DNA from: Richelia intracellularis
GTDB taxonomy: Bacteria; Cyanobacteriota; Cyanobacteriia; Cyanobacteriales; Nostocaceae
Assembly: GCA_000613065.1 (NCBI GenBank)
Contig: CBZS010000135.1
Location: forward strand, 1 to 53,332
Reading direction: 5' to 3'
Length of the DNA stretch: 53,332 bases
Shown here: one piece after another, positions 1-53,332 of the stretch
Position numbering within the stretch: position 1 is the stretch's first letter
Layout of the letters: each line of letters begins with the position of its first letter
Program-made: the position numbers and the translations under genes
Notes under the pieces: generated by a model
Database searches by the model: none
What the model was told of the DNA's origin: nothing
Seen by the model: the letters and a program-made list of their open reading frames with translations, nothing else

Positions 1-737
1 TTGGGAGAAATATTTGGTTTATACTTTTGCCAAACCGTTTCTCCAGTCACAGGATCGTATAATTATTGGGGATTTTTACCAGTTAATAAATAAATTGCTG
101 TTAGTCCCAAAGCATATATATCACTGGCATACACGGGGTGTCCAATAACTTACTCGTGGGGCATATATCCTGGTGTACCAATCACAATGGAACTTTTAGA
201 AGAACCAGAGGAATTTGCCATAGAATAAATAGTTTCCTTCACTGCACCAAAGTCGATTAAAACAGGCTTACCCCATGGCAGGGAAGATGGTTTTAGGATA
301 ATGTTATCGGGCTTAATATCTCGGTGAATAATACCTTTGCCATGAACGTAATGCAAAACTGATAATAAATTCACCACAATTTCTTGGAGAATTGATTCTG
401 GGAGAGTTCCTTGGGTGACCACAATATCTCCCAGAGTATGACCTTGAATCCATTCCTGAACCAGATCAAACTGCCCATTTTCCGAAAAATAAGCATATAG
501 CTTAGGTATACTATCTGCTCCTTCTCCTAAATATTTTCAAGTAGCTGCTTCCCTTTCAAATCGTTGTTGAATCATCCTATAGGTTTGGGGGTCATTGGTA
601 ACTGGTTTCAGTTGCTTAATCACACAGCGGCGATGGGAAGGCATATGAATGTCTTCCGCCAAAAAAGTTTCACCAAAACCGCCATAACCCAATACCTGAA
701 TGATTTTATAGCGATTGTTAAGTAGGGTTGTTCTCAT
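1..737 (-). pseudogene. Ser/Thr protein kinase (Pkn2/Hanks type), broken and cut by the window edge
   Basis: A bacterial Hanks-type Ser/Thr kinase on the minus strand, starting near 737 (MRTTLLNNRYKI) with its C-terminus beyond position 1. The glycine loop GYGGFGET, the catalytic loop HRDIKPDN and DFGAVKE (DFG) are all visible in one unchanged frame. Three in-frame stops interrupt it: TGA at 537-539 (after FEREAAT), TAA at 150-152 (after GYMPHE) and TAA at 63-65. The translation between the stops is clean kinase (LVQEWIQGHTLGDIV, VYASDIYALGLTAIYLLTG), and no frameshift is needed. Such kinases phosphorylate cytoplasmic or membrane partners, and cyanobacterial ones often carry C-terminal repeat domains that are not visible here. 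I infer a recently dead gene. Sequencing error or suppression is less likely. Confidence 0.85.
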
Positions 738-921
738 CCACTGTAAAAAAACGAGTGTCTTTACAGATGTATATAAACTCTTACATTCGTAACATCTTTG
801 AATCAAAATGAGGAAAATCAAAAAAGAAATTCTTTCCCTTGCTGTCTGCTTTCTGTTCATCTGACATCCGGCTATTCTTGCGATATACTGTGTTTTGGAT
901 ATGTAACAGGATTTGGACTCT

Positions 922-3069
922 ATGTACCTCTCACTCTGGCCTGGAAAACCCTATCCTTTAGGAGCAAAGTGGGATGGTAAGGGTACTAATTTTGCCCTAT
1001 TCTCAGAACACGCTACATCTGTGGAGTTATGTCTTTTTGATAAGCTAGGGCGCGAAACTCGTTTATGCTTAAGGGAAGTAAGTAATTTTGTTTGGCATGG
1101 TTATGTCCCTTCCATTGGACCAGGACAAAGATATGGGTTTAGGGTACATGGTCCTTTTGCTCCCCAAGAAGGCTATCGATTTAACCCCAACAAGTTACTC
1201 ATAGATCCCTATGCCAGGGCAATTGAAGGTGATATTCAATTTGGAGAAGGTATTTTCGGTTATCGCTGGGACGACCCCCAGGAAGATTTGGGATTTTCCG
1301 AGCTTAACAGTGCTGAATTGATTCCTAAATGTATCGTCGTTGACGAGTCCTTTGATTGGGAAGGAGATAAACTCCTGCGAACCCCTGCCCATCAAACGGT
1401 AATTTATGAGATGCATGTTAAGGGTTTTACTACCTTACATTCAGAAATTCCCCGTAAACTCCGTGGAACCTATGCTGGTTTAGCTCACCCCGGAGCTATT
1501 TCCCACCTTCAAGCTTTGGGTGTAACAGCAATAGAGTTAATGCCCATACACCATTTCCTCAACTGTCCAGGACATTTAGTCAACAAGGGTTTAAAAAATT
1601 ACTGGGGTTATGATTCCCTTGCTTACTTAGCTCCCTACTCTGGTTATAGTGCTAGTGGTTCTCGAGGTGGGCAAGTACAAGAATTTAAGGAAATGGTAAA
1701 AGCCCTTCACAAATCAGGAATTGAGGTGATTCTAGATGTAGTTTATAACCACACAGGAGAAGGGAATCAACTAGGCCCAACCATCTCTCTCAAAGGAATT
1801 GATAACACTTCTTACTATCGTTTGGTAGAAGAAGATCCACGTCACTACATGGATTTTACAGGTTGTGGAAACTCCTTGAACGTTAGAGAACCCCAAGTCC
1901 TGAAGTTAATTATGGATAGCTTGCGTTACTGGGTACAGGAATGCCATGTAGATGGTTTCCGATTTGACCTAGCATCGGCATTAGCTAGGGAACTTTATGC
2001 AGTTGATCGCCTAGCCTCTTTCTTTGATATTATCCACCAAGACCCTACCCTGGCAGATGTAAAATTAATTGCTGAGCCCTGGGACGTAGGTGAAGGTGGT
2101 TATCAAGTGGGTGAGTTTCCCCTATTATGGTCAGAGTGGAATGGTAAATATCGTGACACCGTTAGGGACTTTTGGCGAGGTGAGGATAGTCGTTTAGCAG
2201 AGTTTGCTTATCGCTTTACTGGCAGCTCTGACCTATATATGGCGAATGGACGCAGTCCTAACGCCAGTATAAACTTTATCACTGCCCATGATGGATTTAC
2301 CCTGAATGATTTAGTTAGTTATAACCAAAAGCATAATGAGGCAAATGGAGAAGATAGTCGGGATGGGGATAATCATAACCGTTCTTGGAACTGTGGTGAA
2401 GAAGGGGAAACCAGCGATACCTCCATCCTGAAACTTAGGAAACACCAACGGCGTAATTTTTTAGTCACCCTACTATTATCCCAAGGTGTACCGATGTTAC
2501 TCATGGGTGATGAAATGGGGCGTTCGCAAGGGGGTAATAATAATGCGTACTGTCAAGACAATGAGGTTTCTTGGCTAAATTGGGAATTACAAGAAGAAAA
2601 TGAAGCTTTACTCGATTTTAGTCGCCAATTAATTGATTTCCGCCGGAAACACCCCGTATTTCGTCGCCGGAAGTGGTTTCAAGGTAGAGCCATCCATGGT
2701 TATGGCGTACATGACATTGGCTGGTTTAACCCTGACGGGGGAAAAATGACTGAAGAACAGTGGAATGCAGGATATACAAAAGCCATCGGTATTTTCCTCA
2801 ATGGAGAAGGAATTGCAACACCGGGAGAGCAGGGACAAAAAATCATTGATGATAGTTTTTTACTGTTCTTCAATGCCCATTATGAAACCCTGGATTTCTG
2901 CATTCCTGACGGATTACAGCAATGGGAATGGCTAACTATTATCGATACTACTAAACCCCGCTTTGTTCGCCGTGGTAAGCGTTATACCGATAATCAAGTA
3001 ATTCTTGTAGAAGGGCGATCGCTTATATTACTACAACGTTTGGGTATTAGTGAGAGTGAAGAGGACTGA
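922..3069 (+). CDS. glgX: Glycogen debranching enzyme GlgX/TreX
   Basis: GH13 isoamylase-type debranching enzyme of about 715 aa. It hydrolyses alpha-1,6 branches of glycogen in the cytosol and releases linear malto-oligosaccharides. An N-terminal CBM48-like domain ([10 protein letters not shown]... NFALFSEHA, residues 1-130) precedes the catalytic barrel. Expected catalytic residues are present: nucleophile D349 in DGFRFDLAS, acid/base E385 in LIAEPWD, and D457 in FITAHDG. I start at ATG 922 (MYLSLWPGK), which matches the family N-terminus; an in-frame TTG at 913 would add three residues. treZ follows 123 bp downstream in the same direction and treY lies further on, so its product probably feeds trehalose synthesis as well as glycogen turnover. 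Length is normal and no lesions are seen. Confidence 0.93.
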
Positions 3070-3192
3070 AGAAAACCACAGAGATGAGCAGGGAGGACAA
3101 GGATAAGAAATTTTAACTGTTAATTGTCAACTATTAACCACTAAGCATCAACATTCCCTACTCAATCTAAAATCTATAATTTCAGAGAAAAT

Positions 3193-5019
3193 ATGCACCT
3201 CGGTTCTGAATATTTAGGCGATCGCAATTGCAATTTTACCCTATGGGCTCCTCTGATGGAGGAGGTTGCTGTCCATCTCATTTCCCCGGAAAATAAGATT
3301 ATCCCTTTACAAAGAAAAACACGGGGATATTGGCAAGGAACTGTCACAGATGTGGAACCGGGCAGTCTTTATTTTTACCAATTAAATGGACAGTTAAATC
3401 GACCGGATCCCGCATCGAATTTCCAGCCCCAAGGAGTACATGGAGCCTCTGAAGTTATTGACCATAATAGCTTTTATTGGAATGATTTCCAATGGCGAGG
3501 ATTACCTGTAGAAAAGATGGTAATCTATGAATTACATATAGGTACTTTTACAACAGAAGGGACATTTTATTCCGTAATTCCTCGTATTCCTGTGTTGAGA
3601 AATTTGGGTGTTACCGCAATCGAAATTATGCCCATAGCTCAGTTCCCTGGAGAACGCAACTGGGGCTATGATGGAGTTTATCCCTATGGGGTGCAAAATT
3701 CTTATGGTGGTGTAGATGGATTAAAGCGATTGGTGGACGCCTGTCATCAACAAGGGATAGCGGTAATTCTTGATGTAGTATACAACCATCTGGGGCCAGA
3801 AGGTAATTACCTATGGGGTTTAGGAACCTACTTCACCGATAAATATAAAACTCCCTGGGGTACTGCAATCAACTACGATGATGCTTACAGTGATGGAGTG
3901 CGAGAGTATTTTACCCAGAATGTTGTCTACTGGCTGGAAACCTACCACATTGATGCTTTAAGGTTAGATGCAATCCATGCCATTTACGATCTTGGAGCCA
4001 AGCATATTCTACAAGAAATGTCAGAAGCAGTAGCGGAAATTAACCGCAGAGATGGCAAAAAAAGATACTTGATTGCCGAAAGTGAACTTAACGACCCCAA
4101 GATATTACGTTCTTCAGACTTCGGCGGTTATGGAATTGATGCCCAGTGGAGTGACGATTTTCACCATGCTTTGCATACTGTACTGACTGGAGAAAAACAA
4201 GGATATTATGAGGATTTTGGTAGTTTAGAACAGTTAGCGAAAGCTTATACCCAGGTCTATGTTTATGCTTGGGATTATTCCCCCCACCGTAAACGATATC
4301 ATGGGAGTGAGCCCAAAGGTTGTAAATCTACCCAATTTATAGTTTGTGCCCAAAATCACGATCAAGTAGGGAATAGGATGATGGGCGATCGCTTTACCCA
4401 TTTATTATCCTTCTCCGCCTTAAAATTATCCGCCGCCGCAACAATTTTGTCACCCTATATACCAATGTTATTTATGGGTGAAGAGTATGGAGAAACTTCA
4501 CCCTTCCTTTATTTCGTTAGTCATAGTGATGCAGGTTTAATTGAAGCGGTACGTCAGGGAAGAAAAGAAGAATTTGCAGTTTTCCATGCACAAGGAGAAG
4601 CACCAGATCCCCAAGCTATAGAAACCATGCTGCGATCGCAATTAAACTGGGAGCAACGCCACCAGGGCAAGCAGGGCATGTTGTGGTTATTTTACCAAAA
4701 GTTACTTCTACTGCGTGCCGAAATCCCTGCACTGGCTAACTTAGATAGGCATAAATTAGAGGCAACAGTTATCCATTCAGCAAAAGTTCTTCAATTAAAA
4801 CGTAGTTACGGAAGTAACGAAGTCATTTACTGGCTGAGCTTCAATCAGGAAAGCGTTACAGTGAAAGAAACCCTACCAGTTGGAAACTGGAACAAGTTAC
4901 TGGATTCTGGTGATACCCAGTGGGGAGGGGATGGTTCTGTTTTACCCCAGGTATTGAGCGGTGATATCCAGCAGAAATTAGTACTAACTCCTCACAGTGT
5001 GGCGTTGTATGGGAATTAG
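3193..5019 (+). CDS. treZ: Malto-oligosyltrehalose trehalohydrolase TreZ
   Basis: GH13 enzyme of 608 aa that cleaves the alpha-1,4 bond next to the terminal trehalose of maltooligosyl-trehalose and so releases free trehalose. The N-terminal CBM48-like domain (YLGDRNCNFTLWAPL) is followed by the barrel with YELHIGTFT (about 115), VYNHLGPEGNY (about 200), nucleophile D259 in LRLDAIHA, acid E296 in LIAESE, and D390 in AQNHDQVGNR. The size fits the TreZ family. It works with TreY (7989-10793), which makes its substrate. An AT-rich 123-bp spacer separates it from glgX, so co-transcription is plausible but not shown. Its former link to treY is broken by about 3 kb of mobile-element debris. Confidence 0.93.
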   Translation: MHLGSEYLGDRNCNFTLWAPLMEEVAVHLISPENKIIPLQRKTRGYWQGTVTDVEPGSLYFYQLNGQLNRPDPASNFQPQGVHGASEVIDHNSFYWNDFQWRGLPVEKMVIYELHIGTFTTEGTFYSVIPRIPVLRNLGVTAIEIMPIAQFPGERNWGYDGVYPYGVQNSYGGVDGLKRLVDACHQQGIAVILDVVYNHLGPEGNYLWGLGTYFTDKYKTPWGTAINYDDAYSDGVREYFTQNVVYWLETYHIDALRLDAIHAIYDLGAKHILQEMSEAVAEINRRDGKKRYLIAESELNDPKILRSSDFGGYGIDAQWSDDFHHALHTVLTGEKQGYYEDFGSLEQLAKAYTQVYVYAWDYSPHRKRYHGSEPKGCKSTQFIVCAQNHDQVGNRMMGDRFTHLLSFSALKLSAAATILSPYIPMLFMGEEYGETSPFLYFVSHSDAGLIEAVRQGRKEEFAVFHAQGEAPDPQAIETMLRSQLNWEQRHQGKQGMLWLFYQKLLLLRAEIPALANLDRHKLEATVIHSAKVLQLKRSYGSNEVIYWLSFNQESVTVKETLPVGNWNKLLDSGDTQWGGDGSVLPQVLSGDIQQKLVLTPHSVALYGN

Positions 5020-5038
5020 TATTGGATGTTCAATATTG

Positions 5039-5130
5039 GGCGTTGCATAAGTGCGGGATGAATTAGCGTTTGAAACCATTTCTCAATGGTTTCAAATTTA
5101 GTGAAATCATCCCCTGATTCAGTCTATGCC
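5039..5130 (-). mobile_element. MITE copy 1 (about 92 bp, 8-bp TSD)
   Basis: Begins GGCGTTGCATAAGTGCGGG and is flanked by the 8-bp direct repeat CAATATTG (5031-5038 and 5131-5138). It belongs to the five-copy family also seen at 21459, 26658, 28166 and 34788, in reverse orientation relative to copies 2, 3 and 5. The centre holds the hairpin TTTGAAACCATT/AATGGTTTCAAA. The right tip departs from the family: it reads CAGTCTATGCC instead of CAGCAACGCC, and that altered tip is the reverse complement of GGGCATAGACTG at 5149-5160. It sits 19 bp after the treZ stop. Confidence 0.85.
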
Positions 5131-5160
5131 CAATATTGATAATATATAGGGCATAGACTG
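5120..5160. repeat. 12-bp inverted repeat at the altered MITE tip
   Basis: CAGTCTATGCCC (5120-5131) and GGGCATAGACTG (5149-5160) are exact reverse complements around a 17-nt A/T-rich centre. The left arm overlaps the tip of the MITE and replaces the expected family sequence. This suggests the tip was rewritten using the right arm as template. Confidence 0.7.
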
Positions 5161-5363
5161 CTAATGCTACTTCATACGCCGAGATTCCATTGGCAAACGA
5201 TCATTAAGTAGTTAAACATAATTAATTACACAATGTCATTGCGAGTCAAACGGAGTGAAACGAAGCAATAGCAAGGGTAAGGACTACTTTGCGTAGCTTT
5301 TAATAATGGTAAATATTTTTGTTTACTTACTTATTTACCCATCACGTAATATTGAACAGAGTG

Positions 5364-5426
5364 ATATTCAACCCCCATTGTTCACCATTGTTCAGTACTC
5401 AATGGTGAACAATGGGGGTTGAATAT
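5364..5426. repeat. Perfect 27-bp inverted repeat, 9-nt loop
   Basis: The arms 5364-5390 and 5400-5426 are exact reverse complements, including CAACCCCCATTGTTC and GAACAATGGGGGTTG. The loop is 5391-5399 (TTCAGTACT). No adjacent gene ends here and no T-run follows, so a simple terminator is unlikely. It is too long and perfect to be chance. Confidence 0.9.
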
Positions 5427-5843
5427 GTTTGGACGAATTTGGGTATATTTATTCCTTAACTATTTGGGTAGCACTAATGGTGTTAACAACAGTTGGAAAA
5501 TAACAAGCACCAGAAGTAGCTAGCTAGATATTTGCTAACTAAAACCCATCAGGAAGTTATAACAACAGCCAATCGCGCCATAATAGAAGAGATGATTACA
5601 ACAATTATGGTGTACATGAGCAATTAACCAGAATCGAGTTTGAGTCGATGCTAGGAATTACACTCAAGGAAACCAAAGTTTACCGAGAAATTAAACAAGA
5701 GGGGAGGGAAGAAGCAACCGTTCAACTCGCAATTGGGCAGTTAAGTAAGCGATTTGGAGAATTATCAGAGGAAATACGTTCTTCTATTACTGGTTTCCCT
5801 TTACCTGTACTAGAGGATTTGAGTGAAGCTCTGTTAGATTTCT

Positions 5844-7700
5844 CTAATTTAAATGGGTGCGACTCTTTTTGTAAGAGGGGGAGTGGAACTTAGACAAGTA
5901 TTGGAAGAGGTGGAGGGGTAGTAGAACAACGAGCTTTGGTTTGAGAACTTGCTTGTTCAAAGGAATACCACTAGAGTACAAAGACAGGTGATTGCGTTTA
6001 TGTTCTTGTTGTAGATGAAACTGCCAATACTCATCCCAATCGCCACTGATGTATAAAGAACCCAGGGGAAAAATAGCCTCACCACCCCTCATGGTCCATC
6101 TAGCCCCAGTGATATCCATCCTGTCTTTAATCAGGTGGGGACAAGCACCCTCAATCACCCCCGTGGCGATGAGCAATCCAGCTTTTAAGTAATCGTCAGA
6201 TTTGAGGTATTTGGCATTGTTAAGTAAATATCTAGCACAGGGATCCACGGGTTTACGTTCTTGGGGGGTGAGTTTGGGTCAAGTCGCACTCCGGGGCATA
6301 CCTGGGGCAACTGAACTTGATTTACCTTCAAGGATAAGCTGTAAACGTTTGCTCTCCCTACCTTCTGCCTGTGTTGAAGTCTGAGAATAAAAGACAAATG
6401 CAGCTTTCCACAAATACTCAATCACATGGATAATATCCCTGTCTTAGTCCATGAGAATATTGCTGTGCTGGTAGATTAAACTCCCCATCCAAAGGAAATA
6501 GCGTATTTGTCTTTCTTCCTACAGAACTGATTCTATTGGCGATTACTGTGCCAAATAATGTGGTCAATTTCCGCGACAATTTTTTCTTGTGTGTTCTGTT
6601 TACTGAGTCTGTGCCTGCACACTCTCCCTCTATTTCATCTTGACTGCGTTTATCAAAATATCCTTGAACTTATCCCAATAATATGATTTTGTTAATCCAA
6701 ATATGGATTGTTGCAAGAGACAAAAAAGCATAAAAACAAGCTGAAATTCTTTCCCATCTGACAACAAGACGACGATATTTTTTTTGAAAGCATGGGAAAC
6801 AACGTTCTTGTTGAAAACGTGAGACGGAAATTTTAATGGGTCTGCCCTTGTTCTTCTTTTGTCTTCCAAACCCGCTTAGGCCATTCCGGCCTAATACCAC
6901 CTCTACGTAAAGCAGCGCGCTTATCCTTAGAATCCTAGCCTTTGTCAGCAGCAAGCACTTTCAGGGGTTTAGGGGGTCTACCGGGTTTGTTGGTCTTAAC
7001 CTTTACACTGTCTAGAAGTGGTATCACCTGGGATCTTTCACTACCATTGGCAGGTGTGGTGCGATTGGATCAAGGCATTCCTGAGCCTTCAGTAAGAGTG
7101 TGTATTAAAATACCCTTTCCTTCTCCACCGTAAGCAACACCATCACCACCGCCCTTTCCAAGGGGAAAAAGACCCGTCCACCTCGCCATAACTCCAGTTT
7201 ATTAACCCTTTATCTTGTCCAATCCCCAATATTCGTGGTTGTAAAGCCTTTAACCTCCCGTCCAACTGCCAACGTTTGAGCCATGGATGTGCAGAGCTCT
7301 TTGATGCCCATATTTCTCCTTTTGGAACGTCACACCAACGAGACTGCAGTATCAATAAATACAGCGAAATACTGGGTACATAACGAAATGAAGAATGTGG
7401 TATTCCTCGTTCGCGTTTCTCTGGCGGTTTCGGAAAAATATCCTCAAACAAAGACCACTCCAAATTACTCAGTCCTTCAAAACGTCCAGCCATCAGATGA
7501 TATAACCCCTCTTACTCAACAGGCATATTATCACCTTCTGCTATTAGTGGGATAAGAACAGGTAAGAACCGTCTCAATAGTTCGTATCCATTCTCAACTA
7601 ACTTACTCTCTATCTGGGAGTGTTCTAACCCACAAATGTTGTCTGAGTCTAACCAACTAACTATCTGTTCAAATAGTTCTCGTGCTTGTGACCAAAACAT
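5844..7700 (-). pseudogene. ISKra4 family transposase remnant
   Basis: The N-terminus lies at 7700 (MFWSQARELFEQIVSWL... CGLEHSQIESKL), then the nested IS5-like element. It resumes at about 6668 (VQGYFDKRSQDEIEGECAG, RTHKKK, LPAQQYSHGL), jumps over an internal deletion near 6443, and continues HVIEYLWKAAFVFY to the C-terminal block VIEGACPHLIKDRMDITGAR...GDWDEYWQFHLQQEHKR. There is an in-frame stop near 6280 and several frame changes. The final DDE-region block is well conserved, so the family call is firm. No function can remain. Confidence 0.8.
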
Positions 7701-7868
7701 ACCTTGATTTTATGTAGATCCTTGCATAGGGTGTGGAACTGTTCCTGTTTTTTCACTTTTTACAAGCCAATTCCATCAAGTACATTTTTGGCTGTCAATA
7801 CTACTCTGGTTGACTTGTCATTTATTATTCTTATATCATGCTCCGTACTACCAAAAGAGTCGCACCCA
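5855..7868 (-). mobile_element. ISKra4-like insertion sequence, internally deleted, with nested IS5-like element
   Basis: The ends are inverted repeats starting GGGTGCGACTCTTTT (5855 on) and its complement ending at 7868. They are flanked by a 9-bp direct repeat AATTTAAAT (5846-5854 and 7869-7877). The total is 2014 bp, of which 888 bp is a nested IS. The 8-9 bp duplication and the transposase sequence fit the ISKra4 family. It disrupts the Rpn/DUF4351 gene. Confidence 0.85.
6669..7556 (-). mobile_element. IS5-like insertion sequence nested in the ISKra4 element
   Basis: The 888-bp element has ends CTTATCCCAATAATA (6669 on) and the complement of CTTATCCCACTAATA (ending at 7556). Removing it rejoins the ISKra4 transposase reading (...LLRRFLPV | QGYFDKRS...), which supports the borders. 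Its dead transposase runs on the minus strand: MAGRFEGLSNLEWSLFEDIF (7493), CRWCDVPKGEIWA-like, NWSYGEVDGSFSPWKG, then PGRPRKPLKVLAADKG, IRPEWPKRVWKTK and the C-terminal ACFYAFLSLATIHIWINK (6673). It has several stops and frameshifts. Confidence 0.8.
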
Positions 7869-7988
7869 ATTTAAATTATTTACAGGCTTGGTTAGAAAAT
7901 CATGGAAAAAGTCGCAGCTAACTATTCCTAATAATTGCGTACCTATAAGTTATACCTATAAATTATAAAATATTAAGAAAGTGTAAGT

Positions 7989-10793
7989 ATGCAAATACCT
8001 ATAGCAACATATCGAATACAGTTTAATCCTAATTTTGGTTTTGACGAAGCCCGAGCGATCACAGCTTATTTGGCTGATATGGAAATCTCTCATATTTATG
8101 CATCTCCCATTCTCACAGCTCGTCAAGGTAGCACCCATGGTTATGATACTGTAAATCCAACCGAAATTAGTCCTGAGTTGGGAGGAATAGAGGAGTTTCT
8201 TGCACTCAGGCAAAAGCTAGAAGATTATCAAATGGGATGGATACAGGATATTGTTCCGAACCATATGGCATTTGATAGTCAAAATCATATGTTAGTGGAT
8301 GTGTTGGAAAATGGTCCAGATTCCCAGTATCGCAATTTTTTTGATATTGATTGGAACCATCCCTACGGAGGTATTCAAGGTAGGGTTTTAGCTCCTTTTT
8401 TGGGTAAATTTTACGGTGATTGTTTAGAAAGTGGCGAATTACAACTCCAGTATGAAGAGAATGGTTTAACTATTAATTACTACTCCTGGAAGTTCCCCAT
8501 TCGTATCGAATCTTATTACCTAGTTTTAACTTACAATTTAGGTGCTCTTCGGGAAAGTTTAGGTAGGGATAATCCCCATTTTGTCAAATTGATGGGTGTA
8601 TTATATATGCTGAAATATATTCCTTCCGGGGAAGAGGGAAGGGAAAGGTATGATCAAATTTCCTTTATAAAAAGGATGCTATGGGAAGTTTGGAATGATA
8701 GCCCAGATGTACAGCAGCATATTACTGAAAACATTCGTATTTTTAATGGAGAGCCTGGGAATCCAGAAAGTTTTAATTTATTGGAAAATTTACTTGCGGA
8801 ACAATTTTTCCGTCTTTCTTTCTGGAAAGTAGGGAACGAAGAACTAAATTACAGAAGATTTTTTACTGTTAATGATTTAATCTGTTTGCGAATTGAAGAT
8901 GAGAAAGTTTTTGAAAATACCCATAAGTTAATCTTCCAATTAGTCGAAGAAAATAAGTTTAATGGTTTGAGAATTGACCATATTGATGGTTTATATGACC
9001 CGACACAATATTTAAATCGGTTGCGGGAATATGCACCAGAGACGTATGTAATAGTTGAAAAAATACTAGAAAATAAAGAAGAATTGCCAATTGTCTGGTC
9101 AATTCAAGGCACTAGTGGTTATAACTTCTTAGCACAGATTAATTATCTATTTTGTCAGCAGGAGAATGAGCAGAAATTTGATGACATTTACCACGGTTTT
9201 ATAGGCAGAATAGTGAATTGTCAGGACATAATCGACAAAAATAAAAGATTAATCATCAGCAAGCATTTAGCTGGGGATATTGATAACTTGGCAAATATGC
9301 TGAAACAAATTTGCGATCGCTATCGTTATGCCAGCGATTTTACTATTTATGGTCTTAAGGCTGCTTTAATAGAGATTATGGCACTGTTTCCGGTATATCG
9401 CACCTATATTAATAGTACAGAAGCCAGTAAAAGCGATCGTGAATATATTCAACAAGTAATTAACCAAGCGAAGTGCAATATTCCTAACTTCCTCAATGAA
9501 GTGGTATTTATTGAAAAATTCCTGCTACTAGACTTTGACGAGTTCCTCACCGAAGAGAACAGAGAACAGTGGTTACATTTTCTCATGCGCTTGCAGCAGT
9601 TTACTGGACCATTGATGGCAAAGGGAGTGGAAGACACTACAGAATATGTGTACAATCGTTTGATATCCTTAAATGAGGTAGGCTCAGATCCCTCCCATTT
9701 TGGTAGTTCCCAAGAAGATTTCCACAACTTTAACCATACACGATTCACTCAATGGCCCCATGCCATGAATGCCACTTCTACCCATGATACTAAGCGAGGG
9801 GAAGATGTTAGGGCTAGAATTAATGTTTTGTCAGAAATGCCTGAAGAATGGGAAGAAAACCTCAAACAATGGCGAGAAATTAACGCATCTCAGAAAAATA
9901 CAACTGCTGGGATGGATATACCCACAGCCAATGATGAATACTTCTTCTATCAAACCCTAATTGGTGCTTTTCCTTGGTATGAAGATGAATATTCTACTTT
10001 TGTTGATCGCATCAAGGAATATATCATTAAAGCCATACGGGAAGCCAAAGTGCATACAGCATGGCTTAAACCAGATACTGATTACGAAAATTCTTTCACT
10101 GAATTTGCCGAACAGGTACTAAAACCTGATAACAATGAGTTTTTAGCCTCTTTCCAAGCCTTCCAGCGTAAAATAGCCTTCTATGGGGTTTTCAACTCCC
10201 TTTCCCAAACTTTACTCAAAATTACTGCCCCTGGACTTCCTGACTTCTATCAGGGAACCGAATTATGGGATTTGAGTTTAGTCGATCCTGATAACCGTCG
10301 TCCAGTCAACTTTAACTTACGCCAACAATATCTAGAAGAAATTAAAATTCAAAGTGACGCAGATTTATCCAGTTTGATTGCAGATTTACTGGAACACCCA
10401 GAGAACGGTAAAATTAAACAATTCTTGATTTATCAGCTACTGAAAGTAAGAAAACAATACTCCGAAATATTTCAGCGTGGAGTGTATCAGAAACTAAATG
10501 TAGCTGGTAGCTTAAAAAGTCATATTGTTGCTTTTTCCAGAGAATTAGGAGAGCAAAAAATTATTGCGATCGCTCCCCGTTTTATAACATCCTTAATTAA
10601 AGAGGGAGAATATCCTCTAGGAGAGCAAGTATGGCAAGAAACTCGCATTGTTTCCCCTAATGGTTCTACCCCTGTGTGGCATAATTTATTAACCGGACAG
10701 CAAGTCCAAGGTGATGATACCCTGTGGATAAGGGATATTCTACAAAGCTTTCCTATTGCTTTGTTAGTAAATCAAACTGACACAAGCTTATAA
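7989..10793 (+). CDS. treY: Malto-oligosyltrehalose synthase TreY
   Basis: GH13 enzyme of 934 aa that isomerises the reducing-end alpha-1,4 bond of malto-oligosaccharides to alpha,alpha-1,1, giving maltooligosyl-trehalose for TreZ. The start MQIPIATYRIQFNPNFGFDEA is typical of the family. Other visible motifs are HIYASPILTARQGSTHGYD (about 36-54), DIVPNHMAF, GLRIDHIDGL with nucleophile D330, VIVEKILE with E357, KGVEDTTEYVYNRL, STHDTKRGEDVRAR with D600, and the C-terminal PGLPDFYQGTELWDLSLVDPDNRRP block. Full length, no lesions. It lies 69 bp after the Rpn/DUF4351 remnant, so mobile-element debris now provides its upstream context and its original link to treZ has been lost. Confidence 0.94.
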   Translation: MQIPIATYRIQFNPNFGFDEARAITAYLADMEISHIYASPILTARQGSTHGYDTVNPTEISPELGGIEEFLALRQKLEDYQMGWIQDIVPNHMAFDSQNHMLVDVLENGPDSQYRNFFDIDWNHPYGGIQGRVLAPFLGKFYGDCLESGELQLQYEENGLTINYYSWKFPIRIESYYLVLTYNLGALRESLGRDNPHFVKLMGVLYMLKYIPSGEEGRERYDQISFIKRMLWEVWNDSPDVQQHITENIRIFNGEPGNPESFNLLENLLAEQFFRLSFWKVGNEELNYRRFFTVNDLICLRIEDEKVFENTHKLIFQLVEENKFNGLRIDHIDGLYDPTQYLNRLREYAPETYVIVEKILENKEELPIVWSIQGTSGYNFLAQINYLFCQQENEQKFDDIYHGFIGRIVNCQDIIDKNKRLIISKHLAGDIDNLANMLKQICDRYRYASDFTIYGLKAALIEIMALFPVYRTYINSTEASKSDREYIQQVINQAKCNIPNFLNEVVFIEKFLLLDFDEFLTEENREQWLHFLMRLQQFTGPLMAKGVEDTTEYVYNRLISLNEVGSDPSHFGSSQEDFHNFNHTRFTQWPHAMNATSTHDTKRGEDVRARINVLSEMPEEWEENLKQWREINASQKNTTAGMDIPTANDEYFFYQTLIGAFPWYEDEYSTFVDRIKEYIIKAIREAKVHTAWLKPDTDYENSFTEFAEQVLKPDNNEFLASFQAFQRKIAFYGVFNSLSQTLLKITAPGLPDFYQGTELWDLSLVDPDNRRPVNFNLRQQYLEEIKIQSDADLSSLIADLLEHPENGKIKQFLIYQLLKVRKQYSEIFQRGVYQKLNVAGSLKSHIVAFSRELGEQKIIAIAPRFITSLIKEGEYPLGEQVWQETRIVSPNGSTPVWHNLLTGQQVQGDDTLWIRDILQSFPIALLVNQTDTSL

Positions 10794-11109
10794 TTACCGG
10801 AAAATGGGGGAAATTTCCCCCAGCTTGATTCAAATTAACAAGTTAAGCCGACATTCCGAAAAAGTTGAACGCTAATTATCGATTATGTTTTAGGATTAGC
10901 TGAATTTTGTGCGAATAACTAAGTCATAAACTACCGATAATATTTCTTATTCGCAGAAACTCGCAAAACTTATGTATTCTTTACATGACCGAAATTAAAA
11001 ATTTATGGAATTAGTGGATATTTATCTATTTATGCTTATAGAATTATTTTATAACAACTAATTTGTCTCTCAAAATTTGAATTATAAACTGTTTATATAC
11101 CCAGGGTAA
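10794..11109. other. Gap downstream of treY
   Basis: AT-rich sequence between treY and the IS5-like element. Apart from the palindrome at 10805-10822 I see no gene, RNA or repeat. Confidence 0.5.
10805..10822. terminator. Perfect 18-bp palindrome after treY
   Basis: TGGGGGAAATTTCCCCCA lies 12 nt after the treY stop codon. It can form a short G/C stem. No T-run follows, so it is a terminator-like hairpin of uncertain strength. Confidence 0.5.
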
Positions 11110-12027
11110 GAGGATATTTTAAAAGGTGGGAGGTCTCATAAAAAAGCTCACAAGGCATATGCTGAGAATTATAGAAAACAGGACCCCGTGAGCAAATGAC
11201 TAAGAATTATCCTAGCAATTTAACGTGGGAACAGTGGGAGTTAATCCCAGAGCTGTTTCCAGAGGCAAAACCAGGTGGTCGTCGACCTACAACATGTATG
11301 TACCCAGTAGTAAACGCGATTTTATACGTACTGTGTCAAGGATGTACATGGCGGGCATTACCAGGAGATTTACCACCTTGGTCTACAGTCTATGGCTATT
11401 TCAGAAGATGGCGCAAATACGGTACTTGGCTTCAGGTTCATGACAAACTATATCAATGGGTTCGGGTAGCAGCCAGTGGAGAACCAAGTCCATGGGAAGC
11501 AGCCTTTGATAGCCAATCAGTTGAAACCGCAACCATGATTTGTACGGATGTTGGTTTCGACCCAGGAAAAGAAATACATGGACGTAAGCGATTTATTACC
11601 GTTGACTTGTTAGGGCTAGTTTTGCGAGTCTTGGTTACTTCTGCAAGTGTGCTAGAACGTGCAGGGGCTAAACTAAACGTGCACTTTCTGGCAGGTTTAT
11701 CAGATGAAAGATAAAGTTAAAAGACTGCACACTATCTCGATGGATGGAGGATATCGGGGGGAAGATTTTGCCCACTGGATAATCGATGTTTTTCGTTGGA
11801 TTGTAGAAGTGGTTCTCAGACCCTTAGAAAAGAAGGGTTTTACCCTTTTACCAAAACCTTGGGTTGTACAACGAACTTTCCGGTGGCTCAATTGGTGTAG
11901 AAGATGAAGTAAGGACTATGAAAGGCTACCTGAAACTTCTGAGACTTTAATCTATATTGCAATGATATGTATCATGGTCAGGCGACTTGCATGATTTGTA
12001 ACTCACTTCGACTTTTAAAACATCCTC
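11110..12027 (+). mobile_element. IS5-family (IS427-like) insertion sequence with 3-bp TSD
   Basis: The terminal inverted repeats GAGGATATTTTAAAAG (11110-11125) and CTTTTAAAACATCCTC (12012-12027) differ at one position. Direct repeats TAA flank the element at 11107-11109 and 12028-12030. The 918-bp length and small duplication match the IS5 family. It lies directly against the ISAs1-like remnant. Confidence 0.85.
11196..11990 (+). pseudogene. IS5-family transposase, frameshifted and with a nonsense codon
   Basis: The first frame runs 11196-11714: NLTWEQWELIPELFPEAKPG, VVNAILYVLCQGCTWRALPG, WSTVYGYFRRWRKYGTW, and AAFDSQSVETATM containing the first catalytic Asp. It then shifts frame near 11700 (GLSD | KDKVKRLHTI). 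The second frame continues DGGYRGEDF, LPKPWVVQRTFRWLNWCRR and meets TGA (11905-11907) where the family usually has Leu. It then reads SKDYERLPETSETLIYIAM to a stop near 11992. Some IS427-group elements use programmed frameshifting, but no slippery run is evident here and the added nonsense codon argues for inactivation. Confidence 0.8.
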
Positions 12028-12044
12028 TAAGGGCATCTCAAATT

Positions 12045-13316
12045 CTATTGACAAGGGGGTTGAGAGGTCTCATCATGTTGGGATAAACAAGCAGTAAGAA
12101 CAGTCAGCATATAATTCTTATCCATAGCGGCTCCATTAGATTTTTGGCGATTACTACGTTTCAAAGATTGCTGTAGGTTTAAAGCATTAAGAGCTATTCG
12201 CCCCATAAGTGCTAAGTTTTGTGGAGCATGACCAGTACGGACACCACAAGCATCTTCAGAAAAAGTGACATCTAAAGTCCAATGCAACCGATTTTCCACA
12301 CCCCAATGAAGACGAATCACTTGTCCTAAGTTACGAGTATAACAATTTAAACTAGTTAGATAAAACTGAACTTCACCCACGGGTTGTTTGATTCCAAAGA
12401 TGTGGTACCCGCACAACCATCACAACCCATTTAAGACCAACCCAATTGTCTTGGTTATGCAAAGTTTGCAGTTGAGAAATAGGAACACACCAAATTTGAC
12501 GTTTTTCAGTACGATGATGACCTTTCTCTACCCGTTTATCATAACTATGGATAATATCTTTAAAGCCTTGAGATAACTGTTGCTAAAATCAATTTTTCAC
12601 TTGTCCGTAAAGTGTAGGATGATTACCTTTGAGTGCTAAAACATAATTTGCTTTTGCATTCAATATTTGGGATGCAATTGCTGTTTGCGTACCCATGGCA
12701 TCAATGGTAATAATACATCCAGCCATGTCTAATAATTCCAATAATGCAGGGATTGCTGTAATTTCATTCCATTGATTTATCGTCTTGTTTTACTTGTCCT
12801 AAAACAAGACGATAAATCAATCGACCATGCACTAACTAGATGTAACCCTGATTTACCCTGTTCTATATCATAGGAATCTTTGAGGGTCTTACCATCAATG
12901 GGAATTACCTGTGCTCCTGGGGCTTCAACTATTGATTCTACCCAACGTGGAAAGCATCCCTCAAATACTTTTGGGTTAATGGGTTTAAACACCCGTCGAA
13001 ACGTATCTGCACTTGGGATGCCCTCTGGTAAAGCTAAAAACTGCTCCAACCAGTCGTATTTACTCAATCCATAATTTTCCATGTCCTCCCATCCCTTACC
13101 TCCTGGAATCACTGATAGTATTCCAATGATTAAAATATCTGTTAATAAATGGACACGAGTTCTTTCTACAGCTCGGTCTTGTATCTCACTAAAAACTAAT
13201 GACATCTTTTCTGTCAATGCAGTGGCATTGGCTATACTCAATTTTTTTGAGCTTTTAATCTTTGGTTTTGAAGATTTGAAACCCGTAGGCGCAAGCCTTC
13301 TTGTCAGAGATACCAT
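12045..13316 (-). pseudogene. ISAs1 family (H-repeat-like) transposase remnant
   Basis: N-terminal part 13316 to 12777: LTDILIIGILSVIPGGKGWEDM, LPEGIPSADTFRRVF, VIPIDGKTLKDSYD and LHLVSAWS. C-terminal part 12416-12045: VIRLHWGVENRLHWTLDVTF and APQNLALMGRIALNALNLQQ. Both are standard ISAs1 blocks. The middle (about 12417-12830) is in several frames with stops. At 12771-12821 a perfect hairpin replaces the codons before VLGQVK. No confident terminal repeats were found; AAGGGCATCTC at about 12029 may be one end. Confidence 0.8.
12771..12821. repeat. Perfect 22-bp inverted repeat inside the ISAs1 pseudogene
   Basis: The arms 12771-12792 and 12800-12821 are exact reverse complements (inner part CGTCTTGTTTTA / TAAAACAAGACG) with the 7-nt loop CTTGTCC. 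On the minus strand the second arm keeps the transposase codons for VKQDDKS. The first arm replaces about ten nucleotides of ancestral coding sequence and shifts the frame. Confidence 0.9.
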
Positions 13317-13868
13317 TAGACTAAGCCGTTCAGTTAAGATAGACCCTTTGCGTCCTTAGCATAGGACTTAACTTCTTTAATACTTAAATGTCCATTTTTG
13401 TGCCCCACGAGTGTTCCAGCAACTGGGGAAGATTGGGTGGCGTAGGGGAGTACCAGGTGGGGGTCTGAGTGTTTATTGGGCTTAATCAAGGTCTTGATGC
13501 CCCTACCTGGCACCACGGAATCTAGGGAAGTGTTCCCCAGTTGCGTCAACTTTTTTTGGCGATGTCCCTCCAGTACCCCCCCAAAGGGCGTTGGCGTAGC
13601 CTGCGCTTAGGCACGAAGTGCCCGTCGTTGGGGTTCCCACTTGAGAATCAAGACATACCTCACAATTATGTACAACAATCTGTAATTTTCACTACAAAAT
13701 TAGATGCCCTTACCCTGGGGTTGAAGGTAAGGTTTTATGTATACTACCCTGGGAAAAGGCGCTCCGCATCTACACCCGAGTAGGAAATGCTATAAACTAA
13801 TAAACCAGTAACGTCAACAGTAAGCTTACCATTATTAATTTAAGATCCCCTATTTTTACTTAGGAATA
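13317..13868. other. Repeat-rich gap before the M61 peptidase gene
   Basis: No gene recognised. It contains a long imperfect inverted repeat: exact arms GCAACTGGGGAA (13419-13430) and TTCCCCAGTTGC (13533-13544), with inner partly matching CCAGGTGGGGG and CCCCTACCTGG. A G/C-rich interspersed-repeat-like stretch lies at about 13568-13625 (GGCGTAGCCTGCGCTTAGGC), and short stems follow near 13710-13735. Confidence 0.55.
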
Positions 13869-15662
13869 ATGGAAAATTCTATGACTGAAGCAACAGCACC
13901 CAGTATTGATCGCCTTGTGGAAGAATCTTTGCCCCAGATTCATTATCAGGTAGCCATGTCCCAACCCGCAACGCACCTATTTGAAGTGATGTTGCACATT
14001 CAAAATCTCTCCTCACCAATCCTAGATTTAAAGCTACCTGTGTGGACACCTGGTTCTTACTTAGTGCGGGAATACGCCAAACACTTACAAGATTTCACAA
14101 CGGTTGCTGGCAATCAGTCATTAAAATGGCGCAAAATTAGTAAAAATCACTGGCAAGTAGAAACTAGTAATATTACAGAAGTAACCGTAAGATATCGTGT
14201 TTTTGCTAACGAGCTATCTGTACGTACCAATCATTTAGATAGTTCCCATGGATATTTCAATGGTGCTGCTTTGTTTCTCAGAGTTATTGGCTGGGAACAG
14301 CAACCGATGCAGATAACTATTATTCCCCCCTATGAAGAATGGCAAGTTACCACGGGTCTACCACAAATCTCCAACAAATATCATACTTTTCTGGCGGCAG
14401 ATTTTGATACCTTGGTAGATAGCCCTTTTGAAGTTGGGACACATCAATTACACCACTTTCAAGTAATGGGCAAACCCCATGAATTGGCAATTTGGGGAGA
14501 AGGTAATTTTCAAATTGAACCCATGATTGCTGATATCAGCAAAATTATTGAGGTGGAGGCAAAGATGTTTGGGGGATTACCTTATGACAGGTATGCATTC
14601 CTCCTACATTTGTTTTCCCAAGCCTATGGAGGCTTAGAGCATAAAAACAGTTGTTCTTTAATCTATCAGCGATTTGGATTCCGCGAGCGCCAAAAATATG
14701 AACGATTCATGCAGCTAGTAGCCCATGAATTTTTCCACCTGTGGAATGTCAAGCGCATTCGTCCCCAGGAGTTGGAAGTATTTGACTATGACGAAGAAAA
14801 CTACACACCCTGTTTATGGTTTTGTGAGGGAACTACCAGTTTCTATGACTTGTTTATTCCCCTGAGAGCCGAAATTTATGACGCTGGCTCATTTTTGCAT
14901 AACTGGAGTAAGGAAATTACTCGTTTCCTCACCACCCCAGGGAGGAAAGTACAACCATTGACAGAATCTAGCTTTGATGCGTGGATAAAACTGTATCGTC
15001 CCCATGCCCATAGTCCCAATTCTCAGATATCCTACTATTTAAAAGGGGAAATAATCTCCCTATTATTAGATTTAGACATTCGTGCCCAACATCAAAATCA
15101 GCGTTCCCTAGATGATGTCATGGTACAAATGTGGGAGAAATTTGGTCAAGATGAAGTTGGTTATACCTCAGAGCAACTTAAGGAAGTGATTGAATCTGTT
15201 GCGGGTAAGGACTTAACTGATTTTTACCAACGATATATTGAAGGAACTGAAGAACTACCGTTCAATCAATATCTAGAGCCATTTGGCTTACAACTAGTTG
15301 CAGATACTGAAATTACACCATTCTTGGGAATAAAGGTAACTAGTGAAAACGGTAGAGAAAAGATTAAATTTGTCGAGTCAGATTCCCCCGCACAGTTAGC
15401 TGGAATTGATGCAGAGGACGAGTTGTTAGCAATTGATGGTTTGCGGGTAAATGGGAATCAACTTAGCGTGCGCTTACAAGAATACCAGCCTCAGGATACC
15501 ATCCAAATCTCATTTTTCCACCACGAACAACTCTGTTCGGTTCCCGTCACCTTAGATAAACCCCGTGCCCAAAAGTATCAAATATTTCCTGTAGAAAATC
15601 CTTCTCTCATTCAGAGAAAGAACTTTGCTGGTTGGTTAGGTACCTCCATTACAGATTTATAG
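13869..15662 (+). CDS. M61 family metallopeptidase with PDZ domain
   Basis: Protein of 597 aa related to glycyl aminopeptidases (MEROPS M61). An N-terminal beta domain (residues about 20-180) precedes a gluzincin catalytic domain with zinc motif HEFFH at 286-290, the upstream GGLEHKNS substrate motif, and the second zinc ligand Glu in CEGTTSFYD. A C-terminal PDZ domain (about 480-575) contains FLGIKV and DSPAQLAGIDAEDELLAIDG. No signal peptide is seen, so it is probably cytosolic. It removes N-terminal residues from peptides; the exact substrate is unknown. The start at MENSMTEAT is plausible, with a second ATG four codons on. It converges on the GGDEF/EAL gene through a shared terminator. 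Confidence 0.9.
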   Translation: MENSMTEATAPSIDRLVEESLPQIHYQVAMSQPATHLFEVMLHIQNLSSPILDLKLPVWTPGSYLVREYAKHLQDFTTVAGNQSLKWRKISKNHWQVETSNITEVTVRYRVFANELSVRTNHLDSSHGYFNGAALFLRVIGWEQQPMQITIIPPYEEWQVTTGLPQISNKYHTFLAADFDTLVDSPFEVGTHQLHHFQVMGKPHELAIWGEGNFQIEPMIADISKIIEVEAKMFGGLPYDRYAFLLHLFSQAYGGLEHKNSCSLIYQRFGFRERQKYERFMQLVAHEFFHLWNVKRIRPQELEVFDYDEENYTPCLWFCEGTTSFYDLFIPLRAEIYDAGSFLHNWSKEITRFLTTPGRKVQPLTESSFDAWIKLYRPHAHSPNSQISYYLKGEIISLLLDLDIRAQHQNQRSLDDVMVQMWEKFGQDEVGYTSEQLKEVIESVAGKDLTDFYQRYIEGTEELPFNQYLEPFGLQLVADTEITPFLGIKVTSENGREKIKFVESDSPAQLAGIDAEDELLAIDGLRVNGNQLSVRLQEYQPQDTIQISFFHHEQLCSVPVTLDKPRAQKYQIFPVENPSLIQRKNFAGWLGTSITDL

Positions 15663-15668
15663 ATAATA

Positions 15669-15691
15669 TAAGGGAGCAGTTTGCTCCCTTA
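15669..15691. terminator. Bidirectional terminator-like hairpin
   Basis: The stem TAAGGGAGCA / TGCTCCCTTA with a 3-nt loop lies between the convergent M61 (stop 15662) and GGDEF/EAL (stop 15715) genes. Confidence 0.7.
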
Positions 15692-15714
15692 ACATCTGAC
15701 CCTTAGACCCTACT

Positions 15715-18378
15715 TCAAAATATAGGACTAGCATTAGAAGCCCTAGCATGCAGTACATCCGTTGCTTGTTGGGCAGAAAGAGGACGGTAGAATAAATAAC
15801 CTTGAACACTTTCACAATTAATTGACCTTAGGAACTCTAACTCCTCCTGTTTTTCCACACCTTCAGCAGTTATTTTTAACCCCAAACTTTGTCCCAAAGT
15901 TGCGATCGCTTTAATAATATGAGACATTTTGGCATCATTAGTTAACTCCTTAATAAAGGAGCGATCTATTTTCAGATTATGCAAGGGTAGTAGTTGTAAA
16001 CGAGATAGGGAAGAATAAGCAGTACCAAAATCATCAATGGACAAATGGACACCCATATTTTCCAGTTCTCGCAAGATCTTTTGGGTAAAACCTATATCAT
16101 CAATAGCTGTGCTTTCCGTAATTTCTAATTCTAAGTATTGTGGTTCTAAACCTGTTTCTGCCAAGATATTACCCACCATTTCCAGCAACTCTGGTTGGCG
16201 AAACTGTTTGGGAGCTAAGTTAACAGCCATCGTTAAAGTAGGAAGTCCTGCTTCTTGCCAAGCTTTATTTTGTTCGCAAGCTGTGCGTAAAACCCACTCT
16301 CCAATAGGTACAATCCAGCCGTTCTCTTCGGCAATGGGGATAAAAGTACTAGGATATATTAGTCCCATATCCGGGTGTTGCCAACGCAATAGTGCTTCCA
16401 TTCCCGTCACTGCACTGGTGGCAATATCAACCTTAGGCTGGTAATAAACCACTAATTCATTCCGCTCTAAGGCATAACGTAAACTTTTTTCTAAACTGAG
16501 CAATTCGGGGTTTTTACAACCCAAGGAAGTGGTATAAAACTGGTAATTGTTTCTTCCTTGCTCTTTAGCATAATATAGGGCAGCATCTGCATGTTTAATC
16601 AGACTTTCATCATCGGGACTGTACTCATCTAATAAAGCAATACCTACACTGCCACTAATAAATAGTTCATTCCCTTCAATATGGAATACCTTATCCAGGG
16701 ATTCTAATATTCTTGCTGCTAACTGAGTCACCTCATCTAGGGATTTAACTCGAGGTAAGAGTATGGTAAATTCATCTCCACCCCAACGAGCCACTACATC
16801 TCCTGCCCTTAGGCATTCTCGTAAGCGATAAGCAACATCTTGTAATAATTTATCTCCCAAGCTGTGCCCTAAAGTGTCATTAATCATTTTGAATTTATCT
16901 AAATCCAAAAACATGACAGCTAAACTTTCCTGATTCCGGGATGCATTCGGTAGAGCATAGGCTAATTGTTGATTGAATAATGAGCGATTGGGTAAGCCAG
17001 TCAGCATATCATGAAGGGCTTGGTGGCGAATAATATCCTCTACCTGTTGGCGCTGCCAAACATTACTAATGTTAGCAGCCATGGTAATTAGAGTGGATTC
17101 CTCTTGCTCATTCCATTGTCGCGGCTTCACGCAATCTGCCAAACCCAAGTAACCCCAGAACTGATTTTCTAATCGTAATGGTACTAATATCAAAGACTGA
17201 ATATCATCTTTAAGTAAAAACTCTTGTTCTCCAGGGGGAAAGTCTGCGATCGCACCCCTAATAATATTACCTTCTGATAATACATTATACCAACGATTTA
17301 GTCCTGAATTTTCGTAAGCCTGATTATACCAGTGGGTACGGGTGATTTTTGTCTCAGATGTATCCCGACTCCACTCATATTTCAAACTTACAGCCATATC
17401 CCCTGAAACAGAATGGGGGTGATTCTCAAATAAATATACTCTGTCTACATTTGCTGCTTCTCCCAAAATACCCAAAGTCTGGAGCAGAGCTTTATCATAA
17501 TTCATCTCTGCTAACAAATAATTAGCACCATCAGCAACAGCTTTAAGCAAGCGAACGCGTTGTAGAAGTTCACTTTCAGCTCTCTTTCTTTCAGTAATAT
17601 CACTAATCAGAAAAGTTCTAATTAAGTCACTTTCAGGAATGTAATGAACAGACTGTTCGAAAAAATATTGCCCTACTTGGACTTCCCGAATGAAGGAACT
17701 CGCTTTGTCGTCTGTCACTGAAATAGAGAGAGCTGCTAGTATGGGATGTTGCTGCCCCTCCTTGCGTAAATTGGGAAATTTTAAATTAGCAGCTGGATTC
17801 ATATAAGTAACTGTTCCTGCCAGGCTCATTTCAATAATAGGGTTGGGAATCAGTTCCGGAAAAGAAGCTAAACGAGCTAAAGCAATATCACTTGAACCTT
17901 GGGAGTTCTGAGCACCAAGGGAGATTAAAGTATCAAATGGGTTAATTGAGTTAGCTTGTTCTAATAATAATTCCGATACATCATCAACTGTAAAATCCTC
18001 AGTAATGTTTTCTCCTGATACATCACAAATTGCATAGTATATTGCTTTAGCTTGGTTGCAACCAAATTCGATAATGTCTCCATGCTTGAGATCGTGGGAG
18101 ACGCATTTTCTACCATTAACTAGTAGACCATTTGTACTGGGTTTGCCATGAAAATTGCCATCCACTACCCGAAAACCATATTGTTCAGTATCTGGGACTG
18201 TTACCCGTAGTAAAATAGCGTGTTGACGAGAAACAGAGCGGGCACGCAAATTAATAGAGTTTCTGGAATCCCTCCCCAGGGAATATGTTGTTTCTTGAAG
18301 AGTTATAACCCTTTGCCCTTGAATATCTTTGACTACTAAAATGTGACTAATTTTTTCCTTGTCATTATCTTCTGTCAT
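15715..18378 (-). CDS. FHA-PAS-GAF-GGDEF-EAL cyclic-di-GMP signalling protein
   Basis: Protein of 887 aa. Domains in order: FHA (about 10-115; YSLGRDSRNSI, SVSRQHAIL, GKPSTNGLLVNG), PAS (about 165-265), GAF (about 275-430), GGDEF (about 445-610; RWGGDEFTILL near 532, DLDKFKMINDT), EAL (about 625-870; MEALLRWQHP near 657, ELEITEST, IDDFGTAYSSLSRL, KIDRSFIKEL, ITAEGVE). Both active-site signatures look intact, so it may both make and degrade cyclic-di-GMP. The FHA domain binds phosphothreonine, which suggests input from a Ser/Thr kinase. No transmembrane segments, so it is cytosolic. It is monocistronic with its own upstream region. Confidence 0.92.
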   Translation of the reverse strand: MTEDNDKEKISHILVVKDIQGQRVITLQETTYSLGRDSRNSINLRARSVSRQHAILLRVTVPDTEQYGFRVVDGNFHGKPSTNGLLVNGRKCVSHDLKHGDIIEFGCNQAKAIYYAICDVSGENITEDFTVDDVSELLLEQANSINPFDTLISLGAQNSQGSSDIALARLASFPELIPNPIIEMSLAGTVTYMNPAANLKFPNLRKEGQQHPILAALSISVTDDKASSFIREVQVGQYFFEQSVHYIPESDLIRTFLISDITERKRAESELLQRVRLLKAVADGANYLLAEMNYDKALLQTLGILGEAANVDRVYLFENHPHSVSGDMAVSLKYEWSRDTSETKITRTHWYNQAYENSGLNRWYNVLSEGNIIRGAIADFPPGEQEFLLKDDIQSLILVPLRLENQFWGYLGLADCVKPRQWNEQEESTLITMAANISNVWQRQQVEDIIRHQALHDMLTGLPNRSLFNQQLAYALPNASRNQESLAVMFLDLDKFKMINDTLGHSLGDKLLQDVAYRLRECLRAGDVVARWGGDEFTILLPRVKSLDEVTQLAARILESLDKVFHIEGNELFISGSVGIALLDEYSPDDESLIKHADAALYYAKEQGRNNYQFYTTSLGCKNPELLSLEKSLRYALERNELVVYYQPKVDIATSAVTGMEALLRWQHPDMGLIYPSTFIPIAEENGWIVPIGEWVLRTACEQNKAWQEAGLPTLTMAVNLAPKQFRQPELLEMVGNILAETGLEPQYLELEITESTAIDDIGFTQKILRELENMGVHLSIDDFGTAYSSLSRLQLLPLHNLKIDRSFIKELTNDAKMSHIIKAIATLGQSLGLKITAEGVEKQEELEFLRSINCESVQGYLFYRPLSAQQATDVLHARASNASPIF

Positions 18379-18745
18379 GAAATGAACCTCTAAAAATATT
18401 ATTTATATTGAAACTTAAAAAAATAAATGTTAATCAATAATCATTTTGTATATGGGCCATCCTGTGTTTTTCCATTGAAAAACTTAATTTCCATGTCAAG
18501 ACAGGTCTATAGCAAATTAAAAAGATAAGCACTCACATAAAAGTCAAAGACTTGTACGATCTATTGCTTTTTGTGCCGCTAATTTTTCTATGTTCCTAAG
18601 TAAAATATAAATAGAACAAATAAGTTATTAAAGTTTTTTTGTTATTTTGTGTTGCTAAATACCTAGAATAAAATCAAATCAGAGTTATAACACATCGTAT
18701 ATTTGCGGATTTTTGATGTTATTTTCTTGAACTTAAATAATAAAT
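18379..18745. other. Upstream gap of the GGDEF/EAL gene
   Basis: AT-rich 367 bp between the divergent GGDEF/EAL start and the IS5-like element. It presumably holds the GGDEF/EAL promoter; no gene or clear motif was recognised. Confidence 0.4.
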
Positions 18746-19945
18746 AGTTGGGCAGCTCGAAAAATTGAGCAAGTAGCTCGCGAGATGAGAGTATAGGGAG
18801 GGAGAGCAGAAGCTGGGGTTGAATCGCCATGGAACAAAAAAAAGTCGGGGAACTTGAACAGCGATACCACAAGTTAGAAAGCAAGAAGACCCTGTTGATG
18901 AAGTTAGACGAGACGGTGCCGTGGTCATAATTTCGTCCGATTTTAGAACAAGTCCATGACAAGCCCAGAAAAAATAATGCTGGGCGAAAGCCCATAGATG
19001 CAATAGTCATGTTCAAAATGCTTGTGCTGCAACAACTGTACAACATAACATCAGTGATGAAGAACTGGAGTACAAGGTCAATGACCGACTATCGTTCATG
19101 ATATTTTTGGGCTTGGGACTAGCAGAACCAGTACCAGATGCAACTACAGTTTGGTTATTTCGGCAGCAGTTGAAGCAGCAGGGTCTTATTGAAGAACTGT
19201 TTGAGCAATTTGATCGCGAGCTGATAGACCAAGGCTACCAAGCTAAGGGGGGTCAAATATTAGATGCCACACTGATTCCAGTTACCAAGCAGCATAATAC
19301 TAAGGAAGAGAAGTAAAAACTTGCCCAAGAAGAAATTCCCGAAAGTTGGCAGCAAAAGCCTCATCCCTTGTCCCAGAAGGATACCGATGCTCCCTGGACA
19401 AAAAAGAATGGTCAGAGTTACTTTGGTTATAAAAACGACATCAGTATCGATGTAGAGTACGGTTTTATTCGTTGCTATCAAGTAACGGATGCCTCAGTGC
19501 ATGATTCCCAAGTGTTAGGGGCACTGTTGGATGAGCAAAACCAGAGGGAAGAGGTTTGGGCAGATAGTGCCTATGGTAGTGAATCTATTGAATGGATTCT
19601 ACAGATTTTACAATTCCTCAGTCACATTCATGAACGAGCCTACCCCAATCATCCATTGACTGCAAAACACAAAGAAGATAATCGAGAGCGTTCTCAAGTC
19701 AGAGCTAAGGTCGAACAGGTTTTTGGTCACTGGGTTAATGAAATGGGAGGCAAGTTAATGGGTTCCATTGGTAAGGAGTCAGTCAAGGCGACTATTGGAG
19801 TGAAGAATTTAGTCTACAACTTCAAACGTTATGGATTTTGGGAGAATAAAAATCCTAAAGCTGTGGGATAATTGCGTCTAAATTGGCTCTCTTGAGCGAG
19901 ATTTCAACTAGAAATAGTTCCGGTTGAGCTATTTTTTGCCCAACT
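18746..19945 (+). mobile_element. IS5-like insertion sequence (about 1.2 kb)
   Basis: The ends AGTTGGGCA (18746 on) and TTGCCCAACT (ending at 19945) are inverted, with partial further pairing (AAAATTGAGC versus AATAGCTCAA). No convincing target duplication remains. It encloses the dead transposase at 18830-19871. Confidence 0.7.
18830..19871 (+). pseudogene. IS5-family transposase with two stops and a frameshift
   Basis: Reads MEQKKVGELEQRYHKLESK... MKLDETVPWS then TAA (18927-18929), FRPILEQVHDKPRKNNAGR, QLYNI, a frameshift near 19048, FMIFLGLGLAEPVPDATTVW, GGQILDATLIPVTKQHN (first catalytic Asp), TAA at 19314-19316, then YFGYKNDISIDVEYGFI, VHDSQVLGALLDE, EVWADSAYGSES (second Asp) and RAKVEQVFGHW (Glu) to 19871. 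The catalytic DDE residues survive but the frame does not, so no product is expected. Confidence 0.85.
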
Positions 19946-20527
19946 TCACTTTCTTGTAGTTCTTCGAACCCCCTCAGATTACCTAAGACTTGATTAATCG
20001 AGGTGCTCTATTCTTTCAGATTATCTTTACGAATAAACACTAAAAGTATTATTTGCTACTGATACCCTAGGGTTAATTATAACTTTATATTTGTCATGGT
20101 AACGGATTGAATACGTTGCGAAACATTACTGAGAAAACTAGATATCCTTAGCTGAGATAAATTTTTTTATTTGTTGAGAAAGCTACATTTTTTTACCAAC
20201 ACATAAAAAAGATTATATTAAGCTCGGAAAATAGCACTATTCTTGGTAGTAATTCTGGTGATTAACAAATAATCCCTATTTCACATTTTGCAGAAATAGG
20301 GATTATAACTATTAGGCTTATACTGGCTTGAATAATATTATTATCAGAAACACTGAGGTTTTTGATTGAACTAGCTCAATGTAGCATCACAAAAATTATA
20401 AAAGAGTATTTTGAGTTATGCTGGGGCTATCTATTATATATATCGATATAAAACTATAGTTATATATAATCATAGACCAAGAGCATATTTAAGACCAGTA
20501 ATTTTTGGTTTAGTATATTTTCGTGGA
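19946..20527. other. Gap between the IS5-like element and comB
   Basis: AT-rich 582 bp with no gene recognised. Its one clear structure is the hairpin at 20269-20306. Confidence 0.5.
20269..20306. repeat. Perfect 14-bp inverted repeat, 10-nt loop
   Basis: The arms 20269-20282 (ATAATCCCTATTTC) and 20293-20306 (GAAATAGGGATTAT) are exact complements. It lies over 200 bp from either neighbouring gene, so it is not an obvious terminator. Confidence 0.75.
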
Positions 20528-21265
20528 TTAATTGTAGCTTTTTAAAACTCCAGGGTCTTGTTGTATAGGTAAAATCTCTAAAATATCAGTCTGGGCACAA
20601 TATTTAATATCTTCATTGCCAGCTAAATTGAGCAGGCGTTTGCCATGACTGGCATGATGAAATAATTCAACTAAATTATCTTGCCATTGAGTATATAGAG
20701 CGATTGAACTAATTACTTCGTCATTTCCAGCAATATCATTAGCAGATAAATTGCTTTGTTGCACAATACTATCAGCGATCGCGCCGGCGCAAGCAGTATC
20801 TTCTAAGGAGAAGCTACCCTCCCAGCCAGAAGCAACAATCCATACATTTTCTGGTCGATGTTCCAATAAATATTTCACCACTGTATTGCGGTTGACAAAA
20901 GCTGCAGTGATAAGAGTTTCAGCCTGTTGTACCCGTTGTAACGCACGAGTACCATTGGTAGTACTAATAAACAACCGTCTACCTTGAACTTTTTCTGGAA
21001 CGCAATCGAGGGGAGAATTACCGAGATCAAAGCCTGGAACCTTTGCTCCACCACGTTCACCAGCCCTAAGGCGTTTTTCCATCGCCCAAGATTCACTAGT
21101 TTTGATCAGCAAGTCTAAATCACTAAAAACTTGTACAGCTTCCCCTCCAGAGGCTAACACTGTAGCCATAGTAGTGGTTGCTCGTAGTACATCAACTACG
21201 ACCGCACATTCAGGAAGGTGTTCTGTGGGAGTTAATTCTGGAGTATGATAAACGAATAGCTTCAC
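20528..21265 (-). CDS. comB: 2-phosphosulfolactate phosphatase family protein (ComB)
   Basis: ComB-family phosphatase of 245 aa, cytosolic and Mg-dependent, that dephosphorylates 2-phospho-3-sulfolactate in coenzyme M-type sulfonate pathways. Family hallmarks are [20 protein letters not shown] (about 23-42), [19 protein letters not shown] (about 87-105), [11 protein letters not shown] (about 119) and [21 protein letters not shown]. Cyanobacteria widely carry this gene although they are not known to make coenzyme M, so the true substrate here is open. Full length with a clean start ([13 protein letters not shown]). It stands alone, between an IS remnant and the blaI-like gene. Confidence 0.88.
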
Positions 21266-21458
21266 TTGCTAGTTAAACCCAATCTAAATAGTACTGACGA
21301 GATCACATTCTACATACTTGATGTCAAGTGAAGGAAGAAGGAAGAGCAGCCGAGTGGAGGAACAGAGGGAGAAAACTTTTATTGGGACTGTCTTCAATGA
21401 ATGTTAGAGATAAAGGTTCCGGCATGAATTAGGTTTACTATTGATCTAATTAATTTTC

Positions 21459-21549
21459 GGCGTTGCTGAATCAGGGGATAATTTCACTAAATTTTCAACG
21501 ATTTCTCAATGGTTTCAAACCCTAATTCATCCCGCACTTATGCAACGCC
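21459..21549 (+). mobile_element. MITE copy 2 (91 bp, 8-bp TSD) in the blaI leader
   Basis: Begins GGCGTTGCTGAATCAGGGG and ends CACTTATGCAACGCC. It is flanked by TAATTTTC on both sides (21451-21458 and 21550-21557). It ends 44 bp before the likely ATG of the blaI-like gene. An in-frame ATG at 21540 lies within the MITE and is not the native start. Confidence 0.92.
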
Positions 21550-21593
21550 TAATTTTCTTCTGTTGTGATTGTTCTCCTCATTTATTTTTCAAC

Positions 21594-22016
21594 ATGGCAC
21601 CTTTACCAAACTATCGTCCTAAACAATTATCAGTTGGTCCTCTAGAAGCGGAAATATTACACATAATTTGGGAATTGGGGGAAGTGAGTGTTAAAGATGT
21701 ACATGATCGCATTCTTGCAGATCCCAGTCGTGAGCTAGCGTATACCTCCGTCACCACTGTATTACGCCGATTGACAGAAAAAGGCTGGCTCGTTTGTAAT
21801 AAAAATGGGCGAGCATTTTATTGGCGACCGTTAGTAACAAAACGCCAAGCAGATATGATCAAGGCACATGAACAGTTACAACAATTTTTAGCGGTAGGTA
21901 ATCCTGATGTCATTGCCGCTTTTGCTGATAGTCTAGATGAAGCAGCGAGCGAACAAATCCAAGCCATCGCTCAACGGATTCAAGCCGCTAGACAAGCAAG
22001 GGAGGAAGGAAAATAA
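21594..22016 (+). CDS. BlaI/MecI/CopY family transcriptional repressor
   Basis: Winged-helix repressor of 140 aa with the family pattern LSVGPLEAEILHIIWELGEVSVKDV, TSVTTVLRRLTEKGWL (recognition helix region about 55-70) and a C-terminal dimerisation helix. I use ATG 21594 (MAPLPNYRPKQLSVG). The upstream ATG at 21540 adds 18 residues that come partly from the MITE and do not match the family. BlaI-type repressors bind palindromic operators and are inactivated by proteolysis through a BlaR1-type partner. That partner is encoded next, overlapping by one base (TAATG). The regulated targets are unknown; in this genus-level group it need not concern beta-lactams. Confidence 0.9.
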   Translation: MAPLPNYRPKQLSVGPLEAEILHIIWELGEVSVKDVHDRILADPSRELAYTSVTTVLRRLTEKGWLVCNKNGRAFYWRPLVTKRQADMIKAHEQLQQFLAVGNPDVIAAFADSLDEAASEQIQAIAQRIQAARQAREEGK

Positions 22017-22855
22017 TGCACCTGGTAATGATTCTAGTTGCCGTTATTATAGCTTGCTGGATTAGAAATCAAGGTTACCAACCCCAAGGTAGCTGGATTA
22101 TCCGTTGGCAAAGATCACTATTTTTATTTCTTTTCCCTCCTTTGTTAATTCTCATGACAGCGGTCGCTTTAGTGTCCATGGGGCCTCAGGGTAGAATGGG
22201 CCAATGGCAGGTTAGCTGGTCTGGGTATGTATTCGCTTTAATTTGGTTACTACTATTTACTTGCGTTTTTATCCGCTTGGCTTGGCAAGGTTGGCAATCA
22301 CTCAATTCAACACGCAAATGCAGCCAAATTGCTTTAGATGGGAAACCTACCCGTCTGTTGCCTACATCAGCCATCTTTGCCGGTCAAATAGGCTTTTGGC
22401 ATCCGGAACTAGTAATTAGCCAAGGAATGATAAATGCCCTCTCTCCAGAGCATTTACAGACGGTTATTGCCCACGAACAAGGGCATTACCATTACCACGA
22501 TACATTTTGGTTTTTCTGGTTGGGTTGGATTCGCTGTTGTACCCGATGGTTACCCAATACAGAGTCTTTATGGCAAGAATTGCTAATCTTGCGGGAAATC
22601 AGAGCTGATGCCCATGCTGCTTTACAGGTAGACCCTTTACTATTGGCAGAGTCTTTGCTTTTGGTAGTTAGTGATACTTTTGATACTAGTAATATTGTTT
22701 GTGCAGCCTTGGGGAGTTCTGGTAGCGATCGCTTAGAGCAGCGTATTGATGCTTTACTCTCCCCTACAAGCTCCCAGTTCCGAATAGGCTGGGAATCCTG
22801 GCAAAAGTTTCTTTGGGTGCTTTTGCCATTGGCAACAGTGATATTTCATACATAG
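22016..22855 (+). CDS. BlaR1-like M56 family membrane metallopeptidase
   Basis: Protein of 279 aa with membrane segments near 1-15, 33-55 and 70-90 and a last one at about 262-278. The cytoplasmic-facing zinc motif HEQGH lies at 153-157 with the downstream ligand region EIRADAHAA (about 196). It lacks the extracellular penicillin-binding sensor of classical BlaR1, as is usual for short cyanobacterial M56 proteins. Translationally coupled to the BlaI-like repressor, which it presumably cleaves or controls. The C-terminus (LPLATVIFHT) ends just after a hydrophobic stretch. It may be shortened, but the family varies. Confidence 0.87.
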   Translation: MHLVMILVAVIIACWIRNQGYQPQGSWIIRWQRSLFLFLFPPLLILMTAVALVSMGPQGRMGQWQVSWSGYVFALIWLLLFTCVFIRLAWQGWQSLNSTRKCSQIALDGKPTRLLPTSAIFAGQIGFWHPELVISQGMINALSPEHLQTVIAHEQGHYHYHDTFWFFWLGWIRCCTRWLPNTESLWQELLILREIRADAHAALQVDPLLLAESLLLVVSDTFDTSNIVCAALGSSGSDRLEQRIDALLSPTSSQFRIGWESWQKFLWVLLPLATVIFHT

Positions 22856-23117
22856 TGAAATTGGCTCCATGAAGTCAGAGGGAAGAAGGAAGAATAGCCC
22901 AGCCTTAAAACACACGGTTAAACCGTGGAATTGAAGTATTACTACTGAACGAATTCGGACTCACAAACTTATCATTTTTGCGTCCCGTGTCTCAATAACA
23001 CTTATTTCCTCTTCCCCATTAGAATGCATCAACTTGAACAACAACTGTGACACGTTATTAGTTTTTAGGAACGAGATTTCCCTGCCATAAAATTTCTATA
23101 TGTTATGAAAATGACCA
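22856..23117. other. Short gap with a small palindrome
   Basis: No gene. The palindrome CACGGTTAAACCGTG at 22913-22927 resembles the hairpins of IS200/IS605 ends, but no transposase is nearby. Confidence 0.35.
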
Positions 23118-23306
23118 TCAAGCTTCAAAGATCGGTGCACATTCCACTTCTGGTGGTAGTGGGAATTCATTCACAACTTCAGCAATTACCCGAATCAGTT
23201 CAAAATTATTCACAACTTCATCAATATACTCATCCCGTACTTTTAGATCTAATAAGACTGCAGTTTCCTCTATATACGTCACAGTATCAAAAGTTTTCTT
23301 TCGCAT
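23118..23306 (-). CDS. AtzG-like (DUF4089) small protein, orphan
   Basis: Acidic protein of 62 aa: VTYIEETAVLLDLKV, VVNNFELIRVIAEVVNEFPLP, EVECAPIFEA. It matches the DUF4089/AtzG family. AtzG pairs with the amidase AtzE, as in the 1-carboxybiuret hydrolase complex, with a GatC-like role. Usually atzE follows within a few bases, but here there is no amidase on either side: the bases downstream, toward 22856, are non-coding. Start at ATG 23306; length is normal for the family. Function without its partner is doubtful unless an amidase is encoded elsewhere. Confidence 0.75.
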   Translation of the reverse strand: MRKKTFDTVTYIEETAVLLDLKVRDEYIDEVVNNFELIRVIAEVVNEFPLPPEVECAPIFEA

Positions 23307-23921
23307 ATGTTTAACTAAGTGTGATGAATTAAATATCCTTATGAAATTATAGTTTTTTCTAATTGAGATAATATTTGAACACTTCCCCTAATAAACGTAA
23401 GGCAATTACTAACAATCAATAATAATCTGCATATTAATCAGAACAAATTACATATTTTTATATTAGAGACAAGCAGATGTTATTAATGGGTATCTAAATT
23501 AAGTTTGAATATTGATGAGTTCCAAACAATCATATGGGTTTGTTTTTATAAAACTACATAACTAGGTTCCCTCGAGCTAAATATAACTGTTATGACATCG
23601 TCAAAAGCTTCAATCCCTGATTTTCATCTTTAGTTACCCATACTGCTATTACCTAATTGCCCATTTCTTATGTTGATGCTAACCCAAATGTGAACGCAAT
23701 ATATCAGGAGCCGCAAAGCATATTACTAGATAAGGTTTACACTATCTCTTCTTGCATCCAATGATCCCGTGTTTGAACAGCCAGATATCAAAACCCAGAT
23801 TTCTTGCTTGCTTTAGATCCCCGACACCAGTTATTCTTACTATACGTGTGAATACATAATTCAGACTAAATATACTTTATCAGAAACCACTACCCCTAAC
23901 CCTATATAAAAAGTTACTTTT
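23307..23921. other. Non-coding gap upstream of the mrp operon
   Basis: AT-rich 615 bp with no recognisable gene or repeat. It should contain the mrp promoter. The larger ND5-like MrpA half, sometimes found near mrpC, is not present. Confidence 0.45.
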
Positions 23922-24260
23922 GTGTTAGAAGCGTGCATATTCGCAACAGTATTGTGCGGTTTTTTTGGCATCATCATTAAAAAAAACCTGTTAATGAAAA
24001 TCATTTCCATGGATGTGATGAGTACGGGGGTTGTTGCCTATTACGTACTAATCGCCTCACGGGATGGCTTTTTTACACCCATTTTGGCTGACGTGACAAG
24101 CAACCGTGCTTATGCAGACCCAGTTCCCCAAGCAGTCATATTAACAGCTATTGTCATTGGCCTGTCAATTCAGGCGTTAATGTTGGTAGGTGTGATGAAA
24201 TTGGCGCGAGATAATCCAACCCTGGAAACCAACGAAATTGAGAAGAACAATACGCCATGA
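23922..24260 (+). CDS. mrpC: Mrp Na+/H+ antiporter subunit C
   Basis: Membrane protein of 112 aa with three helices, homologous to NuoK/ND4L. It carries the conserved MDVMSTGVVAYYVLI and DPVPQAVILTAIVIGLSIQALML blocks. It is part of the multisubunit cation/proton antiporter in the cytoplasmic membrane. The start is GTG 23922 (MLEACIFATVLCGFFGIIIKK), since no suitable ATG exists upstream of the first helix and the family begins at this point. Its TGA overlaps the mrpD ATG (ATGA). Confidence 0.88.
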   Translation: MLEACIFATVLCGFFGIIIKKNLLMKIISMDVMSTGVVAYYVLIASRDGFFTPILADVTSNRAYADPVPQAVILTAIVIGLSIQALMLVGVMKLARDNPTLETNEIEKNNTP

Positions 24261-25687
24261 ACACCATGACGATAGCTTGGATTGCGCTGCCATTTTTTCT
24301 GGGATTCAGTATTTATTTGTTTCCCAGTCTTGATAAAATTTTGTGTTTGTGCATGGCTATTGTCTCTGGGGGGTATGCATCGCAAATTTTTTGGTCGGAA
24401 ACGCCGATAGAATTACAATTGCTGGATAGCTTTGGGGTCACGTTAGTCATAGATCAATTGAGTAGTTATTTTATCTTGACTAACACTCTGGTAACAGCTG
24501 CGGTAATTATTTCTTGTTGGAATACCAATAAAACAGCTTTTTTTTATGCCCAGACCATTATTTTGCACGGTAGTGTTAACGCTGCCTTTGTCTGTGCAAA
24601 TTTCATGAGTTTATATGTAGCATTAGAAGTCATCGGGATTGCGTCATTTTTGTTAATTGCTTATCCTCGCACTGATCGATCAATTTGGGTGGGTTTACGC
24701 TACTTATTTATTAGTAATGTGGCAATGCTATTTTATTTGGTGGGGGCATTGCTAGTTTATCAAGCACACAACTCTTTTGCATTTAAAGGATTAGCAGGAG
24801 CCCCACCAGAAGCACTTGCCCTAATTTTTCTGGGACTATTAGTTAAAGGGGGAATTTTTGTTTCCGGTTTATGGTTGCCATTAACCCACTCAGAATCGGA
24901 GACACCTGTTTCAGCATTGCTGTCAGGAGTGGTGGTAAAAGCAGGGGTTTATCCTTTATTGAGGTGTGCTTTGATTGTGGAGGAAATAGATCCCATAGTT
25001 CGCCTCTTCGGTATGGGAACAGCATTGTTAGGAGTATTTTATGCTGTGTTTGACAAAGATGCCAAGCGGATACTGGCATTTCATACCGTTTCCCAATTAG
25101 GTTTTATTTTGGCTGCACCCGCAGTGGGTGGATTTTATGCATTAACCCATGGATTAGTAAAATCTGCTCTATTTTTACTTGTAGGCAATTTACCTAGTCG
25201 GAACATCAAAGAATTACAAAAACAACCAATTCATACCCCTATTTGGTTCGCTTTAGTCATTGCCAGCTTTTCCATATCTGGTTTTCCCATGCTAGCGGGG
25301 TTTGGGGCGAAGATATTGGTTATGAAGAATTTGTTACCTTGGCAAGTTGCCATGAATTTAGCAGCTTTAGGGACAGCAATATCCTTTGCCAAGTTTATCT
25401 TTCTTCCCCATGGTATGTTGCCACAACAAACAAAGAAACCAGGTTTTTGGTTGGCAATCATACTTTTACTTGGTGGATTAATTGCTGCTAACGGTGTGTA
25501 TTATGAAGCATATACCCTAGAAAATGTTATTAAACCCTTGCTGACTATAGCCCTTGGTTGGTTAGCATACTTGTTTATTTTTCAACATTTAGTGGTTAAA
25601 TTACCACGTATGCTGGAGCAATTAGACCATCTAATGGGGTTTATGAGTTTGATGTTGGTGATATTATTCTGGATGGTGTTCGCATGA
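24257..25687 (+). CDS. mrpD: Mrp Na+/H+ antiporter subunit D
   Basis: Polytopic membrane protein of 476 aa from the NuoM/NuoN/MrpD family, the ion- or proton-translocating antiporter-like subunit. Visible family landmarks are MSLYVALEVIGIASFLLIAYP (with the conserved Glu), GLLVKGGIFVSGLWLPLTHSE (with the key Lys), VSALLSGVVVKAGVYPLLR, and DKDAKRILAFHTVSQLGFIL. About 13-14 hydrophobic segments. It overlaps mrpC and mrpE by 4 bp each, so the operon is tightly coupled. Confidence 0.92.
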   Translation: MNTMTIAWIALPFFLGFSIYLFPSLDKILCLCMAIVSGGYASQIFWSETPIELQLLDSFGVTLVIDQLSSYFILTNTLVTAAVIISCWNTNKTAFFYAQTIILHGSVNAAFVCANFMSLYVALEVIGIASFLLIAYPRTDRSIWVGLRYLFISNVAMLFYLVGALLVYQAHNSFAFKGLAGAPPEALALIFLGLLVKGGIFVSGLWLPLTHSESETPVSALLSGVVVKAGVYPLLRCALIVEEIDPIVRLFGMGTALLGVFYAVFDKDAKRILAFHTVSQLGFILAAPAVGGFYALTHGLVKSALFLLVGNLPSRNIKELQKQPIHTPIWFALVIASFSISGFPMLAGFGAKILVMKNLLPWQVAMNLAALGTAISFAKFIFLPHGMLPQQTKKPGFWLAIILLLGGLIAANGVYYEAYTLENVIKPLLTIALGWLAYLFIFQHLVVKLPRMLEQLDHLMGFMSLMLVILFWMVFA

Positions 25688-26073
25688 TTGGGTATTTAAA
25701 TATATGCTTGCGTTTAGCTATCTGGTTTTTACTCACTGCTGACTTCAGTCCCGCAAATATTATGATTGGTATAGCGAGCGCTCTATTTTTACCCCGTAGT
25801 TATACTGATTCTAGTGTATTAAAAGATTGGATGAGGGCACTGTGGGAAACCATAGTGGCAATTCCCCAGGCCTACATTGAAGCGGTGCAAATCATCTTGC
25901 GTCCCCACAAAGAAGAAGATGTAACCATGGAAAGGGTGAAACCAGGAAGGACACCCGGTTTAATATTTTTAGACATATTTATTATTAGCTTCACGCCCAA
26001 AACTATTGTTTTGAAGTACCACGAAAATGGCTGGTACGAAGTCCATAAAGTCCAACGGAGGAAGGAGCAATGA
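25684..26073 (+). CDS. mrpE: Mrp Na+/H+ antiporter subunit E
   Basis: MnhE/MrpE family protein of 129 aa with two N-terminal hydrophobic stretches (LNICLRLAIWFLLTADFSPAN) and the conserved C-terminal half: AIPQAYIEAVQIILRPH, KPGRTPGLIFLDIFIISFTP, KTIVLKYHENGWYEVHKV. It is an accessory membrane subunit needed for antiporter assembly in studied systems. ATGA overlaps join it to mrpD and mrpF. Confidence 0.9.
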   Translation: MIGYLNICLRLAIWFLLTADFSPANIMIGIASALFLPRSYTDSSVLKDWMRALWETIVAIPQAYIEAVQIILRPHKEEDVTMERVKPGRTPGLIFLDIFIISFTPKTIVLKYHENGWYEVHKVQRRKEQ

Positions 26074-26330
26074 GAGTAATTATCATCGCCTTAATTGCAA
26101 TGATTTTATCGTTACTTATTCCCATGTATGAAGCATGGGAAGATGATGATATTTGGCAAAAAATGTTGGCATTTGCCAGTATCGGCACCAAGACATCAAT
26201 CATGATTTTAGTGATATCAGTCTTACGAGACGACTGGATGCTGGGGGTTGTGGGGGTAATTATCCTCAGTGTGGGTAATGCAGCCTTAATGTTGCTAGCA
26301 CAAGTAATCAAACGTATCAACGAAGTATGA
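26070..26330 (+). CDS. mrpF: Mrp Na+/H+ antiporter subunit F
   Basis: MrpF/MnhF protein of 86 aa with three membrane helices; DDDIWQKMLAFASIGTKTSIM holds the characteristic loop between helices 1 and 2. The family contributes to cation and bile-salt export in other bacteria. It overlaps mrpE and mrpG by 4 bp. Confidence 0.88.
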   Translation: MRVIIIALIAMILSLLIPMYEAWEDDDIWQKMLAFASIGTKTSIMILVISVLRDDWMLGVVGVIILSVGNAALMLLAQVIKRINEV

Positions 26331-26611
26331 TAGATATTCTTAGTTATACCTGCATTGGTGTAGGAATTATTTTTTGGTTTTGGGGAACCTTACCCTTACT
26401 TGGCGATCGCTCTGTATTATTTAAGTTACACAGTCTTTCAGTGGCGGATACCCTTGGTTCCATCAGTATTGTCTTTGGACTGTTGCTAAAGATACCTGGT
26501 GAATGGCCCTTACTTATCCTTGCCATTATCTCCCTATCAATTTGGAATACTGTCTTGGGTTATGTATTGGCATACTGTTCCAGCCCTGAGTCTAGTCAGG
26601 AGCAGGAGTGA
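26327..26611 (+). CDS. mrpG: Mrp Na+/H+ antiporter subunit G
   Basis: MnhG family membrane protein of 94 aa: FWGTLPLLGDRSVLFKLHSLSVADTLG is the conserved N-terminal region, followed by two more helices. The last helices are followed by a short polar tail (CSSPESSQEQE). A MITE (26658-26748) separates it from the next operon gene. Confidence 0.88.
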   Translation: MIDILSYTCIGVGIIFWFWGTLPLLGDRSVLFKLHSLSVADTLGSISIVFGLLLKIPGEWPLLILAIISLSIWNTVLGYVLAYCSSPESSQEQE

Positions 26612-26657
26612 ACGAGGTAAGATGTGGGAGGGGTTGATACTTGCTACTTGGCTATTG

Positions 26658-26748
26658 GGCGTTGCTGAATCAGGGGATGATTTCACTAAATTTTCAAGGA
26701 TTTATCAATGGTTTCAAACGCTAATTCATCCCGCACTTATGCAACGCC
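26658..26748 (+). mobile_element. MITE copy 3 (91 bp) inside the mrp operon
   Basis: Starts GGCGTTGCTGAATCAGGGG and ends GCACTTATGCAACGCC like copies 2 and 5. The flanks GGCTATTG and GACTTCGC do not match, so the target duplication has been lost or the copy arose by recombination. It lies in the 211-bp gap between mrpG and the DUF4040 gene, where the rest of the operon overlaps by 4 bp. Confidence 0.88.
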
Positions 26749-26822
26749 GACTTCGCTAGTTCCAATTTACCTTTCTCATGCAAAATCATTTGATTGAGCG
26801 TAGCTAAAATCTAAAATCCAAA

Positions 26823-27389
26823 ATGAATGATAGTTACATATATATAATCATCGGGTTATTACCATTATCAGCTTGTAAGTTGCTGTTTCAAACTAATCCC
26901 TATAATGCCCTAGTAATTCGTGGTATTTTGGGAGCATTAGCAGCATTGGTATATGTGGTTCTGGGAGCAGCAGACGTGGCTTTAACTGAGGCTTTGGTGG
27001 GTACGATGCTCTCTATTACCCTGTATGCAGTTGCGGTACGTTCATCCTTAATTATGCGTCTAGGAGTTATCAAGGATGAAGAATGTAAAGAGGAAAGCAG
27101 TATTCATTTTGGAGAAATAAAGGACAAATTACAAAAAATTATCAGTAAATACCATATGCGTTTGGAGTTAGTACCCTATCCAGACAGGGAATCTTTATAT
27201 CAGGCGTTAACGGATAAAGAAATTCACGCAACCTGTATCCCAGAAATGTCAGCCTTGACAGAATCGCAAGTGTATCAAACTACTACTAGGGTGCGGCGAC
27301 TCTATGAAATTATCCAACCTGAACTATCTTCATCCGCAACAGTCTTAACCTATACTAATCCGGTAGATGAAGGGGAGAAAGATTCATGA
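26823..27389 (+). CDS. DUF4040 (MbhD/MrpA C-terminal-like) antiporter subunit
   Basis: Protein of 188 aa. The first about 85 residues hold three membrane helices of the DUF4040/MbhD type (LGALAALVYVVLGAADVALTEALVG with the conserved Asp-Val-Ala-Leu-Thr-Glu). They correspond to a piece of the long MrpA of other bacteria. A cytosolic tail follows (about 90-188). In cyanobacterial mrp operons this position, between mrpG and mrpB, is annotated as the MrpA-like gene. It overlaps mrpB by 4 bp. The MITE upstream may affect its expression. Confidence 0.83.
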   Translation: MNDSYIYIIIGLLPLSACKLLFQTNPYNALVIRGILGALAALVYVVLGAADVALTEALVGTMLSITLYAVAVRSSLIMRLGVIKDEECKEESSIHFGEIKDKLQKIISKYHMRLELVPYPDRESLYQALTDKEIHATCIPEMSALTESQVYQTTTRVRRLYEIIQPELSSSATVLTYTNPVDEGEKDS

Positions 27390-28045
27390 AGTGGGTCTAC
27401 ATATTAACAGGTATATTAATTTACATTAAGTTTCTAGTTATATCCAATCCTACACAAGAATTATCTACTTCTATTGTCGCCACAGTTGTTCAAGAAAGTG
27501 GAGTCCCTAACGCAGTTTCAGGCATCATTCTCAGGAATCGCCTGTATGACACTATCTTTGAGGTAATAGTATTTACTATTGCCATCATGGGTGCAAATTT
27601 TCTCCTCGCCAATGAAAGTCCATCCACTAAAATACGTCAATTTACCGATCAACCATCCATAGTCCTAGCTCAATTAGGAGCCACTATTTCTGCCCTTGTC
27701 AGTATTGAGCTAGCAATTCGTGGGCATGTAAGTCCTGGTGGTGGTTTTGCCGCAGGAGTTGCAGGGGGAACCGCAATTGGCCTAGTAGCGATTACTTCGT
27801 CCCCAGAATGGATGCAGGGAATTTACCAACGATGGAAGGCTGCGATATGGGAGAAAGTATCGGTACTTATTTTTATAATTCTTTCAGGAATTACACTGAT
27901 TGGAATAGAGTTTCCCCATGGAAAAATGGGCACGCTATTAAGTGGTGGAGTTCTTCCCGTACTCAATATCCTTGTGGCTGTTAAAGTTGCCTTGGGCTCC
28001 TGGACTGTAATTTTGGTTTTTATTCGTTATGGGGGATTGCTATAG
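27386..28045 (+). CDS. mrpB: Mrp Na+/H+ antiporter subunit B (MnhB domain)
   Basis: Protein of 219 aa. N-terminal helix plus a region with NAVSGIILRNRLYDTIFEVIVF (the DUF4040/MbhE-like link), then the MnhB domain with VSPGGGFAAGVAGGTAIGLV, the family's glycine-rich signature. About six membrane segments. It is the last gene of the operon. Together C, D, E, F, G, A' and B make a cyanobacterial-type Mrp complex for Na+ extrusion and pH or inorganic-carbon homeostasis. Confidence 0.88.
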   Translation: MKWVYILTGILIYIKFLVISNPTQELSTSIVATVVQESGVPNAVSGIILRNRLYDTIFEVIVFTIAIMGANFLLANESPSTKIRQFTDQPSIVLAQLGATISALVSIELAIRGHVSPGGGFAAGVAGGTAIGLVAITSSPEWMQGIYQRWKAAIWEKVSVLIFIILSGITLIGIEFPHGKMGTLLSGGVLPVLNILVAVKVALGSWTVILVFIRYGGLL

Positions 28046-28459
28046 GGATGAAAGATGTGCAGAAAAATATTGGTGGATTTTACTTAACCCCCAAACATAA
28101 CCGACATTATTCTCCTAACTTTTCCCATTCATTGGGAAGCAAATTTGCAATTAGCTCAAAACCCTGGCGTTGCATAAGTGCGGGATGAATTAGCGTTTGA
28201 AACTATTGAGAAATCGTTGAAAATTTAGTGAAATCATCCCGCACTTATGCAACGCCAAAACCCTTACTATCGGGCTTAATAACATAAGTCATACGTCTTC
28301 AGAAACGATCGCAGTATTGTTAAATTTTGGAGGAACACAAGTTAATATTGGAGAGGAGAATCCCAAATATTGAGATTCAGAGTGCAGAGAGAAGCACCCT
28401 ACAGTCGGAGCGTGTGGTTCTATGGAGCCACTGCATTCTCCAGATTCCCTCGGTTGTAG
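28046..28459. other. Gap after mrpB with MITE copy 4
   Basis: No gene recognised. It contains MITE copy 4 (28166-28256) and ends at the 6-bp target duplication (TTGTAG, 28454-28459) of the IS1634-like element. Confidence 0.6.
28166..28256 (-). mobile_element. MITE copy 4 (91 bp, perfect 23-bp TIRs, 8-bp TSD)
   Basis: The first and last 23 bp are exact inverted repeats (GGCGTTGCATAAGTGCGGG... at the left). It is flanked by AAAACCCT at 28158-28165 and 28257-28264. Unlike copies 2, 3 and 5, both tips carry the same end type, so it is a symmetrised variant. Confidence 0.93.
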
Positions 28460-30159
28460 CCCACATTCCGCAGGTTAGTTAGCAAAGAAGATAATATTTA
28501 CGACAGGGAACACCAAAAAACAGTAAAATCCAGCACCGCTGTTCACTGAGGTTGGAAATCTGTTTCAAAGAAGCGAAGGTTAATAAATTAATTGACATGA
28601 AACATTGAAACACCCAACGTAAAGTAGGAGTGGCAGTTGGTTTACCTAACTGATTTTGAATTGTTTGGGAGCCTCGTTTTAGAGATTGGCATAATGCCCT
28701 CTGACCTAGGCTGTAAACTAGCAAACACAAACCCATAACCATTGCCAAAGCCGCCACTCTTTTCCTTGAATTTAGAAACACAGTAGAAGTAAAAAACAAT
28801 GGGTGTTTGAGAAACCGAAAAGCACGTTCTGTAGATTGTTGTGCCTTATATTCAGGTAAAACATCTTCGTTGCTAAGTTTGTCGGCATCAAGAACATTGG
28901 TGGCAAGAATAAACCTCCCACCCTGTTCTGTGGCAATGGTAATTGCAGTTTATTTGGGTAAAATTTCGGCTTGAATATGGGAAATTAGGGTAGGTTGAGA
29001 ATCCTTGCGAGGTCTACCACATCCTCGGTGTTGGCCATATTCAATAACTTCAATATTTGTAAGTTGATGAAATGGCAACTGAGTCTCAAGTAATTTGGCT
29101 GGGTTGAATGCATCTTCGGCACATGCAAATTCCTGTTGACACAATTTTCGTAGTCGGGATTGTGCCTGGGTATATTTTTTGGTCAGACGTTTCTTTTTCC
29201 AGTTGTTTGAAGTCAGATTCTTTACGGGCTTTACTTTCTATCACTAGCCACCGTTGTCGCACACCACCAGAATCATTACAACAGGGGGCAATACCATATC
29301 CTGGGATTTTACTTGGTACAAATGCATCAATACTGTTCTTTTCTAATAGTTCTTTTGCCGCAGTTAGGGTTGCAGTCACTCGAGATACCCATCTGAATGA
29401 GACTATCATCTGCAAATTGTCTTCAGTGTAAAAGGCTGGAGCCGCAACAAATAAAGCATCAATTTGCCATTGTTTGTGGAAATCTGCCATAAGTTTTCCA
29501 AACATGGCAGAATCGACTTCATTACCATCTGCAACTCTTAAAGATAAAGGAATATCTCCATGACCACTCCACATCAAGTCAAGGATAAATTGTTTCAAAT
29601 CTGGTCGGTGGTCTCTAGAATAACCATATGTAATTGTAATTAATCCTTATTGTGCTGATGCTTCATCATCAGTACCAGTAGCAGTTCCATAATCCCCATG
29701 TACATGAAATCAACTTGAATCCAAGTGGAAGCTGTCCATTTTCACTTCAAATCTATCTGCTGCTGATAGTGGGACTCGGATAAAAATTTCCGTTAATCCT
29801 GGATCATATATTTTGTCTAACACTCTGCCCAAGGGTTCATCGTTCAAATGTTCTGGTTGTATTCCCTCTGCCAATAAATGTTCCGTTGGAATCCCTTAAA
29901 AGAACTTCTCAAATAAATATAGTGGTGCACTGATAAAGCCTAAGCCATTGAGAATCATTGCTTTGACCACTTGGCCTGGGCTGATTATTTCTTGGGGATG
30001 AGTTCCAAGCAGTTGGTTGAACAAATCAACCAAACTCATTTCATCAATAATCCCTGCCACTATGCCTAAGTGCTCGATATCTTGTACTTTGATTTGTTAT
30101 TCTGAAAAACTCATACTTCAAAAATACAAAATTTTGCGTTCGCACCTGCGGAATGTGGG
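28460..30159 (-). mobile_element. IS1634-like insertion sequence with 6-bp TSD
   Basis: The terminal repeats CCCACATTCCGCAGGT (28460-28475) and ACCTGCGGAATGTGGG (30144-30159) are exact. Target duplication TTGTAG flanks at 28454-28459 and 30160-30165. The 1700-bp length and 6-bp duplication suit the IS1634/IS4 group. It encloses a dead transposase. Confidence 0.9.
28479..30112 (-). pseudogene. IS1634 family transposase remnant
   Basis: Reads from about 30112: VQDIEHLGIVAGIIDEMSL, VVKAMILNGLGFISAPLY, a stop near 29897, MDSFHLDSS (with the first catalytic Asp), stops near 29710 and 29645, then KQFILDLMWSGHGDIPLSL, LRVADGNEVDSAMF, DALFVAAPAFYTEDNLQ and IPGYGIAPCCNDSGGVRQRW. Frame changes near 29130 and 28950 lead to YGQHRGCGRPRKDSQPTLIS and a C-terminus VFLNSRKRVAALAMVMGLCL... 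FFGVPCRKYYLLC. Four or more lesions; clearly inactive. Confidence 0.85.
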
Positions 30160-30165
30160 TTGTAG

Positions 30166-30597
30166 CAACGATCCTACTTTGAAAACATTCTTTGAGGGAG
30201 CGAAAATGCTGAGTTGCAAGCGATACGCTGCACGAACGCATACAGGGTATCTTGCCCACTTTGTATATTAAGGGAGCTTTCCAGCTCCCACATTGAAGTC
30301 ACTTCTTCTGTGTTATGGTCTTCTGCCTTTGGGAAGTTAAGAACCCCATTTTTTTCATGTCAATAAAGGGCTAAATAATCAGTTTTCCAAGTAGGGCTAT
30401 GAACCATACTGACTGGAAATAAACTGATAAATATAATTGAATAGAATCTTTACGAATGCTGCTCCAATAGCTTTAGCTTAATCCCGCTTTTCTCACTTAA
30501 TACCCTTTGAGTTGAACAGTGATTCATACCTGCCTTCACTTGATAGGCATAATCCTTATTTAATTACTTCTCCAGATGATTGATTTGCTGGAGTGAC
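30166..30597. other. Gap between the IS1634-like element and the ECF transporter
   Basis: No gene recognised. A hairpin GGGAGCT / AGCTCCC (30272-30289, 4-nt loop) is terminator-like but has no nearby gene on its 5' side. The 3' half lies just downstream of the cbiO stop. Confidence 0.45.
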
Positions 30598-31362
30598 TCA
30601 CCAATCTATAGGTAAACCGACTCGTTCTAATGTCTGCCAGTCTTGCAATAATGGTTGAATCTCTGCATTTATAGAAATGTAACCTCCAGCCATAACCAAA
30701 GCTCGTTGAGTTACTCTCCCCAACCAGTGCAAATCATGAGACGCAATCAACATAGCTTGTGCGGGTAGCTGTAACAAAATGTGGGCTAATGTGCGTCGCC
30801 ATGCTGGATCTAGCCCTGTGGTTGGTTCATCTAATATGAGGATATCAGGTTCTAAGGCTAAGATGGCAGCCAGGGCAACCAATCGTCTTTGTCCTCCAGA
30901 TAGTTCATGTACGGAGCGGTTAGCATAGGGTTCTAAACCAAAATCAATTAGTAATTGTCGAGCTTTATCGATCGCTATTGCGGGAGGAGTCCCGTAATTA
31001 CGAGGACCAAAGGTTATATCCTCTAGGACAGTAGGCATAAATAATTGGTCATTGGCATCTTGAAATCCAAAACCAATGTGCTGGCGAATACGCGTCAGAG
31101 TGTTAGGTTCTACAGGAATATTCCGAATCCAAATTTGACCTTTTTGGGGTTGTTTTAAGCCGATGATATTCTCCAGTAAGGTACTCTTACCAGAACCTGT
31201 AGCTCCCATTAAAGCAACGCGATCGCCCAGATTCAAACTAAAGGAAATATCTCTTAATACTGCTTGTTGCTGCGGATAAGCATAGGTTAAGCCTTCAACT
31301 TTGAGTACATTACCTGGGATTTGGGACTCTAGAAATAGTGGGTTAGATGTTAGAGATTTCAA
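30598..31362 (-). CDS. cbiO: ECF transporter ATPase (CbiO/NikO type)
   Basis: ABC ATPase of 254 aa powering a group I energy-coupling-factor transporter for cobalt or nickel. Walker A GATGSGKST at 53-61, Q-loop region GFGFQDANDQLF (about 97-108, typical of ECF ATPases), signature LSGGQRR at 154-160, Walker B ILILDEPTTGLD (about 174-185) and switch His209 in ASHDL. Third gene of the minus-strand operon cbiM-cbiQ-cbiO, with 24 bp between cbiQ and cbiO. Peripheral cytoplasmic membrane protein. Confidence 0.92.
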   Translation of the reverse strand: MKSLTSNPLFLESQIPGNVLKVEGLTYAYPQQQAVLRDISFSLNLGDRVALMGATGSGKSTLLENIIGLKQPQKGQIWIRNIPVEPNTLTRIRQHIGFGFQDANDQLFMPTVLEDITFGPRNYGTPPAIAIDKARQLLIDFGLEPYANRSVHELSGGQRRLVALAAILALEPDILILDEPTTGLDPAWRRTLAHILLQLPAQAMLIASHDLHWLGRVTQRALVMAGGYISINAEIQPLLQDWQTLERVGLPIDW

Positions 31363-31386
31363 AATTTCACACTCAATACTAGAAAT

Positions 31387-32040
31387 TCAATCAAGATAGG
31401 AAGGGATAGTAATACCCATGGCGATAGCAACCGTTGCTAAAATTACCAAATAATCCGAAGTTTTAAGTGAAGATTCCAAGGGGAAACTACCTTGATAACC
31501 CCGTACTAACATGGCTGCATATACCCTTTCAGCTCTATTTAGACTGCGTAAGTAAAGACTACCAATCATGGCTGCACTGGCATAACGCAACCACCCGGTA
31601 GCACCTCCTAAACCTCTTAGTTGAGCTGCTCGTTGCATCCGTTGCACTTCACTCACCAGTATTTCTATATATTGTCCTGCTAGGAGTAAACTTTCTTTGA
31701 ATGCTGCTGGTAAAGGTAAACTTTTTAGGGCAATACCAAAACTATGGGAAGGTAATGTCAACACAAAACTGTTCATCACCAGCAAACAAACCAAAGAACG
31801 CACCAATAAAAAACTGGCTTTCTCCCACCCCATGGGTAATGCCAGAAATGCCATAAATATTAACTCTACTCCTAATAATTTGCTCAAATTCCCCACAGGA
31901 GCCCGCAATCTGGTTGCCCAGAATAAAGCGATCGCACCATATATACCCAGATACAACCAAGCCCCATATTTTAATAAAGCTGTACCCACCACAATAATTA
32001 AGGATAAATGCAACCTCAACGGGAGAGAAAATTTAGGCAT
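31387..32040 (-). CDS. cbiQ: ECF transporter transmembrane (T) component CbiQ
   Basis: Membrane protein of 217 aa with five or six helices. The coupling motifs contacting the ATPases are in the QRAAQLRGLGG (AARG-like) region near 135-146 and in the later RAERVYAAMLVRGYQG (second Ala-Arg-Gly-type motif, about 168-183). Its ATG lies within the end of cbiM (8-bp overlap), so translation is coupled. The metal specificity (Co versus Ni) is set by the S component, not by this protein. Confidence 0.9.
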   Translation of the reverse strand: MPKFSLPLRLHLSLIIVVGTALLKYGAWLYLGIYGAIALFWATRLRAPVGNLSKLLGVELIFMAFLALPMGWEKASFLLVRSLVCLLVMNSFVLTLPSHSFGIALKSLPLPAAFKESLLLAGQYIEILVSEVQRMQRAAQLRGLGGATGWLRYASAAMIGSLYLRSLNRAERVYAAMLVRGYQGSFPLESSLKTSDYLVILATVAIAMGITIPSYLD

Positions 32041-32956
32041 TGCTTGGTTTCACCACCTTTGCTAATCCAAATGCAACTACAAAAGAAAAGACAGAGCCAA
32101 CCAATCCCGCAATACTTGTACCAATAGTACCTAAACCCTCAATACCATAATCTGCCAAGGGTGTGGGAACTGCAACTCTCACATTCTCAGCTAAGTTAAT
32201 AAATCCCAAATCTTCAGCGACCTTTTCCAAGCCATCGGGCCATGCTGATGCCACCAAAGATAATAGTCCAGCAATCACGACAACACTGATAATTGGTGTT
32301 AACCAACCTCGAAATTGCTGCTGTTCCCCTGGCAATAAATCTGGTCTGACATTAGCCAAATAGGCGATTACACCCCCAGTAATCACTCCTTCTCCTACCC
32401 CAATAAGAATATGCACTCCTGCCATGGCTGGCAAAACCAACCCCGAGGGAGCAGTTCCAGAAATTGCTAACTCAATAGCACAGGCAGTTGCAGCTACAAC
32501 CACACTCACCCCAGCTGCAATGCCCGCAGCTAAAGGCAAACGTCGCTGAGAACCACCAAGTAATTTTTGTAATGTCTGGGTTAATAACCAACCAACCCAA
32601 ACCCCTATCACTGCCATGTTTAAAATATTTGCCCCCAGGACGGTAATTCCACCATCAGCAAATAACACCGCCTGAATCATTAACACTGTGGCAATACATA
32701 TCATTCCTGCCCAAGGACTACCTAAAACAACTGCCCCTAAGACTCCCCCTAATAAGTGACCGCTAGTTCCTCCAGCTACCGGAAAATTAATCATTTGTGC
32801 GGCGAAAATAAAGGCTGTAGTTAAACCTAAAATTGGCGCGTAACGCTGACCTAGGTTGGTTTGGGTTCGCCTCAAGGCAACCGCTAAAGCACCTACACTG
32901 GCTACAGCAGTCGCTCCTGCCACTGGTATAGAAAGAAAACTATCAGGGATATGCAT
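32033..32956 (-). CDS. cbiM: ECF metal-binding (S) component CbiM/NikM fused to a PDGLE (CbiN/NikN-like) domain
   Basis: Protein of 307 aa. The N-terminus MHIPDSF is the characteristic metal-coordinating start (Met1/His2) of CbiM/NikM; it usually reads MHIPDG, so Ser6 is slightly unusual. GGTSGHLLGGVLGAVVLGSPWAGMI (about 62-86) is the conserved CbiM core. The C-terminal part from about residue 215 contains PDGLEKVAEDLGF, the PDGLE domain that is a separate CbiN/NikN in other bacteria. Cyanobacterial fused forms are usually assigned to nickel, for urease or hydrogenase. No cobalamin riboswitch is recognisable upstream, which slightly favours nickel. Confidence 0.9.
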   Translation of the reverse strand: MHIPDSFLSIPVAGATAVASVGALAVALRRTQTNLGQRYAPILGLTTAFIFAAQMINFPVAGGTSGHLLGGVLGAVVLGSPWAGMICIATVLMIQAVLFADGGITVLGANILNMAVIGVWVGWLLTQTLQKLLGGSQRRLPLAAGIAAGVSVVVAATACAIELAISGTAPSGLVLPAMAGVHILIGVGEGVITGGVIAYLANVRPDLLPGEQQQFRGWLTPIISVVVIAGLLSLVASAWPDGLEKVAEDLGFINLAENVRVAVPTPLADYGIEGLGTIGTSIAGLVGSVFSFVVAFGLAKVVKPSNA

Positions 32957-33165
32957 TAATTAGCCTCCGAATCTTGCCTAATTTTAGACTTCTATTTCTG
33001 AAATATAAGTACGTTCCTGTATTTATTAAAAACAAAAACTTTAATTATTTTACAATGCCCTCTCAGGGGATTTAACCTACTTTTGCCATTTTTTTTACGA
33101 GAAATTTTGTGTGATTAAATGTACTTATATTTGCATTTGTTAAATTGTGTTAATCCACCTGTATT

Positions 33166-33212
33166 ATAAATAATCATATCTAACCTTATAAAGGTTAGAT
33201 ATGATTATTTAT
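33166..33212. repeat. Perfect 22-bp inverted repeat with 3-nt loop
   Basis: The arms 33166-33187 and 33191-33212 (containing AATCATATCTAACCTT and AAGGTTAGATATGATT) are exact complements around ATA. It lies 210 bp upstream of cbiM and over 900 bp from bcp. No T-run beyond the A/T-rich arm. Confidence 0.9.
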
Positions 33213-33812
33213 TTAAAATCAAATTTATAATTCGATATCAGAGATTGACAAAGTAGATTAGTTTTGTTCAATATCAATTAAAGATAAATAGGGTTGTAGA
33301 TTATTTCATTCTATTTGTAGGTTTTAACAAGAGCGATGGTTTTTGCCTGATAATGCTCTATTGATTGACTATTAAGCCTTATCGATATTTAGCTATGGGA
33401 GTTTTTGTATCTTTTTTGATGACAATTATTGAAGTTAAGAGACTCATCTAGTATTAAAAATAATGGGCTTTAAAATGTTAATCTCACTATTTAAATTATG
33501 GTAAAGCTTAACTGTGGCGTTGAACTCTAAATAAACATTTCAATGGCGTCAAGAAGCAATTCAACTTTCATTGTATCTTATTAATTGTCAGGGAAAGTTC
33601 AAATAATTAAGATTATATTAATTATTTGAATGTAGGGTTAATAATTTTGACCAATAATTAGATAATATCTTTACGAAAATTTCCAAATTTGTCGATTTAA
33701 ATTAAAATTCATCGTAAAGTTTGGAGCAAAAAATATTGATTTTATCTCCAATTACCAGTACAAATAGGGAAATATAAACGCACTATTGATAAAAGCTTAA
33801 AAGTACATAAAG

Positions 33813-33940
33813 GAGTAGAGAAGCAGGGTAATAGGCGCACTCTGTAAGGAGCAAAAGCGTGAAATATAAGCTTTGGGAGCTCCTATCTAAACCTCCGTAA
33901 GGGTACTCCCGGTGCACCAAGATAGTTGGCAGTGAGATTT
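33813..33940 (+). ncRNA. Candidate structured RNA of unknown class
   Basis: A locally G/C-richer block inside AT-rich sequence. A stem-loop forms at 33847-33884: AGGAGC pairs with GCTCCT, and inner AAAGC with GCTTT. A second possible stem pairs CTATCT (33883-33888) with AGATAG (33920-33925), enclosing ACC/GGT. It has no coding potential and matches no RNA class I can name (not tRNA, RNase P, tmRNA or cobalamin riboswitch by motif). The strand is a guess. Confidence 0.25.
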
Positions 33941-34128
33941 GTAACTAAGTTAACATTCTACTTCTTTTCTGAATACATATGCACTTAGGTGATAATGGCT
34001 TTATCAATAAATAATATCCTCGCAACTTAGATGACTTTGCTTTTGAAAAGCTAGACTACCTTCTCTACTAATAATCGTTAAGTCCCCAGACAAGGTAAAA
34101 TTTTGTGAAGCATTGAGACACAATTGTT

Positions 34129-34584
34129 ATGGCAGTCAAAGTTGGAGAAAAGGCTCCTGATTTTACCCTTCAGGATCAAAATGGGAGACAAGTCAGCCTT
34201 AAAGATTTTTTTGGTAAGGCTATTGTCCTCTACTTTTATCCTAAGGATGATACTCCTGGATGTACCGCAGAGTCATGTGCTTTTCGGGATCAATATCAAG
34301 TTTTTCAGTCCGCTGGAGCAGAAGTTATTGGTGTGAGTGGAGATTCTGCGGATTCTCATCAAAAATTCAGCAGCAAATATGAACTACCATTTACCTTATT
34401 AAGTGACAAGGGTAATAAAGTAAGGCAATCATATGGTGCAACAGCAGCTTTCGGTTTATTCCCTGGACGGGTTACCTATGTGATTGATGCAGAGGGGACA
34501 GTGCGCTATGTCTTTGACTCTATGTTTAATTTTAAGGGTCATGTAGAGGAGACAATCAAGCAAATTCAATCTCTGTCAAGCTAG
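34129..34584 (+). CDS. bcp: Thioredoxin-dependent peroxiredoxin (PrxQ/Bcp)
   Basis: Protein of 151 aa from the atypical 2-Cys peroxiredoxin Q family that reduces H2O2 and alkyl hydroperoxides with thioredoxin. The motif DTPGCTAESC holds the peroxidatic Cys45 and the resolving Cys50 five residues later; the active-site Thr and a conserved Arg (about 125) are present. No signal peptide, so cytosolic. Length is typical. A 13-bp hairpin follows its stop at 34660-34693. Confidence 0.94.
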   Translation: MAVKVGEKAPDFTLQDQNGRQVSLKDFFGKAIVLYFYPKDDTPGCTAESCAFRDQYQVFQSAGAEVIGVSGDSADSHQKFSSKYELPFTLLSDKGNKVRQSYGATAAFGLFPGRVTYVIDAEGTVRYVFDSMFNFKGHVEETIKQIQSLSS

Positions 34585-34659
34585 AATACCGACTTAACCG
34601 ATAAATAAGGCTCGTTTTCTCACAAGGTTTCAGTAACAAGTAGAAAATATAGAGACAAG

Positions 34660-34693
34660 AATGTAGAGATGTGAAGTTTTACATCTCTACATT
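34660..34693. terminator. Hairpin downstream of bcp
   Basis: The arms AATGTAGAGATGT (34660-34672) and ACATCTCTACATT (34681-34693) are exact complements with an 8-nt loop, 75 bp after the bcp stop. It could end both bcp and the opposing hpf transcript. No T-run. Confidence 0.55.
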
Positions 34694-34787
34694 AATCATA
34701 GCCAAATAGGGGAAGCGGGAAGTGAGAATCAAGCTTTATATAACTTGAGTTTATTTATGAGATGGTGATGCTTCGGAAGCAGAAACA

Positions 34788-34878
34788 GGCGTTGCTGAAT
34801 CAGGGGATGATTTCACTAAATTTGAAACCATTGAGAAATGGTTTCAAACGCTAATTCATCCCGCACTTATGCAACCCC
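34788..34878 (+). mobile_element. MITE copy 5 (91 bp, 8-bp TSD) in the 3' end of hpf
   Basis: Starts GGCGTTGCTGAATCAGGGG and ends CACTTATGCAACCCC. Flanked by CAGAAACA at 34780-34787 and 34879-34886. The centre is a perfect hairpin TTTGAAACCATT-GAGA-AATGGTTTCAAA. It supplies the last five codons and stop of the HPF gene. Confidence 0.95.
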
Positions 34879-35503
34879 CAGAAACATAATCATGTATGGC
34901 TTTACGATTCTTATGGTTGCCATTGGTTTTATTAGGGTTGCGTGGCTGAATTACACCATAACCACCGTGGTTACGTTGATAGATGACGTTAATTTCTCCA
35001 GTTTTGCTATTGTGAAACATATAAAAATCATGTCCCACCATTTGCAGTTGTTCTAAAGCCTCACCAATAGTCATCGGTGGCATGGCAAAATATTTAGTAC
35101 GAACCACTTCATTGGGAAGTTCTGGAGTGCGAACGCCAATTAAATCTTCGACAATATTTTCTGTAGCAACAACCTCATTAGTTGGTTGAGCTTGGGTTTT
35201 CTTGTTTTGACGGCGTTCTTTATACTTACGTAGTTGACGAGCAATTTTATCTGCCACTAAATCTATACTGGCATAGAGATTTTCGCTACTTTCTTCAGCA
35301 CGAATAACACTTCCATTTGTAAAGATTGTCACTTCTGCTGACTGTTTTGTTGTGATCCTAGGATTCTTAGCCACACTAAGATGCACATCCACTTCATTAG
35401 TGATGTTTTGGAAATGATTCACCGCTTTTTCTATTTTTTGATGCACATATTCTCTAATTGCATCGGTGATTTCAATATTTTTTCCGTGGATGACAAGCTT
35501 CAT
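34856..35503 (-). CDS. hpf: Long-form ribosome hibernation promoting factor (HPF/LrtA) with MITE-derived C-terminus
   Basis: Protein of 215 aa. The N-terminal RaiA-type ribosome-binding domain ([20 protein letters not shown] to about residue 100, with [19 protein letters not shown]) and the C-terminal dimerisation domain (about 130-190; [33 protein letters not shown]) are intact. In cyanobacteria this is LrtA, which forms inactive 100S ribosome dimers in the dark or under stress. The last residues GGCISAG and the stop come from MITE copy 5. Removing the element and one duplication restores ...HDYVSASEASPSHK and a native stop. Since both domains precede the insertion, activity is probably retained. 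Confidence 0.93.
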
Positions 35504-36028
35504 CTAAACTCTCCCACTTAAATATTTGATGTATCTTGGGTTTGTCTGAAAAGGACTGCGGTAATTTCATTACTGCGGTCATAATTGGTTAGATGAGAAA
35601 CCTCTGAGAAATTTATGCTGATGAATATCTACTCAGATGACTCAAATTGAATAGAGACGAGGAACAAGTTACTGCCAGAAATAGGTATCTAATATCATGG
35701 TTCAATCACCTCTTAGTGCTTATGTAGTAGTGCCCTACTAAAAATAGGATTATATAAAGAATGTAAGCTATGCGGACACTTTATCTTTCCTGGGTACCAA
35801 CTATTGATTTGTTTGCCTTTAGTTGACTTCATGCTTCTTGCAGATAATTCCTCCCAAAACCACTGGGCTTATATATTCAAATTAGCATCTTGTATTTTGC
35901 AAAACTAAAACCCTTTACGTTCCTTTAAAATCCTTTGCATTGCTTGAAGTTTTCCCTACCCTTAGGATTCGTGGCTGTTACCTCTATCTGAGCCCTAAGA
36001 TAATTTAATTATTTTTTAAGTATTTTGT
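35504..36028. other. Divergent promoter region hpf/lipB
   Basis: 525 bp between divergent hpf and lipB; should contain both promoters and the long LrtA leader. No gene, repeat or clear motif recognised. Confidence 0.4.
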
Positions 36029-36682
36029 ATGTTTCCATTCCCAAGAAAATGTTTTCTATATAACCGAGGACTAGTACCATACTTAGAAGCTCATGAATGG
36101 CAGCGATCGCTATTAGGCGATCGAGTAAAAAACCCTGAGTTAGAGGATGTGTTGATATTATTAGAGCATCCGGCTGTTTATACTTTAGGGAAGGGGGCAA
36201 GGAATGATTTTCTCAAGTTCGATCCTCAAGGCAAAGAATACGAAGTGCATCGGGTAGAGCGTGGCGGAGAAGTCACTTACCATTGTCCTGGACAATTGGT
36301 AGGGTATCCTATACTAAACTTGCAATATCATCAGAAAGATTTGCACTGGTACTTACGACAGTTAGAAGAAGTGTTAATTCGAGTACTGGCAATTTATGGA
36401 CTTACGGGAGAACGCTTACCTGGGTTTACTGGTGTTTGGTTGGAAGGATATAAGGTTGCAGCTATTGGTATTAAAGTTAGTCGTTGGATTACTATGCATG
36501 GTTTTGCCATCAATATTTGTGCCAATATGAGTGGCTTTGGGCGGATTGTACCCTGTGGCATCGAGGATAAGCCTGTAGGTAGTTTAGAAATGTGGATTTC
36601 GGGGATTACAGTAGAACAGATTCGCCCTTTAATTGCTAATTCTTTTGCAGAAGTCTTTAATTTAGAATTTGTCACTTGTTAA
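36029..36682 (+). CDS. lipB: Octanoyl-[ACP]:protein N-octanoyltransferase LipB
   Basis: Protein of 217 aa that transfers octanoate from acyl carrier protein to lipoyl domains, the first step of protein lipoylation. Signature [12 protein letters not shown] with R78, G79, G80 and H85; the catalytic Lys149 in AAIGIK and Cys176 in VPCGI form the conserved pair. Cytosolic and full length. The start [14 protein letters not shown] is likely native, since YNRGLVPY aligns with family N-termini. Single-gene unit. Confidence 0.93.
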
Positions 36683-37409
36683 TTGGCAGTTGGTGGTTGA
36701 TTTACCCACGTCACCCTCTCCCTCTACTCCTTTCCTAAAGCACCCGGTGGTGATGACTTACCAGCTAATCCAATTAAAGCGAGTAGCGCGATCGCATAAA
36801 GTAGCATAATTAAAAATTGGTAGGGGATACTGGCTCCTAATGCTTGCATTCTCAACTGCAAAGCATCTGTGCCTCCAAATAGTAAACTAGCTAAGGTACT
36901 AGCAACAGGATGCCATCTACCAAAAATTAAAGCTGCGCTCGCAATAAATCCTTTACCTGCACTCATCCCCTCAGAAAATATTTTACCTGGACTAAGCTCA
37001 AGTACGCTCCTCCCAAGCTGGCAAGGCAGACACTCATTACAACTGCTAAGTAACGCACCTTTATCACCGAAATACCTGAATATGTAGCCGCTTGGGGATA
37101 TTCTCCCACTGTTCGCAAGGTTAAACTGGGGTGAGTATAAAACAAAAAATAAGTGGTGGCGATGACAATAATTATTAGTAAATATACGAAAATATCCTGT
37201 TGAAATATTACTTTCCCAATTATGGGTATATCCGCAAGATAGGGGATATTCAAGGGTGGAATGGCAGGTAATCTCTGGGTACGACCTCCGGCAAAGATAA
37301 TTCAGGGAGAGAAAGAAGTCAAACCCACAGGAACCAAATTAATAGCCAAGCCAGATACCAACTAGTTTAGACCCAAACCCACACATAAAAAACCATGGAG
37401 TAAACCTAC

Positions 37410-37440
37410 TATACCCCCCACAATTCTTGTGGGGGGTATA
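37410..37440. repeat. Perfect 14-bp inverted repeat, 3-nt loop, in the ABC permease pseudogene
   Basis: TATACCCCCCACAA (37410-37423) and TTGTGGGGGGTATA (37427-37440). On the minus strand one arm keeps the codons for IVGGI and the other replaces ancestral codons upstream of it. Confidence 0.9.
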
Positions 37441-37452
37441 GCCAACCAGGGA

Positions 37453-37482
37453 TTACCAGTGCCGCGATCGCGGCACTGGTAA
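37453..37482. repeat. Perfect 30-bp palindrome without loop, centred on HIP1
   Basis: Both halves from TTACCAGTGCCGCGA outward are exact complements; the centre is GCGATCGC. On the minus strand it encodes TSAAIAALV of the broken permease. The frameshift of that gene lies at or just beyond its lower-coordinate edge. Confidence 0.9.
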
Positions 37483-37664
37483 AAGCTCCTGTGAGTAACA
37501 TTCCTTCTAAGGCAATATTTAATACCCCAGAACGTTCTGAGTACATCCCTCCCAAAACTGCCAATGCCAGTGGTACAGTTAGGCGTATAGTTGCAACTAA
37601 GTAATCGGTGAAAAAGTCGAGGGTGTAAATTGCGGTCATCGGCCTATATTTCAGTAGTTTATCC

Positions 37665-38954
37665 TTAAGGATACAACCCGCGATCGCTCAATGCCTGGGC
37701 TACCCTACCTACACCCAAAGTATAAGCTGCTAACCGCAAAGATATCCTCCGTTCCTGGGACTCATTAATTACCTGACGATATGCATTTACCATCAACTGT
37801 TCCATCTCCTGGTTCACCCTCTCCTCATCCCAAAATAGGTAAGATAAACCCTGTACCCATTCCAAATAACTCACCACAACTCCGCCAGCATTAGTTAAAA
37901 TGTCGGGTAATACGGTTACACCACGGGCTTCTAATACCTCACTAGCATTGAGAGTAACAGGTCCATTGGCAGCTTCAGCAATGATATTTGCCTGGATTTG
38001 ATGCACATTGTCTTCATTTATCTGATTTTCCAGGGCTGCGGGAACCAACACGTCACAAGGTAAAGTTAGTAACTCTGCATTACTGATGGGTTTTGCTTCA
38101 GGGAAACCAACCACACTTCTACCGTTAATATCTGCATAAGCTTTCAAGGCAGGTATATCTAAACCATTATCAGCAAAAACACCACCTGCACCTGTAGAAA
38201 TGGCAACAATTTTTGCTCCAGCAGCGTGCATCAATAAAGCTGCTGCACCACCCACGTTACCAAAACCTTGGATAGCAATACGCGTCCCATTAAAAGATTT
38301 ACCCCAATCTGCCAAAGCTTCCCGGATAATAATCATTGTCCCCATTCCCGTTGCCATTTCCCGCCCTAAAGAACCACCAATTGATAATGGTTTACCCGTA
38401 ACAACTCCCGGTACAGCATGACCTTCATAAATAGAATAAGTATCCATCATCCATGCCATTTCCCTAGCAGAAGTACCCATATCAGGTGCGGGTATATCAA
38501 CGCAAGGACCAATATCTTTAATTAATTCACTGGTATAACGGCGAGTAATTCTTTCTAATTCTCCTACGGAGTAGAGCTTAGGATTGATGGCAATACCACC
38601 CTTAGCACCCCCGTAGGGAATCCCCATTAACGCACATTTCCAAGTCATGAGCATTGCTAATGCAGATACTTCCCTTAGAGTTACCGCCGGATGGTGACGA
38701 ACCCCTCCTTTATAGGGTCCTAAAATATCACTATGTTGTACCCGATGCCCTGCTAATACTTGCACTTCTCCATTATCCCGCTTTATGGGGACAGAAACCG
38801 TGATTACCTTGGTGGGGTTGCTGAGAATTTGGATAATACCTGCATTTAACTTTAATTCTCTTGCGGCTTGGTCCAAATAGCTGCAAGCTTGATCCAATGG
38901 GCAAATATGCGCTGGAGAAGGGGCTTCTAAAGGTAGTAAGGGTCTGAAAACCAT
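37665..38954 (-). CDS. gdhA: Glu/Leu/Phe/Val dehydrogenase family protein, probable glutamate dehydrogenase
   Basis: Protein of 429 aa catalysing reversible NAD(P)-dependent oxidative deamination of glutamate in the cytosol. [10 protein letters not shown] (80-89) binds substrate; PYGGAKGG (113-120) carries catalytic Lys118; PAPDMGT (155-161) holds the catalytic Asp. The dinucleotide fold shows GFGNVG at 230-235, and EAANGPVT lies in the second domain. The domain arrangement fits the 420-residue hexameric class. The nearby 37626-37664 gap is short, but the broken permease downstream is a separate function. Leu or Phe dehydrogenase activity is possible, but length and motifs favour GDH. Confidence 0.88.
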
Positions 38955-39430
38955 GGCAATTTTTCCTCCAAAGCTATGGTCTTACGAAGCGAACTTATAT
39001 CCTTAGGCTAGCGTTATTTTCTGAAGAAAATGGCAGTTATGTAAATTTAGTCACATTTTTTATTGGAATTCTAAAGATGCCAAATCAAAGTTCAGATCCT
39101 CGTTGATTTAGCCAAGCTTCTACATCATCAATGCCAGAAAAGTCTAACAATGCTGTTCTATGGATAATTCTTGAAATGGTTCGATGTAATTATCTACCAA
39201 TCTCACCAATACGTCGATCGAGTACATGTATAATTAGACACTTGGGTATTAACTGTACGGATCGCTCTTTCACTTTGATAAAGTGGTTCTAATCGCATAA
39301 TTCAATCCTTTCCATATTCATCTAAAATTATTAGTTAATTCTTAAATTTTTTCGTAGAGTGTAAACCAGTTCTAGTGTTGCGTGCTGGTATCGGTATAAT
39401 TTTTGATATAGTACACAACTTTTTGACAAA
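38955..39430. other. Gap between gdhA and the small secreted protein
   Basis: Apart from the Rpn/DUF4351 remnant at 39085-39310, it holds only the upstream regions of two divergent genes. No other repeat was seen. Confidence 0.45.
39085..39310 (-). pseudogene. Rpn/DUF4351 family C-terminal remnant
   Basis: Minus-strand fragments in three frames: SVQLI... CLIIHVLDRRIGEI, VDNYIEPFQELSIEQ and ALLDFSGIDDVEAWLNQRG, ending with TGA at 39085-39087. Together they reproduce the C-terminal half of an Rpn/DUF4351 protein, the same family as the remnant at 5527-7920. No nuclease domain remains. Confidence 0.7.
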
Positions 39431-39820
39431 ATGAAATTTATAACAAGCTTGGTGACATTTACTTTTTTGTCTCTAATTAGTGTTACCTTACCCGTTCGTT
39501 CCAAAACAACGAATAGCTGTATTGAAGGAGCAAAGAAAACCAGCGATCCTCTACCTCAAATTATCGCTTTAGGTAGAGCTAAAAATGTCGCTCGTCAAGC
39601 AGCACAAGTGGTGAACAGTGGTATAGAAAAATACCGTCCTGAAGATGTAATGCATGGTCAAGTTACAAAAGCACCTTGTACAGATAATGGTGATGGGACT
39701 TGGACTTTCAATTTTCAGGGTATGGTTCCTGGGGGAAGTGTACCAATTAGAAATACGACAGTCACTATTGATAGCAAGACCTTTGATGTGAAAATCGATC
39801 GCAATACCGTCTTAAAATAG
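39431..39820 (+). CDS. Small secreted or periplasmic protein of unknown function
   Basis: Protein of 129 aa with a signal peptide (MKFITSLVTFTFLSLISVTLPVRS, about 1-24). The mature part carries two cysteines (C30 and about C82), enough for one disulfide, and a tail DGTWTFNFQGMVPGGSVPI... TIDSKTFDVKIDRNTVLK that looks like beta strands. I do not recognise a family. The sequence is intact, stands alone and is AT-rich like its neighbours. Probably a real gene, given the clean signal peptide and codon pattern. Confidence 0.7.
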   Translation: MKFITSLVTFTFLSLISVTLPVRSKTTNSCIEGAKKTSDPLPQIIALGRAKNVARQAAQVVNSGIEKYRPEDVMHGQVTKAPCTDNGDGTWTFNFQGMVPGGSVPIRNTTVTIDSKTFDVKIDRNTVLK

Positions 39821-39921
39821 GAGTGATGGGTTAAGAGCAGGGGAAATAGAATAACTAACAACATTGGCAACCTCAGTAGATCCCTTAGCTCGAGAACCTA
39901 ATCTAAAATTTAAAATTGATT

Positions 39922-40569
39922 ATGACCATATCCAACCCAGAAGTTTATCAAGGTCAATTTGGCGAGTTTACTATTAATCAAAACGATCGCCAAGAGGTTA
40001 TTATTTATCGTACTGGCTTAATGGTGGCGGCTGTATGCTTCGCCGTTGGTACTTATTTAGCTTTGCAGTACAACAATCCCACAGTGTGGCGAACCCTAAC
40101 TTGGCTCTATGCTGGTTTTAGTATTGCTCTTGGTGTGAGTCTGTGGAATATTCACATCTATATGGTACAGTTGCACCGCGCTCTACAAATATTTTGGGGA
40201 ATTGGTAGTCTCAGTGCGATGATTCTGGCATTTTCTAGTCCCGAACCTTTAGCTCTCACTGTATACAATCAGCCCCTCACTATCTTGGGAATAGGTTTTA
40301 CCTTTGCGGCTTTAACAGGTATCTTTTTCAAAGAAGCTTTTTGTTTCAACCGTATAGAAACTAAGTTTTTAACTCCCATGGTTCCCCTGCTGCTACTCGC
40401 ACATCTGACAGGGAAATTACCCGTATACTGGGAACAATTCTTACTTGGGCTATGGGCAATCTGCTTTATGATTTTTGCTATCCGCAAAGTCACTCAAGCA
40501 ATTCCTCCTGACATTGGTGATAAATCTGTGTTTGAGTACTTAAAAGCACAGCGTTTAGCTAAGTCGTAA
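39922..40569 (+). CDS. DUF2301 domain-containing membrane protein
   Basis: Polytopic membrane protein of about 215 aa with six or seven helices (VAAVCFAVGTYLAL, LTWLYAGFSIALGVSL, IFWGIGSLSAMILAF, LTILGIGFTFAALTGIFF, FLTPMVPLLLLAHL, FLLGLWAICFMIFAI). EAFCFNRIETKFLTP is the conserved loop of the family. The biochemical role is unknown. I start at ATG 39922 (MTISNPEVYQGQ); a TTG two codons earlier is possible. Seven bases before the broken YdcF gene, so once probably co-transcribed. Confidence 0.82.
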   Translation: MTISNPEVYQGQFGEFTINQNDRQEVIIYRTGLMVAAVCFAVGTYLALQYNNPTVWRTLTWLYAGFSIALGVSLWNIHIYMVQLHRALQIFWGIGSLSAMILAFSSPEPLALTVYNQPLTILGIGFTFAALTGIFFKEAFCFNRIETKFLTPMVPLLLLAHLTGKLPVYWEQFLLGLWAICFMIFAIRKVTQAIPPDIGDKSVFEYLKAQRLAKS

Positions 40570-40576
40570 TTTAAGG

Positions 40577-41270
40577 ATGTACATAGCAAGTAACAAGTAT
40601 AAAAAAAGACGCAAGTTTCAATTATTTCAACTTCGGGAAATGTGGATACCCACATGGCAGGGTTGGGTATTAGCGAACGCTATAATTATTTCTTGCATTA
40701 CCTTCGTTATTAGCCCGATTCATCCCTTCCTTACACCTAATGCTGCGATCTCTGCTGATATGTTAGTAGTTGAAGGGTGGATACCCGATTATGGAATCAA
40801 AGCAGCCCTCGAGGAATTTGAAACTGGTTCTTACAAATACTTAGTAACTACAGGTATTCCCGTAGAAAGGGGAGACTATTTAGTTGAGTACAAGAATTTT
40901 GCCGAAATCCCTGCCGCTAGCTTGATAAAAATGGGTTTAGCAGCAGATAAAATTACCGTTATTCCCTCCCCAAAAGTCAAGAAGGACAGAACCTACGCAT
41001 CTGCGATTGCTCGCTGTACGTCAGTGGTTGGAAAAGAATGATATTAAACCCGAAGCCATCAACCTGGTTAGTCAGTTTACCCATGCTCGTCGTAGTTGTT
41101 TCCTGTACAAAAAAGTGATGAATAATACTCTCAGAACAGGTATTATTTCTACACTTGACCAAAATTATGATGCTAATAAATGGTGGGCTTATAGTGTGGG
41201 TGTGCGTTCTGTAATAAACGAAATTGTTGCCTATCCTTATTATGCCTTAATTGTCAATTGGCGAGCTTAA
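40577..41270 (+). pseudogene. YdcF/ElyC/SanA-like (DUF218) membrane protein, frameshifted
   Basis: The first frame 40577-41041 has an N-terminal membrane helix (WVLANAIIISCITFVISPI) and the DUF218 start ADMLVVEGWIPDYGIKAAL, KYLVTTGIPVERGDYL, MGLAADKITVIPSP and KKDRTYASAIA. The frame shifts by one base near 41000-41010 and continues RQWLEKNDIKPEAINLVSQFTHARRS to NEIVAYPYYALIVNWRA (41270). Only one lesion is visible, so inactivation is recent or the frameshift is a sequencing error. DUF218 proteins act in envelope or lipid-carrier metabolism in other bacteria; here the role is unknown. Confidence 0.8.
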
Positions 41271-41280
41271 TCTCAAATAT

Positions 41281-41832
41281 TTACTCTGGTTTTGACCAAG
41301 TATTTGGCTTAAATTGCTTATCTAAAGGAGTTTTGGCAATATGATTGGTGTAATTATGCATTACCTTGATGGTAATACCTACAATCACTTCTAAAACTTG
41401 CTGTTGGCTGTATCCAGCAGCCATAAATGTTTCAATTTCACTATCTTTAACCCAAGCACGCTCCCGCACCATTTGCTGAGTAAAGTGGCGTAGCGCTTCT
41501 AATTTTTCATCTAACATTGGTGTTCCATCTCTGAGCGCTTCAATATTCTCTGGAGACATTCCAACAATTTTGGCTAATCCCGAATGTGCAGCCATACAAG
41601 AATCACAGGTATTTTCATAATTAGCAGTTAAATAAATTACCTGCTGCTCAATGGGAGTAAAACTTGTGGTTTAAAATAAATCCCATAAGTTCATTGCTCC
41701 CTTTAACAATGCAGGAAATTCAGCCAAAATACCTTCTAAATTGCGTATAAAGCTAAAAGTTTCCTTTGCATGAACTAATGATTCTTTCCAATCTTCGGGT
41801 GCTGTTTCTAAGGTATGAATCGTAAATTCCAT
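41281..41832 (-). pseudogene. AhpD-like (carboxymuconolactone decarboxylase family) gene with one nonsense codon
   Basis: 183 codons from ATG 41832 (MEFTIHTLETAPEDWKESLV). TAA at 41671-41673 follows MNLWDLF. Beyond it the same frame continues TTSFTPIEQQVIYL, TANYENTCDSCMAAHSGLAK, with the CxxC-H active-site pattern of AhpD-type peroxidases, to FKPNTWSKPE. The region downstream could start at an internal ATG (41595), but that would lose the first cysteine. Divergent from a TetR-type regulator, with paired operators between them. Confidence 0.82.
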
Positions 41833-41857
41833 TGCTTAAAATCTCTCTAAGTAACAG

Positions 41858-41881
41858 TTAGTAGACAATTCTGTCTACTAA
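41858..41881. promoter_or_regulatory. Probable TetR operator 1
   Basis: The inverted repeat TTAGTAGACA / TGTCTACTAA (10-bp arms, 4-nt spacer) lies between the divergent AhpD-like and TetR genes. It shares the core AGACAA-NN-NTGTCT with the second site. Confidence 0.75.
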
Positions 41882-41905
41882 ACTTGATGCTAGTATATAC
41901 TCATG

Positions 41906-41923
41906 GAGACAACTTTGTCTACT
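41906..41923. promoter_or_regulatory. Probable TetR operator 2
   Basis: The core AGACAACTTTGTCT at 41907-41920, with TAC following as in operator 1, has the same half-site spacing as the first site. Its centre lies 44 bp from that of operator 1 and 11-13 bp ahead of the tetR ATG (41934), which suggests autoregulation. Confidence 0.7.
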
Positions 41924-41933
41924 TAAGTTTGTA

Positions 41934-42500
41934 ATGAAACAAAATAGTAATCCTCGTCAAAAAATTCTGCTAACAGCTTCTGAACTCTTTTATCAAAAAG
42001 GTATTCAGAACGTAGGCATTAACGAAATTATTGCTACTAGTGGTGTGGCGAAAAAGACTTTATATCGGTACTTTGCTTCTAAGGAAGAATTGATTGAAGA
42101 AGTAATGAGACACCGAGCTAGAGAATGGTTAGAATGGTTTGAACTAGCAGTAAATGATAGTGGCAATACCCCAAAAGAAAGATTATTAGCAACCTTTGAT
42201 GTACTTAGAAATTGGTATGCTAGTCCAAATTTTCGGGGTTGTCCTTTCATTAATGCAGTATTAGAGATAGCAGATGCTTCTCATCCTGCTCATGAGGTTT
42301 CGGTAGGAGTCAGAGAATCGATACGTCTCCACGTGAAACAGTTAGCAGAGCAAGCAGGAGTAAAAGATTCAGAGTCATTTTCCCAGCAGTATTTATTGTT
42401 AATTGGAGGAGCTAGTTTAATGGCTACGATTGAAGGTGTTTCGGGAGGTGCGAATCATGCTCAGAAGGTTTTATCTACTTTAATTGATAGTTCTATGTGA
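41934..42500 (+). CDS. TetR/AcrR family transcriptional regulator
   Basis: Protein of 188 aa. The N-terminal HTH RQKILLTASELFYQKGIQNVGINEI... SGVAKKTLYRYFASKEELI (about 8-53) is typical TetR_N. The C-terminal ligand domain has FRGCPFINAVLEIADASHPAH, which is characteristic of the YcdC/CMD-associated group (Cys-Pro-Phe motif). Divergent from the AhpD-like gene, with two matching palindromes in the shared 101-bp promoter region. It is intact although its apparent target gene carries a stop. Likely inducer: electrophile or peroxide, by analogy only. Confidence 0.9.
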   Translation: MKQNSNPRQKILLTASELFYQKGIQNVGINEIIATSGVAKKTLYRYFASKEELIEEVMRHRAREWLEWFELAVNDSGNTPKERLLATFDVLRNWYASPNFRGCPFINAVLEIADASHPAHEVSVGVRESIRLHVKQLAEQAGVKDSESFSQQYLLLIGGASLMATIEGVSGGANHAQKVLSTLIDSSM

Positions 42501-42813
42501 GCTTCCCAAAAGGGGGAAGTTAAAAGTAAATCGGTACCAATGTATAACCAATGCTGATCTGCTACGCAGATTGATTGTATAATAAGTAATAAAGAAACGC
42601 TCAAACTGAGTTGAAGAATGATTCTAACCCCATGTGGGCAACAGTAATTTTAAACCCCAAAGGCGTTTATTTAAGTATGGCTCTTTTTTTATTCAAGAAT
42701 TATCCGGTTTTAGTACTGGGAGCAATTGTGTTGTCACCCAGTAAGCTATGTGCTGTACAAAAAATACCCTCTCCTTTGTCGAAGAGGGTTGCAATTAAGT
42801 AAAGAAAAATTAC
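42501..42813. other. Gap between tetR and pntB with the pnt terminator
   Basis: Convergent gap. No convincing gene: a 63-codon TTG-start reading frame at 42611 lacks a ribosome site and resembles nothing. It contains the terminator at 42759-42789. Confidence 0.5.
42759..42789 (-). terminator. Rho-independent terminator of the pnt operon
   Basis: On the minus strand ACCCTCT pairs with AGAGGGT (42783-42789 with 42766-42772) and is followed by TATTTTTT, 25 bp after the pntB stop. Stem plus T-run. Confidence 0.85.
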
Positions 42814-44223
42814 TTACAGTTGCTTTACTTCAGAAACTAACTTAGCAACCATATCCTTGGCACTACCAAACAACATAGTAGTTTTATCCTTGTAAAACAA
42901 ATCATTGTCTACACCAGCGAAACCAACACTCATCCCCCGCTTAATCACGATGGTGTGTTTGGCTCTGTCTACATCTAAAATGGGCATCCCATAAATAGGA
43001 CTTTGTTCATCGTTACGAGCTGAAGGATTGACTACATCGTTGGCACCAATTACCAATGCAACATCGGTTTGTTCTAATTGGGGATTTATATCATCCATAT
43101 CGTGCAGTTGCTCGTAAGGCACATTTGCTTCTGCCAATAATACATTCATGTGTCCCGGCATTCTTCCTGCCACTGGATGAATTGCATATTTAACTTCTAC
43201 GCCCAATTTTTCTAGCTGATCTGCTAATTCTCTAACACTATGTTGTGCTTGGGCAACTGCCATGCCATATCCAGGAACAATAACCACAGAACGGGCATAA
43301 CCTAACATCATTGCCCCTTCTTCGGGATCGATGCTGTGAACAACTTTATCTACAGCATCCACACCACCGGCACCACGAGGAGTTGCACCACTACCAGTAC
43401 CGAAAGCACTGAATAGTACATTAAATAAGGAGCGATTCATTGCCTTACACATAATTTCGGTAAGGATTAAACCCGATGCTCCCACCAATGCACCGGATAT
43501 GATCAGCATATTGTTCATCACAACAAAACCAGCAGCAGCAGCCGCTAAACCAGAAAACGAGTTTAGTAGAGAAATTACCACTGGCATATCACCCCCACCT
43601 ATAGGGATGACGAACATCACACCCAATACTAACGAGACTGCTACCACTCCCAAAAATATGGGTAAGTTGTGGGGATCGATTAATAATAAAGCTCCACCTA
43701 CTACATAGGAACCAAGTAGTAAAGCATTGATAGGTTGCTGCAAAGGGAATGTAATTGGTGAACCACTCATGAGCCCCTGGAGTTTAGCAAAAGCGATCGC
43801 ACTACCTGTAAAGGTTACACCACCAATCAATACATCCAATAACATGGAAATATTGGCATCTAGGGGTACAGTTTGAGATTCACCTAATAATCTCCAGAAT
43901 TCAGCCACAGCAACCAATGCGGAAGCCGAACCACCCAAACCATTCAATAAACCCACCATTTGTGGCATTTGGGTCATTTCTACTTTATACGCTGCGATCG
44001 CACCAATTGATGCTCCTATTGCTAAGCCCAACAAAATCATTTGGTAGTTTAAAATCTGCTGGTCTAGTAAAGTTGCCACCACAGCTAATAACATCCCCAT
44101 AGCTGCTACGACATTACCATTCCTAGCTGTAGCTGGGGAACCTAACTTTTTTAAGCCCAAAATAAATAGGGAAGCTGCAACCAAATATGCTAATTGAATC
44201 CCTGTTGGTATAAAATCACTCAC
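42814..44223 (-). CDS. pntB: NAD(P) transhydrogenase subunit beta
   Basis: Protein of 469 aa. The N-terminal membrane domain has about eight or nine helices (LAYLVAASLFILGLKKL through NNMLIISGALVGASGLILTE) and the C-terminal NADP(H)-binding domain III shows VIVPGYGMAVAQAQHSV (about 310-326), HPVAGRMPGHMNVLLAEA, LVIGANDVVNP and MSVGFAGVDNDLFY. Couples proton flow across the membrane to NADP+ reduction by NADH. It overlaps pntA2 by 4 bp (ATGA) as last gene of the operon. Confidence 0.95.
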   Translation of the reverse strand: MSDFIPTGIQLAYLVAASLFILGLKKLGSPATARNGNVVAAMGMLLAVVATLLDQQILNYQMILLGLAIGASIGAIAAYKVEMTQMPQMVGLLNGLGGSASALVAVAEFWRLLGESQTVPLDANISMLLDVLIGGVTFTGSAIAFAKLQGLMSGSPITFPLQQPINALLLGSYVVGGALLLIDPHNLPIFLGVVAVSLVLGVMFVIPIGGGDMPVVISLLNSFSGLAAAAAGFVVMNNMLIISGALVGASGLILTEIMCKAMNRSLFNVLFSAFGTGSGATPRGAGGVDAVDKVVHSIDPEEGAMMLGYARSVVIVPGYGMAVAQAQHSVRELADQLEKLGVEVKYAIHPVAGRMPGHMNVLLAEANVPYEQLHDMDDINPQLEQTDVALVIGANDVVNPSARNDEQSPIYGMPILDVDRAKHTIVIKRGMSVGFAGVDNDLFYKDKTTMLFGSAKDMVAKLVSEVKQL

Positions 44224-44513
44224 GCTTTAATCTCCTTCTTTTTAAACATTTGCAGCATTCTATCGGTTACGAGAAAACCACCAACAACGTTTATAGTTGC
44301 TAAAATTACTGCAATTAACCCAAGAATTACTGATATATTCCAGTCTTTAGCACCGGAAGCTAAAATTGCCCCCAGCACGGCAATTCCCGAAATCGCATTT
44401 GACCCCGACATCAGGGGAGTGTGTAAGGTGGGGGGAACTTTATTAATCACCTCAAAACCAACGAATGCAGCCAAGACAAAGACAAACAAAGCTGCAATTA
44501 ATGCTTCTGTCAT
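44220..44513 (-). CDS. pntA2: NAD(P) transhydrogenase subunit alpha part 2
   Basis: Membrane protein of 97 aa forming the membrane part of the split alpha subunit: ALIAALFVFVLAAFVGFEVI, NKVPPTLHTPLMSGSNAISGI and DWNISVILGLIAVILATINVVGGFLVTDRM, three or four helices. The split pntA1/pntA2 layout is usual for cyanobacteria. It precedes pntB with a 4-bp overlap. Confidence 0.93.
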   Translation of the reverse strand: MTEALIAALFVFVLAAFVGFEVINKVPPTLHTPLMSGSNAISGIAVLGAILASGAKDWNISVILGLIAVILATINVVGGFLVTDRMLQMFKKKEIKA

Positions 44514-44623
44514 GGATATTTAAACTCCTTTAATTGATAATTGTTAAGGGAATGGAGAATGTTAATATTTGTTAGTTGACGGTCAAAATTTCTTCTCCCC
44601 TTCTTCCCTTTTTTACTCCTAAA

Positions 44624-45778
44624 TTAGGCACTAGGAACCGCCAAGGCTTCCTGTACCCGTGAATTGCGAATCTCACCTGCATGGGTAATGCAAGCTGCAT
44701 CAATAATGTCGTCAGCAAAATCTATCTGTAACTGTCCATCTTTAATGAGCAAATGCATCAAAGATGTGAGGTTTTTGGCATACAACTGACTGGCATGAAC
44801 TGGAATTGATGAAGGGAGATTAATCGAACCAATGATAGTCACACCATTGTGAAAAATATCTTTTCCAGGAGCAGTACAGGCACAGTTTCCACCTTGTTCT
44901 GCTGCTAAGTCAACTATTACAGCCCCTGGCTTCATTTGTGAAACCATCTCTTCAGTTACTAGCAAGGGAGCTTTCTTTCCAGGAACTTGTGCTGTTGTAA
45001 TTACAACATCAGCATTCTTCACATGAGCCGTAACTACTTCCTGAGTACGTTGTTTGCTAGCTTCAGATATTTCTTTCGCATAACCCCCAGCCGTTGCAGT
45101 TTCTTCCTCTAACTGCACTTCCACAAACTTCGCTCCCAAGCTTTGAACTTCTTCTTTCACTGCAGGGCGGATATCAAAAGCCTCGACAATTGAACCTAAT
45201 CGCCGCGCAGTTGCGATCGCTTGTAATCCTGCAACCCCAGCCCCCATAATAAACACCTTCGCCGGAGCTATTGTACCCGCAGCAGTTGTTAACATGGGGA
45301 AGTATTTTGGTAACGCTGCCGCAGCAATTAACGCTGCTTTATACCCTGCGATCGATGCCTGGGAAGACAACGCATCCATGCTCTGAGCCCTTGTTGTCCT
45401 GGGGATCATCTCCATACTCAAAGCTGTTATTTGGCGTTGTGCCAAGCCTTGGGCTATTTCTGGATTCCCTAGGGGATTTAAAAATCCAATTAATATTGCT
45501 CCCGGTTTAAGTAAATCAATCTCTAAGCGTCCATCCTCCCTTTCTTGGGGGGGACTAACTTTTAATAAAATATCAGCTTCAGCCCATAAGCGATCGCTCT
45601 CTGGAATAATTACTGCTCCTGCTGCTTCATAATCAGCATTCGTAAAAAAAGCTCGCTCACCTGCACCTGATTCTACCCAAACTTCCCAGCCTTTCTTAAC
45701 TAATCGGGCAACGGTATCAGGAATTAGGGCAACACGACGCTCGCAAATCTCAATTTCGTTGGCTACTGCTATTTTCAT
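44624..45778 (-). CDS. pntA1: NAD(P) transhydrogenase subunit alpha part 1
   Basis: Protein of 384 aa, the soluble NAD(H)-binding domain I, homologous to alanine dehydrogenase. MKIAVANEIEICERRVALIPDTV opens it; RTTRAQSMDALSSQA (about 128-142), KVFIMGAGVAGLQAIATARRLG (Rossmann motif about 174-195) and AEQGGNCACTAPG follow. First gene of the operon, with a 110-bp gap before pntA2. It delivers NADH to the membrane transhydrogenase. Full length. Confidence 0.95.
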   Translation of the reverse strand: MKIAVANEIEICERRVALIPDTVARLVKKGWEVWVESGAGERAFFTNADYEAAGAVIIPESDRLWAEADILLKVSPPQEREDGRLEIDLLKPGAILIGFLNPLGNPEIAQGLAQRQITALSMEMIPRTTRAQSMDALSSQASIAGYKAALIAAAALPKYFPMLTTAAGTIAPAKVFIMGAGVAGLQAIATARRLGSIVEAFDIRPAVKEEVQSLGAKFVEVQLEEETATAGGYAKEISEASKQRTQEVVTAHVKNADVVITTAQVPGKKAPLLVTEEMVSQMKPGAVIVDLAAEQGGNCACTAPGKDIFHNGVTIIGSINLPSSIPVHASQLYAKNLTSLMHLLIKDGQLQIDFADDIIDAACITHAGEIRNSRVQEALAVPSA

Positions 45779-46637
45779 GAAATCTCCTTAAGACAAATAC
45801 TTATTCTGTTGCAAGTTGTAAAATTTTGCCGTTTAGCCACAAACAAGCACTAAAGCCGTAAGCTGAATAGTTCATCCCTAATGGTTTTGCGAACGGGCTG
45901 GAATTGTAATTCAGACTTCCCCCCATATCTATCGTCTGAATTACCCACTACTCACCTTTGTATGCGTTGCTTATACGTATCAGAATTTATATATACTTGC
46001 ATTTGTTTGCATATTGCAAATCCTATGTTGATCCCCAATCATAGTCTTTCTGCTTTCAACTTGTCTTAGGGATTAAATATACTTCTTATTTCTTTTTCAC
46101 ACTTTGCAATATTAGTAAAATTATTAATCAATCTCTTTACAACTACTCATCAGTAATGTTGTTCATCTTATGAAGTTAACTGCAATTTCAATTTACATTA
46201 CTACCCTCATAGATGTCTCTATATATTTACTCAATTTTAGTTAAGAAATTTTTAAATTAATACAAATAATATTTGCCATTAACCATGAAGCCATGAATAT
46301 ATATCAGGTTAATTTATATATGTTCGTTCTCTGAATTTAATTATTATTAATTCACAAAAATATATTATGTATGCAAATATCAAAATATAGGGAACAATAA
46401 CAAAGAAAAATTAATGCTATGAACATATTTATTTCTCTACCTCTGTCCATGGTATATTTTATCCCTATGGTTCTACGGGCAACATAGTGAGCCTATTTAT
46501 CCTGTTTAGCAAAACGTTAAGGCACTTTTCGTGTCCATCTTGCGTCTATCTACCTCAAGCTAGTAGTAAAGTTTAGTTACGAATGTTTGACCTCTTGAGT
46601 GCTATAACATATTTTTTCTGTCACAGGAGCTTTAATT
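45779..46637. other. Long divergent gap pntA1/DUF2808 gene
   Basis: 859 bp, strongly AT-rich (especially 46100-46420). I see no gene, IS end or long repeat. It should contain both promoters. Confidence 0.45.
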
Positions 46638-47144
46638 ATGCGACGTTTACTGACAACTCTAGCTATAACCACCTGTTTGCTGACAAGTATTTCTGCTATT
46701 ACTTGGGCTGGATCTGGTGTAACCTTGTTTGGCGGGATCAAAAGAGAGAATCAACTATCCTACAGGTTAGATTTTGGCGGTCAACGTAACGCTTGGGATC
46801 GTTACCGTTTAAGAATCCCCAGAAGGAAGATGAAGGTAGCCGCAGCTAAATTCATGGTTACATATCCCAGATACTATAAGGGTGAATTCGAACCGAAAAA
46901 AATTGAAGTGCGAGTTAAAGGGAAAAAAGTTCCTCTATCCGAAGTAGATTGGAACAAAGAAGACCGTGCAATTTCCATTTCCCCCAAAGAACCTGTTCCT
47001 GCTGGCAACCCAGTAGAATTAGTTTTTAGCAATGTCCAAAACCCTCCTTTCGGCGGTATGTTCTACTTCAACTGTATGATTCAAACCCCGGGCGACGTTC
47101 CCCTGCCCCGGTATATGGGAACTTGGCAAATCGATCTCCACTAA
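46638..47144 (+). CDS. DUF2808 domain-containing secreted protein
   Basis: Protein of 168 aa. A signal peptide (MRRLLTTLAITTCLLTSISAITWA, about 1-24) is followed by a beta-rich DUF2808 domain: RIPRRKMKVAAAKFMVTYP, GEFEPKKIEVRVKGKKVPL, ISISPKEPVPAGNPVELVF, NPPFGGMFYFNCMIQTPG. The family is common in cyanobacteria and presumably periplasmic; its function is not known. ATG 46638 is preceded by a plausible AGGAG (46626). Confidence 0.87.
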   Translation: MRRLLTTLAITTCLLTSISAITWAGSGVTLFGGIKRENQLSYRLDFGGQRNAWDRYRLRIPRRKMKVAAAKFMVTYPRYYKGEFEPKKIEVRVKGKKVPLSEVDWNKEDRAISISPKEPVPAGNPVELVFSNVQNPPFGGMFYFNCMIQTPGDVPLPRYMGTWQIDLH

Positions 47145-47352
47145 AATTTGAGGGCATAATTCTGGACTTTCCTAAATCGAACGATGAATATGTCAAGGTT
47201 GTTGTAATTTTGTGGTCAGAGGTTGAAAGCAATAAACCACAGATCTATTAAGTTAATGCATTTTTCAGGTTTAGTCATTTATATTTAGCATTAGAAGTGA
47301 TAAAGTAACAGATTGTGAGTTTTTATAAAAAATAACCTTAGAGGATAAAACT

Positions 47353-47487
47353 ATGCAAAGAACTCTGGGCGGCACTTGTCGTAAGAGAAAAAGAACCTCT
47401 GGCTTTCGGGCTAGGATGCGGACACCAGATGGTAGAAATGTAATCAGAGCTAGGAGAAAGAAAGGGCGGCATCGTCTGAGCGTTTGA
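47353..47487 (+). CDS. rpmH: 50S ribosomal protein L34
   Basis: Protein of 44 aa ([20 protein letters not shown]... GRHRLSV), extremely basic and with the invariant GFRARMRT and [14 protein letters not shown] segments. Part of the large ribosomal subunit. It starts the conserved rpmH-rnpA-PH-yidC-jag cluster; rnpA begins 28 bp later. The GAGGATAAAACT leader contains a ribosome site. Too short for a 60-codon cut-off, but the identity is beyond doubt. Confidence 0.97.
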
Positions 47488-47515
47488 CATACATACCAAT
47501 TAGAGAATATTAGCG

Positions 47516-47920
47516 GTGGCTTTGCCCAAAGCAAATCGACTCAAATCCCGTCAAGATTTCCAAGCAGTCTTCCGGGAAGGATTCCGTTTTCATAGTTCCT
47601 ATTTAACTTTAAGGGCATTAAGACCATCATTGCTATCAACTCCTTCCCAGAATGCTGTAAGGCGAATTTCCATGCCCTATCCAATCCGCATTGGTATTTC
47701 TATCAGTACAAAGGTTAGTAAGCGTGCAGTAGTACGCAATCGTCTAAAACGTCAAATAGCTGCATCCTTGTACAAATTATTGCCAAAATTATCACCAGGA
47801 TGGCGGTTGGTGGTGGTTGTGAAGCCAACAACAAGAGAATGTGAGTGCAGAAGCCAACAATTTCTGCAAGAATTAGAGCAGTTGTTGGAAAAAGCTGAGG
47901 TGTTAAATGGGCATTCGTGA
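47516..47920 (+). CDS. rnpA: Ribonuclease P protein component
   Basis: Basic protein of 134 aa that binds the RNase P RNA and assists tRNA 5' processing. It opens LPKANRLKSRQDFQAVFREG and carries the signature KRAVVRNRLKRQIAASL (about 70-86). GTG start at 47516, which fits the family N-terminus (ALPKANRLK). It overlaps the PH-domain gene by 14 bp. Normal length for cyanobacteria. Confidence 0.95.
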   Translation: MALPKANRLKSRQDFQAVFREGFRFHSSYLTLRALRPSLLSTPSQNAVRRISMPYPIRIGISISTKVSKRAVVRNRLKRQIAASLYKLLPKLSPGWRLVVVVKPTTRECECRSQQFLQELEQLLEKAEVLNGHS

Positions 47921-48299
47921 AGATGTGTTTTATGAAGGTGGTCCCCACATTGGTGATTTTATTATTGGCATCCTAGCTGGATTAACAGTTGTAGGTATAC
48001 CATTAACAGTCGGTGCAATTGTTAGATCATTATGGTTACGCTTCCGCATCACCGATCGCCGAATTTCGGTTACAGGTGGATGGATGGGACGTGATCGCAG
48101 TGATGTAATTTACTCAGAAATTGTCAAAATGGTGAAAGTTCCCCGTGGCATTGGGTTATGGGGAGATATGGTATTGACCCTTAGAGATGGTAGCCGTCTA
48201 GAAATGCGAGCTATTCCCAGATATAGGGAGATATACGACTATATAAATGAAAGAGTTGCTGTGAAAAATCCTGGTAAAATTGGTGCTATCAAAAAGTAA
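47907..48299 (+). CDS. PH domain-containing membrane protein
   Basis: Protein of 130 aa with one or two hydrophobic stretches (FIIGILAGLTVVGIPLTVGAIV, about 18-39) followed by a bacterial PH-like (bPH2/YdbT-type) domain: FRITDRRISVTGGWMGRDRSDVIYSEIVKMVKVPRG... LTLRDGSRLEMRAI. The family usually sits between rnpA and yidC in cyanobacteria, suggesting a membrane-biogenesis link, but its function is unproven. Translationally coupled to rnpA. Confidence 0.87.
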   Translation: MGIREDVFYEGGPHIGDFIIGILAGLTVVGIPLTVGAIVRSLWLRFRITDRRISVTGGWMGRDRSDVIYSEIVKMVKVPRGIGLWGDMVLTLRDGSRLEMRAIPRYREIYDYINERVAVKNPGKIGAIKK

Positions 48300-48508
48300 G
48301 TCAGTTATGACTACTGGCTACTAAAATATTGGTAATTTTGCTTTAATAATCGGCTAAATTCCAGCCAAATATTAGTAGTTTAAGCATACATATAAGCTTT
48401 CATGTGTGATGTGCGGCTATCCTAAATATCACCAGATTAGCATCTCCATCATGATTTAGATAAATTAGATTCAGTTAATTTACAGTACCTCAGGTTGAAT
48501 TCAGAATA

Positions 48509-49654
48509 ATGGATTTTGGTATCGGCTTTCTCTCGAACAACGTGATGTTGCCAATCATAGATTTGTTCTATGGGATTATACCTAGCTATGGGTTGGCGAT
48601 CGTGGCTCTGACATTGATCATTCGGTTTGCACTCTACCCTTTGAGTGCTGGTTCCATTAGGAATATGCGACGGATGCGAATTGTCCAGCCTTTGATGCAG
48701 AAAAAAATGCAGGAAATCAAAGAGCGTTATAAGGACAATCCGCAAAAACAGCAAGAAGAAATGGTTAACGTCCAGAAGCAATTTGGTAATCCTTTGGGGG
48801 GATGTTTGCCCTTATTGTTCCAAATGCCAGTTTTACTTGCTTTATTTGCTACTTTAAGGGGTTCGCCCTTTGCTGGTGTTAATTACAGCGTTAACTTGCA
48901 AATCTTACCTACCGAACAAATTGAAAGAATTCAGCCACAAGCCTTTGCCACTTCCCCCCAAAATATTTATATCAGTGATGGTGACCATAGCAAGGTAACA
49001 GCCATTCTCCCTGGTGGTAATAAATTAGCAGTTGGGGAACATACCAAGATTCAGTATCAGACTGAAGATGGAAAGCCCTTTGCAGACCTAGTTGCAGCAC
49101 ATCAAGAAACTAACTTAGTTCCTCAATGGACAGTTACTAAAGGAGCGGAAAGAGTCAAGATTGACGCTGAAGGTAATATTGAGGCTTTGCAACCAGGAGA
49201 TGTGACTGTCCAAGGTACAATCCCTGGCTTGGCAGCAGAGAAGGGATTCCTATTTATTGAAGCTTTAGGTCGAGTGGGAGCAACAGATGATGATGGTACA
49301 ATCCATTGGGATATTGTTGCGATGGTATTGATGTTTGGTGTGACCCTATACATCAGTCAAATCCTATCTGGACAAAATTCCACTAATGCCAATTCCCAAC
49401 AAGAAACAGTTAACAAGATTACACCGGTCATTTTTTCGGGAATGTTTTTGTTCTTCCCCCTACCTGCGGGTGTATTGATGTATATGGTGATTGGTAACAT
49501 GTTCCAAACCCTGCAAACCTATATTCTTTCCCGCGAGCCTTTGCCAGAAGAGCTGCAAAAAATTGTTGATGCTCAGGAAAAAGAGACTAGTGACAAAGAT
49601 CAAAAATCCCTACCTTTTGAGCCCAAAAGTTCTAAAAAGAAGGCTACAGGTTGA
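48509..49654 (+). CDS. yidC: Membrane protein insertase YidC/Oxa1
   Basis: Protein of 381 aa that inserts and folds proteins in the plasma and thylakoid membranes. Helix 1 is at about 10-40 ([30 protein letters not shown], with the conserved Arg in IRFALYPL), the coiled cytoplasmic hairpin at [23 protein letters not shown], and helix 2 at [18 protein letters not shown] long inserted loop (about 125-250) then precedes the last helices [16 protein letters not shown] and [23 protein letters not shown]. The cyanobacterial form lacks the large N-terminal periplasmic domain of E. coli YidC. It overlaps jag by one base (TGATG). Confidence 0.95.
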
Positions 49655-50184
49655 TGTTAACTGACGGTTCTGTAATGAGAGGCCAGCAGTGGTTAAAAAC
49701 CCTGCTGCAAAAATCTGGAATTTATGATGATATTCAAATTCAGGTAGAGTTAGACAAAAATCATCAATTGTCAGAACAGCATAGTTATTGGTTAACAATT
49801 GACAGTACCAATTTAACACCAGAACAAGTGGAAATTTTGATTGGTAAAGGTGGTTCTGTCCTAGATGCAATTCAGTACTTAGCCAATTCTATTCTCAACT
49901 TGCATCAGTCCACCGAAGAGCATGCTTCATACGTCATTGAATTAGATGGCTACCGTGTGAAAAGGCAAGGAGAAATCCTCGCAATGGCAGAAGCTGCTGC
50001 GCAGCAAGTTAGAACTACAGCTAAAGAAGTAATTATAAAATCCCTCAGTTCTGCTGAACGTCGACAAATCCATAGTCTATTTCAATATTTTGCGGATTTA
50101 GAAACATTCAGCAAAGGAAAGGAACCTCATCGCCATTTAGTGGTGCGTCTTGCGACTCCCGAATCAAGAGATAATGAAATCTGA
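49654..50184 (+). CDS. jag: Jag/KhpB RNA-binding protein (KH and R3H domains)
   Basis: Protein of 176 aa. Central KH-like region: NLTPEQVEILIGKGGSVLDAIQYLANSI (GxxG motif at GKGG), then DGYRVKRQGEILAMAEAAAQQV. The C-terminal R3H domain has SSAERRQIHSLFQYF. Binds RNA and, in Gram-positive bacteria, influences cell envelope and division; here the role is unknown. I choose ATG 49654 overlapping the yidC stop (TGATG). Followed by a strong terminator. Confidence 0.9.
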   Translation: MLTDGSVMRGQQWLKTLLQKSGIYDDIQIQVELDKNHQLSEQHSYWLTIDSTNLTPEQVEILIGKGGSVLDAIQYLANSILNLHQSTEEHASYVIELDGYRVKRQGEILAMAEAAAQQVRTTAKEVIIKSLSSAERRQIHSLFQYFADLETFSKGKEPHRHLVVRLATPESRDNEI

Positions 50185-50211
50185 TTCTAGCACTGACAAT
50201 GTGAGGTTTCT

Positions 50212-50245
50212 TAGAAAAAGAGACGCGTTCGCGTCTCTTTTTCTA
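50212..50245. terminator. Terminator after jag
   Basis: The 16-bp arms TAGAAAAAGAGACGCG and CGCGTCTCTTTTTCTA are separated by TT (in practice a GTTC-type tetraloop). The right arm includes a T-run. It closes the rpmH-jag cluster. Confidence 0.9.
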
Positions 50246-50404
50246 TATGATAATCTGTGGTGTTAGATAAATGGGTATGGGTTTTTCTTTCATTCCCAGT
50301 TTTTTCTCCAAAATCCGACCCCAAAAAAGTTAGACTAAAAGTATGGAAGCAGCAAATATGCTCTTTCCTAAAGCTAATTTTGATGAAGATAGTGCAAAAT
50401 TCCT

Positions 50405-50908
50405 ATGGACGCGATTTTTATTCCGCAGCTAACTAAAGCGTCGGAGCGGACAGAGGAGATTCAAGTACAAGAGTTTCTCCCTAATCTGGAAACTTTGACA
50501 CCAGTTCGCGGTCTTATTCGCATAAAACACAGCGGTAATTACTTAGAAGTATCTGGTAAAGTTGAAACAATTATTACTTTTAGCTGTAATAGATGCTTGC
50601 AAAGTTATAATCATCGTTTAACAGTTCAGACTTCAGAGATCATTTGGCTGGAAGAAGTAAGTGAAGAGGAACTAGATTTACCTTTAGAAAGGGAAGTCTC
50701 TGTAGATGATTTGGTAGAAACCCTATCTCCTCAAGGGTATTTTGAGCCTAGTGTCTGGTTATATGAGCAAATGTGTTTAGAGATTCCCCAAAGACAACTT
50801 TGTGATGCCGATTGTACTGGGATTCAAGCTACTAATAGCGATGTAAATCATTCGGTGGATAGTCGCTGGGCTTCTTTAGAGTCTTTAAAAAAGAAATTTA
50901 CCAGCTAG
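50405..50908 (+). CDS. YceD family (DUF177) protein
   Basis: Protein of 167 aa: NLETLTPVRGLIRIKHSGNYLEVSGKVE, TFSCNRCLQSYNHRL (CxxC pair), REVSVDDLVETLSPQGYFEPSVW, and LCDADCTGI (second Cys pair). The family is linked to 23S rRNA accumulation in plants and bacteria. The four cysteines suggest a zinc site. Start ATG 50405 (MDAIFIPQLTKA). It stands between the jag terminator and a 731-bp gap. Confidence 0.88.
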   Translation: MDAIFIPQLTKASERTEEIQVQEFLPNLETLTPVRGLIRIKHSGNYLEVSGKVETIITFSCNRCLQSYNHRLTVQTSEIIWLEEVSEEELDLPLEREVSVDDLVETLSPQGYFEPSVWLYEQMCLEIPQRQLCDADCTGIQATNSDVNHSVDSRWASLESLKKKFTS

Positions 50909-51639
50909 TAACTCGAATAGTGCAAATTGGGGGAAATAAACTTACTTCTTGGTAAAAACTGACAGCTATAGAACATAATACTTTCTACTCCTTCGAAATT
51001 TGCTATTACTATATGCCGGAGTAGACAAGCGTAGCTAGGCTTTTTGTAGAGTACCCGTCCACCGCAATGACTCGCTTTAGATTACCACTATAGGAATCCG
51101 GTTTTATTTATGAAAGAGTTTTTAGACTTTAGCCTTGCTAGATAAGCTTTTGAGTCTCGTTCTATTTTCAAAATTAAAGTATGATTCCTATAGCTCATTA
51201 TTGATTTATTTTGAGAGTGCCATTTTTATTTTAAATATCTGGAAGGAAACCAGTTGTCATTTACCGTCAATTATTTTTTACCATAAACGATTTTGAAAAA
51301 GTGAGATTCTGGTTTATGGGTACGACTTAACATAATGCTCCCCTTTTTTACATGGGTAAAGTAGTAAAGATAAGGGAATACTGATGTTGCTATTGTTACT
51401 AAAATTTTTTGGATTATGTTTGAGGAATGACCTGGACAGAAGCTGTAACCTCTATTTAATAAGATCCTAAGTGGCTATTTGATGGAAGACTCATTCTTGA
51501 TTGCCTCTGTTTTGGATATACAGTTCCCTAAGTTACATTTAACAAAGATCATAAAAATCTCAAATCTTCAGTCTAAATGGTTGTGAGACGTGGTACAAAC
51601 CTTAACAATAAAATAAAGAACAAATGCAACTAACTACCT
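50909..51639. other. Gap between yceD and ycf46
   Basis: 731 bp, AT-rich, with no credible gene, long repeat or RNA recognised. It includes the ycf46 upstream region. Confidence 0.45.
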
Positions 51640-53148
51640 ATGATCTTTCGTGAAGAATTTAAACTACTGCTGCGTGCCCGTTACCCTTTGATTTATATTC
51701 CTACCTATGAAGAAGAACGGGTAGAGGCAGCAATTAGGGAAGAAGCTACCAACCAAGGTAATCGTTCTGTGTATACCTGGGATTTTGTAGATGGTTATCA
51801 AGGAAACCCTAATGATGCGGGATTTGGTAAACGGAATCCTCTTCAAGCATTGGAATTCGTGAATAAAATTCCCCCCACAGCACCAGCAGTTGTAATTTTG
51901 CGGGATTACCATCGCTTTTTAGAAGATGTAGCGATCGCTCGCAAACTCCGCAATTTGGCTAGGTTATTAAAATCACAGCCTAAAAATATAGTTTTACTCT
52001 CACCAAGGGTGGCGATTCCCGATGATTTGAGAGAAGTTTTTACTGTGGTAGAGTTCCCTTTACCTACTGCGGGGGATATTAAAGGGGAGATCGAACGGTT
52101 ATTTGTGGCTACAGGTAATTCTCTATCTGACAAGTTTCTGGATAATTTGGTGGGTTCTTGTCAGGGATTGAGTATGGAACGGATTCGCCGGGTTCTAGCT
52201 AGAGCGATCGCAGCCCATGGGGAATTACAACCAGAAGATGTGGATTTGGTGTTAGAAGAGAAACGTCAAACTATCCGCCAAACCCAAATTCTCGATTTTT
52301 ACCCCGCTACAGAACAAATTTCTGATATTGGTGGTTTAGATAACCTCAAAGATTGGTTATTGCGTCGGGGTGGTTCCTTTAGTGATCGTGCTAGACAGTA
52401 CGGATTACCACACCCCCGTGGATTACTATTGGTAGGTATTCAGGGGACAGGAAAATCTTTGACAGCAAAAGCGATCGCCCATCATTGGCATTTACCTTTA
52501 TTACGGCTAGATGTGGGGCGATTATTTGCCGGATTGGTCGGTGAATCAGAATCTCGCACCAGGCAAATGATTCAGGTAGCAGAAGCTTTATCCCCTTGTA
52601 TCTTGTGGATTGATGAAATTGATAAAGCCTTTTCTGGATTGGGTAGTAAAGGGGATGCGGGAACCACCAGCCGGGTATTTGGCACATTTATTACCTGGAT
52701 GGCAGAAAAAACTTCCCCAGTCTTTGTGGTGGCCACTGCCAATGATATTCAATCTTTACCACCGGAAATATTACGAAAAGGTCGATTTGACGAGATTTTC
52801 TTTGTCGGTTTGCCCACCCAGGAAGAAAGAAAAGCCATTTTTAACGTCCATTTATCCCGACTGCGCCCCCATAATTTACCTAGTTACGATATGGAAAGAT
52901 TGGCATATGAAACCCCAGATTTTTCCGGTGCAGAAATTGAGCAAACCTTAGTAGAAGCAATGCACATAGGTTTTAGTCAGAGCCGAGACTTTACCTCGGA
53001 TGATATCTTAGAAGCCGCTAGTCAGATTATTCCCCTAGCTAGAACCGCTCAAGAACAGATTCAGCAACTACAAGAATGGGCTGCATCGGGAAGAGCACGT
53101 TTAGCATCTAAGCATAGCCCCTTGAGTATTCAACGTCAGTTCCAGTAG
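51640..53148 (+). CDS. ycf46: Ycf46-type AAA+ ATPase
   Basis: AAA+ protein of 502 aa, conserved in cyanobacteria and some algal plastids. N-terminal domain (about 1-220, FREEFKLLLRARYPLIYIPTYEEERV) without enzymatic motif. The AAA module has DIGGLDNLKDWL (about 229-240), Walker A GIQGTGKS at 266-273, Walker B ILWIDEID (about 322-329) and the second region of homology with ATANDIQSLPPEILRKGRFDE. In Synechocystis the homologue is implicated in responses to low inorganic carbon; here that is only analogy. Intact and full length. Confidence 0.93.
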   Translation: MIFREEFKLLLRARYPLIYIPTYEEERVEAAIREEATNQGNRSVYTWDFVDGYQGNPNDAGFGKRNPLQALEFVNKIPPTAPAVVILRDYHRFLEDVAIARKLRNLARLLKSQPKNIVLLSPRVAIPDDLREVFTVVEFPLPTAGDIKGEIERLFVATGNSLSDKFLDNLVGSCQGLSMERIRRVLARAIAAHGELQPEDVDLVLEEKRQTIRQTQILDFYPATEQISDIGGLDNLKDWLLRRGGSFSDRARQYGLPHPRGLLLVGIQGTGKSLTAKAIAHHWHLPLLRLDVGRLFAGLVGESESRTRQMIQVAEALSPCILWIDEIDKAFSGLGSKGDAGTTSRVFGTFITWMAEKTSPVFVVATANDIQSLPPEILRKGRFDEIFFVGLPTQEERKAIFNVHLSRLRPHNLPSYDMERLAYETPDFSGAEIEQTLVEAMHIGFSQSRDFTSDDILEAASQIIPLARTAQEQIQQLQEWAASGRARLASKHSPLSIQRQFQ

Positions 53149-53245
53149 GGGATAGGGTTGACCCGCTCAGAGGTAAAAACCGATGGCAAAAATTACCCGC
53201 TCTAGGCAATATTGTGTTATAAACGCTACGCGACTGCAAAATAAT

Positions 53246-53270
53246 AGTGGTAATATTTGTTTTTACCACT
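53246..53270. repeat. Short hairpin near the window end
   Basis: AGTGGTAA / TTACCACT arms with a 9-nt loop, about 98 bp after the ycf46 stop. Possible terminator, no strong T-run. Confidence 0.4.
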
Positions 53271-53332
53271 GTTACACCCGTAGTAATCTAATTTCCTCTA
53301 CTGAGATCTTTTTAGGATGAAAATATGGTCTC

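Follow-up and report, generated by a model that had tools for sequence, protein, structure and literature searches.

Two perfect palindromes in a broken ABC permease gene of Richelia intracellularis, very probably products of template-switch mutations

Two perfect palindromes, 11 bp apart, lie within a broken ABC permease gene of the cyanobacterium Richelia intracellularis. Judging from the sequences compared, both are very probably products of short template-switch (quasipalindrome) mutations that would have occurred during DNA synthesis. The window, i.e. the whole stretch of DNA analysed here, is contig C135 (53,332 nt) of a 5.49-Mb source genome (G000) assembled in 857 contigs, and its cyanobacterium is probably a diatom symbiont. 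The nearest named relatives found with the permease gene are Calothrix rhizosoleniae SC01 (L021, 90% to the window) and two Calothrix MAGs (L019 and L020, 86%). These three close relatives carry intact orthologues, which served as the comparison set. One 3.2-Mb genome (G001) is a genus-mate of the source genome, and the permease gene found no match in it. The source strain is probably RC01 and the genus-mate probably R. euintracellularis HH01, strain names that appear in PMC12596568.

The two palindromes compared with intact orthologues

The features of the locus are given in Table 1. The start of the permease gene is that of the listed open reading frame, and its low end is approximate.

Table 1. 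Permease gene, palindromes and lesions in the window
Feature	Position	Strand	Basis or comparison
Broken ABC permease gene (BPD_transp_2, PF02653)	36721..37639	-	Pfam, orthologue alignment
Further lesion, one base missing vs orthologues (-1)	near 36975	-	Orthologue alignment
Further lesion, TGA stop in frame with the orthologue	37302..37304	-	Orthologue comparison
Further lesion, TAG stop in frame with the orthologue	37362..37364	-	Orthologue comparison
Palindrome 1, putative template arm (little changed)	37409..37423	+	1, 2 and 2 of 15 differences vs L021, L019 and L020
Palindrome 1, loop TTC (3 nt)	37424..37426		Sequence
Palindrome 1, putatively rewritten arm	37427..37441	+	9, 7 and 8 of 15 differences vs L021, L019 and L020
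Palindrome 2, loop-free, 30 bp, 15+15 nt (37453-37467 / 37468-37482)	37453..37482		Inverted-repeat search, orthologue alignment
HIP1 octamer GCGATCGC	37464..37471		Same place in L019, L020 and L021

At both palindromes, the bases that differ from the relatives are accounted for by the opposite arm. The arms of palindrome 1 measure 15 nt each and are 100% complementary in the inverted-repeat search. The preliminary description had recognized this perfect hairpin with its 3-nt loop and the adjacent position of the two palindromes, but it gave the arm as 14 nt and the spacing as 12 bp. Because a perfect hairpin forces all differences to match the other arm, the telling part is their location in one arm. 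The orthologue alignment that had been proposed as a check was made, and it places the changes of palindrome 1 predominantly in a single arm, where they match the opposite one. This arm is more diverged than its partner in all 54 aligned rows (mean 9.6 vs 4.6), some of which represent the same genome under two identifiers and from which three window-derived loci were omitted. The length of palindrome 1 is that of the orthologues and the alignment resumes in its flanks. On the gene strand, the little-changed arm encodes IVGGI, as in the SC01 orthologue, while AIPPTR stands for GIIVTA in the other arm when the orthologue's frame is read by eye; a conserved motif in one arm and replaced residues in the other had been correctly noticed before. 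The relatives offer only weak pairing as a precursor, namely a shared TATA. The loop bases are unlike those of all three near relatives, and the last base of the palindrome requires either that the return was mismatched or that this base changed independently.

Palindrome 2, rightly described earlier as a loop-free 30-bp palindrome centred on HIP1, has a more evident precursor. Its site in SC01 is an older quasipalindrome with perfect 9-nt outer arms around HIP1, and in L019 and L020 the outer arms have one mismatch (8 of 9 paired). The change relative to SC01 is one contiguous replacement of six bases by two: on the + strand, the TAAAAA that lies between TTACCAGTG and HIP1 in SC01 became CC in the window, a net loss of 4 nt. 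On the gene strand, the window reads TTACCAGTGCCGCGATCGCGGCACTGGTAA and SC01 reads TTACCAGTGCCGCGATCGCTTTTTACACTGGTAA, the replacement of TTTTTA by GG being dictated by the opposite arm. The support from palindrome 2 consists of few bases, two templated ones plus the change in length. Across 53 rows, divergence is greater in its left arm (+ strand) 32 times, in the right arm 13 times and in neither 8 times, a comparison in which distant relatives align poorly.

No orthologue compared has either palindrome, so that none with an intact frame carries the pair, and the three intact orthologues contain no perfect hairpin with an arm of 9 nt or more. More broadly, neither palindrome is present in any of the 297 other loci compared, many of which are unrelated stretches.

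Loss of the reading frame

The frame had been said to be lost exactly at the palindromes. This agrees with the alignment, in which the 4-nt deficit at palindrome 2 is the first indel in gene order relative to the three intact orthologues, and the reading frame is lost there. This deficit is sufficient to break the frame. The further proposal that palindrome extension itself inactivated the gene is possible in that respect; palindrome 2 may have preceded the TAG, the TGA and the -1 lesion (Table 1), and so have inactivated the gene first, or may have followed them. Palindrome 1 alone would place two prolines and an arginine in a membrane protein. The end of the pseudogene also differs from that of SC01.

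With the palindromes masked, the window differs at 125 of 711 sites that are identical in the three relatives. Of these differences, 34 fall on the 248 first codon positions, 17 on the 262 second positions and 74 on the 201 third positions. The changes private to SC01 number 7, 4 and 17, respectively. The second-to-third position ratio is therefore 0.18 in the window and about 0.24 in SC01. Such a ratio is typical where selection has acted on a gene along most of its branch, so the permease gene was lost recently.

Template switching and other explanations

What the polymerase did, on which strand, with which anchors and in what order is inferred from these alignments. For palindrome 1, the growing + strand, having copied positions 37409-37423, would have taken its own arm as template instead of the parental strand. 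The fold-back would leave the 3-nt loop, the downstream arm would be overwritten in register, and the return to the parental strand may have occurred near the shared TATA. For palindrome 2, the older quasipalindrome (TTACCAGTG ... HIP1 ... CACTGGTAA) would have become perfect when synthesis moved to the complementary strand, entering at the 9-nt arm and returning at HIP1, whose octamer is self-complementary, or the other way round, which would have turned six bases into two. HIP1 predates palindrome 2 and could have served as an anchor for the strand switch. A strict fold-back is unlikely here because the loop is absent, and a switch to the other strand is needed. Fold-back templated rewriting, as advanced in the preliminary description, is supported by the one-arm changes of palindrome 1 and by the perfecting of a quasipalindrome at palindrome 2, but a simple fold-back probably did not produce the latter.

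The use of the nascent strand as template, by which a quasipalindrome becomes more perfect, is outlined in PMC7202029 as an established class of mutation, and lacZ reporters in E. coli, as summarized in PMC6357072, score a templated 4-bp deletion. In outline, the quasipalindrome mutations of E. coli, phage T4 and yeast (PMC7202029, PMC6357072) resemble the present case in that an imperfect repeat is perfected from the opposite arm, and the 4-bp loss of the lacZ reporters (PMC6357072) recurs in palindrome 2. Unlike in those systems, the events are recognized here by comparison of species and not by experiment, they are two and adjacent, and one of them would have the HIP1 octamer of cyanobacteria as its anchor. 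Short template switches have also been recognized by genome comparison in yeast genes (PMC8604942), in great apes and in RNA hairpins (PMC7954356, PMC8794818). As those sources present them in summary, the likeness lies in one switch explaining changes of several bases and in the homogenisation of arms in coding sequence, while the present case concerns a bacterial symbiont and an inactivated gene. Perfect inverted repeats within protein-coding sequence are likewise reported in outline for Nematomorpha (PMC6649704), where they lie in mitochondrial genes and, unlike those described here, reach 284 bp. Among the matches listed from the open-licence literature (titles and abstract openings), none concerned template-switch or quasipalindrome mutations in cyanobacteria or diatom symbionts, and template switching combined with pseudogenes gave no match in the open-licence literature. 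The correction of a quasipalindrome by strand switching is also said to have been described by Rosche et al. in 1997; that study and Ripley 1982 are cited in the papers on quasipalindrome mutation named above.

Alternatively, both palindromes could have arisen by chance, through unconnected point mutations plus one small indel as the gene decayed. The gene is indeed broken and carries many other substitutions, and palindrome 2 alone requires few changes. However, in 6000 simulated neutral divergences from the three intact orthologues (25% substitution, 1% indels), 46 runs gave a hairpin with an arm of 10-12 nt and none gave an arm longer than 12 nt or two hairpins. Under independent 25% substitution, the palindrome-1 arm, with nine specific changes and six unchanged sites, has a log10 probability of -10.5 before correction for the possible places of occurrence. 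The origin of the two palindromes by chance is therefore very improbable. In the window as a whole, 11 perfect hairpins (arm of at least 10 nt, loop up to 8 nt) were counted, their arms ranging from 10 to 22 nt, compared with a total of three, each with an arm of 10 nt, in ten first-order Markov copies of it.

Several other hairpins of the window are intergenic or part of dispersed repeats, and the two palindromes might similarly serve as a terminator or in regulation, or belong to a palindromic repeat that is dispersed in the genome. An exact search of the genome with the palindrome-1 arm and a search with the palindrome-2 core allowing up to 3 mismatches nevertheless each returned a single occurrence, inside the permease gene. 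Nor are the palindromes insertions, since palindrome 1 keeps the length and palindrome 2 loses 4 nt; the window has no Rfam match at gathering score, and the absence from the 297 loci points the same way. A functional or mobile hairpin is accordingly the least credible of the readings considered, with hardly any probability left to it. A dispersed palindromic repeat of the MITE or REP type, which should exist in many copies, was rejected as a candidate, the palindromes being single-copy. The best explanation is template-switch rewriting, a known class of mutation to which the locus would add one more case.

A dispersed repeat of about 85 bp does occur in the window, at 5037-5122, 34795-34880, 26653-26748, 21449-21556 and 28166-28240, and the matches listed for the sampled genome include many further copies. 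Of those in the window, two that are oppositely oriented share the perfect hairpin TTTGAAACCATT. An intergenic 16-nt hairpin with the core GAGACGCG lies at 50212-50245; its arm-difference counts are mixed, and the relatives L103 and L107 carry related hairpins there whose loops differ.

Hairpins across genomes and exonuclease VII

A census of perfect hairpins (arm of at least 12 nt, loop of at most 8 nt) was made with reading frames of at least 120 codons. It covered 870 kb of the source genome, 631 kb of the genus-mate, 231 kb of SC01 and 663 kb in 73 loci of other cyanobacteria, which all surround the permease gene and are thus not a random sample. Within reading frames, 11 hairpins were found in 547 kb of the source genome, 9 in 355 kb of the genus-mate, none in 175 kb of SC01 and 2 in 535 kb of the other cyanobacteria. 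For both symbionts against the rest, this amounts to 20 in 903 kb vs 2 in 710 kb (binomial P 0.0008, which becomes 0.002 when two variants of one IS are left out and 0.004 when four transposase hairpins are). Outside reading frames, the densities per 100 kb were 9.3 in the source genome, 12.7 in SC01, 16.3 in the other comparators and 29.0 in the genus-mate, so that only the genus-mate has an excess there and the source genome has none. In the plasmids of 'Nostoc azollae', taken as a second test and conceivably belonging to G015 (see below for its lack of exonuclease VII), 10 hairpins were counted in 121.9 kb vs 1 in 100 kb of a Trichormus variabilis plasmid, with 1 vs 1 in frame.

Pfam domains span the hairpin in six genes, i.e. 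GDPD, MoaE and an interrupted PBP-like gene in the source genome, and a PF04029 phosphatase, Ni_insertion (C-terminal part) and SepF in the genus-mate. The hairpins of SepF (L282, 2864-2891, G001) and MoaE (L267, 4386-4425, G000) are perfect and lie within conserved domains of open frames. Among the matches listed, the other hairpins that could be aligned are mostly not clean one-arm rewrites. The two arms differ at 4 and 3 of 14 positions in L155 (GDPD), 3 and 5 of 13 in L195 (Ni_insertion), 2 and 3 of 14 in L194, 3 and 2 of 12 in L168, and 2 and 3 of 20 in L210 (outside frames). For L140 (PBP-like), the counts are 6 and 2 of 15 vs one relative and 6 and 5 vs another. The window repeat at 5069 has 0 and 5 of 12 vs one copy and 1 and 2 vs another, these being dispersed copies and not surely orthologues.

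Other long hairpins were also encountered. The genus-mate has a loop-free perfect palindrome with 34-nt arms outside long frames (L209, 15065-15132) and one with 26-nt arms and a 1-nt loop within a subtilase gene (L277, 4406-4458). In the window, an IS transposase-like gene contains a 22-nt perfect hairpin with a 7-nt loop at 12771-12821. At least 40 places of the genome match the 291-bp IS region with this hairpin at 95-100% (40 of 112 candidates scored). In each of the 40, an inverted self-match spans the hairpin at 80-100%. No match to this IS was found in the genus-mate (40 of 112 candidates scored). Two IS-related hairpins of other length occur in L251 and L253.

These data bear on whether the palindromes of the permease gene could be chimeric or fold-back copies made by whole-genome amplification or assembly. 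Whole-genome amplification produces inverted chimeras, the assembly is in 857 contigs, and the in-frame excess is found in two symbiont assemblies and not in SC01, a pattern that could also stem from differing library methods. Against this, the sequence is back in register with the gene within 15 nt, and other hairpins stand in frame within conserved domains, although the census counted open frames only. Moreover, the many matches of the IS region show that this hairpin at least is inherited. An artefact at the permease gene is thus improbable, and template switching remains the preferred reading of its palindromes.

The exonuclease VII large (TIGR00237) and small (TIGR01280) subunits are both missing from the same four of 21 genomes: the source genome, the genus-mate, G014 and G015. 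Apart from the source genome and the genus-mate, 17 of 19 genomes possess both. With completeness at 95.8% for the source genome and 88% for the genus-mate, absence from both through incompleteness is unlikely. Loss of SbcD was rejected as a cause, SbcD (TIGR00619) being present in all 21 genomes. In E. coli, exonucleases I and VII reportedly suppress such mutations (Viswanathan and Lovett). Conceivably, the loss of exonuclease VII made the symbiont lineage a natural template-switch mutator, in which fold-back and strand-switch errors, otherwise cleared by the enzyme, would write perfect hairpins into genes, killing some, altering others in frame and driving part of the genome erosion. We regard this broader scenario as doubtful, and the causal link between exonuclease VII loss and hairpin excess as a hypothesis. 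One rival is relaxed selection in the symbiont, which would let hairpins stand in reading frames and is favoured by the lack of an excess outside frames in the source genome; another is an amplification artefact behind the in-frame excess.

Taken together, the permease gene would provide a natural instance of a palindrome-perfecting mutation that breaks the frame of a bacterial gene, in which intact relatives reveal the earlier state. What deserves testing is the possible connection with the loss of exonuclease VII. If the wider pattern of in-frame hairpin excess and absent exonuclease VII holds, these symbionts would be a natural experiment on the suppression of template switching.
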